A stretch of DNA of 64,000 bases, taken from contig NZ_CP125380.1 in NCBI RefSeq assembly GCF_034009455.1, positions 6,739,001 to 6,803,000 on the forward strand. The letters are read 5' to 3'. Shown here piece by piece: positions 1 through 64,000 of the stretch. This DNA is from Pseudomonas sp. P5_109 (lineage in GTDB: Bacteria; Pseudomonadota; Gammaproteobacteria; Pseudomonadales; Pseudomonadaceae). The notes under the pieces were generated by a model, which ran no database searches, was not told the DNA's origin, and worked only from the letters and a program-made list of their open reading frames with translations. Position 1 is the first letter of the stretch, and every line of letters starts with the position of its first letter. The translations under genes were made by a program, and so were the position numbers.

Positions 1-2106
1 CCAGCTGTGGGTGTTATCGGTCAGATACAACTCCAGCTCTTTCTTGACCCGCATGATCAGCTTCTTGCCTTCCACCGGGAAGCAAGTCTCGACGCGCTTG
101 TCGAGGTTGCGTTCCATCCAGTCGGCGCTGGACAGGAACATCTGCTCGTCGCCGCCATTGAGGAAGTAGAAGACCCGGGTGTGTTCCAGGAAGCGGCCGA
201 TGATCGAGCGCACGTGGATGTTGTGGGACACCCCGGCGATGCCCGGTCGCAGGCAGCACATGCCACGCACCACCAGGTCGATGCGCACACCTGACTGGCT
301 GGCCTTGTACAGCGCGCGGATGATCTTCGGATCGGTCAGCGAGTTGAACTTGGCGATGATGTGCGCCGGCTTGCCGTCGAGGGCGAACTGGGTTTCGCGG
401 GCAATCATGTCGAGCATGCCCTTTTTCAGGGTGAACGGCGCGTGCAGCAACTTCTTCATGCGCAGCGTCTTGCCCATGCCGATCAACTGGCTGAACAGCT
501 TGCCAACGTCTTCGCACAAGGCGTCGTCGGAAGTCAGCAGGCTGTAGTCGGTGTACAGGCGTGCATTACCGGCGTGATAGTTACCGGTGCCGAGGTGCGC
601 GTAACGGACGATTTCACCGGCCTCGCGACGCAGGATCAGCATCATCTTGGCGTGGGTCTTGAAGCCGACAACACCGTAGATCACCACCGCACCGGCCGCT
701 TGCAGGCGGCTGGCCAGTTGCAGGTTGGACTCTTCGTCGAACCGCGCGCGCAGCTCGATCACCGCCGTCACTTCCTTACCGTTACGCGCAGCATCCACCA
801 GCGCATCGACGATTTCCGAGTTGGCACCGGAGCGATACAGGGTCTGGCGCACCGCCAGCACGTGCGGGTCCTTGGCGGCCTGGCGCAGCAGGTCGACCAC
901 CGGGGTAAACGATTCGAACGGGTGCAGCAGCAGGATGTCCTGCTTGCTGATTACGCTGAAAATGTTTTCGCTGTTCTGCAGCAGTTTCGGGATCTGCGGG
1001 GTGAACGGCAGGTATTGCAGCTCGCGCTGGCTGTCCAGGCCAGTGATGCTGAACAGCCGCGTCAGGTTCACCGGACCGTTGACCTGATACAGCTCGCTCT
1101 CGCTCAGGTTGAACTGCTTGAGCAGGTAGTCGGACAGGTGTTTCGGGCAGGTGTCGGCAACTTCCAGGCGTACTGCGTCACCGTAGCGACGGGAGAACAG
1201 TTCGCCGCGCAGGGCGCGAGCCAGGTCTTCGACGTCCTCGGAGTCCAACGCCAGGTCGGCGTTGCGGGTCAGGCGGAACTGGTAGCAGCCCTTGACCTTC
1301 ATGCCCTGGAACAGGTCATCGGCATGGGCGTGGATCATCGACGACAGGAACACATAATTATCGCCAGAGCCGCCAACCTCTTCCGGAACCTTGATGATCC
1401 GCGGCAGCAGGCGCGGTGCCGGAATGATCGCCAGACCGGAATCCCGTCCGAAGGCATCGATACCCTCGAGCTCGACGATGAAGTTCAGGCTCTTGTTCAC
1501 CAGCAACGGGAACGGGTGAGTCGGGTCGAGGCCGATCGGGGTGATGATCGGCGCGATTTCGTCGCGGAAATAGCGTCGGACCCAGGTTTTCAGCTTGGTC
1601 GTCCAGTGGCGGCGACGGATGAAGCGGACCTGATGTTTTTCCAGCTCCGGCAACAGAATGTCGTTGAGGATCGCGTACTGACGGTCGACGTGACCGTGCA
1701 CCAGCTCGCTGATGCGCGCCAATGCCTGATGCGGTTGCAGACCGTCGGCGCCCGCCTGTTCACGGGCGAAGGTGATCTGCTTCTTCAGGCCGGCGACGCG
1801 AATCTCGAAGAACTCGTCCAGGTTGCTGGAGAAGATCAGCAGAAACTTCAGCCGCTCCAGCAATGGATAGGACTCGTCCAGCGCCTGTTCCAGCACGCGG
1901 ATGTTGAACTGTAGTTGCGACAGCTCGCGGTGGATGTACAGGCTGCTGTCGTCCAGGCCGGGAATGGCAATCGCCGGTGCCGCCGCAGCGGGTTCGACGA
2001 CCGCCGCGGGCGGAGCAGGCTCCAACTCCGGCGGGGTCTCGGCGATCTGCTCTACCACGGGCTGGGCGTCTTGTACGGCAACTTCAGTGAGTCCTTCGGT
2101 ATTCAT
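1..2106 (-). CDS. ppk: Polyphosphate kinase 1, partial (C-terminus beyond window)
   Basis: Polyphosphate kinase makes inorganic polyphosphate reversibly from ATP. The frame is open for 702 codons from the ATG at 2106 to the window edge, so only the last few dozen residues of a protein usually around 700-740 residues are missing. It starts [12 protein letters not shown] and has a Pro/Ala/Glu-rich tail of about 50 residues before the conserved N domain ([11 protein letters not shown]). The motif [10 protein letters not shown] lies in the catalytic region and should carry the autophosphorylated histidine known from this family. hemB lies directly upstream on the same strand, 18 bp away, as in other pseudomonads, so the two may be co-transcribed. 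Function is near certain by family; the stop codon cannot be seen. Confidence 0.96.
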
Positions 2107-2124
2107 CACATGTTCCTGGGAGGG

Positions 2125-3159
<1,035 letters not shown>

Positions 3160-3345
3160 TTACGGGCGAGCGTGACAGTTATAAGCGGCCATTATGACGA
3201 ACGTATTACAGTTATGTGCACGCTGTGACACGTAGCCGCATTCCATTGTCGTTGTAGGAAATGTTCACGTCGAGACACATTTGGACACTTTCCTGAATGT
3301 GCCCGAAGGGTTAGGCTGCGCGTTCATTTCGCCAGCACCCAGACA

Positions 3346-3972
3346 ATGCTCCAACAATTTCTGCATGACTTCGGCTACTTTGCCCTTTTTCTAGGCACGT
3401 TCTTCGAAGGCGAAACCATCCTGGTACTCGCGGGCTTCCTCGCGTTCCGCGGATACATGGACATCAACCTGGTGGTGGTCGTGGCCTTCTTCGGCAGCTA
3501 CGCCGGCGACCAACTGTGGTATTTCCTGGGGCGCAAGCACGGCCGCAAGCTGCTGGCGCGCAAGCCGCGCTGGCAAATGATGGGTGACCGGGCGCTGGAA
3601 CACATTCGCAGGCATCCGGACATCTGGGTCCTGAGTTTCCGCTTCGTCTACGGTTTGCGTACGGTCATGCCGGTGGCTATCGGTCTGTCGGGCTATCCCC
3701 CGGGCCGTTACCTGCTGCTCAACGGGATTGGAGCGGCGATCTGGGCCGCTGCATTGGCGGCGGCCGCGTACCATTTCGGCGCCGTGCTCGAAGGCATGCT
3801 CGGCAGTGTGAAGAAGTACGAACTCTGGGTGCTCGGCGCCCTGCTGGTCCTGGGACTCGTGCTGTGGCTGCGTCGGCGCTTCAAGAATGCCCGCCTGGCC
3901 AAACAGATCTACGCCGACGAACAAGCCCTGAAGAGGACCAAAACCGAAGGCCCTACGACGCCAACCGAGTGA
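3346..3972 (+). CDS. DedA family membrane protein
   Basis: Integral inner-membrane protein of the DedA (SNARE-associated/VTT) superfamily, whose members act in membrane homeostasis and lipid-carrier flipping. It has 208 residues. Visible marks are the N-terminal FEGETILVLAGFLAFRG segment, the re-entrant GSYAGDQLWYFLGR motif and the FRFVYGLRTVMPVAIGLSG motif with its conserved arginines, followed by two membrane segments and a basic C-terminal tail. The 3' end overlaps the convergent sterol-desaturase-like gene by 20 bp. The exact substrate cannot be assigned. Confidence 0.9.
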   Translation: MLQQFLHDFGYFALFLGTFFEGETILVLAGFLAFRGYMDINLVVVVAFFGSYAGDQLWYFLGRKHGRKLLARKPRWQMMGDRALEHIRRHPDIWVLSFRFVYGLRTVMPVAIGLSGYPPGRYLLLNGIGAAIWAAALAAAAYHFGAVLEGMLGSVKKYELWVLGALLVLGLVLWLRRRFKNARLAKQIYADEQALKRTKTEGPTTPTE

Positions 3973-5188
3973 TGCGGTTTCTGCAACAGTAGAGACCGAT
4001 AACGCTCAACAGGCTGTAACTGAGCAGGCCGATCCAGCCCGCCGCGCTGACCGGCCACAGCCCCACTAGCGGGGCCAGCCATACCAATGGCAGATTCGAC
4101 CCCAGCCGCAACAGCTCCAGCTTCAACGCCCACGGGCGATTCTCCAGGGCCACGCCCAGCACAAACAGACCGAACGCCACTGAGCCCCAGCCCAACACCA
4201 GGGCGGCGACTGGCAGCTTCGGCTCAAGATTCATCAAGTAACTGCCCAGTGCGATATAGAAACAGAACTGCAACAGCACGTAGAGCTGCTGACGTCCGTC
4301 CAGTGGCACCTCGAATTTGCGGAAAAGGCCCAGGTCAGGCTTGTTCATCGGGTATTTGGCGGCCACGTCCGCCGGGCGCCAACCGGTGCGCATGAACCAG
4401 ATCCGAAGTTTGTCCCAAGTGCTTTCGGCACGCCGTGCATCTGCCCATAACTGCGCATAGAACTGCACGTTCGCCCACACAGGATTCCAGCTCGCCAACG
4501 GTGTGGTCACACCGAAGACCACCGGTTCGTTGTCGTCTTCTTCCTGGAACGAGCCAAACAGACGGTCCCAAATAATGAACACACCGCCGTAGTTGCGATC
4601 CATGTAGAGAGCGTTCTGTGCATGGTGGGCCCGATGATTGGAAGGCGTGACAAAGAACCATTCGAACCAGCCAAGCTTGGGAATGTGTCGGGTGTGCACC
4701 CAGAACTGATACAGCAGGTTCAACGCCGCGACACTGACGAACACCAGCAGCGGTACGCCAAACACGGCCATCGGCAGATAGAAGATCCAGCTCAGGAGGA
4801 ATCCGGTACTGGTCTGGCGCAACGCCGTGGACAGGTTGTAGTCCTCGCTCTGGTGATGCACCGAATGCGCGGCCCAGAGGATGTTGCGCTCGTGGCCCAT
4901 GCGATGCAGCCAGTAGTAGCAGAAGTCGTAGAAGACAAAGGCAAGCACCCAGGTCCAGACGCTGTCGGCCGACAACTCGAACAGCGCCAGATGCTTGAGG
5001 GCGAACGCATAGGTCAGCAATCCCGCGCCTTTGGTCAGCAGCCCCGTGGTGGTCGACAGCACGCCGGTGCTGATGCTGTTGATCGCGTCCGCCAGCCGAT
5101 AGTTGCTCACCCCGCGCCAACGGTCGGCCATCAGCTCGAAAGCGATCAGCACAAAGAAGAACGGCACCGCATACAGAATGAAATCCAT
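3953..5188 (-). CDS. Sterol desaturase / fatty acid hydroxylase family membrane protein
   Basis: Non-haem di-iron membrane oxygenase of the sterol desaturase superfamily, 411 residues. The histidine boxes are clear: HRMGH at 95-99, HSVHH at 108-112, HTRH at 165-168 and HRAHH at 185-189. Membrane segments lie before residue 90, around 125-160 and, as an extra block, from about residue 310 to 400 at the C-terminus. The substrate is unknown; bacterial members act on fatty acids, ornithine lipids, carotenoids or hopanoids. The 3' end overlaps the convergent dedA-like gene by 20 bp. Confidence 0.88.
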   Translation of the reverse strand: MDFILYAVPFFFVLIAFELMADRWRGVSNYRLADAINSISTGVLSTTTGLLTKGAGLLTYAFALKHLALFELSADSVWTWVLAFVFYDFCYYWLHRMGHERNILWAAHSVHHQSEDYNLSTALRQTSTGFLLSWIFYLPMAVFGVPLLVFVSVAALNLLYQFWVHTRHIPKLGWFEWFFVTPSNHRAHHAQNALYMDRNYGGVFIIWDRLFGSFQEEDDNEPVVFGVTTPLASWNPVWANVQFYAQLWADARRAESTWDKLRIWFMRTGWRPADVAAKYPMNKPDLGLFRKFEVPLDGRQQLYVLLQFCFYIALGSYLMNLEPKLPVAALVLGWGSVAFGLFVLGVALENRPWALKLELLRLGSNLPLVWLAPLVGLWPVSAAGWIGLLSYSLLSVIGLYCCRNRITRLAS

Positions 5189-5303
5189 GACGCGCCCTGG
5201 TCGGAATCCTGCGGACAGATGCTATGTGTAACTGTGAATTAACCCTATGGCAACGAGTGACAAATTAGTGGACATTTAACGCCATGAATCTGGAGAAAAG
5301 CCC

Positions 5304-5972
5304 ATGAGCAAAAAAGTTGCAGTGATCCTTTCCGGTTGTGGCGTGTACGACGGCGCCGAGCTCCACGAGAGCGTCATCACCCTGCTGCGCCTGGACCAGC
5401 GCGGAGCCCAGGTGCAGTGCTTCGCACCGAACATTGCGCAGTTGCATGTGATCAATCACCTGACCGGCGAAGAAATGCCCGAGTCGCGCAACGTGCTGGT
5501 GGAGTCGGCGCGGATTGCCCGGGGCAACATCAAGGACATCCGTGACGCAAACGTCGACGAGTTCGATGCGCTGATCGTGCCCGGCGGCTTCGGCTCGGCC
5601 AAGAACCTGTCCAACTTCGCCATCGAAGGCGCCGGCTGCACCGTTCAACCGGATGTCCTGGCCCTGACCGAAGCCTTTGCCGAGGCCGGCAAGCCAGTGG
5701 GGTTGATGTGCATTTCACCGGCCCTGGCGGCGAAGATCTATGGCCCCGGCGTCATCTGCACCATCGGCAATGACACTGACACCGCTGCCGCGATGAACAA
5801 GATGGGCGCGACCCATACCGATTGCGCGGTCAGTGACATTGTCGAGGACAAGGCGCGCAAACTGGTGAGCACCCCGGCTTACATGCTGGCGCAATCGATC
5901 AGTGAAGTGGCGTCCGGCATCAACAAGCTGGTCGACCGGGTACTTGAACTGACCCACGAAAACGATGCCTGA
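5304..5972 (+). CDS. elbB: ElbB-type glyoxalase (DJ-1/PfpI fold)
   Basis: 222-residue protein of the class I glutamine amidotransferase-like family related to E. coli ElbB/YhbL, linked in the literature to isoprenoid metabolism and glyoxalase activity. It begins MSKKVAVILSGCGVYDGAEL, has ALIVPGGFGSAKNLSNFA in the middle and LMCISPALAAKIYGPG, where the cysteine is the expected nucleophile. A GGAGAAA ribosome site precedes the ATG. It stands alone between the sterol-desaturase-like gene (divergent) and a REP pair. Confidence 0.9.
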   Translation: MSKKVAVILSGCGVYDGAELHESVITLLRLDQRGAQVQCFAPNIAQLHVINHLTGEEMPESRNVLVESARIARGNIKDIRDANVDEFDALIVPGGFGSAKNLSNFAIEGAGCTVQPDVLALTEAFAEAGKPVGLMCISPALAAKIYGPGVICTIGNDTDTAAAMNKMGATHTDCAVSDIVEDKARKLVSTPAYMLAQSISEVASGINKLVDRVLELTHENDA

Positions 5973-5983
5973 CACGATTTATT

Positions 5984-6081
5984 GTAGGAGCGAGCTTGCT
6001 CGCGAAAGACGTGAGAGCGCCACGTACACCCAGCCAGCACTCGTCATCGTTGACGTCCATCGCGAGCAAGCTCGCTCCTAC
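5984..6081. repeat. REP pair (GTAGGAGCGAGCTTGCTCGCGA type)
   Basis: Two inverted copies of the TAGGAGCGAGCTTGCTCGCGA unit face each other across a spacer of about 55 bp. The right arm includes the stop codon of the following minus-strand yaiI gene (TAG, complement at 6078-6080). Confidence 0.9.
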
Positions 6082-6533
6082 AGTTTGCGCGTCAGGCGGG
6101 TAAGGATCCGGTCCAGCGCATTGGCGAACGCCTGCTTCTCACGATCGCCGAACGGCGCTGGTCCTCCGCCCATTTGCCCCTGCTCGCGCAGATCGGTGAA
6201 CAGATTGCGCACCGCCAGCCGCTCCCCCATGTTCTGCGCATCAAACTCCTTGCCCCGCGGATCGAGCGCAGCCACACCCTTCTTCACCAGGCGATCTGCC
6301 AACGGCACATCGCTGCAGATCACCAGCTCACCGGGTACTGCGTGTTCCACCAGGTAATCATCGGCCGCATCCGGACCGCTCGGCACCACGATCAGCTTGA
6401 CCAGCGCCAGACCTGGCTTGGTCTGCGGCTGCCCGGCCACCAGCACCACTTCGAACTGGCGCTTGAGGGCGAACTTCACCACCAGATCCTTGGCCTGCCG
6501 GGGGCAGGCATCGGCGTCGATCCACACACGCAT
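6078..6533 (-). CDS. yaiI: YaiI/YqxD family protein (UPF0178, DUF188)
   Basis: 151-residue protein of the UPF0178 family, full length. It opens with MRVWIDADACPRQAKDLVVK, the conserved acidic motif of this PIN-like nuclease-fold family, and carries VICSDVPLADRLVKKGVAALDPRG. The molecular function is not established. The stop codon is provided by the adjacent REP unit, so the last residues (TRLTRKL) abut the repeat. Confidence 0.93.
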   Translation of the reverse strand: MRVWIDADACPRQAKDLVVKFALKRQFEVVLVAGQPQTKPGLALVKLIVVPSGPDAADDYLVEHAVPGELVICSDVPLADRLVKKGVAALDPRGKEFDAQNMGERLAVRNLFTDLREQGQMGGGPAPFGDREKQAFANALDRILTRLTRKL

Positions 6534-6555
6534 TTAATTTTCCTCTGTTGAAAAG

Positions 6556-6619
6556 CATCGCGGGCAAGCCCGCGCCCACAGGTTAACGCTAAACCTGTGG
6601 GAGCGGGCTTGCCCGCGAA
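6556..6619. repeat. REP pair (GTGGGAGCGGGCTTGCCCGCGA type)
   Basis: Two inverted REP units separated by about 20 bp, forming one near-perfect long hairpin between yaiI and the FTR1 gene. Confidence 0.9.
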
Positions 6620-6640
6620 TATGAGCGAAGCGAATGCCGT

Positions 6641-8539
6641 TTAAGAAACCTGCACCCGCCGCCTCTCAGCCATCCGACTACGCCCATAAAGCACGACAAT
6701 CGCAAGGATCGCCACAGCCTGGGCACTCAGCGAATACGCATCGGCATGGATCCCCAGCCAGTCAAACTCAAAGAACGGCACAGGCCGCGTGCCGAAGATC
6801 CCGGCTTCCTGCAGCGCTTTCACGCCATGTCCGGCAAACACCACCGACAAGGCGCACAAGAGACCAGCGTTGATGCTGAAGAACAGCGCCAGCGGCAGCT
6901 TCGCCGAACCGCGCAAAATCACCCAGGCCAGGCCGATCAGCAGCACCACAGCGGTCGCACCACCGGCCAGCACCGCGTTATGCCCCGCCGGACCTGCCTG
7001 CAACCACAGGGTTTCGTAAAACAGGATCACTTCGAACAGTTCACGATACACCGAGAAAAACGCCAGGGTCGCAAAGCCGAAACGCCCGCCGCCACCCACC
7101 AGGCTGGACTTGATGTAATCCTGCCAGGCCGCCGCGTGACGACGGTCATGCATCCACACGCCCAGCCACAACACCATGACGCTGGCAAACAACGCTGTCG
7201 CACCCTCAAGCAATTCACGCTGCGAACCGCTGACATCAATCACATAGGCTGCCAGCGCCCAGGTACCCAGCCCCGCCAGAAATGCCAGGCCCCAACCGAC
7301 GTTGACGCTGCGCACCGCCGCCTGTTGACCAGTGTTACGCAGGAAAGCCAGGATCGCCGCCAGCACCAGAATCGCCTCCAGCCCTTCGCGCAGCAGGATC
7401 AGCAAGCCGGAAATGTAACTCAGCGACCAGCTCAAACCGTCGTTGCCCAACAGATCGGCCGATGCCTTCAACTTGGCCTTGGCCGCGTCCAGACGCTGTT
7501 CGACGTCTGTCACCGGCAGGCCATCCTGCAAGGACTGACGGTAGGCCATCAGGGATTTTTCAGTGTCTTTTCGGACGTTGGCGTCAATGTTGTCCAGCGA
7601 GCTTTCGACCAGCTCGAAGCCTTCAAGGTAGGCCGCTACCGATAAGTCATAAGCCTGATCATGCTCGCCGGCACGATACGCCGCGACGCTCTTGTCCAGA
7701 GTGGCTGCGGTGTAGTCGAGCAGTTGTGCCGGGCCACGCTTGACCTGCGGCGGTTGCGCCCGCTGGGTACGAAACGTCGCGGCGGCTTGGGGACCTTCGA
7801 CAGCCTGCACTTCGGCCGGGGTCTGACGGGCCAGATCGGCGATGTTGTAGGTTTTCTCGGCACGGGCTGTCGCCGGGTCGACACTGAAGCTGGCGATGTA
7901 GGTAGCCAGGTCCCAACGCTGGCGATCATCCAGTTGGTCGGCAAAGGCCGGCATGTCAGTCCCTTCAATGCCCTGGCCCAAGGTGCTGTAGAGCGCGTAG
8001 AGGCTCAGTCGATCCTGCCGCGTGGTATCACGCAGGTTGGATGGCGCTGGCGTCATGCCGACACCCGCCGGGCCGTCTCCGGCCCCGGTGTCGCCATGGC
8101 ACACCGAGCAATGCTGAGCGTACAGCGGCGCCCCACGCGACGGGTCTGGCGTAATGACCGGGGCCTGGCTGACTTCATAGGCCACGGCCAACTTCGCACC
8201 CAGTTGCCGGGCCTGGCGAGTGACGTCGGCACCGTCCTGACGGACGCTGATTGAATTTTCCAGCGTGACCAGGCTTTGCTCCAGCGCCGCTTTTTCCGGT
8301 TTGGCCGGCATGCCCGCCATCAAACTTCCCAGCGTCTTGACCGACTCTTGCTGCGCGTGAAATCCGGCCTGATCGATGATGCTGCCCGCCTGCACCGTGT
8401 CCGGGTAATCCGCGCCGATGTAATCGAGCAAGTGCAGCGCCTGCGGAGCACCTTCGACGGGTGCGGCCACCGACTGAAAGCTGCACACCGCGAACAGCGG
8501 CAGCACCAGCCAGGCCAGAAAACGGGAGGGGGCAATCAT
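6641..8539 (-). CDS. Cytochrome c-FTR1 fusion iron permease
   Basis: 632-residue inner-membrane protein. An N-terminal signal peptide (1 to about 26) is followed by a periplasmic region with one class I cytochrome c domain: haem motif CSVCH at 144-148 and a likely Met ligand in GTDMPAF. A mostly helical linker follows, then a FTR1-type permease from about residue 375 with seven membrane segments and the two iron-binding motifs REGLE and RELFE. FTR1 permeases take up iron as Fe3+ after oxidation of Fe2+. The fused cytochrome domain may serve that redox step; this is inference. The same architecture is common in Pseudomonas, so it is not a new fusion. It stands as a single gene. Confidence 0.9.
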   Translation of the reverse strand: MIAPSRFLAWLVLPLFAVCSFQSVAAPVEGAPQALHLLDYIGADYPDTVQAGSIIDQAGFHAQQESVKTLGSLMAGMPAKPEKAALEQSLVTLENSISVRQDGADVTRQARQLGAKLAVAYEVSQAPVITPDPSRGAPLYAQHCSVCHGDTGAGDGPAGVGMTPAPSNLRDTTRQDRLSLYALYSTLGQGIEGTDMPAFADQLDDRQRWDLATYIASFSVDPATARAEKTYNIADLARQTPAEVQAVEGPQAAATFRTQRAQPPQVKRGPAQLLDYTAATLDKSVAAYRAGEHDQAYDLSVAAYLEGFELVESSLDNIDANVRKDTEKSLMAYRQSLQDGLPVTDVEQRLDAAKAKLKASADLLGNDGLSWSLSYISGLLILLREGLEAILVLAAILAFLRNTGQQAAVRSVNVGWGLAFLAGLGTWALAAYVIDVSGSQRELLEGATALFASVMVLWLGVWMHDRRHAAAWQDYIKSSLVGGGGRFGFATLAFFSVYRELFEVILFYETLWLQAGPAGHNAVLAGGATAVVLLIGLAWVILRGSAKLPLALFFSINAGLLCALSVVFAGHGVKALQEAGIFGTRPVPFFEFDWLGIHADAYSLSAQAVAILAIVVLYGRSRMAERRRVQVS

Positions 8540-8540
8540 G

Positions 8541-8555
8541 AATGAATCTCAATTG
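8541..8555 (-). promoter_or_regulatory. Weak candidate Fur box at the FTR1 start
   Basis: On the minus strand the bases just before the ATG read TTGAGATTCATTC, which matches about 9 of 13 positions of the core of the Fur consensus (ATGATAATCATTA). A Fur site would fit an iron-uptake gene, but the match is imperfect and overlaps the ribosome-binding region. Confidence 0.25.
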
Positions 8556-8657
8556 GAAAAACGAAGTTACATATTGTTAACGCCCAACCGGTTTCGCTCA
8601 AGCTTTGTTGGGACTTCCTGCCAAAGTGCAGGCGCTCCAAAGTACTGATACGCCAAC

Positions 8658-8686
8658 AAAAAAGGCGACCGCATGGGTCGCCTTTT
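8658..8686 (-). terminator. Intrinsic terminator of the LysE-family gene
   Basis: Inverted repeat AAGGCGACC / GGTCGCCTT with a short loop, followed on the minus strand by a run of six T. It begins 16 bp after the stop codon of the LysE gene. Confidence 0.85.
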
Positions 8687-8701
8687 CGGGTTCCTGCCGA
8701 T

Positions 8702-9334
8702 TCAGACGGCGGCTCTGCGCAGCGTTGCCATAAACGCCGCCGCCCCAATGAACAGCCCGGCAAAGGTCCGGTTCATGCGTTTTTGCTGTTTCGGTGTGCG
8801 CAGCAGACGCAGCACTTTGGACGCCAGGCCGGTGTAGCCGGCCATGACGATCAGGTCGACGCAGATCATGGTCACGCCGATCACCAGATACTGAATCAGC
8901 AGCGGAGCATGGGGGTCGATGAACTGCGGCAACACCGCCAGCATGAACACCAGCGCCTTGGGGTTGCTGATGTTCACCAGGAAACCACGGAACACCAGGG
9001 CCATCGGCTTGCCGATCTGGCGCACCGCCGCGTCATCGCTCATATCGCTGGGCAACGCGCGCCATTGCTTGATCGCGAGGTAAACCAGATACGCCACGCC
9101 AAACCATTTGATGGCGTAGAAGGCCGAGGCCGAAGCCGTGAGAATGGCGCCAACACCGGCACCGACGATGGCGATCTGCACAGCCAGACCCAGTTGCAGG
9201 CCCAGGGCGTTCCAGTAGCCGCGCCAGAAACCGTATTGCAGACCGCTGGACATAGACGCAATGGCGCCGGCACCGGGGGACAGACTGATCACCCAGCAGG
9301 CGGCAAAAAACGCCAGCCATGTTTGAAGCTCCAT
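8702..9334 (-). CDS. LysE/RhtB family amino-acid exporter
   Basis: 210-residue inner-membrane protein with about six hydrophobic segments. It carries the family signature near the N-terminus (WVISLSPGAGAIASMSSGLQ) and the NISNPKALVFMLAVLPQF motif in the middle. LysE/RhtB proteins export amino acids such as lysine, arginine, homoserine or threonine; the substrate here is unknown. It is monocistronic with its own terminator. Confidence 0.92.
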   Translation of the reverse strand: MELQTWLAFFAACWVISLSPGAGAIASMSSGLQYGFWRGYWNALGLQLGLAVQIAIVGAGVGAILTASASAFYAIKWFGVAYLVYLAIKQWRALPSDMSDDAAVRQIGKPMALVFRGFLVNISNPKALVFMLAVLPQFIDPHAPLLIQYLVIGVTMICVDLIVMAGYTGLASKVLRLLRTPKQQKRMNRTFAGLFIGAAAFMATLRRAAV

Positions 9335-9452
9335 TGCACACCTCGACTCGGACTCGTGACAGACGTCTAAGCTAATGCGGCTTTGGTTGGATGACTACCG
9401 ATTTTTTGCCGGATGTGTCGACAGCCGACCAGCGTTTGCGGCGTGAGGGCTT

Positions 9453-9525
9453 CTTCGCGAGCAAGCCCGCTGCCACAGTTGATCTTCAGTGGCCACAAAG
9501 GTGGGAGCGGGCTTGCTTGCGAAAG
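9453..9525. repeat. REP pair
   Basis: Inverted units CGCGAGCAAGCCCGCT and GTGGGAGCGGGCTTGCTTGC separated by about 30 bp, between the LysE gene and the MscS-like gene. Confidence 0.85.
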
Positions 9526-9548
9526 CGGTGTATCAGGCAACAACAGGC

Positions 9549-10129
9549 TTACTTTTCAAACCCGCTGGAAGGAAACACATCCGTCCCGCGCCAGCGCCGC
9601 ACCGATCGCTGGAAGAACAGACTGTTGGGCACCTGCACCATGGCGCTGCCCGTACCGAGTTCTTCGGCCTCGATCAGCGTGGTGTAGAGGAGATTGATCG
9701 CCACCACCCGACCTTTGACGCCAGGCTTGTCGGTGGTGTCCACCAACTCGACCACATCACCTAGGCGGAACGGGCCGACGGTAAAGATCAGGATCGCGCA
9801 CAGCAGGTTCGACAGCACGCTCCACATGGCGAAAAACGCCACCGCCGCGACCGCGACGAAACCGGACAACGCAGTCCAGAGCACCGTGGCCGATACACCG
9901 AGTCGCTCCAGCACGAAGATCAGCGCGCTGCCCATGATCAGCCAGCGCAAACCGCCCCGCAGCGGCAACATCAGCTGCGGCGGGAACGGGTAACGCTCAC
10001 CGAGGCGGGTCAGGCCTTTCGCAACGAAGCGCTGGGTGAAATAGCCGGCGAGCAGGATCAGCAAAATTTGCACGCCAAGCCAGATCGGCTCGGCCCACAC
10101 TGCCGGTAGCGGCAGCTTGAAGGCATCCA

Positions 10130-10130
<1 letters not shown>
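9549..10130 (-). CDS. Small MscS-family mechanosensitive channel
   Basis: 193-residue protein starting MDAFKLPLP. Three hydrophobic segments are followed by the MscS pore and beta domain (LSGFVAVAAVAFFAMWSVLSN, then GPFRLGDVVELV). It is a short MscS-type channel without the large C-terminal vestibule. The start was placed at 10130 because its ATG overlaps the stop of the upstream ABC-F gene as TGATG on the minus strand, a typical translational coupling; the longer frame to 10190 lies inside the upstream gene. MscS channels release solutes on hypo-osmotic shock. Confidence 0.85.
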
Positions 10131-12040
<1,910 letters not shown>

Positions 12041-12090
12041 AATGGCGGCGGAGTCTACCAGCTTCGCTCGCAACTGGCGCGAGTAGCACT

Positions 12091-12555
12091 ATGTCCTCTG
12101 ACCTGTGGAGCTTTTCCCTGAACACTTACGCTCGACCGGGCATTGAGCAGGCATGCCTGCAATTGCAGTCGGCGGGGGTCAACGTGTGTCTGCTGCTGTG
12201 TGCTGCCTGGTTGGGACAACGAGGCGTGGCCTGCGATGAGCAGCGTTTGCAGCATCTACGCAGTGTGGCCGTCTCTTGGGACAGCGATGTCGTGCGACCG
12301 TTACGCACCTTGCGCACGCAATGGAAGGCCGCTGCCACGGCAGACGCCGATTTGCACAACCTGCGTGAACAAGTGAAGGCACTGGAGCTGGAAGCCGAGC
12401 GGCATCTGTTGTTGCGGCTGGAGAAAGCGGCACAGAGTTGGCCACAAGATGCCGAGACCGATCTATCGGCCTGGCTGGAAGGTGCGGCGGCGGGTGCCGC
12501 CCACCTGCACCGCGACGCGCTGCATCAGCTGCGCGTCGCGGTAACCGGCACTTAG
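12091..12555 (+). CDS. TIGR02444 family protein
   Basis: 154-residue soluble protein of unknown function that matches the TIGR02444 family of pseudomonads and relatives (MSSDLWSFSLNTYARPGIEQACL). It is rich in Ala, Leu and Glu and probably all helical. Divergent from yheS (50 bp gap). Its last 4 bp overlap the convergent end of algP. Confidence 0.8.
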   Translation: MSSDLWSFSLNTYARPGIEQACLQLQSAGVNVCLLLCAAWLGQRGVACDEQRLQHLRSVAVSWDSDVVRPLRTLRTQWKAAATADADLHNLREQVKALELEAERHLLLRLEKAAQSWPQDAETDLSAWLEGAAAGAAHLHRDALHQLRVAVTGT

Positions 12556-13754
12556 GAAGCGCTGGTTGGGGTGGTTGCTGCGATCGATGCGGCGGCCGGC
12601 GTTGGCGCTGGCGTGGCTGTCGAGGTGGCTGCTGCTAAAGCAGACGTTGCTACCGGAGCCGGGTTGGCTGGCTTGGCAACCGGTGCGGCGGCTGGCTTGG
12701 CGGCAACCGGCTTTTTCACTGCAGGTTTGGCTGCTGGTTTTGCAGCGGGTTTTGCCGCAGCAGGTTTGGCGGCAACTGGCTTGGCAGCGGCCGGCTTGGC
12801 GGCGACTGCTGGTTTCGCTGCAGCTGGTTTTGCGGCTGGTTTAGCAGCAGGTTTGGCAGCCGCTTTTACAGCAGGTTTTGCCGCAGGTTTGGCAGCGGGC
12901 TTGGCTGCTGGTTTTGCAGCGACGGGTTTGGCTGCCGGCTTGGCAGCAGGTTTCGCCGCAGCGGTCCGGGCAGCTGGTTTAGCGGCCGGTTTTGCAGCTG
13001 CTTTGGCTACTGGTTTTGCAGCCGGTTTAGCGGCTGGTTTGGCTGCCGGTTTTGCAGCCGGTTTTGCAGCCGGTTTAGCGGCGGCGGTTTTAGCCACGGC
13101 TGGTTTGGCAGCAGCGGCTTTTGCAGCGGCAGGTCGTGCAGCGGCTGGTTTGGCAGCCGTGGTTTTAGCGGCGGGTTTTGCGGCGCTGGCAGCAGCCGGT
13201 TTTCTCGCAGCAGGTTTTGCAGCAGGTTTGGCTGCGGCAGTTTTCGCTACTGGTTTGGCAGCGGCTGGCTTGGCAGCAGCAGGCTTGGCCGGTGCTTTTG
13301 CAGCAGCCGGTTTAGCAGCGGCTTTCTTCGCAGGTGCCGCAGCAGGCTTGGCCGCACGCAGGGACAACGCCTTGCCGACAGCCTCTTGTACACGACCGAC
13401 GCCCTGGGCCAGTTTCAGGCTTTCCTGAGCATCGCGCTTGAGTTGCAGAATGTAGCCGCGGGTTTCCGATTGACGATCCTTGAGGGCGTCGAGCAGCTCC
13501 TCAAGATCGCCCACTGCGCCCTTCGCCTTGGCTTGTGCCTTGGCTTTTCCGGACGCTGCAGCATCCTGCAATTTGGTGCGGGACTTGTGCAGTTTTTCTT
13601 GCGCTTTTCCGCGCTGCTTTTCCAGTTTGGCGAGCAGTTTTTCAGCATCAGCCAAGGCTTCGGAACAAGCGGTTTCCAGATGCTCGAGCAGGCTGCCCGA
13701 GAGTTGTTGGAGCAGGTGCAACGGAGTGTTTACTGGCTTCTTGGTGGCCGACAT
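12552..13754 (-). CDS. algP: AlgP, histone H1-like DNA-binding regulator
   Basis: 400-residue protein known as AlgP or AlgR3, a histone-H1-like protein reported to influence algD transcription in P. aeruginosa. Residues 1 to about 135 form a helical, coiled-coil-like domain (LLQQLSGSLLEHLETACSEA). From about 136 to 360 the sequence is a low-complexity array of KPAA-type units (AKPAAKPAAKPAA, with AAAKPA and VAAKPA variants), ending in a short Ala/Thr/Pro tail. The lysine-rich repeats should bind DNA by charge. The repeat DNA can change length by slippage. It lies in the usual algP-fkbP-algQ neighbourhood. The start was chosen for MSATKKPVNTPLHLL with GAGG upstream. Confidence 0.93.
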   Translation of the reverse strand: MSATKKPVNTPLHLLQQLSGSLLEHLETACSEALADAEKLLAKLEKQRGKAQEKLHKSRTKLQDAAASGKAKAQAKAKGAVGDLEELLDALKDRQSETRGYILQLKRDAQESLKLAQGVGRVQEAVGKALSLRAAKPAAAPAKKAAAKPAAAKAPAKPAAAKPAAAKPVAKTAAAKPAAKPAARKPAAASAAKPAAKTTAAKPAAARPAAAKAAAAKPAVAKTAAAKPAAKPAAKPAAKPAAKPAAKPVAKAAAKPAAKPAARTAAAKPAAKPAAKPVAAKPAAKPAAKPAAKPAVKAAAKPAAKPAAKPAAAKPAVAAKPAAAKPVAAKPAAAKPAAKPAAKPAVKKPVAAKPAAAPVAKPANPAPVATSALAAATSTATPAPTPAAASIAATTPTSAS

Positions 13755-13946
13755 GGTTTACCTCCTGGCTGAAGTGAGTGCGGCTCATACTAGACCTCTG
13801 CTGCAACCGCCGCTAGGGCATGTTGACACTATCGAAAGCGTTGTGTTGCAAAGGACTGAAAAACTTCTACGTCGGCGCGAAAGCAGTTCACCGTTGCGCA
13901 CATTCTCACTGGCATAATCGCCCGCAATTCAGGTCGGAGAGTGCCC

Positions 13947-14612
13947 ATGTCGCGCTACCTTTTTTTATCGCTGTGCGTGTTTTTTTCGGTGGCCCAAGCC
14001 GCCGAAACAACACAGGAGAATGAAGCCCACGATCTCGCTTACAGCCTGGGCGCAAGCCTTGGCGAACGCTTGCGCCAGGAGGCTCCCGACCTGCAACTCC
14101 AGGCACTGGTCGAAGGTTTGCAACAGGCCTACCAGGGCAAACCGCTGGCGCTGAAGGACGAGCAGATCCAGCAGATTTTGACCGAGCATGAAGCACGAAT
14201 CGCCATGCAGTCAGCCGAGCCGCAAAGCGAAATGGCACTGGAAAAAGAACAGAGCTTTCTCGCCGCCGAGAAAGCCAGGCCCGGCGTACGCGAACTGGCT
14301 GATGGCGTGCTGCTGACCGAGTTGACGCCGGGTACTGGCGCCAAGGCCGGACCGAACGGCAAGGTGCAGGTGCTGTACATCGGTCGCTTGCCCGACGGCA
14401 CGGTGTTCGATCAGAACAGTCAGCCACAATGGTTCAGTCTCGACAGCGTGATCGCCGGATGGCGCAGCGCATTGCAAAACATGCCGGTCGGGGCGAAATG
14501 GCGACTGGTGATTCCATCGGCCCAGGCCTATGGCGCCGACGGTGCCGGTGATGTGATCGCACCGTTCACTCCACTGGTGTTCGAAGTTGAATTGCGTGGT
14601 GCAACCAGCTGA
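13947..14612 (+). CDS. FKBP-type peptidyl-prolyl isomerase, periplasmic
   Basis: 221-residue precursor with a signal peptide (MSRYLFLSLCVFFSVAQA), an N-terminal helical dimerisation-like region (ETTQENEAHDLAYSLGASL to about residue 100) and a C-terminal FKBP domain (VLYIGRLPDGTVFDQN to FEVELRG). It is of the FkpA/Mip class, which combines chaperone and prolyl isomerase activity in the periplasm. The ATG at 13947 has GGAGA seven bases upstream; a GTG two codons earlier is less likely. It lies between algP and algQ as in P. aeruginosa. Confidence 0.9.
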   Translation: MSRYLFLSLCVFFSVAQAAETTQENEAHDLAYSLGASLGERLRQEAPDLQLQALVEGLQQAYQGKPLALKDEQIQQILTEHEARIAMQSAEPQSEMALEKEQSFLAAEKARPGVRELADGVLLTELTPGTGAKAGPNGKVQVLYIGRLPDGTVFDQNSQPQWFSLDSVIAGWRSALQNMPVGAKWRLVIPSAQAYGADGAGDVIAPFTPLVFEVELRGATS

Positions 14613-14625
14613 CAGCGGAAATGAA

Positions 14626-14651
14626 AAACGGCGTGCCGTGGCACGCCGTTT
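14626..14651 (-). terminator. Terminator between fkbP and algQ, best for algQ
   Basis: Inverted repeat AAACGGCGTGCC / GGCACGCCGTTT. The T-rich tail is better on the minus strand (TTTTTCATTT), so it mainly ends algQ; it can also stop the convergent FKBP transcript. Confidence 0.8.
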
Positions 14652-14672
14652 GAGGGTCTTGCGGGAAGCGAC

Positions 14673-15131
14673 TTAGGCCTGAACCTGATCGACTTCCTTG
14701 TGGGCGGTGTGCAGCACTTCGATCAGACAATCTTCCAGTTCGAAGCGTTCGTGCAACAGGCCACCCAGCTCCTTGAACTTATCCGCAACGCATTTTCCTT
14801 CGTCGCAAAGGTCATTGAACGCAAGCAGCTTCTCGGTGATGACATCGATGCGCGGGTAGATAGTCTCGGCGAGCTCCAGCCCACGCTTGTCGTTGAAGGC
14901 CTTGGCCTCCCCCGTCAGCTGCTCGTAGATCTCGAAATGCCCGGCCGATACATAATCGACCAGCACGCCGCAGAACTCCTGCAAAGGCTTGCGATTCGTG
15001 GACAGTGCCTCAGGATCGGCACCGAGCTTGTCGTATGCATCGATCAGTTCTTTGCGCTCCTGTAACCAGCGATCGATCAGCAGGTGCACTCCACCCCAGC
15101 GTTCCTGAGCATTCTGACAACTTTCGAGCAT
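14673..15131 (-). CDS. algQ: AlgQ (Rsd/AlgQ anti-sigma-70 factor)
   Basis: 152-residue protein of the Rsd/AlgQ family, which binds region 4 of the primary sigma factor and shifts RNA polymerase to alternative sigma factors; in P. aeruginosa AlgQ affects alginate and siderophore synthesis. It begins [20 protein letters not shown], the usual N-terminus, so the in-frame extension to 15239 is not used. GAGATCACC gives a ribosome site. Neighbours algP, the FKBP gene and dsbH are as expected. Confidence 0.95.
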
Positions 15132-15308
15132 GGTGATCTCTCTTCCCTTGTGGGTCAGCTGCTCTATGCCCGCTCGCCTCTTGTAACGTCGGTGGGCGGT
15201 CAGGCAGAGCGTCATCGAGCAACATAATTCCAATGACACGTGCGGGCCAGATTATGCCCGCACGTCACTCGCTTCAAGGTACGCACGCGATAAAGTTCAT
15301 ACAAGTGT

Positions 15309-15860
15309 TTAATCGCCGGCAAAGGCCCGGTGCGACGACTCGCCGCTGAGTGGTCGCTGATAGCTGATCCAGACCAGTCGCAACGACTGGTAAACGGCCA
15401 GAACCATCATCGCGACGAAGAGCAGCAGGCTCCACTCCGTGATACTCAGGTCGAACAGCGTCCAGGAAATTTCCACACAATCGGCAGCCCCCTTGAACAC
15501 TTGCCGTAGCACGGACAGCCACGGAGAACTGGCGAACAGATCCGCCAGATGAGTCGAGCATGCCGCTGCGTGCTCCATCGGAAGGTTTTGCAGCAGAACC
15601 TGCCACCACGCCGTGACAGTGCCGGCCAGGCTGCAACAAAGACTGAGCAGCCAATACAGAACGTTTCCGATGCGACCCGGACCATGGACCGAAGCCATCA
15701 GGCAGACAGCGGTCAGGAGCGCCAGACAAACCCGTTGCGCAAGACACAAACCGCAAGGCCGCAGGCCGACCGCATATTCCAGGTAGAAGGACACGCCCAT
15801 CGCCAGGGCACCCGCAATGAAAGCCATGAAAAACAAGGAGCGTGAGCAGGCCAATGACAT
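15309..15860 (-). CDS. dsbB: Disulfide bond formation protein B (DsbB/DsbH)
   Basis: Four-helix inner-membrane quinone reductase that reoxidises DsbA. The 183-residue protein has the first periplasmic cysteine pair at C36 and C39 (CGLC) and the second at C101 and C128, all required for activity. Its position next to algQ and the hem genes matches the locus named dsbH in P. aeruginosa; pseudomonads commonly have a second dsbB elsewhere. Confidence 0.93.
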   Translation of the reverse strand: MSLACSRSLFFMAFIAGALAMGVSFYLEYAVGLRPCGLCLAQRVCLALLTAVCLMASVHGPGRIGNVLYWLLSLCCSLAGTVTAWWQVLLQNLPMEHAAACSTHLADLFASSPWLSVLRQVFKGAADCVEISWTLFDLSITEWSLLLFVAMMVLAVYQSLRLVWISYQRPLSGESSHRAFAGD

Positions 15861-16123
15861 GGCTTTTCCGTAAAAGTAGTGACAGACCGTTACGGTAGAG
15901 GAAAGCGCGACGGCCTTTCAAGGCAAGTGCCCACAGAGACTTCAGCGCAGGTGTAGGGAAATCCCGACGCAGGTGAGGGGATAAAATGTAGTCCTTTGTA
16001 GGACTTTGCCTGCGACGAGATTTGGCGACTGAATTTCAACCAATTTTCGTACTGCGGCGAGGGCAATTGCTCCCTCGCCGCAGTTCATCGCTCAGACGCC
16101 AGAGCCCGGCGCCAGCGAATGGG
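15861..16123. other. Gap dsbH-hemY with one strong hairpin
   Basis: 263 bp without a gene. It holds a perfect 12-bp stem, CTGCGGCGAGGG / CCCTCGCCGCAG, with an 8-base loop at 16052-16083, about 40 bp beyond the hemY stop. It resembles the core of the GTGGCGAGGGAGCTTGCTCCCTCGCCAC repeat family. It lacks a clear T-run and may stop or protect the hem operon transcript. Confidence 0.6.
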
Positions 16124-17362
16124 TCAAGCGCGGACGGGCACTGGCAGAGGGGCCGCGAGCAAGCGTTCATCCAACAACCCCAGGCCTTCCTGAAACAGCT
16201 GGTTGCTGCGTTCGGTATCGCCCATTTGCGCCAGCAAGCGTGCCAGCTCCGCACAGGCTTCCGGATTGCGTTGTACACGCAGGCTGCTTTCCAGATAGTC
16301 CCGCGCCTTGCCCCACAAACTGTTTTGCAGGCACAGGCGACCCAGTGTCAGCAGCAGGCCCGGATCGGCCGGATGGTCCTTGAGCCAACCTTCGGCAGTC
16401 TGCAACTGGCGGGTCGGATCATTGCCGCGAACCAGCCCGTAGATACGAGCCAGATGGCTGTCGTAGCCGCGTTTCAGAGCAGTTCGCAGCACTTCTTCGG
16501 CCTCGACATGAGCCCCTAACTGCCGCAGTTGTTCGGCATACGCGAGCACCAGTTGCGGCTCCTGGCGTTGTGCCGAAGTCAGTTGCTGCCAGGCGCGTTC
16601 GAGCGATTGCTGCCCCACCGCACCGTCGTCTTCCCGTTGCGCCGCCAGAGACAGGTTCGCCCCCCAGGCCCGACGCTCAAGCTCGGCGAGTTCAGCCGCC
16701 GGCAAAATTTTGTCCTTGCGCAGCTCCGGCAGCAGGCGAATCAGTGCCGACCAGTCACCACGCTGCTGAAGCAGGCGCTGCAACTGACGCAGGGTCTGTG
16801 CGTTATGCGGGTGGCGCTCACGCATGGCTTGCAGGGTAGCGAGGGCACCTTCGGTATCACCGCGGTCAGTCTGCAACTGGGCGTGGTTCAAGGCGATCGC
16901 CAACTCGGCCTGAGGCTGACGCTCCAGGGCGCGCTCCAGCAGGTTGTCGCTTTCTTCGTAATGGCCTAGTTCGTTCGCGGCACGGGCCGCGCCGAGGTAG
17001 TAAAGCAGCGGCTGGCGCTCGGCTTCGGCGGCCCGATGCAAGTGCCGTTGCGCGCTGGCCCAGCGACCCTCGGCCAGGTCCAGCTGACCGTGTTCGATCG
17101 CCACCTGCACCCGACGGCTGCGGTTACGCCGTGACCACGGATTGACCACGCCGCTGGAAGTCATCACCAGTTCGACCAGCGCCTTGATGCCCCAGATCAC
17201 CAGCCAGAGCACAGCCACCAGCGCCAAGGTAGCCCACAGGCTCGACTCGTAGCGGAAGGTCTTGTAGGCAACCAGCACGTAACCGGAATGTTCGGCAATC
17301 GCCAACCCCAGCGCAGCGGTAGCGGCGACAACGAGGAACACGATCACAAAGAGGCGTCTCAT
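16124..17362 (-). CDS. hemY: HemY-like protein of the hem operon
   Basis: 412-residue inner-membrane protein of the proteobacterial HemY family (distinct from the Gram-positive protoporphyrinogen oxidase also called HemY). Two membrane segments at about 5-25 and 42-65 are followed by a long tetratricopeptide-like helical region, with repeated A..LL..AL patterns. Its role in haem synthesis is not proven in detail. It overlaps hemX by 4 bp (ATGA type), showing translational coupling in hemC-hemD-hemX-hemY. Confidence 0.92.
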   Translation of the reverse strand: MRRLFVIVFLVVAATAALGLAIAEHSGYVLVAYKTFRYESSLWATLALVAVLWLVIWGIKALVELVMTSSGVVNPWSRRNRSRRVQVAIEHGQLDLAEGRWASAQRHLHRAAEAERQPLLYYLGAARAANELGHYEESDNLLERALERQPQAELAIALNHAQLQTDRGDTEGALATLQAMRERHPHNAQTLRQLQRLLQQRGDWSALIRLLPELRKDKILPAAELAELERRAWGANLSLAAQREDDGAVGQQSLERAWQQLTSAQRQEPQLVLAYAEQLRQLGAHVEAEEVLRTALKRGYDSHLARIYGLVRGNDPTRQLQTAEGWLKDHPADPGLLLTLGRLCLQNSLWGKARDYLESSLRVQRNPEACAELARLLAQMGDTERSNQLFQEGLGLLDERLLAAPLPVPVRA

Positions 17363-18522
17363 GGCGTGGCCTCCGGCGCGGTGTTCGCGGCAGGCTTGGC
17401 CAGTGGTTTGACCGAGTCTTCGGCGTTGACGTTGCGCCGCTCCAGATACCCCTGCACCGCGCTCAGGGTGCCGGTCATATCCGGTGTGACGACCGTGACG
17501 GGTTGCTTGCTCAGCTCGGCCACCTGCTCAAGCATGATTTTGCTTTGCGCGTTGTCCGGGTTGAAGTTGCCCTTGAGGATGTCCCGCGCTTCGTCCAGCA
17601 CCTGGGAGTAAACCGCCGCCTGGCCATTGAGTGCGGCCCACTGTGCCTGCTCCAGCGCCAGGCTCAGGGCCAGGCGTACCTGACTCAGGCTCTGGCCGGC
17701 GAGCAATGGGCGAACGTTTTTGTCGGCATTGAAATCGATACGGATGTAGCGCGAAATCTGGTCCCACCATTGCGCCCAGCGACTGGCACCGTCGCCATCG
17801 GAGGTCAGGCCCAGCAACGAATCGCCACGATCCTTGTACTCCGGTGCCAGCTCGGTGAGGCTGGTCACCTGGTCGCGCAGCGCGCCCAGGCGCAGAAACA
17901 GCCCGGTGCGATCCGGTTGCTCGGTACTGCGCAAGGCGATCAGGGTCTTGGCCACCTGCTCGCGAGCGGCAAAGGAACCCGGATCATTCTGCTCGCGCAG
18001 TATCTCGTCGGCCCCCTGGACCAATGCCTGGGCGCTGCTGATGTCCTGCAATGCAGACAGTCGCAGGCTGGCCAGGCGCAGCAGGTGCTCGGCCTCGGCC
18101 AGACGCCAGTCCTTGCGGCTGGCGCCGAGTACGGTTTCCAGACGCTGGTTCAGACGCTGCTGATCACCTTGCAGCTGGATCACCAGACGACTGCGTGCTT
18201 CCAGTTCATCGGCGGCAGGCAATTGCGCCAGGCGTGCGCTCAGGCGTTCCTCATTGAGCTTGAGGCTCTGCGCCTGGTCGTTCAACGCCTGTACCTGGTT
18301 CAGTTGCTGCTGATTGTTGGCCTGCAGGTGACGCACCTGCCAGACACCCCAACCACCCACCGCGACACCGGCCGCACCCAACAGCAGCGCGATGATTGCC
18401 AGACCATTGCCTCGACGCTGCTCGGCAGCTGGTGGCGGCGGCGGCAGTTCTTCAACAAATGCATCTACAGGTGCATCGAGCACCGGTCGCGAGTCATCTT
18501 TAGGCAAGGCTGTTTCGCTCAC
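17359..18522 (-). CDS. hemX: HemX, uroporphyrinogen-III methylase-related membrane protein
   Basis: 387-residue protein of the HemX family. The cytosolic N-terminal tail is Pro/Glu-rich (about 1-35), one membrane segment follows (GLAIIALLLGAAGVAVGGWGV), then a long coiled-coil and helical periplasmic domain ending in a Pro/Ala tail. It is often annotated as uroporphyrinogen-III C-methyltransferase, but it lacks the methylase fold of CobA/SirA, so that label should not be trusted. It is third in the hem operon, 16 bp after hemD. Confidence 0.92.
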   Translation of the reverse strand: MSETALPKDDSRPVLDAPVDAFVEELPPPPPAAEQRRGNGLAIIALLLGAAGVAVGGWGVWQVRHLQANNQQQLNQVQALNDQAQSLKLNEERLSARLAQLPAADELEARSRLVIQLQGDQQRLNQRLETVLGASRKDWRLAEAEHLLRLASLRLSALQDISSAQALVQGADEILREQNDPGSFAAREQVAKTLIALRSTEQPDRTGLFLRLGALRDQVTSLTELAPEYKDRGDSLLGLTSDGDGASRWAQWWDQISRYIRIDFNADKNVRPLLAGQSLSQVRLALSLALEQAQWAALNGQAAVYSQVLDEARDILKGNFNPDNAQSKIMLEQVAELSKQPVTVVTPDMTGTLSAVQGYLERRNVNAEDSVKPLAKPAANTAPEATP

Positions 18523-18538
18523 GTATCCATCCTTTGCA

Positions 18539-19306
18539 TTAGAAAACGGGTACGGGATGCTCCCGTAACGCCGTCAGCAAGGCCGCGGCACTCGCGCCGC
18601 GACAATCCACAACTGTTTTGGCCCCGGCGGCACGCGCCATTTCGGCAACCCTGGGGCTTGGTACAAACAATGGCAACCGCGCCAACTGCGGCCAGGCGTC
18701 GCCGGCCAATTGATGCAGGTGCTCAAAACCTTGTCCACTGCTGACCACCAGCCCGTTCAGGCGTTCCGCCTGGATCCGTTGCGCTAGCGCGGCCGGCGGG
18801 TAAATCGGCAGTGCCCGGCGGTACAACTCCAGATACTCGACACTAGCACCAAGCTCACGCAAACGCTCAGCCAGCAACTCGCGCCCGCCCTCTCCGCGCA
18901 GAATCAGCACTCGCGCATCGGGTCGTGCGATAGCCTCGCGCAGTCGGGAAAGTTCGAGCAAGGCTTCACTGTCATCGCCCTCTGCCGGGAAGCTCACGTC
19001 CAGCCCGCGACCCTCGAGGATCTGCGCAGTCGCCGCGCCGACACTGAACCACTTCACACCCGGCGGTGTTGGCCAATACCGCTCAAGCAGTTCGACGCCG
19101 ATCCGGGCTGCCGGTTTGCTGACCACGATGACGGCGCAGAACTGATCCAGCGCCGCAATCACCTGGCGCATTGTGTCAGTGGCCGCAATGGGCATGATGT
19201 CCAAAAGCGGCAGACTGTTACTGAATATCCCCTGCTCGGCCAAAAGACTGCTTAGCGCCGCCGCCTCTTCGGCGGGACGCGTCAGCAGCAAGCGCCAACC
19301 GGTCAC
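18539..19306 (-). CDS. hemD: Uroporphyrinogen-III synthase
   Basis: Closes hydroxymethylbilane with inversion of ring D to give uroporphyrinogen III. The 255-residue protein has the usual N-terminal [13 protein letters not shown] and central [19 protein letters not shown] segments; the family is poorly conserved but the operon context settles the call. The start overlaps the hemC stop by 4 bp, so translation is coupled. Confidence 0.94.
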
Positions 19307-20244
19307 TCGTGGCCAGCCTCGCCATACACCGCTTTGAGAATGGCGTCCGCACCCTGGCTGAGCAGGTCTTCGGCCACTCGCACACCCAGCGCCTCGGCAT
19401 CGCCACGAGGGGCGCGGGCCTGTGCGCTGAGCAGCAGGCCACCGGCTGGATCGCCCACCAGCCCGCGCAACCAGACCTGCTCGCCCTCCAGTACGGCGTA
19501 GCAGGCAATCGGCACCTGGCAGCCACCATTGAGGTGCTTGTTGAGGGCACGTTCGGCGGTCACGCGGGTGGCGGTGTCCTGGTGATGCAGGGGCGTCAGC
19601 AGTGCATGGATTTCACTGTCGGCGCTACGGCATTCGATACCCACCGCGCCCTGGCCACCGGCCGGAAGGCTGTCGTCGACACTGATGGCCGAAGTGATGC
19701 GATCTTCAAAGCCCAGGCGGATCAGGCCGGCAGCGGCAAGGATGATGGCGTCGTATTCACCGGCATCGAGCTTGGCCAGGCGGGTATTGACGTTGCCGCG
19801 CAGGAAGCGGATTTCCAGGTCCGGGCGACGGGTCAGCAATTGAGCCTGGCGACGCAGGCTGGAGGTGCCGACGATGCTGCCCTGGGGCAACTCATCCAGA
19901 TTGGCGTAGGTGTTGGAAACGAAGGCATCGCGCGGGTCTTCCCGCTCGCAAATGCAAAACAGGCCAAGGCCTTCGGGGAAGTCCATCGGCACGTCCTTCA
20001 TGGAGTGCACGGCGATGTCGGCTTCATTATCCAACAGCGCGGTTTCGAGTTCCTTGACGAACAGGCCCTTGCCGCCGATTTTCGACAGCGGTGAGTCAAG
20101 CAGCTTGTCACCACGGCTGACCATGGGGACGAGGGTCACCAGCAGGCCCGGATGAGCTGCTTCAAGACGGGCTTTGACGTATTCGGCCTGCCACAGGGCG
20201 AGTGCGCTTTTGCGGGTGGCGATGCGGATTTCGCGAGAGGACAT
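19303..20244 (-). CDS. hemC: Porphobilinogen deaminase (hydroxymethylbilane synthase)
   Basis: Polymerises four porphobilinogen units to hydroxymethylbilane. The 313-residue protein starts [20 protein letters not shown], contains [14 protein letters not shown] and the dipyrromethane-cofactor cysteine in [14 protein letters not shown]. First gene of the hemC-hemD-hemX-hemY operon; algR lies 139 bp upstream on the same strand. Confidence 0.97.
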
Positions 20245-20383
20245 GGATCAATCCGTACTGAATAGATACGGCGGATAATAACAGCTCAGCCAAATCCACT
20301 TTGACTTGTATCAGATACTACTCGGCCTCCCTGGCCCCGGATGTCCGGCAATCGGGTGTGAAATTTGCCTGCGGACAGCTGTT

Positions 20384-21130
20384 TTAAAGCTGCTGCATCA
20401 TCTTGCGCACGCCAGCCACATGACGCCGACTGACGATCAGCGCATCACCGTTGAGGCCCTTGAGGAACAACTGAAAATGCCCCAGGGGTGTGCGCTGCAA
20501 TCGCTCGATACGCTCACGAGCCACCAGAGCGTTGCGATGGATCCGCACGAAACGGTCACCGAATTCGTCTTCGAGGGCCTTGAGCGGCTCATCGAGCAGC
20601 ACTTCACCGGCTTCGTGACGCAAGGTTACGTATTTGTGGTCGGCAATGAAGTAAACCACCTGATCCAGCGGAATCAGCTCGATCCCTTTTCGGGTCCGGG
20701 CGCTGATATGGCTGCGCGGGCCGCTGCCACTGTCGGCAGCAGGACGGGTCAGGGCGGCGAGCTGGGCACGATTGGGGCGCTCGGCTCTCTTTAATGCGTC
20801 ATGTAACTGTTCAGTTCTCACAGGTTTCACCAGATAGCCTACGGCGCTGGCCTGTAAGGCTTCCACGGCAAATTCATCGGGCCCGGCGCAGAACACCACG
20901 GCGGGCGGAGTTTCGCGTTCGCACAACCGAGCAGCCACTTGCAGGCCATCGAGACCGGGCATGCGGATATCAAGCAGCACGATATCCGGCTTGTGGCTGT
21001 CGATCAGTGCCAACGCCTCTTCGCCATTCGTGGCACTAGGCTCCAGGACACTGTATCCCTCGAGTTCGCCAACCATTCGGCTCAGGCGCTCGCGGGCCAA
21101 GGGTTCGTCATCAACGATCAGGACATTCAT
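20384..21130 (-). CDS. algR: LytTR response regulator AlgR
   Basis: 248-residue response regulator, the same length as P. aeruginosa AlgR. Receiver domain at 1-120 with acidic pair D7/D8 and phosphoacceptor D54 (DIVLLDIRMPGLDG); LytTR DNA-binding domain from about 145 (IELIPLDQVVYFIADHKYVTL). In P. aeruginosa AlgR controls alginate, twitching and virulence genes with the partner kinase AlgZ/FimS. Here the kinase gene is only a remnant, yet its stop still overlaps the algR ATG (ATGA), so algR seems to have lost its cognate sensor. Confidence 0.96.
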   Translation of the reverse strand: MNVLIVDDEPLARERLSRMVGELEGYSVLEPSATNGEEALALIDSHKPDIVLLDIRMPGLDGLQVAARLCERETPPAVVFCAGPDEFAVEALQASAVGYLVKPVRTEQLHDALKRAERPNRAQLAALTRPAADSGSGPRSHISARTRKGIELIPLDQVVYFIADHKYVTLRHEAGEVLLDEPLKALEDEFGDRFVRIHRNALVARERIERLQRTPLGHFQLFLKGLNGDALIVSRRHVAGVRKMMQQL

Positions 21131-21435
21131 ATTGCGCTGGATTCCTGCGTGAGTCTCGCACAAGGATAGCGTAGACAGGTGAAGTGACGTCCGTCACCGC
21201 GATCCACGCTAAGACTAGCGCGAGCGTCAAAAAGTGCCGCTGGTCCGGCGGCTAAATTTTCATCTGCCGGGCGATTGGCGGCCCAGGCCCGCATTGGCGA
21301 CACATCGCCACAGGGTTTGCTGATACGCAATATGATCACCCCCCTCTTCTTATAGTCAGCGGCTGCACCGAGAAGTGCGCTGATCCTACTGTCCAACTGT
21401 AGACGGTTGCCGGGACGATATAGCTCAATTGGCAA
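21127..21435 (-). pseudogene. algZ: Remnant of sensor kinase gene algZ (fimS), 3' end only
   Basis: The last ~36 codons of this frame (LFDARASLSVDRGDGR, then HFTCLRYPCARLTQESSAI) resemble the end of the HATPase domain of LytS/AlgZ-type kinases, where a conserved NxRERL motif leads into LLFGxRAxLxV. The stop overlaps the ATG of algR by 4 bp in the same frame relation as intact algZ-algR pairs. Upstream the frame gives no kinase sequence, and only 461 bp separate algR from argH, too little for a gene of about 350 codons. I infer deletion of most of algZ; the upstream part of this open frame is probably not coding. Confidence 0.6.
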
Positions 21436-21591
21436 ATATCGTTCGGCAAAAATGCGCGGGCCTTACCCGGGCCATGGCTCATCCCCCGAAAAAAAACGTG
21501 TCGACCAGTGTCAGCGACAGGATTGGCAACCCTGTTATTATCCGCGCCAGCGTTCCACGCCTTCTTTCTTCAAGCCGATACGAGCGAATTC

Positions 21592-22986
21592 ATGAGCACT
21601 GACAAGACCAATCAGTCCTGGGGCGGCCGCTTCAGTGAACCCGTCGACGCCTTCGTCGCCCGCTTCACCGCCTCCGTCACCTTCGACCAGCGCCTGTATC
21701 GCCACGACATCATGGGCTCGATTGCCCACGCTACCATGCTGGCCAAGGTCGGCGTGCTGACCGATGCCGAGCGCGACAGCATCATCGATGGCCTGAAGAC
21801 CCTCCAGGGTGAAATCGAGGCCGGCCAGTTCGACTGGCGTATCGACCTCGAAGACGTCCACATGAACATCGAGGCGCGCCTGACCGACCGCATCGGCGTG
21901 ACCGGTAAAAAACTGCACACCGGTCGCAGCCGTAACGATCAGGTCGCCACCGACATCCGTCTGTGGCTGCGTGACGAGATCGACCTGATCCTGGCCGAAA
22001 TCACCCGCCTGCAAAAGGGCCTGCTGGAGCAGGCCGAGCGCGAAGCCGCCAGCATCATGCCGGGCTTCACCCACCTGCAGACCGCACAGCCGGTGACGTT
22101 CGGGCATCACATGCTGGCCTGGTTCGAAATGCTCAGCCGCGACTACGAGCGCCTGGTCGACTGCCGCAAGCGCACCAACCGTATGCCGCTGGGTAGCGCC
22201 GCACTGGCCGGCACCACCTACCCCATCGATCGCGAATACACCGCCCAATTGCTGGGTTTTGACGCCGTTGGCGGCAATTCGCTGGATAACGTCTCCGATC
22301 GTGATTTCGCCATCGAGTTCTGCTCGGCCGCCAGCATCGCGATGATGCACCTGTCGCGTTTCTCCGAAGAGCTGGTGTTGTGGACCAGCGCGCAGTTCCA
22401 GTTCATCGATCTGCCGGACCGTTTCTGCACCGGCAGCTCGATCATGCCGCAAAAGAAAAACCCGGACGTGCCGGAGCTCGTGCGTGGCAAGACCGGCCGT
22501 GTATTCGGCGCGCTGATGGGCTTGCTGACCCTGATGAAAGGCCAGCCTCTGGCCTACAACAAGGATAACCAGGAAGACAAGGAACCGCTGTTCGACGCCG
22601 CCGACACCCTGCGCGACTCGCTGCGGGCTTTCGCCGACATGGTTCCGGCAATCAAGCCCAAGCACGCGATGATGCGCGAAGCGGCCCTGCGCGGGTTCTC
22701 CACCGCCACCGACCTGGCCGACTACCTGGTGCGTCGCGGCCTGCCATTCCGTGATTGTCACGAAATCGTTGGCCATGCCGTGAAATACGGTGTGGACAGT
22801 GGCAAGGACCTGGCGGAAATGAGCCTGGAAGAACTGCGCAAGTTCAGCGACCAGATCGATCAGGACGTGTTCGCCGTGCTGACCCTCGAAGGCTCGGTCA
22901 ATGCCCGTAACCACATCGGCGGCACCGCACCGGTGCAGGTGAAGGCTGCGGTAGCGCGCGGCCAGGCGTTGCTCGCCAGCCGCTAA
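21592..22986 (+). CDS. argH: Argininosuccinate lyase
   Basis: Last step of arginine synthesis: splits argininosuccinate into arginine and fumarate. 464 residues, full length. Begins [20 protein letters not shown] and carries [13 protein letters not shown] and the fumarase-superfamily signature [15 protein letters not shown]. The frame is open back to 21508, but MSTDKTNQ is the family start. Divergent from algR, as in P. aeruginosa. Confidence 0.97.
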
Positions 22987-22997
22987 ATCGCCAAAAG

Positions 22998-23063
22998 CTT
23001 CGCGAGCAAGCCCGCTCCCACAGGTTCAGTGTGACCCTTGTAGGAGCGGGCTTGCCCGCGATA
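22998..23063. repeat. REP pair
   Basis: Inverted units CGCGAGCAAGCCCGCTCCCA and TAGGAGCGGGCTTGCCCGCG with about 20 bp between them, after argH. Confidence 0.9.
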
Positions 23064-23088
23064 GCTGACTTCAGAGCACTACAAAAAC

Positions 23089-23748
23089 CTACTTCTTGGC
23101 CGCGATCATCGCCATGAACGCCGGCATCGCTGCCTCCTTGTCCGCCGCAATCCGCTGTACGTTCGGATTCTGTTCCAGCCGCTGCAACAGCGCCTTGGCC
23201 GCCGGAAACTCAGCCAACAAATCGATATCAAACAGCTTCCTGGCCACGCCGCAGGCCAATGGCACGCTGTACAGAAAGTACAGATCCGCCACGCTCAAGC
23301 TGTCGCCAGCCACGTAAGGGCTGAATTTGCCGTGCCGGCCCAGCGCCGCCATCCCCAGCAACAATTCGGCTTTGGTTTTTTCCTTGAGCGCATCCGGCAG
23401 GGTCATGCCAAAAAAGGCTTCGCCGTAGCAGGCCCGCCCCGGCAATTCGATGTACAACTCGATTTCCCTGGCCAATGCCAGCACCTGCGCGCGCTCGAAC
23501 GGATCGCTCGGCAGCAGCGGCGTGCCTTTCTGGCTCTGCTCGATGTATTCGAGGATCACGCTGGTTTCATTGATGAAGCCCTGCTCTACCTGCAGGACCG
23601 GAACCTTTCCACGCGGACTGATGGCCAGTGCCTCGGGGCTGGTACCGGCGTAAAACGGTACTTCTTCGAAGGGCAGTCCTTTTTCCAGCAGCGCCAGTTT
23701 GACCATGTTGTAGTAGTTACTGACGGAGAATCCATAAAGCTTGATCAT
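23089..23748 (-). CDS. Glutathione S-transferase family protein
   Basis: 219-residue cytosolic protein with a thioredoxin-like N-terminal domain (MIKLYGFSVSNYYNMVKLAL, then GKVPVLQVEQGFINETSVIL with the glutathione-binding ET..I loop) and an all-helical C-terminal domain (VADLYFLYSVPLACGVARK). Substrate unknown. The start at 23748 is chosen by homology with GAGGC upstream; the longer frame to 23853 is not supported. Confidence 0.9.
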   Translation of the reverse strand: MIKLYGFSVSNYYNMVKLALLEKGLPFEEVPFYAGTSPEALAISPRGKVPVLQVEQGFINETSVILEYIEQSQKGTPLLPSDPFERAQVLALAREIELYIELPGRACYGEAFFGMTLPDALKEKTKAELLLGMAALGRHGKFSPYVAGDSLSVADLYFLYSVPLACGVARKLFDIDLLAEFPAAKALLQRLEQNPNVQRIAADKEAAMPAFMAMIAAKK

Positions 23749-23873
23749 CACAAAGCCTCCAGGCCGTGCGGGGGTGGGCAGTGCCTGTTTATAGAACGTC
23801 GCCGGGATTCTTGCCAGCAGCATCACGCCGCTGAATGCGGTTAAACTGGCCACCTTTCCCTGAGGAGCCTGCC

Positions 23874-24158
23874 ATGAGCGAGCCGAACGATATCGACAAC
23901 GACGAAGAAGAGTTCGCCGAAAGTACCCTGATCCAGGCCATCGAAAACCAGATCGAAAGCGACAACCCGCCAGCGGCCAAGGCGACGTTCAACAAGCTGA
24001 CGCTGGTGGGTTACGAGCGGGAAGAAATCCTCAACTTGATGGCTCACGTTTTGGCGGTAGAAATCGACGCAATCCTCGAAGAAGACCGCGCGTTCAACAC
24101 CGAATGGTACGAAGCTGCACTGCGCGCATTGCCCGAGCTACCGCCGGAAAAGCAGTAA
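23874..24158 (+). CDS. Small acidic conserved hypothetical protein
   Basis: 94-residue acidic protein (MSEPNDIDNDEEEFAESTLI). A strongly negative N-terminal stretch is followed by a helical part (KLTLVGYEREEILNLMAHVLAVEIDAIL). A GAGGAG ribosome site stands before the ATG at 23874, so translation is likely. I recognise no named domain; the position next to argH suggests a conserved pseudomonad gene. Confidence 0.8.
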   Translation: MSEPNDIDNDEEEFAESTLIQAIENQIESDNPPAAKATFNKLTLVGYEREEILNLMAHVLAVEIDAILEEDRAFNTEWYEAALRALPELPPEKQ

Positions 24159-24173
24159 GCCCTACCTGCTCCC

Positions 24174-24274
24174 TGCAGGAGCGAGCTCGCTCGCGAAAAA
24201 CCCGAGAGCGCCGCGGGGCGTCAGGTTTCCAGCGTCATCGTTGATGACCTTCGCGAGCAAGCTCGCTCCTACAG
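24174..24274. repeat. REP pair
   Basis: Inverted units CAGGAGCGAGCTCGCTCGCGA and TCGCGAGCAAGCTCGCTCCT with a spacer of about 60 bp. Confidence 0.9.
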
Positions 24275-24367
24275 AGAAAAAACCCTGTCGCGGGCACTGG
24301 ACATGCCGGACAAGCGGGTTCACCTTAGGGGCGCTGTCGTCCAATTCCTAGAAAGTCTGGAGTCCTT

Positions 24368-24613
24368 ATGTCGCTTACCCCTGAGTTGGTTGCCGAACTG
24401 GAAGTCCTCGCACTCTTCAACCTGGACAGTTCCCAGGAAGGCCTGAAAATTCATCAGACCGCTGCCCCGAAACACATTGCCGCCGCCAAACGCCTCTTTG
24501 AAAAAGAACTGACCGACCAGCCTGATGGCGGTTACCTGACCAGCCTGGGTCGTGACGCCGCGCAAAATGTGCAAACCGTGCTGACCATTCTTAACGCCGA
24601 AGTAACAGCCTGA
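24368..24613 (+). CDS. TIGR02647 family small protein
   Basis: 81-residue protein (MSLTPELVAELEVLALFNLD) fitting the TIGR02647 family of short gammaproteobacterial proteins sometimes annotated as DNA-binding. The segment AAPKHIAAAKRLFEKELTDQPDGGYLTSLG is followed by a helical end. A GGAG ribosome site lies just upstream. Function unproven. Confidence 0.75.
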   Translation: MSLTPELVAELEVLALFNLDSSQEGLKIHQTAAPKHIAAAKRLFEKELTDQPDGGYLTSLGRDAAQNVQTVLTILNAEVTA

Positions 24614-24807
24614 ATTCTGCCGTGTCGCCCACGGAGACCCCGACCCAGGGATTTCCGCGGGCACATCCCCCTGATTACCGCCTCCAACCGTTAGAAATCT
24701 GACGCCAGAAAAACAAAATCAGCTTAAAAGTCCTCGCCTCAAGGCGCTAAACTGCCCCTCATCCGAAGAGCCCCACATCCGAGCCCTGCGAGCCGGTTTG
24801 AGCTGAC

Positions 24808-27651
24808 ATGACGCGCACCCATGAAATCCGCCCTGATCTGGACGAAGGAATCGACCGCAAGGTTCTCAGCCAGCTGCGCGCACGCTTTCTGAAACTCAAT
24901 GAAGGACGCATGGCTCGCGCCATGGAAGGGTTGTCGACCCGCCAGCAAGGGGTCCTGACCTTGCTGCCGCTGTTTTTCCACGTTAATCATCCGTTGTTGC
25001 CCGGCTATGTTTCCGGCAGTACACCGGCCGGGCTGTCGAATTTCGAGCCGGATGCCAACGTCCTCGCCGAAGCCCAGCGCCTGACCCGTTCGTTCTCCTA
25101 CAAACCGCGCCACGGCAGCAACCCGCCCCGGCCGATTCACGGACTGTTCCTGATGGGCAGCCTCGGCACCCTGGCCCAGGCCGACCAGAGCGACATGGAT
25201 GTGTGGGTCTGCCATGGACCGGACTTGACCGAAGGCGAACTCGCCGAACTGCGCAAAAAATGCCAATTGCTGGAAACCTGGGCTGCCAGCCAGGGTGCCG
25301 AGGCGCATTTCTTCCTGATCGACCCGAGCCGTTTCGTCCGTGGCGAACGCGATACCCAACTGAGCTCAGAAGACTGCGGTACCACCCAGCACTACCTGTT
25401 GCTGGACGAGTTCTACCGCACCGCGATCTGGCTGGCCGGGCGAACACCGATCTGGTGGCTGGTGCCGGTTTATGAAGAGTCGAGCTACGACCGCTACACC
25501 CATACACTGATCTCCAAACGTTTCATCCGTGCCGATGAAACCCTCGACCTCGGTAACCTGGCCTACATCCCGCCCGGCGAATTCATCGGCGCCGGGCTCT
25601 GGCAGTTGTTCAAGGGCATCGAATCGCCCTACAAGTCGGTGCTCAAGCTGTTGCTGACCGAGGTGTACGCCAGTGAGCACCCCAGGGTCCATTGCCTGAG
25701 CCTGCGCTTCAAGCAAGCGGTGTTCGCCAACCGGCTCGACCTCGACGAACTGGACCCGTACGTCGTGGTGTACCGGCGCATCGAGGAATACCTGATCGCC
25801 CGCAACGAACCGGAACGCCTGGAACTGGTGCGTCGCGCGCTGTACCTGAAGGTCAATCGCAAGCTGACCGGCAACAGCCGCACCCAGAACTGGCAACGCG
25901 CACTGCTTGAGCGCCTGGCCCACGAATGGCACTGGGACCAGCGTCAACTGACCCTGCTCGACAGCCGCAGCCAGTGGAAAGTCCGTCAGGTCAGCTCAGA
26001 GCGGCGGGCGCTGGTCAACGAGCTGAACTACAGCTACCGCTTCCTCACCCAGTTCGCCCGCCACGAACAAACCGTCAGTCGCATCAACAAGCGCGACCTG
26101 AGTGTTCTCGGCCGTCGGCTGTACGCCGCGTTCGAGCGCAAGGCCGGCAAAGTCGAATTCATCAACCCAGGTATCGCCCCGGACCTGGCGGAAGACACCC
26201 TGACGCTGGTGCACGCACCGAACAAGAAAGAACCGGGGCAAGGCCAGTGGGGCTTGTACAACGGCAGCCTGACGGCGTTGGAGTGGGAACATTTCGCGCC
26301 GATCAAACGCAGCCGCCACTTGCTGGAACTGCTGACCTGGTGCCACCGCAATGGCGTGATCGACAGCAGCACCCGCCTGGCCTTGCACCCCGGCACCAGC
26401 GACCTGAGCGAATTCGAACTGTTCAACCTGCTCGGCAGCCTGCAACAGACCATTGCCCTGCCCTTGCCCACTGTCGCCGAAGAGCCCCTGCTGCGCGCCA
26501 GCGTGCCAAGCGAAGTGCTGATTCTGGTGAATGTCGGCATTGATCCGCTCAAGCACCATCGCGACCTGAACATCCTGATGACTACCGAGCGCACGGATTC
26601 CCTGAGCTATGCCGGGGTCCGGGAAAATCTGGTGCTGACCCTGGACCAGGTCACACTCAACAGCTGGAACGAAGTGCTGGTCAGTCGCTACGACGGCCCC
26701 CATGCCTTGCTCGACTGCATCCGTGACTACCTCAACAACCTGCCGATCGGGCCACAACAACCGAAGCTGAGGGTGCGCTGCTTCTGCCATAACCGCGCGC
26801 AGTTCATCGCCCAACGGGTCGACGACATCCTCGAAACCGCGCAGAACCTGCTGCTGAGCCGGCTCAATCATCGCTACCTGATCCAGGTCCAGCAGCACTA
26901 CCACGTGCTGGAGTTGGTGCCGGGCCAGGTCCAGCACGTCGCGCTGGCCACCCTGCCAGCGCTGATCGATTACCTGGGCGAGGAAATGACCCGCTACAGC
27001 CCATTGCACCTTGATCCGAAGGCACTGGAAGACCACGACCTTGCGCTGTTCCTGCCGACGGGCCAGCCGGACTGCATTCAAGTGTTCTATCGGGTCAACG
27101 AAGATCAGGCCGATCTGTACGCGCTCGATGAGTTCAATGCCCTGTGGCAACAGCGCCTGCCCTGGCACGATGAGCAAAGCCTGTTGGTGCCGCTGCAGCG
27201 CTTCCTGCAATCGATCCAGTACCGTCGCGATGCCCTGTTGCCAATGGATGCGGCCACCCCCCAGAACCTCGACACCCTGTATTGCCAGTTGCTGCCGTCA
27301 GGCCCTGGCCGGGCGCGCCGCATCGAAGCCCGGCCGGTACCGCAGACGCCGGTGAACAAACCGTTCTACGACGTGCAGGCGATCGTCGGCAAAGCCGCAC
27401 CGGGTCAGGTGCAGGTGACGCTGTACTGCAATCAACGGGAGTTTTCCGAACTGGAGCATGGCGACCAGCTGTTCAGCGTGGTCGCCCGGGAAATCGTTGG
27501 GCAGCGTCGCGAGACCGAACGCTACCGCTGCTACATCACCGACCTCGACCTGTCAGGCCTGCTCGGCGAAGGGCAGAGTTCTACCCATCTGTACCTGCGC
27601 TACAAGGCTGACCTGGAGCACGCATTGAACGAGGCGCTCAATCAGGTCTGA
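24808..27651 (+). CDS. cyaA: Class I adenylate cyclase
   Basis: 947-residue enterobacterial-type (class I) adenylate cyclase that makes cAMP from ATP. The nucleotidyl-transferase core is near the N-terminus: LMGSLGTLAQADQSDMDVWV holds the GS..SD.D catalytic motif at about residue 112-130. The long C-terminal half is the regulatory region. In pseudomonads CyaA supplies cAMP for Vfr/Crp. It stands as a single gene; rnk converges on it 7 bp downstream. Several long antisense frames are coding shadows. Confidence 0.96.
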   Translation: MTRTHEIRPDLDEGIDRKVLSQLRARFLKLNEGRMARAMEGLSTRQQGVLTLLPLFFHVNHPLLPGYVSGSTPAGLSNFEPDANVLAEAQRLTRSFSYKPRHGSNPPRPIHGLFLMGSLGTLAQADQSDMDVWVCHGPDLTEGELAELRKKCQLLETWAASQGAEAHFFLIDPSRFVRGERDTQLSSEDCGTTQHYLLLDEFYRTAIWLAGRTPIWWLVPVYEESSYDRYTHTLISKRFIRADETLDLGNLAYIPPGEFIGAGLWQLFKGIESPYKSVLKLLLTEVYASEHPRVHCLSLRFKQAVFANRLDLDELDPYVVVYRRIEEYLIARNEPERLELVRRALYLKVNRKLTGNSRTQNWQRALLERLAHEWHWDQRQLTLLDSRSQWKVRQVSSERRALVNELNYSYRFLTQFARHEQTVSRINKRDLSVLGRRLYAAFERKAGKVEFINPGIAPDLAEDTLTLVHAPNKKEPGQGQWGLYNGSLTALEWEHFAPIKRSRHLLELLTWCHRNGVIDSSTRLALHPGTSDLSEFELFNLLGSLQQTIALPLPTVAEEPLLRASVPSEVLILVNVGIDPLKHHRDLNILMTTERTDSLSYAGVRENLVLTLDQVTLNSWNEVLVSRYDGPHALLDCIRDYLNNLPIGPQQPKLRVRCFCHNRAQFIAQRVDDILETAQNLLLSRLNHRYLIQVQQHYHVLELVPGQVQHVALATLPALIDYLGEEMTRYSPLHLDPKALEDHDLALFLPTGQPDCIQVFYRVNEDQADLYALDEFNALWQQRLPWHDEQSLLVPLQRFLQSIQYRRDALLPMDAATPQNLDTLYCQLLPSGPGRARRIEARPVPQTPVNKPFYDVQAIVGKAAPGQVQVTLYCNQREFSELEHGDQLFSVVAREIVGQRRETERYRCYITDLDLSGLLGEGQSSTHLYLRYKADLEHALNEALNQV

Positions 27652-27658
27652 GGGGATG

Positions 27659-28069
27659 TCACTCGGGGAAGTCGCCGCCATTGGCCGGCTGCGATTCCAC
27701 TTCCAGCAGAGTCAGTTTCAGTGTCTTGCCGCCCGGAGCCGGCCAGTCGATGTGCTGGCCAACCTTCAGGCCGAGCAGCGCACTGCCCACCGGGGCCAGG
27801 ATCGAGACTTTGCCTTCGTCGGCATTCGCATCCTTGGGGTACACCAGGGTCAGGTGGTAGTCCTTGCCACTGCCTTCTTCGCGGCAATGCACACGGGAGT
27901 TCATGGTCACGACATCCGCCGGCACTTCATCGTGGCCGACCAGGGTATCGGCGCGATCCAGCTCGGTTTGCAGCGCAATAACGCCCGGCAGCGTGTCGTC
28001 CAGGCTGTCGATCAGACGCTCCAGACGCTGGACGTCCAGACGGGTAAGGGTGATGGAAGGTGCGGTCAT
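27659..28069 (-). CDS. rnk: Nucleoside diphosphate kinase regulator Rnk
   Basis: 136-residue protein of the Rnk/GreA-like family: an N-terminal coiled-coil (about 1-45) and a C-terminal GreA/GreB FKBP-like domain (VSILAPVGSALLGLKVGQHI). Rnk binds RNA polymerase and influences nucleoside diphosphate kinase levels. The start at 28069 has AAGGAG upstream and matches the family. An intrinsic terminator lies only 38 bp upstream of the start codon, so the leader probably matters for its expression. Confidence 0.92.
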   Translation of the reverse strand: MTAPSITLTRLDVQRLERLIDSLDDTLPGVIALQTELDRADTLVGHDEVPADVVTMNSRVHCREEGSGKDYHLTLVYPKDANADEGKVSILAPVGSALLGLKVGQHIDWPAPGGKTLKLTLLEVESQPANGGDFPE

Positions 28070-28106
28070 GATCTGGGCAGACTCCTTTCTTCTGCACGAA
28101 AAAAGC

Positions 28107-28135
28107 AAAACCCCGCCAGAAAAAGGCGGGGTTTT
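28107..28135 (-). terminator. Intrinsic terminator in the rnk leader
   Basis: Perfect stem AAAACCCCGCC / GGCGGGGTTTT with a 7-base loop, followed on the minus strand by a run of six T. It lies 190 bp after the DUF1289 stop and 38 bp before the rnk start, so it could end the cyaY transcript or attenuate rnk. Confidence 0.85.
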
Positions 28136-28221
28136 CATAAGCCTCGATGGGTTGAGGCATTTCCGGACACTATCACAGCTCAAAAAATAAACAAGCTGGG
28201 CGATACAGCTTCCGCGCGGCC

Positions 28222-28320
28222 TTTGTGGCGAGGGGGCTTGCCCCCGTTGGGTTGCGCAGCGACCCCAGAATCTTTACGGCTGCTTCGCAGCCGAACGGGG
28301 GCAAGCCCCCTCGCCACAAA
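28222..28320. repeat. Inverted repeat pair, GTGGCGAGGGGGCTTGCCCCC family
   Basis: Second repeat family of the window. Outer arms TTTGTGGCGAGGGGGCTTGC and GCAAGCCCCCTCGCCACAAA enclose a smaller hairpin GGCTGCTTCGCAGCC. Confidence 0.9.
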
Positions 28321-28325
28321 AGCCT

Positions 28326-28544
28326 TTATGCCAAGGATTTGCGGTGAGCAGCCTCGGCGCAAATCACCCGCCGACGCTGATCATCGGCCGAGCGCCATTC
28401 GCGGATGTCTTCGACATGACGGAAACAGCCCAGGCAGACTTTCTGCTCGTCCAGCCGGCAAACCCCGCTGCAAGGCGATGGCACCGCCGGGCTGACATTG
28501 CTGTAGAGCGGCTTGGGCGGACGAATCGGAGCGGGTTGGGTCAC
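28326..28544 (-). CDS. DUF1289 family cysteine-rich protein
   Basis: 72-residue protein with the DUF1289 metal-binding-like pattern CSGVCRLDEQKVCLGCFRH and an Arg-rich C-terminus. Function unknown; a zinc or iron-sulfur site is possible. The likely start is a GTG at 28544 (VTQPAPIRPPKPL), 4 bp after the cyaY stop, so the two are probably translated from one mRNA. In-frame ATGs further upstream lie inside cyaY. Confidence 0.8.
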   Translation of the reverse strand: MTQPAPIRPPKPLYSNVSPAVPSPCSGVCRLDEQKVCLGCFRHVEDIREWRSADDQRRRVICAEAAHRKSLA

Positions 28545-28548
28545 GGAC

Positions 28549-28881
28549 TTACAGGCCTTCGAAATCGAATTCGACACCGGCCTGTTGCTGGACGATACGC
28601 TCGAGCATTTCACCCAGTTGCTCTTCGCTCTTGTCACACATCCAGCGCTCGCTTTCTTCGTCGTAGTCGAAATGGAAACCGCCGGACACCGCCGCCAGCC
28701 ACAGCTGGCGCAGCGGCTCCTGGCGACTGAAGATCAACTGGCTGCCGTTCTCGAACTTGACGGTCAGCACACCGGCCGAGCTTTCGAGGTCGATATCCAG
28801 GTCGCTGTCGTCAAAGATGTCCTCCAGGGTTTGCTGGGTGACATCGACCAGGTCATGGAAACGCGCTTCGGACAAACTCAT
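28549..28881 (-). CDS. cyaY: Iron donor protein CyaY (frataxin)
   Basis: 110-residue bacterial frataxin, which modulates iron-sulfur cluster assembly on IscU/IscS. The acidic first helix is clear (MSLSEARFHDLVDVTQQTL, then EDIFDDSDLDIDLES), followed by the beta-sheet motif GSQLIFSRQEPLRQLWLAA with the conserved Trp. Divergent from lptM-lysA, as in enterobacteria and other pseudomonads. Confidence 0.96.
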   Translation of the reverse strand: MSLSEARFHDLVDVTQQTLEDIFDDSDLDIDLESSAGVLTVKFENGSQLIFSRQEPLRQLWLAAVSGGFHFDYDEESERWMCDKSEEQLGEMLERIVQQQAGVEFDFEGL

Positions 28882-28962
28882 TACGGCAACCTCAAAAAGT
28901 GTCTGATCAGGCTCAAGCGCCGCAAGATACGACCGAGCCCCGTCGATTGCAAAGAATAACGA

Positions 28963-29056
28963 CCTGTGGGAGCGGGCTTGCTCGCGAATACGGACTGACA
29001 TTCAACGTTGATGTCGACTGACACGACGCCTTCGCGAGCAAGCCCGCTCCCACAGG
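28963..29056. repeat. REP pair in the cyaY-lptM gap
   Basis: Inverted units CTGTGGGAGCGGGCTTGCTC and GAGCAAGCCCGCTCCCACAG with a spacer of about 50 bp. It fills much of the 286-bp divergent promoter region. Confidence 0.9.
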
Positions 29057-29167
29057 GGCCGATGTGCTTGCGGCCAAGGCCCGCCGGACGGGCGGTCCGT
29101 TGCATAGGCAAGCTGCCGGGTGGCCGGTATACTCCGGCGCAATTAATGCATTTTCAAGGATTTCGCC

Positions 29168-29344
29168 ATGAAGCGCCTGATCTCTTCCCTTGCTGCGCTA
29201 CTCGCGGTTGCCTGTCTTGTGTCGGCCTGCGGTCAAAAAGGCCCGCTGTACCTGCCTGACGAGAACCAGGACCCTACCGAACAGGCCAAGTCGTCGCAAC
29301 AGCAGCCTGCCTCCAAAGCACACAAGCACGACGTCTACCAATAA
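29168..29344 (+). CDS. lptM: Small lipoprotein LptM/YifL (LppL)
   Basis: 58-residue lipoprotein, MKRLISSLAALLAVACLVSA followed by the lipidated cysteine at position 21 and GQKGPLYLPDE. Short length, the CGxKGPLY motif and the position directly before lysA-dapF identify it as YifL, now called LptM, which helps mature the LptD-LptE translocon in the outer membrane. AAGGA ribosome site upstream. It has the stop codon TAA at 29342-29344, 9 bp before lysA. Confidence 0.9.
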   Translation: MKRLISSLAALLAVACLVSACGQKGPLYLPDENQDPTEQAKSSQQQPASKAHKHDVYQ

Positions 29345-29353
29345 GGGAACCTC

Positions 29354-30601
29354 ATGGACGCTTTTAACTACCGTGACGGTGAACTGTTCGCGGAAGGTGT
29401 TGCCCTGTCTGCCATCGCCGAGCGCTTTGGTACACCGACCTACGTTTACTCGCGCGCGCACATCGAAGCCCAATACCTGGCTTACGCCGATGCGCTGGCC
29501 GGCACGCCGCACCTGGTGTGCTTTGCGGTCAAGGCCAACTCCAACCTGGGCGTCCTGAACGTCCTGGCACGCCTTGGCGCCGGTTTCGACATCGTCTCCC
29601 GTGGTGAACTGGAACGTGTCCTGGCCGCTGGCGGCAGCGCCGACAAGATCGTGTTCTCCGGCGTCGGCAAGACCCGTGACGACATGCGTCGCGCCCTGGA
29701 AGTCGGCGTGCACTGCTTCAACGTCGAATCCACCGACGAGCTGGAACGCCTGCAAGTGGTCGCCGCCGAACTGGGCGTTCGCGCGCCAATTTCGCTGCGC
29801 GTCAACCCGGACGTCGATGCCGGCACCCACCCGTACATTTCCACCGGTCTCAAAGAGAACAAGTTCGGCATCGCCATCGCCGACGCCGAAGACGTGTACG
29901 TGCGTGCCGCGCAACTGCCGAACCTGGAAGTGGTCGGCGTCGACTGCCACATCGGCTCGCAACTGACCACCCTGCCGCCGTTCATCGACGCTCTCGACCG
30001 CCTGCTGGGCCTGGTCGACCGCCTCGGCGATTGCGGCATCTACCTGCGCCACATCGATCTCGGTGGTGGCCTGGGTGTGCGATACAAGGACGAGGAGCCG
30101 CCACTGGCAGCCGACTACATCAAGGCCGTGCGCGAGCGTCTCGACGGTCGTGACCTGGCGCTGGTGTTCGAACCGGGCCGCTTCATCGTCGCCAACGCCG
30201 GCGTGCTGTTGACCCAGGTCGAGTACCTCAAGCACACCGAGCACAAAGACTTCGCCATCGTCGATGCGGCCATGAACGACCTGATTCGCCCGGCGCTGTA
30301 CCAGGCCTGGATGGACGTCACCGCCGTGCGCCCGCGCACCTCTGCGGCCCGCGCCTACGATATCGTCGGCCCGATCTGCGAGACCGGCGACTTCCTCGCC
30401 AAGGATCGTCAGCTGGCCCTGGAAGAAGGCGACCTGCTGGCCGTGCATTCGGCTGGCGCCTACGGGTTTGTCATGAGTTCCAACTACAACACCCGCGGTC
30501 GTACCGCCGAAGTGTTGGTGGACGGTGATCAGGCATTTGAAGTGCGTCGCCGTGAAACGGTAGCCGAGTTGTTTGCTGGCGAAAGCCTGCTGCCGGAGTA
30601 A
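29354..30601 (+). CDS. lysA: Diaminopimelate decarboxylase
   Basis: PLP enzyme for the last step of lysine synthesis, meso-diaminopimelate to lysine. 415 residues, full length. The PLP lysine is in [14 protein letters not shown], the phosphate-binding glycines in [12 protein letters not shown], and the substrate-binding cysteine in [12 protein letters not shown]. Second gene of the lptM-lysA-dapF-DUF484-xerC-yigB operon, 4 bp before dapF. Confidence 0.97.
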
Positions 30602-30605
30602 AACC

Positions 30606-31436
30606 ATGCTGCTGCGTTTTACCAAGATGCACGGCCTGGGCAATGACTTCATGGTCCTCGACCTGGTCAGCCAGCACGCGCACATCCTGCCCAAGCATGC
30701 CAAGCAATGGGGTGACCGGCACACCGGCATCGGGTTCGACCAGCTGCTAATCGTCGAAGCACCGAGCAACCCGGACGTGGATTTCCGCTATCGGATCTTC
30801 AACTCCGACGGTTCCGAAGTGGAACAGTGCGGCAACGGTGCGCGCTGCTTCGCCCGTTTCGTGCTCGACAAGCGCCTGACCGCAAAACGACTGATCCGCG
30901 TCGAAACCAAAGGCGGCATCATCGAGCTGGATGTGCGTAACGACGGCCAGATCGGCGTCAACATGGGCGCCCCGCGCCTGGTGCCAGCGGATATCCCGTT
31001 CCAGGCGCCGGAGCAGGCCACCAGCTATCAGGTCGACGTCGACGGCACCCCGGTCGATCTGGCCGCCGTGTCCATGGGCAACCCCCATGCCGTGCTGCGG
31101 GTCAGCGATATCAACAACGCGCCGGTGCATGAGCTGGGCCCGAAAATCGAACATCACCCGCGCTTCCCGGCACGGGTCAATGTCGGTTTTCTCCAGGTCA
31201 TCGACCGGAGCCGCGCGCAGTTGCGCGTCTGGGAGCGTGGAGCCGGGGAAACCCAGGCTTGCGGAACCGGCGCCTGTGCCGCCGCAGTGGCCGCGATCAG
31301 CCAGGGGTGGATGGATTCGCCGCTATTGATCGACCTGCCTGGCGGGCGCCTGTCCATCGAATGGGCAGGCCCTGGCCAACCGGTGATGATGACCGGCCCG
31401 GCAGTGCGTGTATATGAAGGACAAGTGCGTCTTTGA
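30606..31436 (+). CDS. dapF: Diaminopimelate epimerase
   Basis: Interconverts LL- and meso-diaminopimelate for lysine and peptidoglycan. 276 residues. The two catalytic cysteines are C75 ([13 protein letters not shown]) and C219 ([16 protein letters not shown]). The start [15 protein letters not shown] at 30606 matches the family and follows the lysA stop by 4 bp. Confidence 0.97.
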
Positions 31437-31449
31437 GTGAGCGAAACCC

Positions 31450-32175
31450 ATGACCGACAAGCCTCAGGTACCCGCACGACAAGCTGACGAATCACCGTCC
31501 GAAAGCCTGGAGGCGGCGGCTGTTGCCGCGTACCTGGAGGCTCATCCGGACTTCTTCGTCGAGCACGAAGAACTGCTCCCGTCCCTGCGCATTCCCCATC
31601 GGCGCGGCGATACCGTGTCGCTGGTGGAGCGTCAGATGACCATCCTGCGCGACCGCAACATCGAGATGCGCCATCGCCTCTCGCAGTTGATGGACGTAGC
31701 CCGGGACAACGACCGGTTGTTCGAGAAGACCCGTCGCCTGATCCTGGCGCTGATGGATGCCGCCAGCCTGGAAGACGTGGTGATGAGTGTCGAAGACAGT
31801 CTGCGCCAGGAATTCCAGGTGCCCTTCGTCAGCCTTATCCTGCTCGGTGACAACGCCATGCCGGTCGGCCGCTGGGTCACTCACGCCGAGGCACAAGTAG
31901 CCATCGGCGGCTTGCTCTCGGAAGACAAAAGCGTCAGCGGCAGCCTGCGCGAGCATGAACTGGACTTCCTGTTCGGCGAAGAACAGCGCAAGCAAATCGG
32001 CTCTACCGCGGTCGTTGCCATCAGCCACCAGGGCATCCACGGCATCCTGGCCATCGCCAGCCGCGATCCGCAGCACTACAAAAGCTCGGTGGGCACCTTG
32101 TTCCTGAGCTACATCGCCGAAGTCATGGGTCGCGTGCTGCCACGGGTCAACAATTCCCTGCGCTCGGTACGCTGA
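31450..32175 (+). CDS. DUF484 family (GAF-like) protein
   Basis: 241-residue cytosolic protein of the DUF484 family, related to GAF domains. N-terminal helical part with [20 protein letters not shown] and [13 protein letters not shown], then a GAF-like sheet region ([17 protein letters not shown]). Its place between dapF and xerC is conserved across gammaproteobacteria (as with E. coli yigA). Function unknown. Confidence 0.9.
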
Positions 32176-32177
32176 AC

Positions 32178-33077
32178 ATGGAACGGCAACTGGACGCTTA
32201 CTGCGAACACCTGCGCAGTGAGCGACAGGTGTCGCCGCACACGCTGTCGGCCTACCGCCGCGACCTTGATAAAGTGCTGGGCTGGTGCATCAAACAGAAC
32301 ATCGGCAGCTGGGCGGCGCTGGACATCCAGCGCCTGCGCAGCCTGATTGCCCGCCTGCATGCCCAGGGTCAGTCATCGCGCAGCCTGGCGCGATTGCTGT
32401 CGGCCGTTCGCGGGCTCTATCACTACCTGAACCGCGAAGGCCTGTGCGATCACGATCCGGCCAATGGCCTGGCGCCGCCCAAAGGCGAACGCCGCCTGCC
32501 GAAAACCCTCGATACCGACCGCGCGCTGCAATTGCTTGAAGGCGGCGTTGAAGATGACTTTCTGGCACGTCGGGACCAGGCGATTCTGGAGTTGTTCTAC
32601 TCCTCCGGGCTGCGCCTTTCGGAGCTGACAGGCCTCAATCTCGATCAACTCGACCTGGCAGACGGCATGGTCCAGGTGCTCGGCAAAGGCAGCAAGACCC
32701 GTCTGCTGCCGGTCGGGAAAAAAGCCCGCGAAGCCCTGGAACAGTGGCTGCCTCTGCGGGCCATGGCCAACCCGGCGGACGATGCGGTGTTTGTCAGCCA
32801 ACAAGGTCGACGCCTCGGCCCGCGGGCGATCCAGATCCGGGTCAAGGCTGCCGGCGAGCGCGAACTGGGACAGAACCTGCACCCGCACATGCTGCGGCAC
32901 TCCTTCGCCAGCCATTTGCTGGAGTCCTCCCAGGATCTGCGCGCGGTGCAGGAGCTGCTCGGGCACTCGGACATCAAGACCACACAGATCTACACCCACC
33001 TGGACTTCCAGCATCTGGCAACGGTCTACGATAGCGCCCACCCACGGGCCAAACGCATGAAAGGCGACGATTCATGA
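32178..33077 (+). CDS. xerC: Tyrosine recombinase XerC
   Basis: 299-residue site-specific recombinase that acts with XerD at dif to resolve chromosome dimers. N-terminal SAM-like core-binding domain (1-85) and C-terminal catalytic domain with the Arg in [13 protein letters not shown], Lys in [12 protein letters not shown], the HxxR box [10 protein letters not shown], a second His in [10 protein letters not shown] and the nucleophilic Tyr in QIYTHL. Known as sss in pseudomonads. Housekeeping gene, not a phage integrase. 2 bp after the DUF484 gene and overlapping the next by 4 bp. Confidence 0.95.
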
Positions 33078-33781
33078 ATATTCAGTTGATCACCTTCGAC
33101 CTCGACGACACGCTGTGGGACACCGCCCCCGTCATTGTCAGCGCCGAAGCCGTTTTGCGTGAATGGCTGACCAAGCACGCACCCAATCTGGGCGCCGTGC
33201 CGGTGGAGCATTTGTGGGCCATACGCGAACGCATCCTGAGCATCGAGCCAAACCTCAAGCATCGCATCAGCGCCCTGCGGCGCCGCGTATTGTTCCAGGC
33301 GCTGGAAGAAGCCGGTTACCCCCACAAGGAAGCGTCCGACCTGGCCGATCAGAGCTTCGAAGTGTTTCTGCATGCCCGACATCAGCTGGAAATCTTCCCG
33401 GAGGTGCAACCGACCCTGGAAACATTGGCCAACCATTACACCCTCGGCGTAGTCACCAACGGCAACGCCGATGTGCGTCGGTTGGGCCTGGCGGATTACT
33501 TCAAGTTTGCGCTGTGCGCCGAAGACATCGGTATCGCCAAACCTGATGCGCGACTGTTTCATGAGGCATTGCAACGGGGTGGTGCAACCGCGGAAACCGC
33601 GGTACACATCGGCGATCATCCGGGTGATGACATTGCCGGGGCGCAGCAGGCGGGATTGCGTGCAATCTGGTTCAACCCGGCGGGCAAAACCTGGGAAGCC
33701 GAGCGGTTTCCCGATGCGCAGATTCGCAGCCTGACCGAGTTGCCGGCGTTGCTGGCGAGTTGGAACAAGGTCTCGGCCTGA
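33074..33781 (+). CDS. yigB: HAD-superfamily hydrolase (YigB-like)
   Basis: 235-residue HAD phosphatase. Motif [10 protein letters not shown] with nucleophile Asp, motif [10 protein letters not shown], motif III KPDAR and motif [19 protein letters not shown] are all present, with a helical cap between I and II. YigB is a flavin (FMN) phosphatase in E. coli and is encoded at the same place after xerC. The start overlaps xerC by 4 bp. Confidence 0.9.
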
Positions 33782-33792
33782 TACAAAACCAA

Positions 33793-33883
33793 TGTGGGAG
33801 CGGGCTTGCTCGCGAAGGCGGCGTACCCGTCGACATTGATGCTGGCTGACACGACGCCTTCGCGAGCAAGCCCGCTCCCACAG
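33793..33883. repeat. REP pair
   Basis: Inverted units GTGGGAGCGGGCTTGCTCGC and GCGAGCAAGCCCGCTCCCAC with a spacer of about 50 bp, after the xerC-yigB operon. Confidence 0.9.
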
Positions 33884-33920
33884 TGGATTGTGCTCATCCG
33901 AAATTTTTGTTCCAGGCATG

Positions 33921-33949
33921 AAAAAGCCCGCAGCGACGGCGGGCTTTTT
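33921..33949. terminator. Bidirectional intrinsic terminator, sutA / yigB
   Basis: Perfect stem AAAAAGCCCGC / GCGGGCTTTTT with a 7-base loop between convergent yigB and sutA. T-runs exist on both strands. Confidence 0.88.
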
Positions 33950-33968
33950 CAGCAAGCGGGTAGCAGCC

Positions 33969-34292
33969 TCAGATAGGCCGGCTGCCGTACTTGTTGTCCG
34001 GTTTCTTAGGAGGATCGGCGACCACATTGGCCTCCACTTCCTGCACCTTGCCACCTTTGGCCAAAAACTCCTCCATGGCCCGCGCGAGAGCATCGCGTTC
34101 CTTGTTCTTGGCTTCGACACTCGGCAGCTCATCGACCGACACCGCTGCCTTGGCCTTGCCTTTGGCGGTCGGAGCCGGCGCATCACCGCCATCGTCTTCA
34201 GCGACGTCTTCCGCCGCTGCTTCCAGACCTTCTTCGGTTTCGTCGTCGTCGCCTACTTCGAGGTCGTCGTTTTCCAGATCATCGTCGCTCAT
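33969..34292 (-). CDS. sutA: SutA, RNA polymerase-binding regulator of slow growth
   Basis: 107-residue protein: a very acidic disordered N-terminus (MSDDDLENDDLEVGDDDETE) to about residue 40, a helical centre (VEAKNKERDALARAMEEFLA) and a C-terminal tail (PPKKPDNKYGSRPI). These are the features of SutA, which in P. aeruginosa binds RNA polymerase and aids transcription in starved, slowly growing cells. It has its own terminator. Confidence 0.9.
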   Translation of the reverse strand: MSDDDLENDDLEVGDDDETEEGLEAAAEDVAEDDGGDAPAPTAKGKAKAAVSVDELPSVEAKNKERDALARAMEEFLAKGGKVQEVEANVVADPPKKPDNKYGSRPI

Positions 34293-34393
34293 GTTCTACC
34301 TCATGACTTGCGAAAAGCAGATTAGTTATAGCCCAGCTTTGCCCTCTGTCGAAGGCTGCCGGAAAAAAATCAACAGCCGCTGCTGACCAGCGG

Positions 34394-34819
34394 TTATGCC
34401 TCTTCACCGTGCACGGTGGCGAGGACTTTACGGGCACCGCCATGATCACGGTGCTCGCCCAGGTAAACGCCTTGCCAGGTCCCCAACGCCAACCGGCCTG
34501 CCGAAATCGGCAAACTGAGCTGACAGCCAAGCACGCTGGCCTTGAAGTGCGCCGGGAGGTCGTCCAGGCCTTCGTCGTTATGCTCATAGCCGTCTGTTCC
34601 TTGTGGGATCAGACGATTGAAAAACCGTTCGAAGTCGCGACGTACCGCCGGATCGGCGTTCTCGTTGATGGTCAACGACGCCGAGGTATGCTGCAGCCAC
34701 AAATGCAACAGACCGACCCGACACGCCTTGAGTTCAGGCAGGCCGGCGAGTAACTCGTCCGTTACCAGATGAAAGCCCCGGGGCCTCGCCCGCAAGGTAA
34801 TCAGAGTCTGTTGCCACAT
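34394..34819 (-). CDS. yjbQ: YjbQ family protein (secondary thiamine-phosphate synthase)
   Basis: 141-residue protein of the UPF0047/YjbQ family, which shows weak thiamine-phosphate synthase activity. LLHLWLQHTSASLTINENAD and the final GTWQGVYLGEHRDHGGARKV are the family signatures, with metal-ligand-like histidines. The start MWQQTLITL at 34819 fits the family. Confidence 0.9.
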   Translation of the reverse strand: MWQQTLITLRARPRGFHLVTDELLAGLPELKACRVGLLHLWLQHTSASLTINENADPAVRRDFERFFNRLIPQGTDGYEHNDEGLDDLPAHFKASVLGCQLSLPISAGRLALGTWQGVYLGEHRDHGGARKVLATVHGEEA

Positions 34820-34990
34820 ACAGTTCTCCGCACGTTCGGGGCGCATTCTAGCGCGCTCTGGGAAAAAACAAAGGCCCTAATATTCCTTGAATCTTGTAAG
34901 CCTTCGACCGCACAAAAACACCCGACGCAAACATCGCAAAACCTGTAGGAAAAAACCTTTCAGCTCAGCCTTCGATGACAAATTTCAGAC

Positions 34991-35022
34991 AAAAAAATGC
35001 CCGGCAAGCCGGGCAATTTTTT
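34991..35022 (-). terminator. Intrinsic terminator of glnK-amtB
   Basis: Inverted repeat TGCCCGGC / GCCGGGCA flanked by A- and T-runs, directly after the amtB stop on the minus strand. Confidence 0.85.
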
Positions 35023-35032
35023 ATGCGCGTGC

Positions 35033-36370
35033 TTACAAGTTGTAGCCGCGTTCGTTGTGAAGCGCCAGATCGATGCCGACCGCCTCTTCTTCTTCGTTGA
35101 TGCGCAGCCCCATGACCATATCCAGCACCTTGAGGATGATGTACGTGGCGATCGCGGTATAGATCACTGTGAAGCCCACGCCTTTGCACTGAATCCATAC
35201 TTGTGCGGCGATGTCGGTCACGGTGCCGAAGCCACCCAGGGACGGCGCGGCGAACACACCGGTCAGGATCGCGCCGAGAATACCGCCGATACCGTGTACG
35301 CCGAAGGCGTCCAGGGAGTCGTCATAGCCGAGTTTGCGCTTCAGGGTGGTGGCGCAGAAGAAGCACACCACGCCAGCAGCCAGACCGATTACCAACGCGC
35401 CCATCGGGCCAACGGTGCCCGCAGCCGGGGTGATTGCCACCAGACCGGCAACCACGCCCGAAGCGATACCCAGTGCGCTAGGTTTGCCATGGGTGAGCCA
35501 CTCGGCAAACATCCAGCCCAGCGCCGCAGCAGCGGTAGCGATTTGTGTCACCAGCATCGCCATACCGGCGGTGCCGTTGGCCGCAGCGGCGGAACCGGCG
35601 TTGAAGCCGAACCAGCCAACCCACAGCATGGCCGCGCCCATCAAGGTGTAGCCAAGGTTGTGCGGCGCCATCGGCGTAGTCGGGAAGCCTTTGCGCTTGC
35701 CTAGTACCAGGCAGGCAACCAGACCGGCCACACCGGCGTTGATGTGCACCACGGTGCCGCCAGCGAAGTCCAGAACGCCCCAGTCCCACATCAGGCCGCC
35801 GTTACCGGACCAGACCATGTGCGCAATCGGCGCGTAGACCAGGGTGAACCAGATGCCCATGAAGACCAGCATCGCGGAGAACTTCATCCGCTCGGCGAAG
35901 GCGCCGACGATCAACGCAGGAGTGATGATGGCGAAGGTCATCTGGAAGGTGACGAACACCGCTTCCGGGAACAGCGCCGCAGGACCGGTCAGGCTGGCTG
36001 GCGTGATGCCGGCGAGGAATGCCTTGCCCATGCCGCCGAAGAACGAGTTGAAGTTGACGACGCCCTGCTCCATGCCCGTGGTGTCGAACGCGATGCTGTA
36101 GCCATAAATGACCCACAGGACGCTGATCAGACCGGTAATGGCGAAGCACTGCATCATCACGGAAAGAATGTTTTTCGACCGAACCATGCCGCCGTAGAAC
36201 AGCGCGAGGCCGGGAATGGTCATGAACAGCACCAAGGCTGTCGAGGTCAACATCCAGGCGGTGTCGCCGGAGTTGAGGACTGGGGCCGCCACTTCGTCTG
36301 CCGCCAAAGCAAGGCTGGGCATTACGATGGACAACAGGGCTCCTAGCCCTGCGAATTTACGCAGAGTCAT
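35033..36370 (-). CDS. amtB: Ammonium transporter AmtB
   Basis: 445-residue ammonium channel with a cleavable signal peptide (MTLRKFAGLGALLSIVMPSLALA) and eleven membrane segments. Visible motifs include DTAWMLTSTALVLFMTIPGL and DFAGGTVVHINAGVAGLVA, which holds the first pore histidine, and the second near FGVHGIGGILGAI. The GlnK-binding C-tail ends in ALHNERGYNL. It lies 35 bp downstream of glnK, whose product blocks it when nitrogen is plentiful. Confidence 0.97.
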   Translation of the reverse strand: MTLRKFAGLGALLSIVMPSLALAADEVAAPVLNSGDTAWMLTSTALVLFMTIPGLALFYGGMVRSKNILSVMMQCFAITGLISVLWVIYGYSIAFDTTGMEQGVVNFNSFFGGMGKAFLAGITPASLTGPAALFPEAVFVTFQMTFAIITPALIVGAFAERMKFSAMLVFMGIWFTLVYAPIAHMVWSGNGGLMWDWGVLDFAGGTVVHINAGVAGLVACLVLGKRKGFPTTPMAPHNLGYTLMGAAMLWVGWFGFNAGSAAAANGTAGMAMLVTQIATAAAALGWMFAEWLTHGKPSALGIASGVVAGLVAITPAAGTVGPMGALVIGLAAGVVCFFCATTLKRKLGYDDSLDAFGVHGIGGILGAILTGVFAAPSLGGFGTVTDIAAQVWIQCKGVGFTVIYTAIATYIILKVLDMVMGLRINEEEEAVGIDLALHNERGYNL

Positions 36371-36405
36371 ATTGTTTTCTCCTGGGGCGTTGGGTTTGTG
36401 GCGGC

Positions 36406-37162
<757 letters not shown>

Positions 37163-37423
37163 ATGCTCGCGCCAAAAGACTTCCTCGACGCCCTCACCGG
37201 CACCGCCTCCCGCCTCTTCAGCGGCGATACGCCCCTGCCGAAAGCCGAAATCGAAAGCCAGTTCAAAATGTTGCTGCAAAGCGGCTTCAGCAAACTGGAT
37301 CTGGTGAGCAGGGAAGAATTCGATAGTCAGATGGTTGTACTGGCGCGCACGCGGGCGCGGCTGGAGAGCCTTGAGGCGAAGGTGGCGGAGCTTGAGGCGA
37401 AGCTGAATCCGCCGACCGAGTAA
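37163..37423 (+). CDS. ubiK: UbiK family ubiquinone-synthesis accessory factor (BMFP)
   Basis: 86-residue protein: MLAPKDFLDALTGTASRLFS, an amphipathic membrane-facing helix, followed by a coiled coil (ARTRARLESLEAKVAELEAK). It fits the UbiK/YqiC (BMFP) family that binds UbiJ in the aerobic ubiquinone complex. The ATG at 37163 is preferred to the TTG two codons earlier. In P. aeruginosa this gene is followed directly by yifB; here an island of about 3 kb intervenes. Confidence 0.85.
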   Translation: MLAPKDFLDALTGTASRLFSGDTPLPKAEIESQFKMLLQSGFSKLDLVSREEFDSQMVVLARTRARLESLEAKVAELEAKLNPPTE

Positions 37424-37452
37424 CTCATCAATCCTGATTCGAAACACAGCCC

Positions 37453-37734
37453 CCTGTAGGAGCTGCCGAAGGCTGCGATCTTTTGATCCTAAGCCCCGCA
37501 AAAATCCCGGCAACGTCCTACAAACATCACACCGCCGTCCGATTGCGTCGCTAAGCCCCGGTTCCTAAGCTCATCTCGGCTGAATATTCAGCACTGGGTT
37601 TGGCGACCCGGATAGCATGTGACGCACCGCAACCACGTTCGATACTGGGCATTATTCCCTTCTCGAATTATGGCGGCTGGGCGTGGGAGACCTTCGGGTC
37701 TGCCGGTTTTTCGCATGCACCGGTTCGCCAACCC
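37453..37734 (+). repeat. Direct repeat copy 1: leader of the Bro-N gene
   Basis: About 280 bp that recur in the same orientation at 38559-38833 with many substitutions but almost no large gaps. The unit opens with the TGTAGGAGCTGCCG...GGCTGCGATC element known from pseudomonad intergenic regions, then the conserved GGTTCCTAAGCTCA, GGGTTTGGCGAC and ACCACGTTCGA blocks and ends in the C4-like RNA. Copy 1 is intact. Confidence 0.9.
37543..37571 (+). promoter_or_regulatory. Candidate sigma-70 promoter of the C4-like RNA
   Basis: TTGCGT, 17 bases, TAAGCT. The same hexamers and spacing are kept in the second copy (TTGCGC, 17, TAAGCT at 38642-38670) although the spacer differs, which supports function. 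The -10 box is poor. A perfect palindrome CTGAATATTCAG at 37580-37591 lies just downstream and is not kept in copy 2. Confidence 0.45.
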
Positions 37735-37747
37735 GCGCACAGCTGCC
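37672..37747 (+). ncRNA. C4-like antisense RNA upstream of the Bro-N gene
   Basis: The sequence folds into a three-way junction. Outer stem: GGCGGCTG (37672-37679) with CAGCTGCC (37740-37747), continued by 37681-37687 with 37732-37738. Hairpin one: AGACC-TTCG-GGTCT (37688-37701), a stable UUCG tetraloop. Hairpin two: CCGGT (37703-37707) with ACCGG (37719-37723). TTCGCCAA (37724-37731) is left single stranded. CTGCCG (37700-37705) and TCGCCAA (37725-37731) are complementary, in antisense order, to CGGCAG (37773-37778) and TTGGCGA (37759-37765) just before the next start codon. This is the layout of the C4 RNA family of phages P1/P7, which represses an antirepressor gene. The fold and pairing are seen; the family name is my inference. 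Confidence 0.7.
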
Positions 37748-37758
37748 ACCCTTTTCGT

Positions 37759-37778
37759 TTGGCGACGATCAGCGGCAG
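37759..37778 (+). promoter_or_regulatory. Predicted C4 target site
   Basis: TTGGCGA (37759-37765) and CGGCAG (37773-37778) are perfect complements of the two exposed parts of the RNA just upstream, in the right order. The site ends 8 bp before the ATG at 37787, covering its weak ribosome-binding region (GGCAG). A further TTGGCGA lies upstream of the RNA at 37600-37606, as P1 has targets on both sides of c4. Confidence 0.55.
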
Positions 37779-37786
37779 TTTCCTTC

Positions 37787-37906
37787 ATGCGAATTTGGGT
37801 ACTGCTCGATGGACGAAAATTATCTAATACCTCACGCCTTCACCCGCCACAAACTCCACCTCCACGCCCTCCTAATACAAAACCAACCCTGGTTCAGCGC
37901 CCGTGA
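37787..37906 (+). CDS. Short overlapping frame, possible icd-like leader of the Bro-N gene
   Basis: 39-codon frame (MRIWVLLDGRKLSNTSRLHP) starting 8 bp after the predicted C4 target and overlapping the first 98 bp of the Bro-N gene in another frame. In phage P1 the C4 RNA blocks translation of the short icd frame, to which translation of ant is coupled. The layout here is the same, but the peptide has no recognisable similarity and its start is not proven. Confidence 0.35.
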   Translation: MRIWVLLDGRKLSNTSRLHPPQTPPPRPPNTKPTLVQRP

Positions 37907-38330
37907 CCTCGGCCGCCTCCTGCGCCTCTACCTCGACGAACGCGCCGTCCGAAAACTCGATCCCGACCAATACCAAACAGCCAAAACCCTCATCCACGGT
38001 CACATCGAAAACATCCTGTTGATCAGCGAATCCGGCGTCTACACATTACTGGTCTACCACTACTGCCCCGAGTACCGAGCTCTGCGTGAATGGCTCACCC
38101 ACGAAGTCGTCCCCGCCCTGCGAGACGCCCTATACCCCACTACAATCGAACGCCCGCAACTGAGCCTGCTCAACTGGCCGGAAATGTCGTTGAGCCTGCT
38201 GCACTGGAACAACCAGTCGTGGATTCGGTTGCAGGATGTGCCGCAGATGCTGCCTGACCAGGAGACTTCAAGGCCTGCTATCAGTGCGCCTTGGTGGAAA
38301 AGAGCCGCAAAGATGCTTAACGCATTTTGA
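37809..38330 (+). CDS. Bro-N domain protein, phage antirepressor-like
   Basis: 173-residue protein with a Bro-N domain over residues 1 to about 110: WFSARDLGRLLRLYL, then LISESGVYTLLVYHYCPEYR and LREWLTHEVVPALRDALYP, the pattern of the N-terminal DNA-binding domain of phage antirepressors (P22 Ant, P1 Ant) and baculovirus BRO proteins. The rest (WPEMSLSLLHWNNQSWIRL) is unlike any C-terminal domain I know. No good ribosome site precedes the ATG, which fits translation coupled to the short frame at 37787. It is probably a domesticated or stranded phage regulator, controlled by the C4-like RNA. Confidence 0.75.
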   Translation: MDENYLIPHAFTRHKLHLHALLIQNQPWFSARDLGRLLRLYLDERAVRKLDPDQYQTAKTLIHGHIENILLISESGVYTLLVYHYCPEYRALREWLTHEVVPALRDALYPTTIERPQLSLLNWPEMSLSLLHWNNQSWIRLQDVPQMLPDQETSRPAISAPWWKRAAKMLNAF

Positions 38331-38334
38331 ATAA

Positions 38335-38360
38335 AAACCCCACGCGTTGGCGTGGGGGTT
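38335..38360. terminator. Hairpin terminator after the Bro-N gene
   Basis: Stem AACCCCACGC / GCGTGGGGTT 4 bp after the Bro-N stop. The T-run is better on the minus strand, so it may once have ended the minus-strand higA gene whose remnant lies next to it. Confidence 0.7.
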
Positions 38361-38468
38361 CAGCCAGAATTCCGGGGGAGTGTCCAGACAGATAGATAAC
38401 CTCAGAGCCATATCAGCACTGACACCCTGACGCTGGAGCACGATGTCGTTCACCGTAGGTGTCGACAT
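38345..38468 (-). pseudogene. higA: Remnant of a HigA-family antitoxin gene
   Basis: The minus strand reads PTVNDIVLQRQGVSADMALR, then LSICLDTPPEFWLNPHANAW. This is the helix-turn-helix core of HigA/VapI-type antitoxins (NxIVxGRRGITADTALRLA...TSPEFWLNLQ). The N-terminal ~25 residues, the C-terminal third and any toxin gene are missing, so this is a degraded fragment. The open frame continues past it into unrelated sequence. Confidence 0.65.
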
Positions 38469-38558
38469 TCAACGCTTCCAGGCGATTACCCGGTGGAGAT
38501 CGAAGATCTACTTGGGGCGAGACTGCTCGCGATAAAGCCGAAACGACCTTCAGATTGA

Positions 38559-38833
38559 CCTGTAGGAATTGCCGCAGGCTACGGCATTCAAGCCCGCAAG
38601 AATCCCGGCAACTTCCTACGAAGATCTCATTCCCCGTCCGATTGCGCCGCAAAGCTCCGGTTCCTAAGCTCACTCCCAGTTAATTAGTCAGCAACGGGTT
38701 TGGCGACTCGAGCAGCACCCGACGCACCGTGACCACGTTCGAACCAGTGATTTATTCCTTTCTCGAATGATGGCCGTGCATGGAAAACCTTCGGGCCTGC
38801 CGGCATTTCCGCAGGCTCCGGTTCACCAATCCG
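38559..38833 (+). repeat. Direct repeat copy 2: decayed Bro-N leader
   Basis: Aligns along its whole length with 37453-37734. Shared blocks include GGTTCCTAAGCTCA, GGGTTTGGCGAC, GACGCACCG and ACCTTCGGG. No Bro-N gene follows; the similarity stops where the AT-rich cargo begins. Confidence 0.9.
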
Positions 38834-38836
38834 CTT
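38772..38836 (+). pseudogene. Decayed C4-like RNA copy
   Basis: Counterpart of the RNA at 37672. The TTCG loop and the CCGG/CCGG stem remain, but the first hairpin has lost pairs (AAACC/GGCCT), the outer stem has no partner and the antisense site reads TTCACCAA instead of TTCGCCAA. It should neither fold nor pair properly. Confidence 0.65.
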
Positions 38837-38936
38837 GAAAAATTTAAGTCCATGTTACATAGCTTAGATAATAGCTTGTAATGAGCACAACTTTTTAAAT
38901 GGAATACTGTTACCAACACCACAAGGAGCAACACCC

Positions 38937-39383
38937 ATGAAAATATCCAAGTCTTTAATTGTCGCTTTCGCATTTACTGCATTTCACATAAGTTCAGCGG
39001 TTGCTGGGCCGCCTGTTACAGTCATATTCAAGAACCTTGGAACACAGACTGCTACGTATACTCCCATAACGAACAACGAAGCTATAACGAAAGCAAACGC
39101 ATCACCTACTCCACAAGCGTCCGTGACTGCAAAAAGCTCGGATACGTACGACATACAAAGCCAGATATCACCTAATTACAACCATGCTAATTTACGATAT
39201 CAAATCGGCAACAAGGAATGTGTTTATTTAGCGACATTTGTGACCACCCTTGGCTTTGGCGCAAGCAAAATTCCAAAATGGAATAATACGGCCACGCCTA
39301 GTGGTGGGGCGACCTGCACCATAAAAGTAACTAAAACAAATCCGTCCACCTATGCTTGGTCAGTAGTAATTACAATGAAGTAA
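38937..39383 (+). CDS. Secreted protein of unknown function
   Basis: 148 residues with a clear signal peptide (MKISKSLIVAFAFTAFHISSAVA, cleavage after AVA-G). The mature part is Thr/Asn-rich with alternating hydrophobic residues suggesting beta structure (VTVIFKNLGTQTATYTPI, then NLRYQIGNKECVYLATFV). Its two cysteines (in KECVY and GATCTI) could form a disulfide. AAGGAG lies 11 bp before the ATG. I do not recognise the family. Base and codon use are much more AT-rich than in neighbouring genes, a sign of transfer. A toxin, lectin or inhibitor is possible, but nothing proves it. Confidence 0.75.
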   Translation: MKISKSLIVAFAFTAFHISSAVAGPPVTVIFKNLGTQTATYTPITNNEAITKANASPTPQASVTAKSSDTYDIQSQISPNYNHANLRYQIGNKECVYLATFVTTLGFGASKIPKWNNTATPSGGATCTIKVTKTNPSTYAWSVVITMK

Positions 39384-39486
39384 AGTATGTAGCGGGCCTT
39401 AAGCGGCTTGTAAAATCTTGCTAAAGCATCAACAGTCATTAGGCAACCTATCATGTTTTAGTCATCGAACAGGGAGTGGCAACAAA

Positions 39487-40269
39487 ATGGTTAATTCACT
39501 AAACAATTTTTCAACTAGCAGCAGCCAAGCACCAGCTGAAACAAAAAAATTGACAGAGACTCCCGGCAAAAACCAAGGCGTGAGCCAAAATACACTCCAA
39601 GGCCCAATTGGCAACGCACTAGATAGTAGTACCGTTTCCACGCTAGCTAGCCAATTGAGCGAAGCCTCAGTACGTGCACAGGCCCGGGATGCACGCCTAA
39701 CTAGAACGGAACTGAGTGGGATGGCTAAAAACACATTCAACGAGTTGGACAGCGGTCATTATACTGGCAACAAATTAAAACACGACTCTGAAGTTCCCGA
39801 CACAGACAATGCCGAATTATTAGCGCGCGCCAAAAATGCGACAAAGTATACAAACGGGCTCGGAAAGAACCCGTTTTCGGGGATGCCCAGGGATCAGCTT
39901 GCTTTAATTACTTACGATGACAGCGGCACCTTTACCGTCAATGAAAGGCGGGCAGCATTGGAAGAATCAGCCAAGCAAGAATTTGCATGGCGACAGAAAG
40001 TGGTGGCCGAAGCAGAATATGAATATAACAGCACCGGAAAACTCACCAAATTCTTCCAAAGCGTCCTTGATCATTACAAGGAACTTCCCTTAGTTGAGCG
40101 AGCACAGTATCCCGATAACTATGAAACAAAACTGCAGGGGTGGATTGATTTGGACTTCAACTATTTCACGCATACTGCAGAAGGCAAAAACAAGTTGGAT
40201 ATCGAAAGCTTCTTAAGTAATGTGCTGACGGGCAGTAGTTTGTTTGACAACACGACATCTTCCAAATAA
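39487..40269 (+). CDS. Conserved Pseudomonas protein of unknown function
   Basis: 260 residues, no signal peptide or membrane segment. The first ~60 residues are Ser/Thr/Gln-rich and look disordered; the core runs from about 70 (ARDARLTRTELSGMAKNTFN) to 235, with DQLALITYDDSGTFTVNERR and a helical end. I have the impression that similar cores recur in uncharacterised Pseudomonas proteins, but I know no named domain. A Ser/Thr-rich disordered head resembles that of type III effectors; this is only a hint. GGGAG ribosome site upstream. AT-rich like the preceding gene. Confidence 0.7.
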   Translation: MVNSLNNFSTSSSQAPAETKKLTETPGKNQGVSQNTLQGPIGNALDSSTVSTLASQLSEASVRAQARDARLTRTELSGMAKNTFNELDSGHYTGNKLKHDSEVPDTDNAELLARAKNATKYTNGLGKNPFSGMPRDQLALITYDDSGTFTVNERRAALEESAKQEFAWRQKVVAEAEYEYNSTGKLTKFFQSVLDHYKELPLVERAQYPDNYETKLQGWIDLDFNYFTHTAEGKNKLDIESFLSNVLTGSSLFDNTTSSK

Positions 40270-40318
40270 ATCGCTCCAACCATTCGATAATTTTTGAATC
40301 CACTCGTGCATTGCAATA

Positions 40319-40352
40319 GCTGTGGCGAGGGAGCTTGCTCCCTCATCACAGA
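40319..40352. repeat. Single hairpin of the GTGGCGAGGGAGC family
   Basis: CTGTGGCGAGGGAGC / GCTCCCTCATCACAG with one mismatch, between the island and yifB. Confidence 0.8.
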
Positions 40353-40488
40353 GGAAAATACTTTGCCCTTCGCACTCTCGCAACATCCTGCGAACATTCC
40401 TACCCACTCTGCACCGACATTACTTCGTTACCCGACTACCCTTCACTCAACCGCAGGAAGCGGTCTAACGTCAGCTCAAGGAACGACC

Positions 40489-41982
40489 ATGTCCCTCTCC
40501 ATCGTCCACAGCCGCGCCCAGGTCGGCGTGGAGGCGCCAGCCGTTACCGTTGAAGTCCATCTGGCCAATGGTTTGCCTTCGCTGACCATGGTCGGCCTGC
40601 CCGAGGCGGCGGTGAAGGAAAGCAAGGATCGGGTGCGCAGCGCGATCATCAATTCGGGACTGCAATTTCCAGCGCGACGGATCACGTTGAATCTGGCGCC
40701 CGCGGATTTGCCCAAGGATGGCGGGCGGTTCGATCTGGCGATTGCCCTGGGAATTCTCTCGGCCAGCGTGCAGGTGCCGACGCTGACACTGGATGACGTG
40801 GAGTGCTTGGGGGAACTGGCGCTGTCAGGTGCGGTGCGGGCAGTTCGCGGGGTGTTGCCGGCGGCGCTGGCGGCACGCAAGGCCGGGCGCTGGCTGATGG
40901 TACCGCAGGCGAATGCCGAAGAGGCCTGTCTGGCGTCAGGGTTGAAGGTCATCGCGGTTGACCATCTATTGCAGGCTGTGGCGCATTTCAACGGACACAC
41001 ACCCATCGAGCCTTACGTTTCCAACGGTTTGCTCTACGCCAACAAACCCTACCCCGACTTGAATGAAGTTCAGGGGCAAATGGCGGCCAAACGCGCGCTG
41101 CTGATTGCGGCAGCGGGTGCACATAACCTGCTGTTCAGCGGGCCACCGGGTACAGGCAAGACGCTATTGGCGAGCCGATTGCCAGGGCTGTTGCCACCCC
41201 TGGCCGAGAGTGAAGCACTGGAGGTCGCGGCGATTCAGTCAGTCGCCAGTTGTGTGCCGTTGAGCCACTGGCCACAGCGCCCCTTCCGACAACCACACCA
41301 TTCCGCCTCAGGACCGGCACTGGTGGGCGGTGGCTCGAAACCACAACCGGGCGAAATCACCCTCGCTCACCATGGCGTGCTGTTCCTCGATGAACTCCCG
41401 GAATTTGATCGCAAGGTATTGGAGGTGTTGAGAGAGCCACTGGAATCCGGCCACATCGTGATTTCCCGCGCCAAGGACCGCGTACGCTTCCCGGCGCGCT
41501 TTCAACTGGTCGCCGCGATGAATCCATGCCCCTGTGGATATCTTGGCGAACCGAGTGGCCGTTGCTCCTGTACGCCGGACATGGTTCAGCGCTATCGCAA
41601 CAAACTGTCGGGGCCACTGCTGGATCGTATTGATCTGCACCTGACGGTTGCTCGCGAAGCCACGGCATTGAATCCTGCGTTAAAAGCCGGCGACGACACT
41701 GCCACCGCCGCCAAGTTGGTTGCCGATGCACGAGAACGGCAACAAAAGCGCCAAGGCTGTGCCAATGCCTTTCTCGACTTGCCGGGCCTGCGCAGACACT
41801 GCAAATTATCCACAACAGACGAAACCTGGCTGGAGACGGCGTGTGAACGACTGACCTTGTCACTGCGAGCGGCCCATCGACTGCTCAAAGTAGCGCGCAC
41901 TCTTGCGGACCTTGAACAAGTCGATGAGATCAGACGCGAGCACTTGGCCGAAGCGCTGCAATATCGGCCAACAAGCCAGTAG
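40489..41982 (+). CDS. yifB: YifB/ComM family Mg-chelatase-like AAA+ ATPase
   Basis: 497 residues: an N-terminal Lon-protease-like domain (MSLSIVHSRAQVGVEAPAVT to about 170), a AAA+ core with Walker A FSGPPGTGKTLLASRL and Walker B VLFLDELPEF, and a C-terminal Mg-chelatase domain with the CPCGYLG cysteine motif. ComM, the Vibrio homologue, is a helicase that promotes branch migration in natural transformation. Start placed at 40489 by family; the frame is open further upstream but crosses a repeat. Confidence 0.93.
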   Translation: MSLSIVHSRAQVGVEAPAVTVEVHLANGLPSLTMVGLPEAAVKESKDRVRSAIINSGLQFPARRITLNLAPADLPKDGGRFDLAIALGILSASVQVPTLTLDDVECLGELALSGAVRAVRGVLPAALAARKAGRWLMVPQANAEEACLASGLKVIAVDHLLQAVAHFNGHTPIEPYVSNGLLYANKPYPDLNEVQGQMAAKRALLIAAAGAHNLLFSGPPGTGKTLLASRLPGLLPPLAESEALEVAAIQSVASCVPLSHWPQRPFRQPHHSASGPALVGGGSKPQPGEITLAHHGVLFLDELPEFDRKVLEVLREPLESGHIVISRAKDRVRFPARFQLVAAMNPCPCGYLGEPSGRCSCTPDMVQRYRNKLSGPLLDRIDLHLTVAREATALNPALKAGDDTATAAKLVADARERQQKRQGCANAFLDLPGLRRHCKLSTTDETWLETACERLTLSLRAAHRLLKVARTLADLEQVDEIRREHLAEALQYRPTSQ

Positions 41983-42040
41983 CTCAAATTTGTAAGTGTT
42001 TTTTCGACCAATAAGCGGTTTTTCGAAAAGAAGGCGAAAA

Positions 42041-43255
42041 TCACCCCTTGCTGAGATCAACCAACGGCGTCTGCCGCACCTCAGTCTCCCGCCCACCTTG
42101 AATCTCGCTCACCTGCTTCAGCGCCTTATCCACAGCGGTCTTATCCGCCAGCAAGGCGTAGCTGATGCGGAACTGCTTCTGCTCCTTCGGCCCAATCATT
42201 GGCACCAGGTTCAGTGGCCGCTGATACCGGCGGTTGTAGGAAAAACTCGTGCCTGGCTCAAGCCCCGTGACATAGCCCTGCCCTTGGGTATCGGTGTTTT
42301 TCCACAGGGAGAACACGGGCAGTGCTTGAGTGTTGAAACCGACCGAGACGCCCAGGCTACCGGCCTTGTTATGCAGGACGGTCAACGTATCGCCCTTGGC
42401 ATCGGCGTACGGCACTACGTTGTAAACCGTTTCGTCATAGTCCTTGGTCGGTCCGCGATAGGTTTGCCAGTCCGGCAAATCGCTTTTGGCTTTATCGTTG
42501 AACGGCGACACCTGTTTCACCGGCGCGGCGAAGCGGGCGCCCTGCTCCAGGAATGGGGTGCTGAAGTTGCTGTGATACAGCGCCTGGTATTCCTTCGGAT
42601 AGTCGCCGTTGTTGGTCAGGGTGTCGTTGAGGGCGAAAACTACGCTGCCGGGCTCGGTGACCAGTTCGGTCGCGACCGAGAAGTCGACTTTCTTGAAAGC
42701 CTGCTCTTTCAGCTCGCCGCGCAGGCTGATGGCGTACGGCGGTTTTTCATCGATGTGCAGGGTGACTTTGTTGGCCGGGATATTGGCAGCGCGACCGTGC
42801 AGGGTCAGCAGTTCGCCGTTGTCGATGCCGGGGTGGCCGACCCATTCGTAGCCGCAGCGGGTGACCAGTTCATTGAAGCCTTCCAGCCAGCCCAGACCAC
42901 CACGGCCGTTGAGCTCGATGAAGGATGGATTGACCACTTCCTTGACTGGCGAATCCCAACCCATGCGCACGTTACCGACAGAGGCCTGCAGGACGTTCAT
43001 GCCGCGAGTTGGAACTACCGAGAGTTTCATCTTGCCGTTATCGATATCGACGATGCTGACGCCTTCCTGCCGACCGCCGTGCAAGGTGCGCAGGGTCACG
43101 CTGAAAGGCTTGTCGGTTTTTACGCCGAGTTGCTGGCTGGTGATTTGCCAGTTCTGGGCGGCTTTGTCGGTGTCGAGCAAGACGTAATCCCATGCCAGGG
43201 CTTGGGAGGCAGCGGACAGTGCGCTGAGGGCAACGAAGAGTTTGAGCGGGTTCAT
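42041..43255 (-). CDS. Periplasmic aldose-epimerase-like protein (DUF4432)
   Basis: 404-residue precursor with signal peptide MNPLKLFVALSALSAASQALA. The mature protein has the galactose-mutarotase-like fold seen in DUF4432 proteins (MKLSVVPTRGMNVLQASVG, NELVTRCGYEWVGHPG, GLEPGTSFSYNRRYQRPL). It likely binds or epimerises a sugar in the periplasm; the substrate is unknown. A perfect LacI/Cra-type palindrome lies 44 bp upstream of the start, so sugar-linked repression is likely. Confidence 0.85.
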   Translation of the reverse strand: MNPLKLFVALSALSAASQALAWDYVLLDTDKAAQNWQITSQQLGVKTDKPFSVTLRTLHGGRQEGVSIVDIDNGKMKLSVVPTRGMNVLQASVGNVRMGWDSPVKEVVNPSFIELNGRGGLGWLEGFNELVTRCGYEWVGHPGIDNGELLTLHGRAANIPANKVTLHIDEKPPYAISLRGELKEQAFKKVDFSVATELVTEPGSVVFALNDTLTNNGDYPKEYQALYHSNFSTPFLEQGARFAAPVKQVSPFNDKAKSDLPDWQTYRGPTKDYDETVYNVVPYADAKGDTLTVLHNKAGSLGVSVGFNTQALPVFSLWKNTDTQGQGYVTGLEPGTSFSYNRRYQRPLNLVPMIGPKEQKQFRISYALLADKTAVDKALKQVSEIQGGRETEVRQTPLVDLSKG

Positions 43256-43298
43256 GAAAATAGCCTTTCTTGGAGTTGTGCCATTTTTATAGACAGGA

Positions 43299-43310
43299 TG
43301 AAACGTTTCA
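43299..43310. promoter_or_regulatory. LacI/Cra-type operator palindrome
   Basis: TGAAACGTTTCA, a perfect 12-bp palindrome with the central CG typical of LacI-family operators, and close to the FruR/Cra site TTAAACGTTTCA described for P. putida. It lies 44-55 bp upstream of the aldose-epimerase-like gene, where it would cover its promoter. Confidence 0.6.
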
Positions 43311-43498
43311 GCAAGCGTAAAAGTCGAGAAATGCCTAGAAAGACAATTGATCGGTAGTCAACCTCCTGCCGCAAGCCCGCTGTGGAATACAGGGACCTGA
43401 ACGAAGGTCCAATCAGCAAATTTTCAGCGGCGAAGCTGAATACTTGAGTCACTCACCAGGAGATAGCCTGAAGCCGTCATTGCGGCGGCTTCATCGTT

Positions 43499-44419
43499 TC
43501 AGCTCAGATGCACGACATCCGGCAATTCCATGGACCGGACTTCGTTTTGCAGAAAGTCGCTGAGCCGGCGCATGCGCTCGCCGCCGGGCCGGGTTTTCGG
43601 CCAGACCAGGTAATAACACTCGCCACTGGCGACGGCGGTCGGCCAGGGCAAACTCAAGCGGCCCTGGGCCACATCCTCGGCCACCATCAGCAGATCGCCC
43701 ATGGACACGCCATAGCCTCGGGCGGCGGCAATCATGCCCAGTTCCAGGGTATCGAACACCTGGCCGCCCTTGAGCGACACCTGTTCGGCCAGGCCCATGC
43801 GCTCCAGCCAGTTGCGCCAGTCACGCCGGTCCGGCGTCGGGTGCAGCAACTCGGTATTGGCCAGGCGCTCGACATCCCAAGGCTGGTCGTCCCGCAGGTT
43901 GGGCGCGCCGACCGGGATCAATTCCTCGGGAAACAGGTAACTCGCCTCCCAGTCCGGGGGAAAATGGCCGTTACCCAACAGTACGGCGCAGTCGAACGGT
44001 TCGTCGTTGAAATCCACCGAGTCGACGTCCATCCACGCACTGGTCAATTGCACTTCGTTGCCCGGCTGCAGATGACGGAAGCGGCTGAGGCGCGCCAGCA
44101 ACCAGCGCATGGTCAGGGTCGACGGGGCTTTCATGCGCAGGATGTCATCTTCGGCGCGCAAGGTATTGCAGGCGCGCTCAAGGGCGGTAAAACCTTCGCG
44201 AATGCCCGGCAGCAGCAAGCGCGCCGACTCGGTCAATTGCAGGTTGCGGCCACTGCGATGAAACAGGCGGCAGGCAAAATGCTCTTCAAGCGTACGAATA
44301 TGCCGGCTGACCGCACTTTGGGTGATCGACAGCTCTTCGGCCGCACGGGTAAACGAGCTGTGCCGCGCCGCCGCTTCGAATGCGCGCAGGGCATACAAGG
44401 GAGGAAGACGACGGGACAT
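43499..44419 (-). CDS. LysR-type transcriptional regulator
   Basis: 306 residues. N-terminal winged helix with ALRAFEAAARHSSFTRAAEE and LSITQSAVSRHIRTLEEHFA; C-terminal substrate-binding domain in the style of GcvA/TrpI regulators. The start MSRRLPPLYALRAFEAA at 44419 fits GcvA-type members; the longer frame to 44593 runs through the divergent promoter. The divergent MATE gene is a natural target candidate. Effector unknown. Confidence 0.92.
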   Translation of the reverse strand: MSRRLPPLYALRAFEAAARHSSFTRAAEELSITQSAVSRHIRTLEEHFACRLFHRSGRNLQLTESARLLLPGIREGFTALERACNTLRAEDDILRMKAPSTLTMRWLLARLSRFRHLQPGNEVQLTSAWMDVDSVDFNDEPFDCAVLLGNGHFPPDWEASYLFPEELIPVGAPNLRDDQPWDVERLANTELLHPTPDRRDWRNWLERMGLAEQVSLKGGQVFDTLELGMIAAARGYGVSMGDLLMVAEDVAQGRLSLPWPTAVASGECYYLVWPKTRPGGERMRRLSDFLQNEVRSMELPDVVHLS

Positions 44420-44571
44420 TCGGAAAGCTCCTACAACAGGGTTTGCCCACCCTAGCAGAAACTCTCCAGCATGAGTTTGAATCATGCCATCCATCCTTTT
44501 TATCCCTTTGTGCAAACCCCGCAAAGCGCCGAGAATCGGTGCTTTCCTGTTTCCCTTGATAATCGAGCGTG

Positions 44572-45972
44572 ATGACCATGCAGCATCCAGCACGTACTGA
44601 ACTCTGGGCCATCCTGCGGCTGGCGGGGCCGCTGATTGCCTCGCAGTTGGCGCACATGCTGATGGTCCTCACCGACACCCTGATGATGGCGCGCCTGAGT
44701 CCCGAGGCGCTGGCCGGTGGCGGCCTCGGCGCGGCGACCTATTCGTTCGTGTCGATTTTCTGCATCGGCGTGATCGCGGCGGTCGGCACCCTGGTGGCGA
44801 TCCGTCAGGGTGCCGGCGATATCGTCGGGGCTACCCGGCTGACCCAGGCCGGGTTGTGGCTGGCATGGCTGATGGCGCTGGTCGCCGGTTTGCTGTTGTG
44901 GAACCTCAAACCGGTGCTGCTGCTGTTCGGCCAGACCGAAAGCAACGTCCAGATGGCCGGGCAGTTCTTGATCTTCCTGCCGTTCGCCCTGCCCGGCTAC
45001 CTGAGCTTCATGGCCCTGCGCGGATTCACCAGCGCCATTGGTCGTGCGACGCCGGTGATGGTCATCAGCCTGGGCGGCACCGTGTCCAACTTCCTGCTCA
45101 ACTATGCACTGATTACCGGAATGTTCGGCCTGCCGAAACTGGGGCTGATGGGCATCGGGCTGGTCACGGCGGTTGTCGCCAACCTCATGGCCCTGGCGCT
45201 GGCGTGGCACATTCGTCGGCACCCGGCTTATGAGGCCTATCCGCTGCGCAAGGGCCTGTCGCGGCTCAACCGCCAGTACCTGAAGGAGCTGTGGCGCCTG
45301 GGCCTGCCGATTGGCGGCACCTACGCAGTGGAAGTCGGGCTGTTCGCCTTCGCCGCGCTGTGCATGGGCACCATGGGCAGCACGCAGCTGGGCGCGCACC
45401 AGATCGCCCTGCAAATCGTCTCGGTGGCGTTCATGGTTCCGGCGGGTATCTCCTACGCGATCACCATGCGCATCGGTCAGCATTACGGCGCCGGGCAACT
45501 GCTGGATGCGCGGCTTGCCGGGCGGGTCGGCATTGCCTTCGGGGCGGCGGCGATGCTCTGTTTCGCCATGGTCTTCTGGCTGCTGCCGAACCAGTTGGTC
45601 GGCCTGTTTCTCGACCACAACAACCCGGCGTTCCGCGACGTCATCAATTTGGCCGTGAGCCTGTTGGCGGTGGCGGCCTGGTTCGAGCTGTTCGATGGCG
45701 TGCAAACCATCGCCATGGGCTGCATTCGCGGCCTCAAGGATGCCAAGACCACGTTCCTGGTGGGTCTGGGGTGTTATTGGCTGATCGGCGCTCCGGCGGC
45801 GTGGTGGATGGCGTTCCACCTGAACTGGGGGCCGACGGGTGTCTGGTGGGGCCTGGCGCTGGGGCTGGCGTGCGCGGCGGTGAGCCTGACGCTGGGGTTT
45901 GAGTGGAAGATGAAGCGGATGATTCGGCGGGAGCCGCAAGCGGAACGATTCGAAGCCATTCAACCCCAATGA
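44572..45972 (+). CDS. norM: MATE family multidrug exporter (NorM type)
   Basis: About 466 residues, twelve membrane segments, MATE family cation/drug antiporter. Two related halves are seen (LAGPLIASQLAHMLMVLTDT and LWRLGLPIGGTYAVEVGLF). The start is uncertain: GTG 44569, ATG 44572 and ATG 44578 are all possible; the last gives MQHPARTELWAILRLAG. Divergent from the LysR gene. Substrate not assignable from sequence. Confidence 0.9.
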   Translation: MTMQHPARTELWAILRLAGPLIASQLAHMLMVLTDTLMMARLSPEALAGGGLGAATYSFVSIFCIGVIAAVGTLVAIRQGAGDIVGATRLTQAGLWLAWLMALVAGLLLWNLKPVLLLFGQTESNVQMAGQFLIFLPFALPGYLSFMALRGFTSAIGRATPVMVISLGGTVSNFLLNYALITGMFGLPKLGLMGIGLVTAVVANLMALALAWHIRRHPAYEAYPLRKGLSRLNRQYLKELWRLGLPIGGTYAVEVGLFAFAALCMGTMGSTQLGAHQIALQIVSVAFMVPAGISYAITMRIGQHYGAGQLLDARLAGRVGIAFGAAAMLCFAMVFWLLPNQLVGLFLDHNNPAFRDVINLAVSLLAVAAWFELFDGVQTIAMGCIRGLKDAKTTFLVGLGCYWLIGAPAAWWMAFHLNWGPTGVWWGLALGLACAAVSLTLGFEWKMKRMIRREPQAERFEAIQPQ

Positions 45973-45978
45973 AATCCC

Positions 45979-46143
45979 TGTAGGAGCAGGCCCTGTGGCG
46001 AGGGGGCTTGCCCCCGTTCGGTTGCGCAGCAACCGCAAAACCAGAAAATGCGATGTACCTGACAGAGCTCGGTTGCAGGGTAAGGGGCCGCTTCGCGACC
46101 CATCGGGGGCAAGCCCCCTCGCCACAAAAGCCGGCTCCTACAG
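45979..46143. repeat. Nested inverted repeats (both repeat families)
   Basis: Outer arms TGTAGGAGC / GGCTCCTACAG of one family enclose inner arms TGTGGCGAGGGGGCTTGCCC and GGGGCAAGCCCCCTCGCCAC of the other, with an intervening stretch of about 65 bp. Confidence 0.85.
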
Positions 46144-46158
46144 AGGATTTGTGGCGCC

Positions 46159-47832
46159 TTAGCTGACGATTTCCAGTGCCGGCTGTTCGCCGGAGCCAAA
46201 CATCAGATACTCCACCAGCTCGGCCAGCGGCAATGGCTTGCTGATCAAGTATCCCTGCACCTGATCGCATTCAAACCCACGCAACAGATCCAGTTGCTCC
46301 GGCGTCTCCACACCTTCGGCAACCACCTCAAGGTTGAGGTTGTGCGCCAGATTGATCATCGCGTGGACCAGTTTTCGGTTTTCCTCACGCTGTTCCATGC
46401 CGCCGACAAAGCTCTTGTCGATTTTCAGCAAGGTGATCGGCAGGCTGTTGAGGTGCACGAAAGACGAGAAGCCGGTACCGAAGTCGTCGAGGGAGAAACG
46501 CACACCGAGACGACCGAGGGCGTCCATGGTCTGCTTGACCAGATCGCTGCGGCGCATGACTGCGGTTTCGGTCAGCTCGAACTCCAGCCACTGCGCCTCG
46601 ACGCCACGTTCGGCAATCAGGCGGCTCAGGGTCGACAGCAACTGGCTGTCCTGGAATTGCCGGAACGACAGGTTGATCGCCATGTGCAGCGGCGGTAAAC
46701 CCAGCTCAAGCAACGCCTGCATGTCGCGCAAGGCCCGGGAAATCACCCAGTAGCCCAGCGGCACGATCAAACCGCTTTGCTCGGCCAACGGCACGAATTC
46801 GCTCGGTGGCAACAAGCCGCGCTCGGCATGGCGCCAGCGCACCAGGGCTTCGAGGCCGACGATCTGCCCGTCTTCGAGGTTCAGGCGTGGCTGGTAATGC
46901 AATTCCAGCTCATCGCGACGCAACGCCCGGCGCAGCTCGGTTTCGAGGTCGGCGATGCTGCGGGCATTGCGGTTGATGCGTTCGTTGAAAATGTGAAAGG
47001 TGCAGCCCTGGGTGCTTTTGGCCTGCTGCATGGCGATATGCGCGTGCCACATCAGCGGATCCGCACCGGCCTGGGCCCGGGCGTGGGCAATGCCCAGGCT
47101 GGAACCGATCAGCAGGCTTTCGCCATCGACCCAATAAGGTTCGGCCAATGCTTCGCTGATGCGCTCGGCCATCCACTCGGCCCGCTGGGGAGCACGGCGG
47201 GTGTCGATCAGCAGCGCGAATTCATCGCTGCCCAGGCGTGCCAGTTGATCGCCGGCCTCGAGCTGGCTCTTGAGCCGCGCCACCACTTGCAGGATCAGGC
47301 GGTCACCGGCCTGATGGCCGAGGGCGTCGTTGGCGTAACGGAAATTATCGAGATCAAGATGACCGAGGGCCAGGCCACGACCGTCGTTTTCCGCCAGTCG
47401 CGCCGTCAGCAGGGTCTGGAAGCCCTGGCGATTGGCGATGCCGGTCAGTGGATCCTGCTCGGCCAGGCGTTGCAGAGTGTTTTCCAAAACGCCACGTTCG
47501 CGTACATGGCGCAGGCAACGGCGCAACATGCCGGGGTCGAGATGGTCGCGCACCAGCCAGTCGCTCACACCGTCGGGCGGGGTCAGTGGCTCATGGTCGA
47601 GCAGCAACACCGTCGGCAGGCTACAACGGCCCGGCGCCGGTTGAAGTTGCGGGATGGTCAATAACACCGCGCTGCGGTTGTCATCGAACAGGCTGCTGAC
47701 CGACTCCCAACTCGGCGCGCTGATGAGCACGGCCGAGCTCCCCATAGGAGCCAGACACTCGCGCAACAACGCTGCCCACGCTGGCTCTTCGGCCAGTAGC
47801 AGCAAACGCAAGGGTTCGACAGGCGTAGACAA
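46159..47832 (-). CDS. GGDEF/EAL c-di-GMP signalling protein
   Basis: 557 residues. Residues 1-115 look like a receiver-type domain without the usual phosphoacceptor pattern (LRLLLLAEEPAWAALLRECL). GGDEF domain at about 130-285 with the degenerate active site GSDEF (LARLGSDEFALLID) and EAL domain at about 300-545 with an intact EALVRW and DDFGTGFSS. It is probably a c-di-GMP phosphodiesterase; the related gene beside norM and rep in P. aeruginosa (proE) encodes one. Activity of the GSDEF site is doubtful. Confidence 0.88.
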   Translation of the reverse strand: MSTPVEPLRLLLLAEEPAWAALLRECLAPMGSSAVLISAPSWESVSSLFDDNRSAVLLTIPQLQPAPGRCSLPTVLLLDHEPLTPPDGVSDWLVRDHLDPGMLRRCLRHVRERGVLENTLQRLAEQDPLTGIANRQGFQTLLTARLAENDGRGLALGHLDLDNFRYANDALGHQAGDRLILQVVARLKSQLEAGDQLARLGSDEFALLIDTRRAPQRAEWMAERISEALAEPYWVDGESLLIGSSLGIAHARAQAGADPLMWHAHIAMQQAKSTQGCTFHIFNERINRNARSIADLETELRRALRRDELELHYQPRLNLEDGQIVGLEALVRWRHAERGLLPPSEFVPLAEQSGLIVPLGYWVISRALRDMQALLELGLPPLHMAINLSFRQFQDSQLLSTLSRLIAERGVEAQWLEFELTETAVMRRSDLVKQTMDALGRLGVRFSLDDFGTGFSSFVHLNSLPITLLKIDKSFVGGMEQREENRKLVHAMINLAHNLNLEVVAEGVETPEQLDLLRGFECDQVQGYLISKPLPLAELVEYLMFGSGEQPALEIVS

Positions 47833-48096
47833 GCTAGCTCCCTAGACTCTGCAAAGATGTAGGCGACGGGCATTATGCCGTCCCGATAACTAATGACAAT
47901 GACATCAGCTATCAAAACGAGCCCTTTGTATCTGGAATTACGAACATTAGCCGCAGATTCGTTGCGCATCCTGCGTGAAAGTAACAAAACCGGCAATTAC
48001 AGATAGCGTGGTACGTCACAAGTCGGACAGAGCAGCACAATTCGCTGAGCCTGTTAAAATGCCGGCCCATTTCGTGACTGACTCCTGAATTTACGT
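47833..48096. other. Divergent promoter gap, EAL gene / rep
   Basis: 264 bp holding the promoters of both genes. No repeat, operator or RNA was recognised. Confidence 0.5.
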
Positions 48097-50106
48097 ATGT
48101 CCCGACTCAATCCCCGGCAGCAAGAAGCCGTGAACTACGTCGGCGGCCCTCTATTGGTGCTCGCCGGTGCAGGCTCCGGCAAGACCAGCGTGATCACGCG
48201 CAAAATCGCGCACCTGATCCAGAACTGTGGCATTCGCGCCCAGTACATCGTCGCCATGACCTTTACCAACAAGGCCGCCCGCGAAATGAAGGAACGGGTC
48301 GGCACCCTGCTGCGTGCCGGTGAAGGTCGCGGGCTGACGGTCTGCACCTTCCACAACCTGGGCCTGAACATCATCCGCAAGGAACACGTGCGGCTGGGCT
48401 ACAAACCGGGCTTCTCGATCTTCGACGAGACCGACGTCAAGGCCCTGATGACCGACATCATGCAGAAGGAATACTCGGGCGACGACGGTGTCGACGAGAT
48501 CAAGAACATGATCGGCGCCTGGAAAAACGACCTGATCCTACCGGCCCAGGCCCTGGAAAACGCGCGCAATCCCAAGGAACAGACCGCCGCCATCGTCTAC
48601 ACCCACTACCAGCGCACGCTCAAGGCGTTCAACGCGGTGGACTTCGACGACCTGATCCTGCTGCCGGTGAAGCTCTTCGAAGAGCACGCCGACATCCTGG
48701 AAAAGTGGCAGAACAAGGTGCGTTACCTGCTGGTCGACGAATACCAGGACACCAACGCCAGCCAATACCTGCTGGTGAAAATGCTCATCGGCAAACGCAA
48801 CCAGTTCACCGTGGTGGGCGACGACGACCAGTCGATCTACGCCTGGCGTGGCGCGCGCCCGGAAAACCTGATGCTGCTCAAGGAGGACTACCCGTCCCTG
48901 AAAGTGGTGATGCTGGAGCAAAACTACCGCTCCACCAGCCGCATCCTGCGCTGCGCCAACGTACTGATCTCGAACAACCCCCACGAATTCGAAAAGCAGC
49001 TGTGGAGTGAAATGGGCCACGGCGACGAGATCCGCGTGATCCGCTGCCGCAACGAGGACGCCGAGGCCGAGCGCGTGGCCATGGAAATCCTCAGCCTGCA
49101 CCTGCGCACCGACCGCCCGTACAGTGATTTCGCGATCCTCTATCGCGGCAACTACCAGGCCAAGCTGATCGAGCTGAAATTGCAGCATCACCAGGTGCCA
49201 TATCGCCTGTCGGGCGGCAACAGCTTCTTCGGTCGTCAGGAAGTGAAAGACCTGATGGCCTACTTCCGCCTGATCGTGAACCCGGACGACGACAACGCCT
49301 TCCTGCGGGTGATCAACGTACCGCGCCGCGAGATCGGCTCGACCACGCTGGAGAAGCTCGGCAACTACGCGACCGAGCGCAAAATCTCGATGTACGCCGC
49401 CACCGACGAAATCGGCCTGGGCGAGCATCTGGACAGCCGCTTCACCGATCGCCTGTCGCGCTTCAAGCGCTTCATGGACAGGGTACGTGAGCAGTGCGCC
49501 GGCGAAGACCCGATCTCCGCGCTGCGTAGCATGGTCATGGACATCGACTACGAGAACTGGCTGCGCACCAACAGCTCCAGCGACAAGGCCGCCGACTACC
49601 GCATGGGTAACGTCTGGTTCCTGATCGAGGCGCTGAAGAACACCCTGGAGAAAGACGAAGAAGGCGAGATGACCGTCGAGGACGCCATCGGCAAACTCGT
49701 CCTGCGCGACATGCTGGAACGTCAGCAGGAAGAGGAAGACGGCGCCGAAGGTGTGCAGATGATGACGCTGCACGCCTCCAAGGGCCTGGAATTCCCCTAC
49801 GTGTTCATCATGGGCATGGAAGAGGAAATCCTCCCGCACCGCTCCAGCATCGAAGCCGACACCATCGAAGAAGAGCGCCGCCTGGCCTACGTGGGCATTA
49901 CACGCGCGCGCCAGACCCTGGCCTTCACCTTCGCAGCCAAGCGCAAGCAGTACGGCGAAATCATCGATTGCGCGCCGAGCCGCTTCCTCGATGAGCTGCC
50001 ACCGGACGATCTGGCCTGGGAAGGCAACGACGACACACCGACCGAAGTCAAAGCCGTGCGGGGCAACAACGCATTGGCGGATATACGCGCGATGTTAAAG
50101 CGCTAG
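48097..50106 (+). CDS. rep: ATP-dependent DNA helicase Rep
   Basis: 669-residue superfamily 1A 3'-5' helicase that clears proteins ahead of the replication fork. Q-motif LNPRQQEAVNYVGGPLLVLA, Walker A GAGSGKTSVI, motif II LLVDEYQDTNASQYLL, motif III VVGDDDQSIYAWRGA and motif VI VGITRARQTL are all present. Full length compared with E. coli Rep (673). Confidence 0.97.
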   Translation: MSRLNPRQQEAVNYVGGPLLVLAGAGSGKTSVITRKIAHLIQNCGIRAQYIVAMTFTNKAAREMKERVGTLLRAGEGRGLTVCTFHNLGLNIIRKEHVRLGYKPGFSIFDETDVKALMTDIMQKEYSGDDGVDEIKNMIGAWKNDLILPAQALENARNPKEQTAAIVYTHYQRTLKAFNAVDFDDLILLPVKLFEEHADILEKWQNKVRYLLVDEYQDTNASQYLLVKMLIGKRNQFTVVGDDDQSIYAWRGARPENLMLLKEDYPSLKVVMLEQNYRSTSRILRCANVLISNNPHEFEKQLWSEMGHGDEIRVIRCRNEDAEAERVAMEILSLHLRTDRPYSDFAILYRGNYQAKLIELKLQHHQVPYRLSGGNSFFGRQEVKDLMAYFRLIVNPDDDNAFLRVINVPRREIGSTTLEKLGNYATERKISMYAATDEIGLGEHLDSRFTDRLSRFKRFMDRVREQCAGEDPISALRSMVMDIDYENWLRTNSSSDKAADYRMGNVWFLIEALKNTLEKDEEGEMTVEDAIGKLVLRDMLERQQEEEDGAEGVQMMTLHASKGLEFPYVFIMGMEEEILPHRSSIEADTIEEERRLAYVGITRARQTLAFTFAAKRKQYGEIIDCAPSRFLDELPPDDLAWEGNDDTPTEVKAVRGNNALADIRAMLKR

Positions 50107-50124
50107 AATTGACCACTTTTTTAA

Positions 50125-50736
<612 letters not shown>

Positions 50737-50756
50737 GCCGCCACACCGCAAACCAG

Positions 50757-50846
50757 TGTGGGAGCGGGCTTGCTCGCGAATGCGTAGTGTCAGTCGACAT
50801 ATTTTTTGACTGATACACCGCTTTCGCGAGCAAGCCCGCTCCCACA
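50757..50846. repeat. REP pair
   Basis: Inverted units GTGTGGGAGCGGGCTTGCTC and GAGCAAGCCCGCTCCCACAT with a spacer of about 50 bp, between convergent xpt and the acetyl-CoA hydrolase gene. Confidence 0.9.
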
Positions 50847-50864
50847 TTTACCTTGTATTGGCTG

Positions 50865-52787
50865 TTATTGCGCAGTGGCCTTGAGGCCGGTCAGCAGCAA
50901 CCGCTGATACAAATCCTCCTTCAGCCCTTCCGGATTGCTCAGCTGCATGCGCTCCAGATGCTCCGGGAACGCTGTCGCCGGCGGCGCATCCAGCGCAGCC
51001 TTGCCCAGCTCCAGCACCTCGCTCAGCTTGAACTTGCTCTTGAGCCAGTTCAGCGCCCGCAACACATCCCGCTCGACCTCGGTGAAATCACAACCCAGTG
51101 GATACTCTGGAAACAGCTGCGGATGTCGCGCCTGAATCGCCTGCAATCGTTGTGGATTGTTCTCGGTAAAACGTGGATCGAGACGGAAATCCTTCGGCAG
51201 TTTGCCGACGTTCTGCGCCTGCTCGATCAGTCCCTGTTGAAATCGCGAGTCGCTGATATTGAGTAAAGCCTCGATCACCGCCGCATCGGTTTTGCCGCGA
51301 AGATCGGCAATGCCGTATTCGGTGACCACGATGTCCCGCAGGTGCCGGGGGATTGTGCAGTGCCCGTACTCCCAGACGATGTTCGAGCTGACGTCGCCGG
51401 CGGACTCGCGCCAGCTGCGCAGCATCAACACCGAGCGCGCGCCTTGCAGCGCATGCCCCTGAGCCACGAAGTTGTACTGCCCGCCGACACCGCTGAGCAC
51501 ACGCCCATCTTCCAGTTGATCCGCCACAGCGGCACCGAGCAAGGTCACGGTGAACGCGGTGTTGATGAACCGCGCATCCAGACGCTGCAAGCGCTTGAGC
51601 TCTTCCTGGCCATAAAGCTCGTTGATGTAGCTGATGCGGGTCATGTTGAATTCGAGCCGCTTGCTTTGCGGCAGCTCGCGCAGGCGTTCATAGAAACTGC
51701 GCGGCCCGAGAAAGAAGCCGCCATGCACCGAGATGCCGTCGGTTTGCGCGGCTTCGTCGAGTGTTCCAGCATTGGCCTGCTGTTGGGTCGTCACGTCCGG
51801 GTAAACCTTGCGCCGCACGATCCCGGCATCCGCCAGTACCAACAAGCCGTTGACGAACATTTCGCTGCAGCCATACAGGCCTGTGGCGAAGGGTTCGATG
51901 CCGCCTTCGCGCTCGATCAGTTGCGCCCACTGGCTGAGGTTCACCTCGGCCAGCAACGCCTTGTAAGCGTCGCTGTCGGCTTGTCGCGCCAGCAGCGCCG
52001 CCGTCAGCGCATCGCCCATGGAGCCGATGCCGATCTGCAACGTGCCACCGTCACGCACCAGTGTGCTGGCATGCAGGCCGATGAAATGGTCCTGGCAGCC
52101 CACCGGCATGTTCGGTGTGGAGAACAGCGTGGTGTTGTCCTTCTGGTCGATCAGCAGGTCGAAGGTATCGATACCCAGTTCCGCATCGCCGGGCATGTAC
52201 GGCAGATCGTTATGCACCTGGCCGACCATCAGGATGGTTTCTCCGGCGGCGCGGCGCCTGGCGATCATCGGCAACAGGTCGAGGGTGATGTCCGGGTTGC
52301 AGCTGAGGCTCAAGCGGTCGGGATGTTCGGCATGGCTGGCGACCATTTGCGCCACCAGGTTCAACCCGGCGGCGTTGATGTCCCGGGCTGCATGGCTGTA
52401 GTTGCTGCTGACGTAATCCTGCTGCGCCGTGGCACTGTTGAGCAGGCTGCCGGGCTGCATGAAGAACTGTTGGATGTGGATGTTGCCTGGCAGCGTATCG
52501 CGACGCAGGTCGGCGAGGAAATCCAACTCTGGATAATCATCGAAAACCCGCTCGACAAAGGGTTCTAGAAAGCGTTTTTGCAAGCCGTCGCCTAAGGGCG
52601 GACGGCCCAGGCACAGCGCGGTGTAGATCGTCAGGCGCCGCTCGGGCAGCTGCGCAACGCGCCGGTAGAGCGCATTGACGAAGGGGTTGGGTTTACCCAG
52701 CCCCAAGGGCAGCCCCATGTGAATGTGGTCCGGCAACCGCGCCAGGACGTCATCGACCGCCTGCTCGATAGAACACAACTGCACCAT
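50865..52787 (-). CDS. Acetyl-CoA hydrolase/transferase family protein
   Basis: 640 residues, family of acyl-CoA hydrolases and CoA-transferases (Ach1/Cat1 related). Visible are HIHMGLPLGLGKPNPFVNAL near the N-terminus, the central segment QIGIGSMGDALTAAL and the C-terminal VTEYGIADLRGKTDAAVIEA, typical of this family. Longer than common ~500-residue members, with about 100 extra residues in the middle. The acyl substrate is unknown. The start MVQLCSIEQAVDDV at 52787 follows GGAGG. Confidence 0.85.
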   Translation of the reverse strand: MVQLCSIEQAVDDVLARLPDHIHMGLPLGLGKPNPFVNALYRRVAQLPERRLTIYTALCLGRPPLGDGLQKRFLEPFVERVFDDYPELDFLADLRRDTLPGNIHIQQFFMQPGSLLNSATAQQDYVSSNYSHAARDINAAGLNLVAQMVASHAEHPDRLSLSCNPDITLDLLPMIARRRAAGETILMVGQVHNDLPYMPGDAELGIDTFDLLIDQKDNTTLFSTPNMPVGCQDHFIGLHASTLVRDGGTLQIGIGSMGDALTAALLARQADSDAYKALLAEVNLSQWAQLIEREGGIEPFATGLYGCSEMFVNGLLVLADAGIVRRKVYPDVTTQQQANAGTLDEAAQTDGISVHGGFFLGPRSFYERLRELPQSKRLEFNMTRISYINELYGQEELKRLQRLDARFINTAFTVTLLGAAVADQLEDGRVLSGVGGQYNFVAQGHALQGARSVLMLRSWRESAGDVSSNIVWEYGHCTIPRHLRDIVVTEYGIADLRGKTDAAVIEALLNISDSRFQQGLIEQAQNVGKLPKDFRLDPRFTENNPQRLQAIQARHPQLFPEYPLGCDFTEVERDVLRALNWLKSKFKLSEVLELGKAALDAPPATAFPEHLERMQLSNPEGLKEDLYQRLLLTGLKATAQ

Positions 52788-52868
52788 CGCTTCCTCCCTC
52801 ACGTTCCATGACTTGGGCCTGGACCGAGCTTGCCGGGTCTTTGCTGCAATGAACAGCCTATAAAAACC

Positions 52869-52968
52869 GTAGGAGCGAGCTTGCTCGCGATGGTCGTCAA
52901 CGATAACGCATAGAACCTGACACCCCGAGGCGCATTCAAACTCATCGCGAGCAAGCTCGCTCCTACAG
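52869..52968. repeat. REP pair
   Basis: Inverted units GTAGGAGCGAGCTTGCTCGC and GCGAGCAAGCTCGCTCCTAC with a spacer of about 60 bp. Confidence 0.9.
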
Positions 52969-53002
52969 GTGGGCGGCGGTGTTCATTGAAACCGCGGGCA
53001 CA

Positions 53003-53029
53003 AAAAAGCCGCTCGGAAGCGGCTTTTTA
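53003..53029 (-). terminator. Intrinsic terminator of the cytochrome c5 gene
   Basis: Stem AAAAAGCCGCT / AGCGGCTTTTT with a short loop and a T-run on the minus strand, 17 bp after the stop. Confidence 0.88.
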
Positions 53030-53045
53030 GCGGGAAGACTCAGGC

Positions 53046-53480
53046 TTATTTCAGGCCAGACATCTTCTGGATGGCGCCTTTGAGCTCGGCATCGGAGCAG
53101 TCGGCGCAGGTGCCTTTAGGCGGCATCGAGTTGATACCGGTAATGGCTTTGGCCAGGATGCCGTCGAGGCCGCCCTGGTGGTCGGCACGCTCTTTCCAGG
53201 CAGCGGCATCACCGATTTTCGGTGCGCCCAACAGGCCTGAACCGTGGCAAGCGTTGCAATGTTTTGCAATCACTTCATCCGGAGTTTTCGCACCGCCACC
53301 GCCGCCGGCGGCAGTGGCAACCTCCATGCCCTTGCACTCTTTACCCTGAACACAAACCTGGCCGACTGGCTCAAGGCGTTTGGCAATATCGTCGTTGGTC
53401 GCAGCTTGAGCGCTGACACTGACAGCCCATAGGGCCAATACGGTTGCTGGTGCAGCCAGCATTTTCATAATTAGGTTCAC
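53046..53480 (-). CDS. cycB: Cytochrome c5 family protein
   Basis: 144-residue precursor; signal peptide to about residue 26 (SVSAQA), then a small monohaem cytochrome with CNACHG at about 73-78. A glycine stretch (AAGGGGGAKTP) precedes the domain. A Met ligand is likely in SMPPKG, and an extra cysteine pair lies in GTCADCSD as in cytochrome c5. It carries electrons in the periplasm. Monocistronic with its own terminator. Confidence 0.9.
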   Translation of the reverse strand: MNLIMKMLAAPATVLALWAVSVSAQAATNDDIAKRLEPVGQVCVQGKECKGMEVATAAGGGGGAKTPDEVIAKHCNACHGSGLLGAPKIGDAAAWKERADHQGGLDGILAKAITGINSMPPKGTCADCSDAELKGAIQKMSGLK

Positions 53481-53650
53481 GCGTTCACCCTCAATGGTGG
53501 CTAGTCACGCCTACGGCCACGGTTCGCAGGCGGGCGCAAGTATAGCGGTAAGCCCGTCGCACTGAAACAACCCCAAAGTCGGAGGGGTCTTAGGCCGCGA
53601 CGGAAAAACAGCCTGGGCGCCTCTGCGATACTGGCAGGACGCCTCTTTTC

Positions 53651-54199
53651 TTAGAAATTCGCCGGCGTGGCTGCGCTGATTAGTCGCGCAGGCGCATCGA
53701 ACGGATTTCGGAAACGGTGTGGCTTGGTACTTTCAAAGTAGTAGCTATCGCCAGCTTCGAGGACAAAAGTTTCGAGACCGACCACCAGTTCCAGCTTTCC
53801 TTCGACCAGGATGCCGGTCTCCTCGCCCTCATGGGTGAGCATCTCGTCACCGGTGTCGGCGCCTGGCGGATAGATTTCATTGAGGAATGCGATAGCCCGG
53901 CTCGGGTGCGCCCGACCGACCAGTTTCATGGTCACGGCGCCATCGGAAATATCGATCAGCTCGTTGGCCTTGTAGACGATCTGGGTCGGTTTTTCCTGCA
54001 GGATTTCTTCGGAAAAGAACTCGACCATGGACATGGGAATCCCGCCCAACACCTTGCGCAGCGAACTGATCGAAGGGCTCACGCTGTTCTTTTCGATCAT
54101 CGAAATGGTGCTGTTGGTGACACCCGCCCGTTTGGCGAGCTCACGCTGGGAAAGGCCTTTGAGCCTACGGATGGATTGCAGTCGTTCACCGACGTCCAA
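53651..54199 (-). CDS. pauR: XRE-cupin transcriptional regulator, PauR/PuuR type
   Basis: 182 residues. Helix-turn-helix domain at 1-65 (LKGLSQRELAKRAGVTNSTI) and a C-terminal cupin (EGKLELVVGLETFVLEAGDS). PauR in P. aeruginosa represses polyamine (putrescine, cadaverine) catabolism genes and is encoded next to the dad genes. The nearby gamma-glutamylputrescine oxidase gene at 58410 is a likely target. Confidence 0.88.
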   Translation of the reverse strand: MDVGERLQSIRRLKGLSQRELAKRAGVTNSTISMIEKNSVSPSISSLRKVLGGIPMSMVEFFSEEILQEKPTQIVYKANELIDISDGAVTMKLVGRAHPSRAIAFLNEIYPPGADTGDEMLTHEGEETGILVEGKLELVVGLETFVLEAGDSYYFESTKPHRFRNPFDAPARLISAATPANF

Positions 54200-54326
54200 A
54201 GCTTGCGCCTCCAGGATTCAGATTGTTGGAATAGTGAGCGTTATCATGGCGACAGCGTTCAGTATTTACAACACCTTGACCTGAATCCTGCTCAGCGAGG
54301 CGACTTCCGGTCTCAAGCCTTGCGCA

Positions 54327-55400
54327 CTAAGCCCCGGAATAGAGCAGTGGCACTCGGCGCAGGTTGCAGAAAATCTGATAAGGAATCGTGCCGGCGGCTA
54401 TGGCTACATCACTGGCGAGGATGTTTTTGCCCCACAACTCGACGGTCGAACCGACACCGGCCTGCGGCACATCGGTCAGGTCGATGCAGAGCATATCCAT
54501 CGATACCCGACCGATCAGTTGGCTGCGCTGCCCGGCAACCAGTACCGGCGTGCCGGTCGGTGCCAGACGCGGATAGCCGTCGGCGTAACCCATGGCCACC
54601 ACGCCAATGCGCATCGGTTTAGGGGTGATGAATTTGGCGCCGTAACCGACGGGTTCGCCAGCCGGCAGCTCGCGCACACTGATCACTTTCGACTCCAGGG
54701 TCATGACCGGTTGCAGGCGTGAGGCCACTTCGTTGGCTTCTTCGAAGGGTGTAGCGCCATAGAGCATGATGCCCGGGCGCACCCAATCGCTCGGAATCTG
54801 CGGCCAACCGAGCACCGCTGGCGAGTTGCGCAGACTGACCTCGGCGGACAAGCCCTTGCGCGCCGCTTCAAATACCGCCACCTGTTCGCTGCTTGCCTGT
54901 TCGTGCAGTTCGTCGGCGCGGGCAAAGTGACTCATCAGCACCACTTTCGCGACCTTGCCACTGGCCAGCAGCCGTTGATAGGCCGCCTGATAATCCGCCG
55001 GATGCAGCCCCACGCGGTGCATGCCCGAATCGAGTTTCAGCCACACAGTGATCGGTTTGCTCAACGAGGCTTTCTCGATGGCTTCGAGTTGCCACAGCGA
55101 ATGCACCACGCACCAGAAATCATGCTCGACGATCAGCGCCAGCTCATCGGCTTCGAAAAAACCTTCCAGCAGCAGCACCGGCGCACGGATGCCCGCCGCT
55201 CGCAGCTCCAACGCCTCTTCGATGCAGGCCACGGCAAACCCGTCCGCCTCGGCTTCCAGCGCCTGGGCGCAACGCACCGCGCCATGGCCATAGGCATCGG
55301 CCTTGATCACCGCGAGGGCCTTGGCCCCCGTGAGCTCACGGGCGACTCGGTAGTTGTTGCGCAGGGCTTGAAGGTCGATCAGGGCACGGGCAGGACGCAT
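54327..55400 (-). CDS. dadX: Catabolic alanine racemase
   Basis: 357-residue PLP enzyme interconverting L- and D-alanine. The PLP lysine is in [14 protein letters not shown], the catalytic tyrosine side in [12 protein letters not shown]. Paired with dadA in the usual order dadA-ridA-dadX for alanine catabolism; 94 bp after ridA. It reads in the same direction as dadA and ridA. Confidence 0.95.
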
Positions 55401-55494
55401 GGCGGCAGACTTCTGGTCGGGTTATCGGGAAGAAAAACCGGTGCTGGCTGACGGCGTGAACCGCCAACAGCACCGGGAGAGGGATCGTTAAATC

Positions 55495-55848
55495 TTACGG
55501 CAACGCGGCGACGATGGAGATCTCGACCAGGATGCTCGGCTTGGCCATCTTCGCTTCGACGGTGGCACGGGCCGGGGCAGTGCCTTTTGGCAGCCACTGG
55601 TCCCACACCGAATTCATGCCGGCAAAGTGCGCCTCGATGTCGTTCAGGTAGATCGTCGCCGAAAGCAGATTCTGTTTGTCAGTCCCGGCCAGATCGAGCA
55701 AGCGCTCGATATTGGCGAGCACGTCGCGGGTCTGCTGTTCAATCCCGGCGTTGAAGTCGTCGCCAACTTGCCCGGCCAGGTAAACCGTGCCGTTATGGGT
55801 GACGATCTGACTCATGCGCTCATTGGTGAGCTGGCGCTGGACTGACAT
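55495..55848 (-). CDS. ridA: RidA family enamine/imine deaminase
   Basis: 117-residue RidA (YjgF/YER057c/UK114) protein. It hydrolyses reactive imines such as those released by the D-amino acid dehydrogenase encoded just upstream. Seen: [20 protein letters not shown] and the C-terminal [20 protein letters not shown] with the conserved Arg. Its start lies 29 bp inside the end of dadA, so translation is probably coupled. Confidence 0.92.
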
Positions 55849-57124
55849 GCTTTGCAGACTCCTGGATTTTGTTGCCATAACGGGAAATATCGAGGCCTTC
55901 GGCGCTGATCTGCGGCTTTTTCTTCGCCATCAGATCAGCCAGCAAGCGACCGGAGCCACAGGCCATGGTCCAGCCAAGCGTGCCGTGACCGGTGTTTAGG
56001 AACAGATTCTTGAACGGGGTGGCACCGACAATCGGCGTGCCATCCGGCGTGGTTGGACGCAGGCCGGTCCAGAAATCGGCTTGGGCCAGATCGCCGCCCT
56101 GAGGATAAAGATCGTTGACGATCATCTCCAGGGTTTCGCGCCGACGAGGGTTCAGCGACAGGTCAAAACCGGCGATTTCAGCCATGCCGCCAACGCGGAT
56201 GCGGTTGTCGAAACGGGTGATCGCAACCTTGTAGGTCTCGTCGAGAATGGTCGAAGTCGGAGCCATCGCCGGGTTGGTGATCGGCACGGTCAGGGAGTAG
56301 CCCTTGAGCGGATACACTGGCGCCTTGATGCCCAGCGGTTTGAGCAGTTGCGGCGAGTAGCTACCCAGAGCCAGCACGTAGCGGTCGGCTGTTTCCAGCT
56401 TGCCGTCGATCCATACACCGTTGATGCGGTCACCGGCGAAGTCGAGGCGCTGAATGTCCTGACCAAAACGGAACTGCACACCGAGGTTCGCGGCCATCTC
56501 GGCAAGCTTGGTGGTGAACATCTGGCAGTCGCCAGTCTGGTCGTTCGGCAGGCGCAGGGCACCGGCGAGGATGTCCGTGACGCTGGCCAACGCCGGTTCA
56601 ACGCGGGCAATACCTTCGCGGTCGAGCAGTTCGAACGGCACGCCGGACTCTTTCAGCACGGCGATATCCTTCGCGGCGCCGTCCAGTTGAGCCTGGGTGC
56701 GGAACAGTTGGGTCGTACCAAGGCTGCGGCCTTCGTAGGCAATGCCGGTTTCGGCGCGCAGTTCGTCGAGGCAGTCACGGCTGTACTCGGACAGACGAAC
56801 CATGCGCTCCTTGTTCACCGCGTAACGGCTAGCGGTGCAGTTGCGCAGCATCTGTGCCATCCACAGGTACTGGTCGATGTCGGCCGTGGCCTTGATCGCC
56901 AGGGGCGCGTGACGCTGCAGCAGCCACTTGATGGCCTTGAGCGGCACACCCGGCGCGGCCCACGGCGAGGCATAACCCGGCGAGACCTGCCCGGCGTTGG
57001 CGAAACTGGTCTCCATGGCAGCAGCCGGCTGCCGGTCCACAACCACCACTTCAAACCCGGCACGGGCCAGATAATAAGCACTGGTGGTACCGATGACGCC
57101 GCTACCCAAGACCATGACGCGCAT
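55820..57124 (-). CDS. dadA: D-amino acid dehydrogenase small subunit
   Basis: 434-residue FAD enzyme that oxidises D-alanine and other D-amino acids to keto acids and feeds electrons to the respiratory chain. FAD site [19 protein letters not shown] at the N-terminus; [19 protein letters not shown] is typical for DadA. The start at 57124 is chosen over the ATG at 57130 for spacing to GAGGG and for family length. It is divergent from dadR with 157 bp between, which should hold the Lrp-type operator sites. Confidence 0.96.
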
Positions 57125-57281
57125 TTTCATATCCCTCATCGCGGCTGACCGCTGACGTTTGTTATTCAGAGCTTTAGATGCGCGCAGTGTAAAAAAGATT
57201 TGCCAGTGCTTTTCACTATATAAGCGCCTATATTTGGCGACAATTCTCGGCAAAAACCCTTTTCACGGAGGCGCATCCCCT

Positions 57282-57770
57282 ATGCGTACCAACACTCAGA
57301 CCAAACGTGAGCTGGACAAGATCGACCGCAACATCCTGCGGATCCTGCAAGCGGACGGGCGGATTTCCTTTACGGAACTAGGAGAAAAGGTCGGGCTCTC
57401 GACCACGCCCTGTACTGAGCGGGTCCGGCGTCTGGAGCGCGAAGGGATCATCATGGGCTACAACGCCCGGCTCAATCCGCAGCACCTGAAGGGTAGTCTG
57501 CTGGTGTTCGTCGAGATCAGCCTGGACTACAAGTCCGGCGATACTTTCGAAGAGTTCCGACGTGCGGTGCTGAAATTGCCCCATGTGCTGGAGTGTCACC
57601 TGGTGTCAGGGGATTTCGACTACCTGGTGAAAGCGCGGATTTCCGAGATGGCCTCGTACCGCAAATTGCTGGGCGACATCCTGCTCAAGCTGCCCCACGT
57701 GCGCGAGTCCAAGAGCTATATCGTGATGGAAGAGGTGAAGGAGAGCCTGACGTTACCGATTCCGGATTGA
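57282..57770 (+). CDS. dadR: Lrp family regulator of dad genes
   Basis: 162 residues, Lrp/AsnC family. Helix-turn-helix (ILRILQADGRISFTELGEKV, then GLSTTPCTERVRRLEREG) and ligand-binding RAM domain (LLVFVEISLDYKSGDTFEEF). In P. aeruginosa DadR activates dadAX in response to L-alanine. Starts with GGAGGC upstream; the longer frame to 57159 lies in the shared promoter. Confidence 0.93.
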   Translation: MRTNTQTKRELDKIDRNILRILQADGRISFTELGEKVGLSTTPCTERVRRLEREGIIMGYNARLNPQHLKGSLLVFVEISLDYKSGDTFEEFRRAVLKLPHVLECHLVSGDFDYLVKARISEMASYRKLLGDILLKLPHVRESKSYIVMEEVKESLTLPIPD

Positions 57771-57794
57771 GATTGGCGGTGTCTGTTCAGACGC

Positions 57795-57889
57795 ATTCGC
57801 GAGCAAGCCCACTCCCACAGTGGATCAGTGTCGAACACAAACTCTGAGTTCACTGAAGATCGAATGTGGGAGCGGGCTTGCTCGCGAAT
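57795..57889. repeat. REP pair
   Basis: Inverted units TTCGCGAGCAAGCCCACTCC and GTGGGAGCGGGCTTGCTCGC with a spacer of about 50 bp. Confidence 0.88.
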
Positions 57890-57908
57890 GCAGGCGACTC
57901 GGTCTTTC

Positions 57909-58262
57909 TTAAACCAACACCTGCCGGTTCGAAGCCATATACTCGAACACCTGCTTCTCCACCCGCGGATGAATCAACTCCACCGGCCCGCGCCCATTGG
58001 GGCACGGCAGGGTCTTGGTGGTGCCGAACAACCGGCAGATCAGCGGCCGCTCGCCATACACAGTGCAGCCATCGGGCCCCAGATGCACACAGTTGAGCTC
58101 TTCCATGGCGGCATCCTGCTCGGCGCGGGTCTTGCGCGGCAGGCGCGACATTTCTTCCGGCGAGGTGGTCACCGGCCCGCAGCAGTCATGGCAGCCGGGG
58201 ACGCACTCGAACGAGGGAATCTGTTGGCGCAAGGTGCGGATTGTCTGGCTGTTGCAACTCAT
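57909..58262 (-). CDS. YkgJ family cysteine-cluster protein
   Basis: 117 residues with the zinc/iron-binding cysteine pattern of the YkgJ family: FECVPGCHDCCGPV at the N-terminus, CVHLGPDGCTVY in the middle and PLICRLFG after it. Function unknown. Divergent from the oxidoreductase gene at 58410. Confidence 0.9.
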   Translation of the reverse strand: MSCNSQTIRTLRQQIPSFECVPGCHDCCGPVTTSPEEMSRLPRKTRAEQDAAMEELNCVHLGPDGCTVYGERPLICRLFGTTKTLPCPNGRGPVELIHPRVEKQVFEYMASNRQVLV

Positions 58263-58409
58263 TGCAGCGGTGACCGATAGCGAAATAGAACGGGATTCTG
58301 ACGCAAAAGCCCCGATCCAGACAGCAGCAACCGACCAATGTTGCCCGTCCGGGAAGGTCCGGCTTATGCTCCGTCAAATTTTCTAAACATCAGAACCAGG
58401 ATCACGCAC

Positions 58410-59717
58410 ATGATTGCCCGTGCTCAACAGCCTGCTGCGAACCACCCCGCTTCCTATTACGCCGCCAGCAGCCTGCCGCAGCCCGAGCACCCCGCGCTCG
58501 CGGGCGAAGTGCTGGCCGATGTCTGTGTGGTGGGTGGCGGTTTTTCGGGGTTGAACACGGCGCTTGAGCTGGCCGAGCGCGGCCTCAGCGTGGTGTTGCT
58601 TGAAGCCAACAAAATCGGCTGGGGTGCCAGTGGACGCAATGGCGGGCAGCTGATTCGCGGCGTTGGCCACGGCCTCGATCAATTTGCCAACATCATCGGC
58701 GTCGAAGGCGTACGGCAGATGAAGCTCATGGGCCTGGAAGCCGTGGAGATCGTCCGGCAACGGGTCGAGCGCTTCCAGATTCCCTGCGACCTGACCTGGG
58801 GTTACTGCGATCTCGCCAACAAGCCCCGTGACCTTGAAGGTTTCGCCGAAGACGCCGATGAGCTGCGCAGCCTCGGTTACCGCTACGAGACACGCTTGCT
58901 GCAAGCCAACGAGATGCACACCGTGGTCGGCTCCACGCGTTACGTCGGCGGCCTGATCGACATGGGCTCGGGGCACCTGCACCCACTGAACCTGGCCCTG
59001 GGCGAAGCGGCCGCGGCACAACGACTGGGTGTTCGGTTGTTCGAGCAATCAGCCGCGACCCGCATCGATTATGGCCCCGAGGTCAAGGTCCATACCGCCG
59101 GGGGCTCGGTGCGCGCCAAAACTTTGGTGCTGGGCTGCAATGCCTACCTCAACAACCTCAACCCGCAACTCAGCGGCAAAGTCCTGCCTGCCGGCAGCTA
59201 CATCATTGCCACCGAGCCACTGAGCGAAGAACTGGCCCACGCCCTGCTGCCACAAAATATGGCGGTCTGTGACCAGCGGGTGGCGCTGGACTATTACCGA
59301 CTCTCGGCGGACCGGCGCCTGCTGTTTGGCGGCGCCTGCCATTATTCGGGTCGCGACCCGAAAGACATCGCCGCGTATATGCGTCCGAAAATGCTGGAGG
59401 TCTTCCCGCAGCTGTCCGGGGTGAAGATCGAGTATCAATGGGGTGGCATGATCGGTATCGGCGCCAACCGCCTGCCGCAGATCGGACGACTCCACGACCA
59501 GCCGAACGTGTATTACGCCCAGGCCTATTCCGGTCATGGCGTGAATGCTACGCACCTGGCCGGCAAGCTGCTGGCCGAAGCCATCAGCGGTCAGCACAGT
59601 GGTGGTTTTGATTTGTTCGCAAAGGTGCCGCACATCACCTTCCCCGGCGGCAAGCATTTGCGCTCGCCGTTGCTGGCGTTGGGGATGTTGTGGCATCGGC
59701 TTAAAAAGTTGGTCTGA
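58410..59717 (+). CDS. FAD-dependent oxidase, gamma-glutamylputrescine oxidase type (PauB-like)
   Basis: 435-residue DAO-superfamily flavoenzyme: FAD site VCVVGGGFSGLNTALELAE and the GWGASGRNGGQLIRG motif of the PuuB/PauB group. PauB enzymes oxidise gamma-glutamyl polyamines. The nearby pauR and dad genes support that role. Start MIARAQQPAANHP at 58410. The closest P. aeruginosa equivalent by position is pauB4, but that identity is inferred. Confidence 0.85.
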   Translation: MIARAQQPAANHPASYYAASSLPQPEHPALAGEVLADVCVVGGGFSGLNTALELAERGLSVVLLEANKIGWGASGRNGGQLIRGVGHGLDQFANIIGVEGVRQMKLMGLEAVEIVRQRVERFQIPCDLTWGYCDLANKPRDLEGFAEDADELRSLGYRYETRLLQANEMHTVVGSTRYVGGLIDMGSGHLHPLNLALGEAAAAQRLGVRLFEQSAATRIDYGPEVKVHTAGGSVRAKTLVLGCNAYLNNLNPQLSGKVLPAGSYIIATEPLSEELAHALLPQNMAVCDQRVALDYYRLSADRRLLFGGACHYSGRDPKDIAAYMRPKMLEVFPQLSGVKIEYQWGGMIGIGANRLPQIGRLHDQPNVYYAQAYSGHGVNATHLAGKLLAEAISGQHSGGFDLFAKVPHITFPGGKHLRSPLLALGMLWHRLKKLV

Positions 59718-59743
59718 AGGATTGGCGGTGTCAGAACTGACGC

Positions 59744-59810
59744 CTTCGCGAGCAAGCCCGCTCCCACAGAGGCACACAAATCCCCTGTGGGAGCGGGCTT
59801 GCCCGCGAAG
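59744..59810. repeat. REP pair
   Basis: Inverted units TCGCGAGCAAGCCCGCTCCC and GTGGGAGCGGGCTTGCCCGC about 25 bp apart. Confidence 0.9.
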
Positions 59811-59834
59811 AGGCCCGAAAGAACGCCAACAAAA

Positions 59835-60080
59835 TCAGGTCCGCCAGAAAGGCTTCAGTCCCTCCTCCTGCGCCTGCTCCCGCGTCAGCCCGACATCCTT
59901 GAGCTGATCGGCCGTCAGCGCCAGCAACGCCTTGCGCGTATGCAGCCGACGCCAGAACAGATCCCAGCGGCCCAGACCGGACGACGCATTGCCCATAGGC
60001 ACATTGCGTGCGGCGTCCGTTTGCCCTGCCGCCAGTTCCTGACTGTGTAACGTCAGCCGCACATCGCTCAAACCGTTCAT
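59835..60080 (-). CDS. DUF1127 family small protein
   Basis: 81 residues. The C-terminal ~45 residues (WRRLHTRKALLALTADQLKD, then VGLTREQAQEEGLKPFWR) are the DUF1127/YjiS domain, a small arginine-rich RNA-binding-like module linked in other bacteria to sRNA and phosphate or carbon regulation. Divergent from the MocR-type gene. Confidence 0.85.
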   Translation of the reverse strand: MNGLSDVRLTLHSQELAAGQTDAARNVPMGNASSGLGRWDLFWRRLHTRKALLALTADQLKDVGLTREQAQEEGLKPFWRT

Positions 60081-60259
60081 CTTGGATGCTCCTGTTTACT
60101 TGGGTAGCCAGAGGTTCCATGATGCATGGGCGTGAAAAAGCATTACAGATTCAAAGAGCCTGTATTAAATCCATACAGATTTACCGATTCCGTCACTGAA
60201 TCCCGATTTTTTGCCCGATCTGTACTGGTTAACCGAATCCCCTCTATCGAGGCTGCACC

Positions 60260-61693
60260 ATGACCCTTTACGTCAACCTCGCCGAGTTGCTCGGCACACG
60301 TATCGAACAGGGCTTCTATCGCCCCGGTGACCGGCTGCCCTCGGTTCGGGCGCTGAGCGTCGAACACGGCGTCAGCCTGAGCACGGTGCAGCAGGCCTAT
60401 CGGATGTTGGAAGACAGTGGGTTGGCCATGCCACGGCCCAAGTCCGGCTACTTTGTTCCCGCCAGCCGCGAACTGCCGGATTTGCCGGCGGTCGGTCGCC
60501 CGGCCCAACGCCCGGTGGACATCTCTCAATGGGATCAGGTGCTGGAACTGATTCGCGCCGTGCCGCGCAAAGACGTGGTGCAACTCGGGCGCGGCATGCC
60601 GGACATCACCAGCCCGACCATGAAGCCGCTGCTGCGCGACCTGGCGCGAATCAGCCGGCGGCAGGACATGCCCGGTCTGTATTACGACAACATCCACGGC
60701 AACCTCGAACTGCGCGAACAAATCGCTCGCCTGATGCTCGATTCCGGCTGCCAGTTGAGTGCCAGCGATCTGGTGGTCACCACTGGATGCCATGAAGCAC
60801 TGTCCACCAGCGTTCGCGCAATTTGCGAGCCGGGGGACATTGTGGCGGTGGACTCGCCGAGCTTCCACGGCGCCATGCAGACCCTCAAGGGCTTGGGCAT
60901 GAAAGCCCTGGAAATCCCCACCGATCCGCTGACCGGTATCAGCCTCGAAGCGCTGGAGCTGGCCCTGGAGCAATGGCCGATCAAGGTCATACAGTTGACC
61001 CCCAACTGCAACAACCCGCTGGGCTACATCATGCCGGAGTCGCGCAAACGCGCGTTGTTGACGCTTGCACAGCGGTTTGACGTGGCGATCATCGAGGACG
61101 ATGTGTATGGCGAGCTGGCCTATACCTATCCGCGCCCGCGCACGATCAAGTCCTTCGACGAGGACGGTCGCGTCCTGTTGTGCAGTTCGTTTTCCAAGAC
61201 CCTGGCGCCAGGCCTGCGTATCGGCTGGGTCGCGCCCGGCCGTTATCTGGAACGGGTGCTGCACATGAAATACATCAGCACCGGCTCCACCGCGCCACAA
61301 CCGCAGATCGCCATCGCCGAGTTCCTCAAGGGCGGGCACTTCGAACCGCATTTGCGGCGGATGCGCACGCAATACCAGCGCAATCGCGACATGATGATCG
61401 ATTGGGTAACCCGCTACTTCCCGGCCGGCACCCGTGCCAGTCGCCCGCAAGGCAGCTTCATGCTGTGGGTCGAACTGCCGGACGGCTTCGACACCCTGAA
61501 ACTGAATCGTGCGTTGCACGACCAGGGCGTACAGATTGCCGTGGGCAGCATCTTTTCCGCCTCGGGCAAATACCGTAATTGCCTGCGCATGAACTACGCT
61601 GCCAAACCAACACCGCAGATCGAAGAAGCGGTGCGCAAGGTCGGCGCGGCAGCGGTCAAACTGCTGGCGGAAACCGATCAGCTAAGCGACTGA
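60260..61693 (+). CDS. MocR-type (GntR-aminotransferase) transcriptional regulator
   Basis: 477 residues. N-terminal GntR winged helix (RPGDRLPSVRALSVEHGVSL) and a C-terminal fold-type I aminotransferase domain from about residue 90, with PLP lysine in SSFSKTLAPGLRIGW and DDVYGELAY. MocR regulators sense amino-acid or vitamin B6 compounds through the PLP domain. The divergent DUF1127 gene (180 bp away) is a possible target. It could also act as an aminotransferase; the DNA-binding domain makes a regulator more likely. Confidence 0.9.
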   Translation: MTLYVNLAELLGTRIEQGFYRPGDRLPSVRALSVEHGVSLSTVQQAYRMLEDSGLAMPRPKSGYFVPASRELPDLPAVGRPAQRPVDISQWDQVLELIRAVPRKDVVQLGRGMPDITSPTMKPLLRDLARISRRQDMPGLYYDNIHGNLELREQIARLMLDSGCQLSASDLVVTTGCHEALSTSVRAICEPGDIVAVDSPSFHGAMQTLKGLGMKALEIPTDPLTGISLEALELALEQWPIKVIQLTPNCNNPLGYIMPESRKRALLTLAQRFDVAIIEDDVYGELAYTYPRPRTIKSFDEDGRVLLCSSFSKTLAPGLRIGWVAPGRYLERVLHMKYISTGSTAPQPQIAIAEFLKGGHFEPHLRRMRTQYQRNRDMMIDWVTRYFPAGTRASRPQGSFMLWVELPDGFDTLKLNRALHDQGVQIAVGSIFSASGKYRNCLRMNYAAKPTPQIEEAVRKVGAAAVKLLAETDQLSD

Positions 61694-61753
61694 CTTTTAT
61701 TCGGGGATCAGCGTCCATATGCCTATCTGCGCCGCCAAACGGAACGATCCCAC

Positions 61754-63328
61754 GTGAGAGTCAAACAGCCCCTGCTTGCTCTTCTGCTACTCGCCGTGTT
61801 CCTGGGCGGTTGCTCCAGCCTCGACGCTCGACGTGAACCGAGCCAGGCGCTGCCGGCCTCAGATTCCGCCTTCGGCCGTTCGGTACAGGCGCAAGCCGCA
61901 CCCTACAAAGGACAATCGGGCTTTCGCCTGCTATCGGACAGCACCGAGGCCTTCACCGCCCGCGCCGAACTGATCCGTAACGCCCAAAGCAGCCTCGACT
62001 TGCAGTACTACATCGTGCACGACGGCATCAGCACACGCATGTTGATCGAGGAACTGCTCAAGGCCGCCGATCGGGGCGTGCGGGTGCGGGTTCTGCTCGA
62101 CGATACCACCAGCGATGGCCTGGACCGGGTCATCGCCACCCTCGCCGCGCACCCGCAGATCCAGATTCGCGTGTTCAACCCGCTGAACCTTGGCCGCAGC
62201 ACCGGCGTGACGCGCACCATGGGCCGGCTGTTCAATCTGTCGCAACAACATCGGCGCATGCACAACAAGCTTTGGCTGGCGGACAACAGCATGGCCATCG
62301 TCGGCGGGCGCAATCTGGGGGACGAGTATTACGATGCCGAGCCCAACATGAACTTCACTGACATCGACCTGCTCGGTGTCGGCCCGGTTGCCGAGCAACT
62401 CGGGCACAGTTTCGACCAGTACTGGAACAGTGCCCTGAGCAAGCCGATCGACGAGTTCCTGTCGAGTAAACCCACGCCCCAGGACTTGGAAGACACCCGG
62501 GTCCGACTGGAAGAGTCCCTGGCGCAAACGCGCAAACAGAATCACGCGCTCTACAAGCACCTGATGACCTTCACCACGCATCCGCGCCTGGACATCTGGC
62601 GCCGCGAGCTGATCTGGGCCTGGAACCAGGCATTGTGGGATGCGCCGAGCAAGGTATTGGCCAAGGGCGAGCCCGATCCGCAACTGCTGCTGACTACCCA
62701 ACTGGCACCTGAACTCGACGGCGTCCGCAAAGAGCTGATCATGATTTCGGCTTATTTCGTGCCCGGCCAACCGGGGCTGGTGTACCTGACCGGGCGCGCC
62801 GACGCTGGCGTCTCGGTAAGTTTGCTGACCAACTCATTGGAAGCCACGGACGTGCCGGCGGTACACGGTGGTTACGCGCCCTATCGCAGGGCGCTGCTGG
62901 AGCACGGCGTGAAGCTCTACGAACTGCGTCGCCAACCCGGCGAGGGAGGCGGCAGCGGTAGCGGGCCGCACCTGTTTTCCAGCAGCTCCTATCACGGCTC
63001 TGACTCCAGCCTGCACAGCAAGGCGATGATCTTCGACCAGCAGAAATCCTTTATTGGCTCATTCAATTTCGACCCGCGCTCGGTACTGTGGAACACCGAA
63101 GTCGGCGTGCTGGTGGACAGCCCGGAGTTGGCCGCACGGGTCCGCGAACTGGCGCTGCAGGGTATGGCGCCAGCCCTGAGCTATCAGGTGGAGCTGGAAA
63201 ACGATCAGATCGTCTGGACCACTGAAGACGACGGAAAAATGCACACCCTGACCAAGGAGCCAGGGAGTTGGTGGCGGCGCTTCAATGCCTGGCTGAGCAA
63301 CACGGTTGGGCTGGAGAAGATGTTGTAA
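61754..63328 (+). CDS. Phospholipase D family lipoprotein
   Basis: 524 residues. N-terminal lipoprotein signal with lipobox LGGCSS (lipidated Cys at about 21). Two HKD motifs: HNKLWLADNSMAIVGGRN and HSKAMIFDQQKSFIGSFN, the second with the GSFNFDPRS tail. It resembles cardiolipin-synthase/phosphatidyltransferase-like PLD proteins (ClsC/YmdC type) but is anchored as a lipoprotein. The start codon is a GTG at 61754, since no ATG fits before the signal peptide. Confidence 0.88.
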   Translation: MRVKQPLLALLLLAVFLGGCSSLDARREPSQALPASDSAFGRSVQAQAAPYKGQSGFRLLSDSTEAFTARAELIRNAQSSLDLQYYIVHDGISTRMLIEELLKAADRGVRVRVLLDDTTSDGLDRVIATLAAHPQIQIRVFNPLNLGRSTGVTRTMGRLFNLSQQHRRMHNKLWLADNSMAIVGGRNLGDEYYDAEPNMNFTDIDLLGVGPVAEQLGHSFDQYWNSALSKPIDEFLSSKPTPQDLEDTRVRLEESLAQTRKQNHALYKHLMTFTTHPRLDIWRRELIWAWNQALWDAPSKVLAKGEPDPQLLLTTQLAPELDGVRKELIMISAYFVPGQPGLVYLTGRADAGVSVSLLTNSLEATDVPAVHGGYAPYRRALLEHGVKLYELRRQPGEGGGSGSGPHLFSSSSYHGSDSSLHSKAMIFDQQKSFIGSFNFDPRSVLWNTEVGVLVDSPELAARVRELALQGMAPALSYQVELENDQIVWTTEDDGKMHTLTKEPGSWWRRFNAWLSNTVGLEKML

Positions 63329-63347
63329 TCCCGGGTCAGCAGGGCTT

Positions 63348-63481
63348 TTGTGGCGAGGGGGCTTGCCCCCGTTGCGCTGCGCAGCAGTGCCAAACCCTGC
63401 AATCGCATTTGCCTGACTTACAGGGTTGTTTGCTTTTACGACTGCTTCGCAGCCGAAAGGGGGGCAAGCCCCCTCGCCACA
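63348..63481. repeat. Inverted repeat pair, GTGGCGAGGGGGCTTGCCCCC family
   Basis: Outer arms TTGTGGCGAGGGGGCTTGCC and GGCAAGCCCCCTCGCCAC enclose a smaller CTGCTTCGCAG hairpin, between the PLD gene and the convergent MFS gene. Confidence 0.9.
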
Positions 63482-63497
63482 GACTCCGCGCTCGTCG

Positions 63498-64000
63498 CTA
63501 AGCCGGCTGAGCCGTGCCAAATGCCCCTTGCCGCGACACCACGATCAACACGCCCAAGGCCCCCACCGCCATCAGCAACGGCAACGCATGGCCGCTGATC
63601 CACTGGCTGCCGGCGCCCGCAAGCAGCGGCCCGACCAGGCAACCAATCCCCCACAGCTGTGCAATATGCGCGTTGGCGCGCACCAGTGCGTCGTCGCGAT
63701 AACGCTCGCCAATCAGGATCAGTGACAGGGTGAACAACCCGCCAGCACTGGCGCCGAACAACACCCACAGAGGCCAGATCAGAAGCGTGTCGATCAGCAT
63801 TGGAATCGCCAGGCTCGACAGCAGCAAGACAGCCGCGCAGCCCGTAAACAACGCCCGGCGTGACAAGCGATCGGCCAACGCACCAATTGGCAATTGCAGC
63901 ACCGCATCGCCAACCACCACCGTACTGACCATCGCCAGGGCGATTTCCGTGGTGAAGCCCTGGCGCAGGCAATAGACCGGCAACAGCGTCAGGATCATGG
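63498..64000 (-). CDS. MFS transporter, partial (N-terminus beyond window)
   Basis: The C-terminal ~167 residues of a major facilitator superfamily transporter, open to the window edge. Five hydrophobic segments are visible, with the loop motif GALADRLSRRALF, a variant of the MFS G-x-x-x-D-R signature. It resembles the YfkF/YcaD group of small MFS carriers. Substrate unknown. Confidence 0.85.
   Translation of the reverse strand, partial: MILTLLPVYCLRQGFTTEIALAMVSTVVVGDAVLQLPIGALADRLSRRALFTGCAAVLLLSSLAIPMLIDTLLIWPLWVLFGASAGGLFTLSLILIGERYRDDALVRANAHIAQLWGIGCLVGPLLAGAGSQWISGHALPLLMAVGALGVLIVVSRQGAFGTAQPA

Follow-up and report, generated by a model that had tools for sequence, protein, structure and literature searches.

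In phages P1 and P7, the antisense RNA C4 acts on icd-ant; immunity is its known role, and the C4 of a lysogen blocks superinfecting P1. As set out in the available sections of two papers (PMC5320573, PMC12197685), the P1/P7 system has the C4 fold with two exposed antisense segments, and its ribosome-binding-site target lies downstream in the same operon, at an antirepressor-type gene; the locus described here shares these features. It likewise resembles isrK-orf45/STnc1160-anrP of Gifsy-1 and seqA-CI RNA-seqC of P4, which the accessible part of PMC4825925 describes with a leader site, a processed ~80-nt RNA, a downstream site and an antirepressor or lysis-control gene. According to that text, the ~80-nt RNA of Gifsy-1 is processed from the isrK read-through transcript, short IsrK renders the read-through transcript translationally active in trans, and the authors liken IsrK to the SeqA of P4. 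We infer that STnc1160 and C4 represent one kind of RNA. In B. cenocepacia, C4 and isrK belong to one transcriptional unit (PMC4603805, available part), and the c4-a1b1 motif of Weinberg 2010 (PMC2864571; RF03163) corresponds to an upstream leader, although the text available gives no gene families or codes. C4 RNAs are also numerous in the chromosome of A. baumannii AB5075, where the Group 1 C4-like sRNAs (21 similar sequences) have a variable specificity loop and RNA-seq evidence of processing, but the available text names no targets (PMC5320573); in Pseudomonas, as shown below, RNA and target stand in cis to each other and coevolve.

The analysed stretch of 64,000 nt ("the window") covers positions 6739001-6803000 of a 6.96-Mb, single-contig genome, which relatives of its proteins assign to Pseudomonas. 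An initial annotation had placed a C4-like antisense RNA upstream of a Bro-N gene. Indeed, the Rfam C4 covariance model matched well over its cut-off of 45 bits, and the gene downstream matched the Bro-N domain (Table 1). The proposed three-way junction with a UUCG hairpin was recovered in this match, whereas the outer stem, first read as 8 bp, has 17 positions, one of them unpaired at this locus. The junction is kept by compensatory change: among 24 C4 sequences picked for diversity, 97.3% of the pairs in the three-helix structure were standard and 17 of 26 pairs had changed on both sides, and 0 of 500 shuffles equalled the alignment on any of five measures of stem covariation. Helix 3 showed both-sided change in only one of its four pairs.

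Table 1 Features of the C4-bro-N locus (window positions).
Feature	Position	Strand	Basis or remark
Promoter-like site: TTGCGT (37543-37548), 17-nt spacer, TAAGCT (37566-37571)	37543-37571	+	sequence
5' leader hairpin GCTGAATATTCAGC	37579-37592	+	hairpin of at least 6 bp before the upstream site in 105/108 loci
Mini-hairpin CTGGG/CCCGG, loop presents upstream J site	37594-37611	+	
Upstream J site TTTGGCGA, in mini-hairpin loop	37599-37606	+	
Upstream L site GCATGTGA	37615-37622	+	complementary to hairpin-2 loop, one G-U
C4 antisense RNA, three-way junction	37666-37753	+	Rfam RF01695, 80.2 bits
Antisense segment L TTCGCATG, C4 hairpin-2 loop	37710-37717	+	own-versus-other tests, alignment
Antisense segment J TTCGCCAA, C4 junction	37724-37731	+	own-versus-other tests
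Downstream J target TTTGGCGA	37758-37765	+	complementary to TTCGCCAA; TTGGCGA part perfect
CGGCAG, earlier-proposed second target	37773-37778	+	GGCAG-like in most loci seen; contact not specific
Downstream L target CATGCGAA	37786-37793	+	presumed bro-N ribosome-binding region
bro-N, 173-aa antirepressor-like protein, presumed regulated gene	37809-38330	+	Pfam PF02498, 44 bits
Degenerate second copy: leader-like 38664-38714, C4-like 38767-38834	38664-38834	+	

Two exposed segments of the C4 fold, J and L, have their complements, in antisense order, in the presumed ribosome-binding region of the gene downstream, and RNAduplex gave -21.2 kcal/mol for the two contacts joined in this order. The J contact contains the TCGCCAA/TTGGCGA pairing already noted in the initial annotation. 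The second coevolving contact, absent from that reading, is the hairpin-2 loop with CATGCGAA, which lies 15 nt 5' of the bro-N ATG and includes an ATG at 37787. Own-versus-other permutation tests supported the J and L pairings over 28 own-genome loci and over 108 loci, and the L pairing over 23 bro-N loci. The 28-locus test left out a 34-bit relic at 4766345. The 108-locus set was obtained from 129 records by removing duplicate loci, and holds no nhmmer matches under ~76 model positions (among these the 4766345 relic, the relic in the window and L091); L087, L113 and L129 entered it by their Rfam places, and L058 and L065, missed by the HMM, were left out. Across these 108 loci, nearly every C4 has kept an adjacent matching target and gene, and a few cassettes look broken. 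The second contact of the initial annotation, CTGCCG (37700-37705) with CGGCAG, was rejected: over the 108 loci it gave a Z of -2.1, its own region being matched no better than others, and five of the six CTGCCG bases lie inside stems of the C4 fold. Given the Rfam score, the stem covariation (0/500 shuffles) and the permutation tests, the C4 match and its pairing are not due to chance.

The best PHROGs matches of the Bro-N protein are anti-repressors. The ATG just past the target of the initial annotation, at 37787, recurs at a single one (L148, of the same loop type) of the other 22 bro-N loci in the alignment; the conserved start is ATG 37809. An icd-like 39-aa ORF from ATG 37787 was rejected as a real gene on this ground. 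Bro-N relatives at E 1e-20 were present in 80 of 149 genomes of a genus sample, and 24 orthologs with at least 70% identity (L136-L159, the window gene among them) were compared; a G068 match of 71% identity confined to residues 47-172 lies outside this set. C4 stands directly 5' of bro-N in 23 of the 24. The BMFP-domain gene 5' of the cassette, which we take to be ubiK, is upstream in 21, and the Mg-chelatase-like ATPase gene 3' of bro-N, presumably comM, falls within the fetched flank in 16; the place of bro-N between the two is kept in many Pseudomonas species. Within the 23 bro-N loci, J and its sites are nearly invariant and L and its sites covary, so that compensatory changes among homologues were found in the L/target pairing as well as in the stems. 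The 12 distinct L loops matched their own sites with own-versus-other P values of 2e-5 downstream and 6e-5 upstream; the own downstream match ranked first in only 14 of 23 loci, and the upstream match was poor (score of 11 or less) in eight. All 24 orthologs keep the Bro-N frame open for 169-173 aa, with a stop close to the C-terminal end of the match in three, and the median omega was ~0.22 (simple counting method, 238 usable of 276 pairs). Judged by these sequence comparisons, Bro-N is under purifying selection.

Upstream of C4, a leader carries a second set of both target sites, and its hairpin starts just past the promoter-like site. At 94 of the 108 loci, including 23 of the 28 from the own genome, the equivalent region has a TTGNNN-N15-19-TANNNT or NATNNT site, against a shuffled mean of 7.9; it would be common to leader, C4 and target, which follow in that order and may share one transcript. 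The leader (37565-37614) matched the c4-a1b1 model RF03163 at 26.6 bits (E 3.3e-4), under the cut-off of 46.7, and among 20 relative sources this model was above cut-off in the leaders of 10 and the overlapping isrK model in three. Mini-hairpin stems around the J sites were uninformative, a mixed-locus control being nearly as high. Since both sites are repeated in the leader at most loci, the leader should be able to bind C4. It could then act as a transcription attenuator, with C4 binding favouring a terminator before C4 and giving negative feedback of the P4 CI RNA/seqA type. This is possible, if somewhat unlikely: 26 of the 108 loci have a rightly placed GGCG..TTTTT terminator-like site (0.65 on average after shuffling), as do two phages, but the pattern occurs in only four of 28 own-genome loci and in none of four bro-N cassettes tested, with a T-run seen by eye in L157 among the 23 aligned. 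As a general role of the leader, attenuation was rejected, because the pattern is confined to a subset of loci.

In our judgement, the locus is probably a translational switch of the C4 type that is domesticated and self-coded, has its target in cis and forms one unit of a Pseudomonas array. Its fold, the two-site complementarity, coevolution (within one locus and between paralogs), the promoter-like site and selection on the gene are supported by the data; we further infer one transcript, excision of C4, a translational block, and decoy or feedback action of the leader. The transcript would start just 5' of the leader hairpin and run through leader, C4 and bro-N, and its C4 part would fold as the three-way junction and be excised, by analogy with P1 and A. 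baumannii, as an RNA of ~77-88 nt. The freed C4 would bind the bro-N mRNA at two sites in antisense order, J with TTTGGCGA and L with CATGCGAA, as the coevolution supports, and because L would pair in the ribosome-binding region, Bro-N would be left untranslated and thus repressed. The leader would bind C4 too, which could either exert feedback on the operon or, if the leader is released as an IsrK-like RNA, make it a decoy that frees the gene; the decoy idea is supported by the behaviour of Gifsy-1 IsrK in the available part of PMC4825925. Since Bro-N has stayed at one place in the chromosome and evolves under purifying selection, the switch probably now serves the host or a resident regulatory role.

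The genes around the cassette include those for an ammonium transporter, a DUF484 protein, a HAD hydrolase, a LysR protein and a MatE protein. The view that no phage genes are near agrees with a scan of 14 proteins (29-46 kb), in which no phage structural gene or module was found, tyrosine recombinase aside. A tyrosine recombinase at 32178 does match integrase families, but it sits between the DUF484 and HAD genes, in what we take to be the chromosomal xerC neighbourhood. With no phage module among the 14 proteins and the 37787 ORF unconserved, no P1-type immI (an immunity region with icd overlapping ant) was recognized; unlike in P1/P7, the bro-N C4 is chromosomal and lacks a conserved overlapping icd-like ORF. 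The degenerate second copy, 1.1 kb past the intact C4, consists of a leader-like part (14.8 bits, E 1.2) and a C4-like part (nhmmer 26.4 bits; Rfam C4 20.5 bits, E 0.61, under cut-off), with neither target nor bro-N seen after it by eye. Two further genes between bro-N and comM (window 38937-39383 and 39484-40269) had no Pfam or PHROGs matches, the product of the first having by eye a signal-peptide-like start, and a Pseudomonas rnk leader (RF01772, 78.9 bits) lies at window 28099-28204 on the minus strand.

Genome-wide, 29 C4 matches were found, 28 of them above cut-off; the relic at 4766345 scored 34.3 bits. By their coordinates, the 28 precede 20 of 22 DUF6124 matches, three of five DUF3077 matches, the window Bro-N and four small genes, for which, with three of them scanned, no named family was found. 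Hence 23 of 28 stand before DUF6124 or DUF3077 genes rather than an antirepressor gene, which, with 29 matches in the genome, does not support a lone relic. Of the initial wording "stranded or domesticated", the second half fits, as C4-bro-N sits at the same chromosomal place in many Pseudomonas species. The genome has only two Bro-N genes. The second (L041/L012; 1276766-1277487, minus strand) has a divergent, sub-threshold C4 (37.1 bits) in a row with isrK (37.3) and c4-a1b1 (35.9), and its loop CCATGTTGA matches TCAACATGG upstream and downstream. Most C4 units seem to recognize their own small gene through a private base-pairing code; judged by complementarity, these codes are separate apart from some that are shared. 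Because the loci have their own J/L codes, the ~28 units should work largely independently. The array differs from P1/P7 in its many paralogs, most of which stand before other gene families and which have mostly separate codes, and from Gifsy-1 and P4 in that its units are chromosomal, coded per locus and equipped with a leader terminator only in a subset. Complete leader-C4-target cassettes also precede small open frames in the Pseudomonas phages phiAH14b (L133) and vB_Pae_CF79a (L134); in phiAH14b, an annotated hypothetical CDS overlaps C4.

C4 was found in 23 of 25 genomes of the genus, in up to 42 copies, and in two of 13 other genomes of the order, with one copy each. A class-wide tally, which scored at most 11 candidates per genome and whose copy numbers are lower bounds, found it in 24 of 369 genomes. 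C4 number correlated with DUF6124 number across the 25 genus genomes (Spearman 0.86), neither DUF6124 nor DUF3077 was found in the 13 non-genus genomes of the order, and the two families are related (HHalign probability 97%). Two DUF6124 genes of the own genome, one of them also matching DUF3077, and one DUF3077 gene are open without a C4. Among such C4-less genes, L130 (1326641) has a c4-a1b1 leader (52 bits) that nearly abuts the gene start, L132 (1073450) has a leader scrap at most, and the DUF6124 gene L131, near 4678326, adjoins a PrrF sRNA (RF00444, 159.5 bits).

More distant Bro-N genes of the genus (~42-60% identical) are preceded by another RNA, sRNA-Xcc1 (RF02221). All eight above-cut-off RF02221 matches in the genus sample stand directly before a Bro-N match; of the six such Bro-N loci first examined, only three had a model match. 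At E 0.001, RF02221 matched nothing in the own genome, the window RNA included. The loci of relatives (L162, L164, L165, L224-L230, L232) have the leader/RNA/target layout of C4 cassettes and a coevolving loop. Eleven of 12 loci were parsed (L231 was not), and their seven distinct loops matched their own sites downstream (P 4e-4) and upstream (P 8e-4, exact permutations), the own site ranking first for four of seven in either case; downstream sites were weak at L228 and L232, and downstream J sites at L226, L230 and L232. The integrons of Xanthomonas have sRNA-Xcc1 upstream of symE (PMC12444791), and it is a family distinct from C4 for which the available sections of PMC2996969 and PMC12444791 name no such cis target. 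The C4-like layout and coevolving loop before Bro-N genes suggest that sRNA-Xcc1 is a C4-like cis antisense switch as well. A more far-reaching proposal, which we regard as unlikely, is that in Pseudomonas tens of phage-derived, self-coded, near-orthogonal switches silence a small-protein superfamily until the C4 is titrated by a leader or phage RNA of matching code; sRNA-Xcc1 and C4 would then be two scaffolds of one class, forming a code-reading alarm or a social or defence repertoire.

The toxins of type I systems are mostly short membrane peptides, which counts against reading the units as harmful small proteins that each have a C4 as RNA antitoxin. Such toxin-antitoxin-like units would account for small genes with an RNA repressor in cis and for many paralogs with mostly separate codes, and in Gifsy-1 the toxic protein AntQ is under indirect control of the switch (PMC4825925, available part). 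We nevertheless consider them quite unlikely: three DUF6124/DUF3077 genes of the own genome are open without C4, the model of one DUF6124 protein is a helical hairpin with no significant match in a PDB fold search (best E 1.1), and PADLOC and NCBIfam gave nothing significant for five or six representatives (best E 0.03). It is very unlikely that the array provides anti-phage immunity by silencing antirepressor or early genes of incoming phages with the same code, in the manner of a P1-lysogen C4. The same cassette does occur in Pseudomonas phages and viral contigs, and the available texts give immunity as the C4 role in P1/P7 (PMC12197685) and propose it for A. baumannii C4 (PMC5320573). However, support from the viral codes is weak, as own-genome C4 match only three of 20 distinct codes, all through the copy at 279571, and the bro-N C4 matches none of the 20 (a small sample picked by one exact C4 pattern); moreover, nearly every C4 retains its own target and gene. 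A decaying phage remnant without function, at which the degenerate second C4, the 4766345 relic and the few broken-looking cassettes might hint, is barely credible, being already contradicted by the compensatory change, the open bro-N frames and the omega value.

Switches of this type have been described from phages; an array of them with separate codes, and the gene families that it precedes, seem to be new. A search of open-licence full text found no paper on C4 with DUF6124 or DUF3077 and none on a coded Pseudomonas array, which is a weak negative; DUF6124 came up in no paper and DUF3077 in one. Numerous chromosomal C4 RNAs were previously without targets, as in the available account of A. 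baumannii (PMC5320573), and here a matching target and gene adjoin nearly every RNA. With this adjacency and the coevolution-supported pairing, it becomes possible to test directly which genes are regulated by C4 RNAs of the chromosome. The loci offer dozens of RNA-RNA codes that evolved naturally and are largely distinct, the array places DUF6124 and DUF3077 in a regulatory context, and the shared layout hints at a cis target and a mechanism for sRNA-Xcc1.
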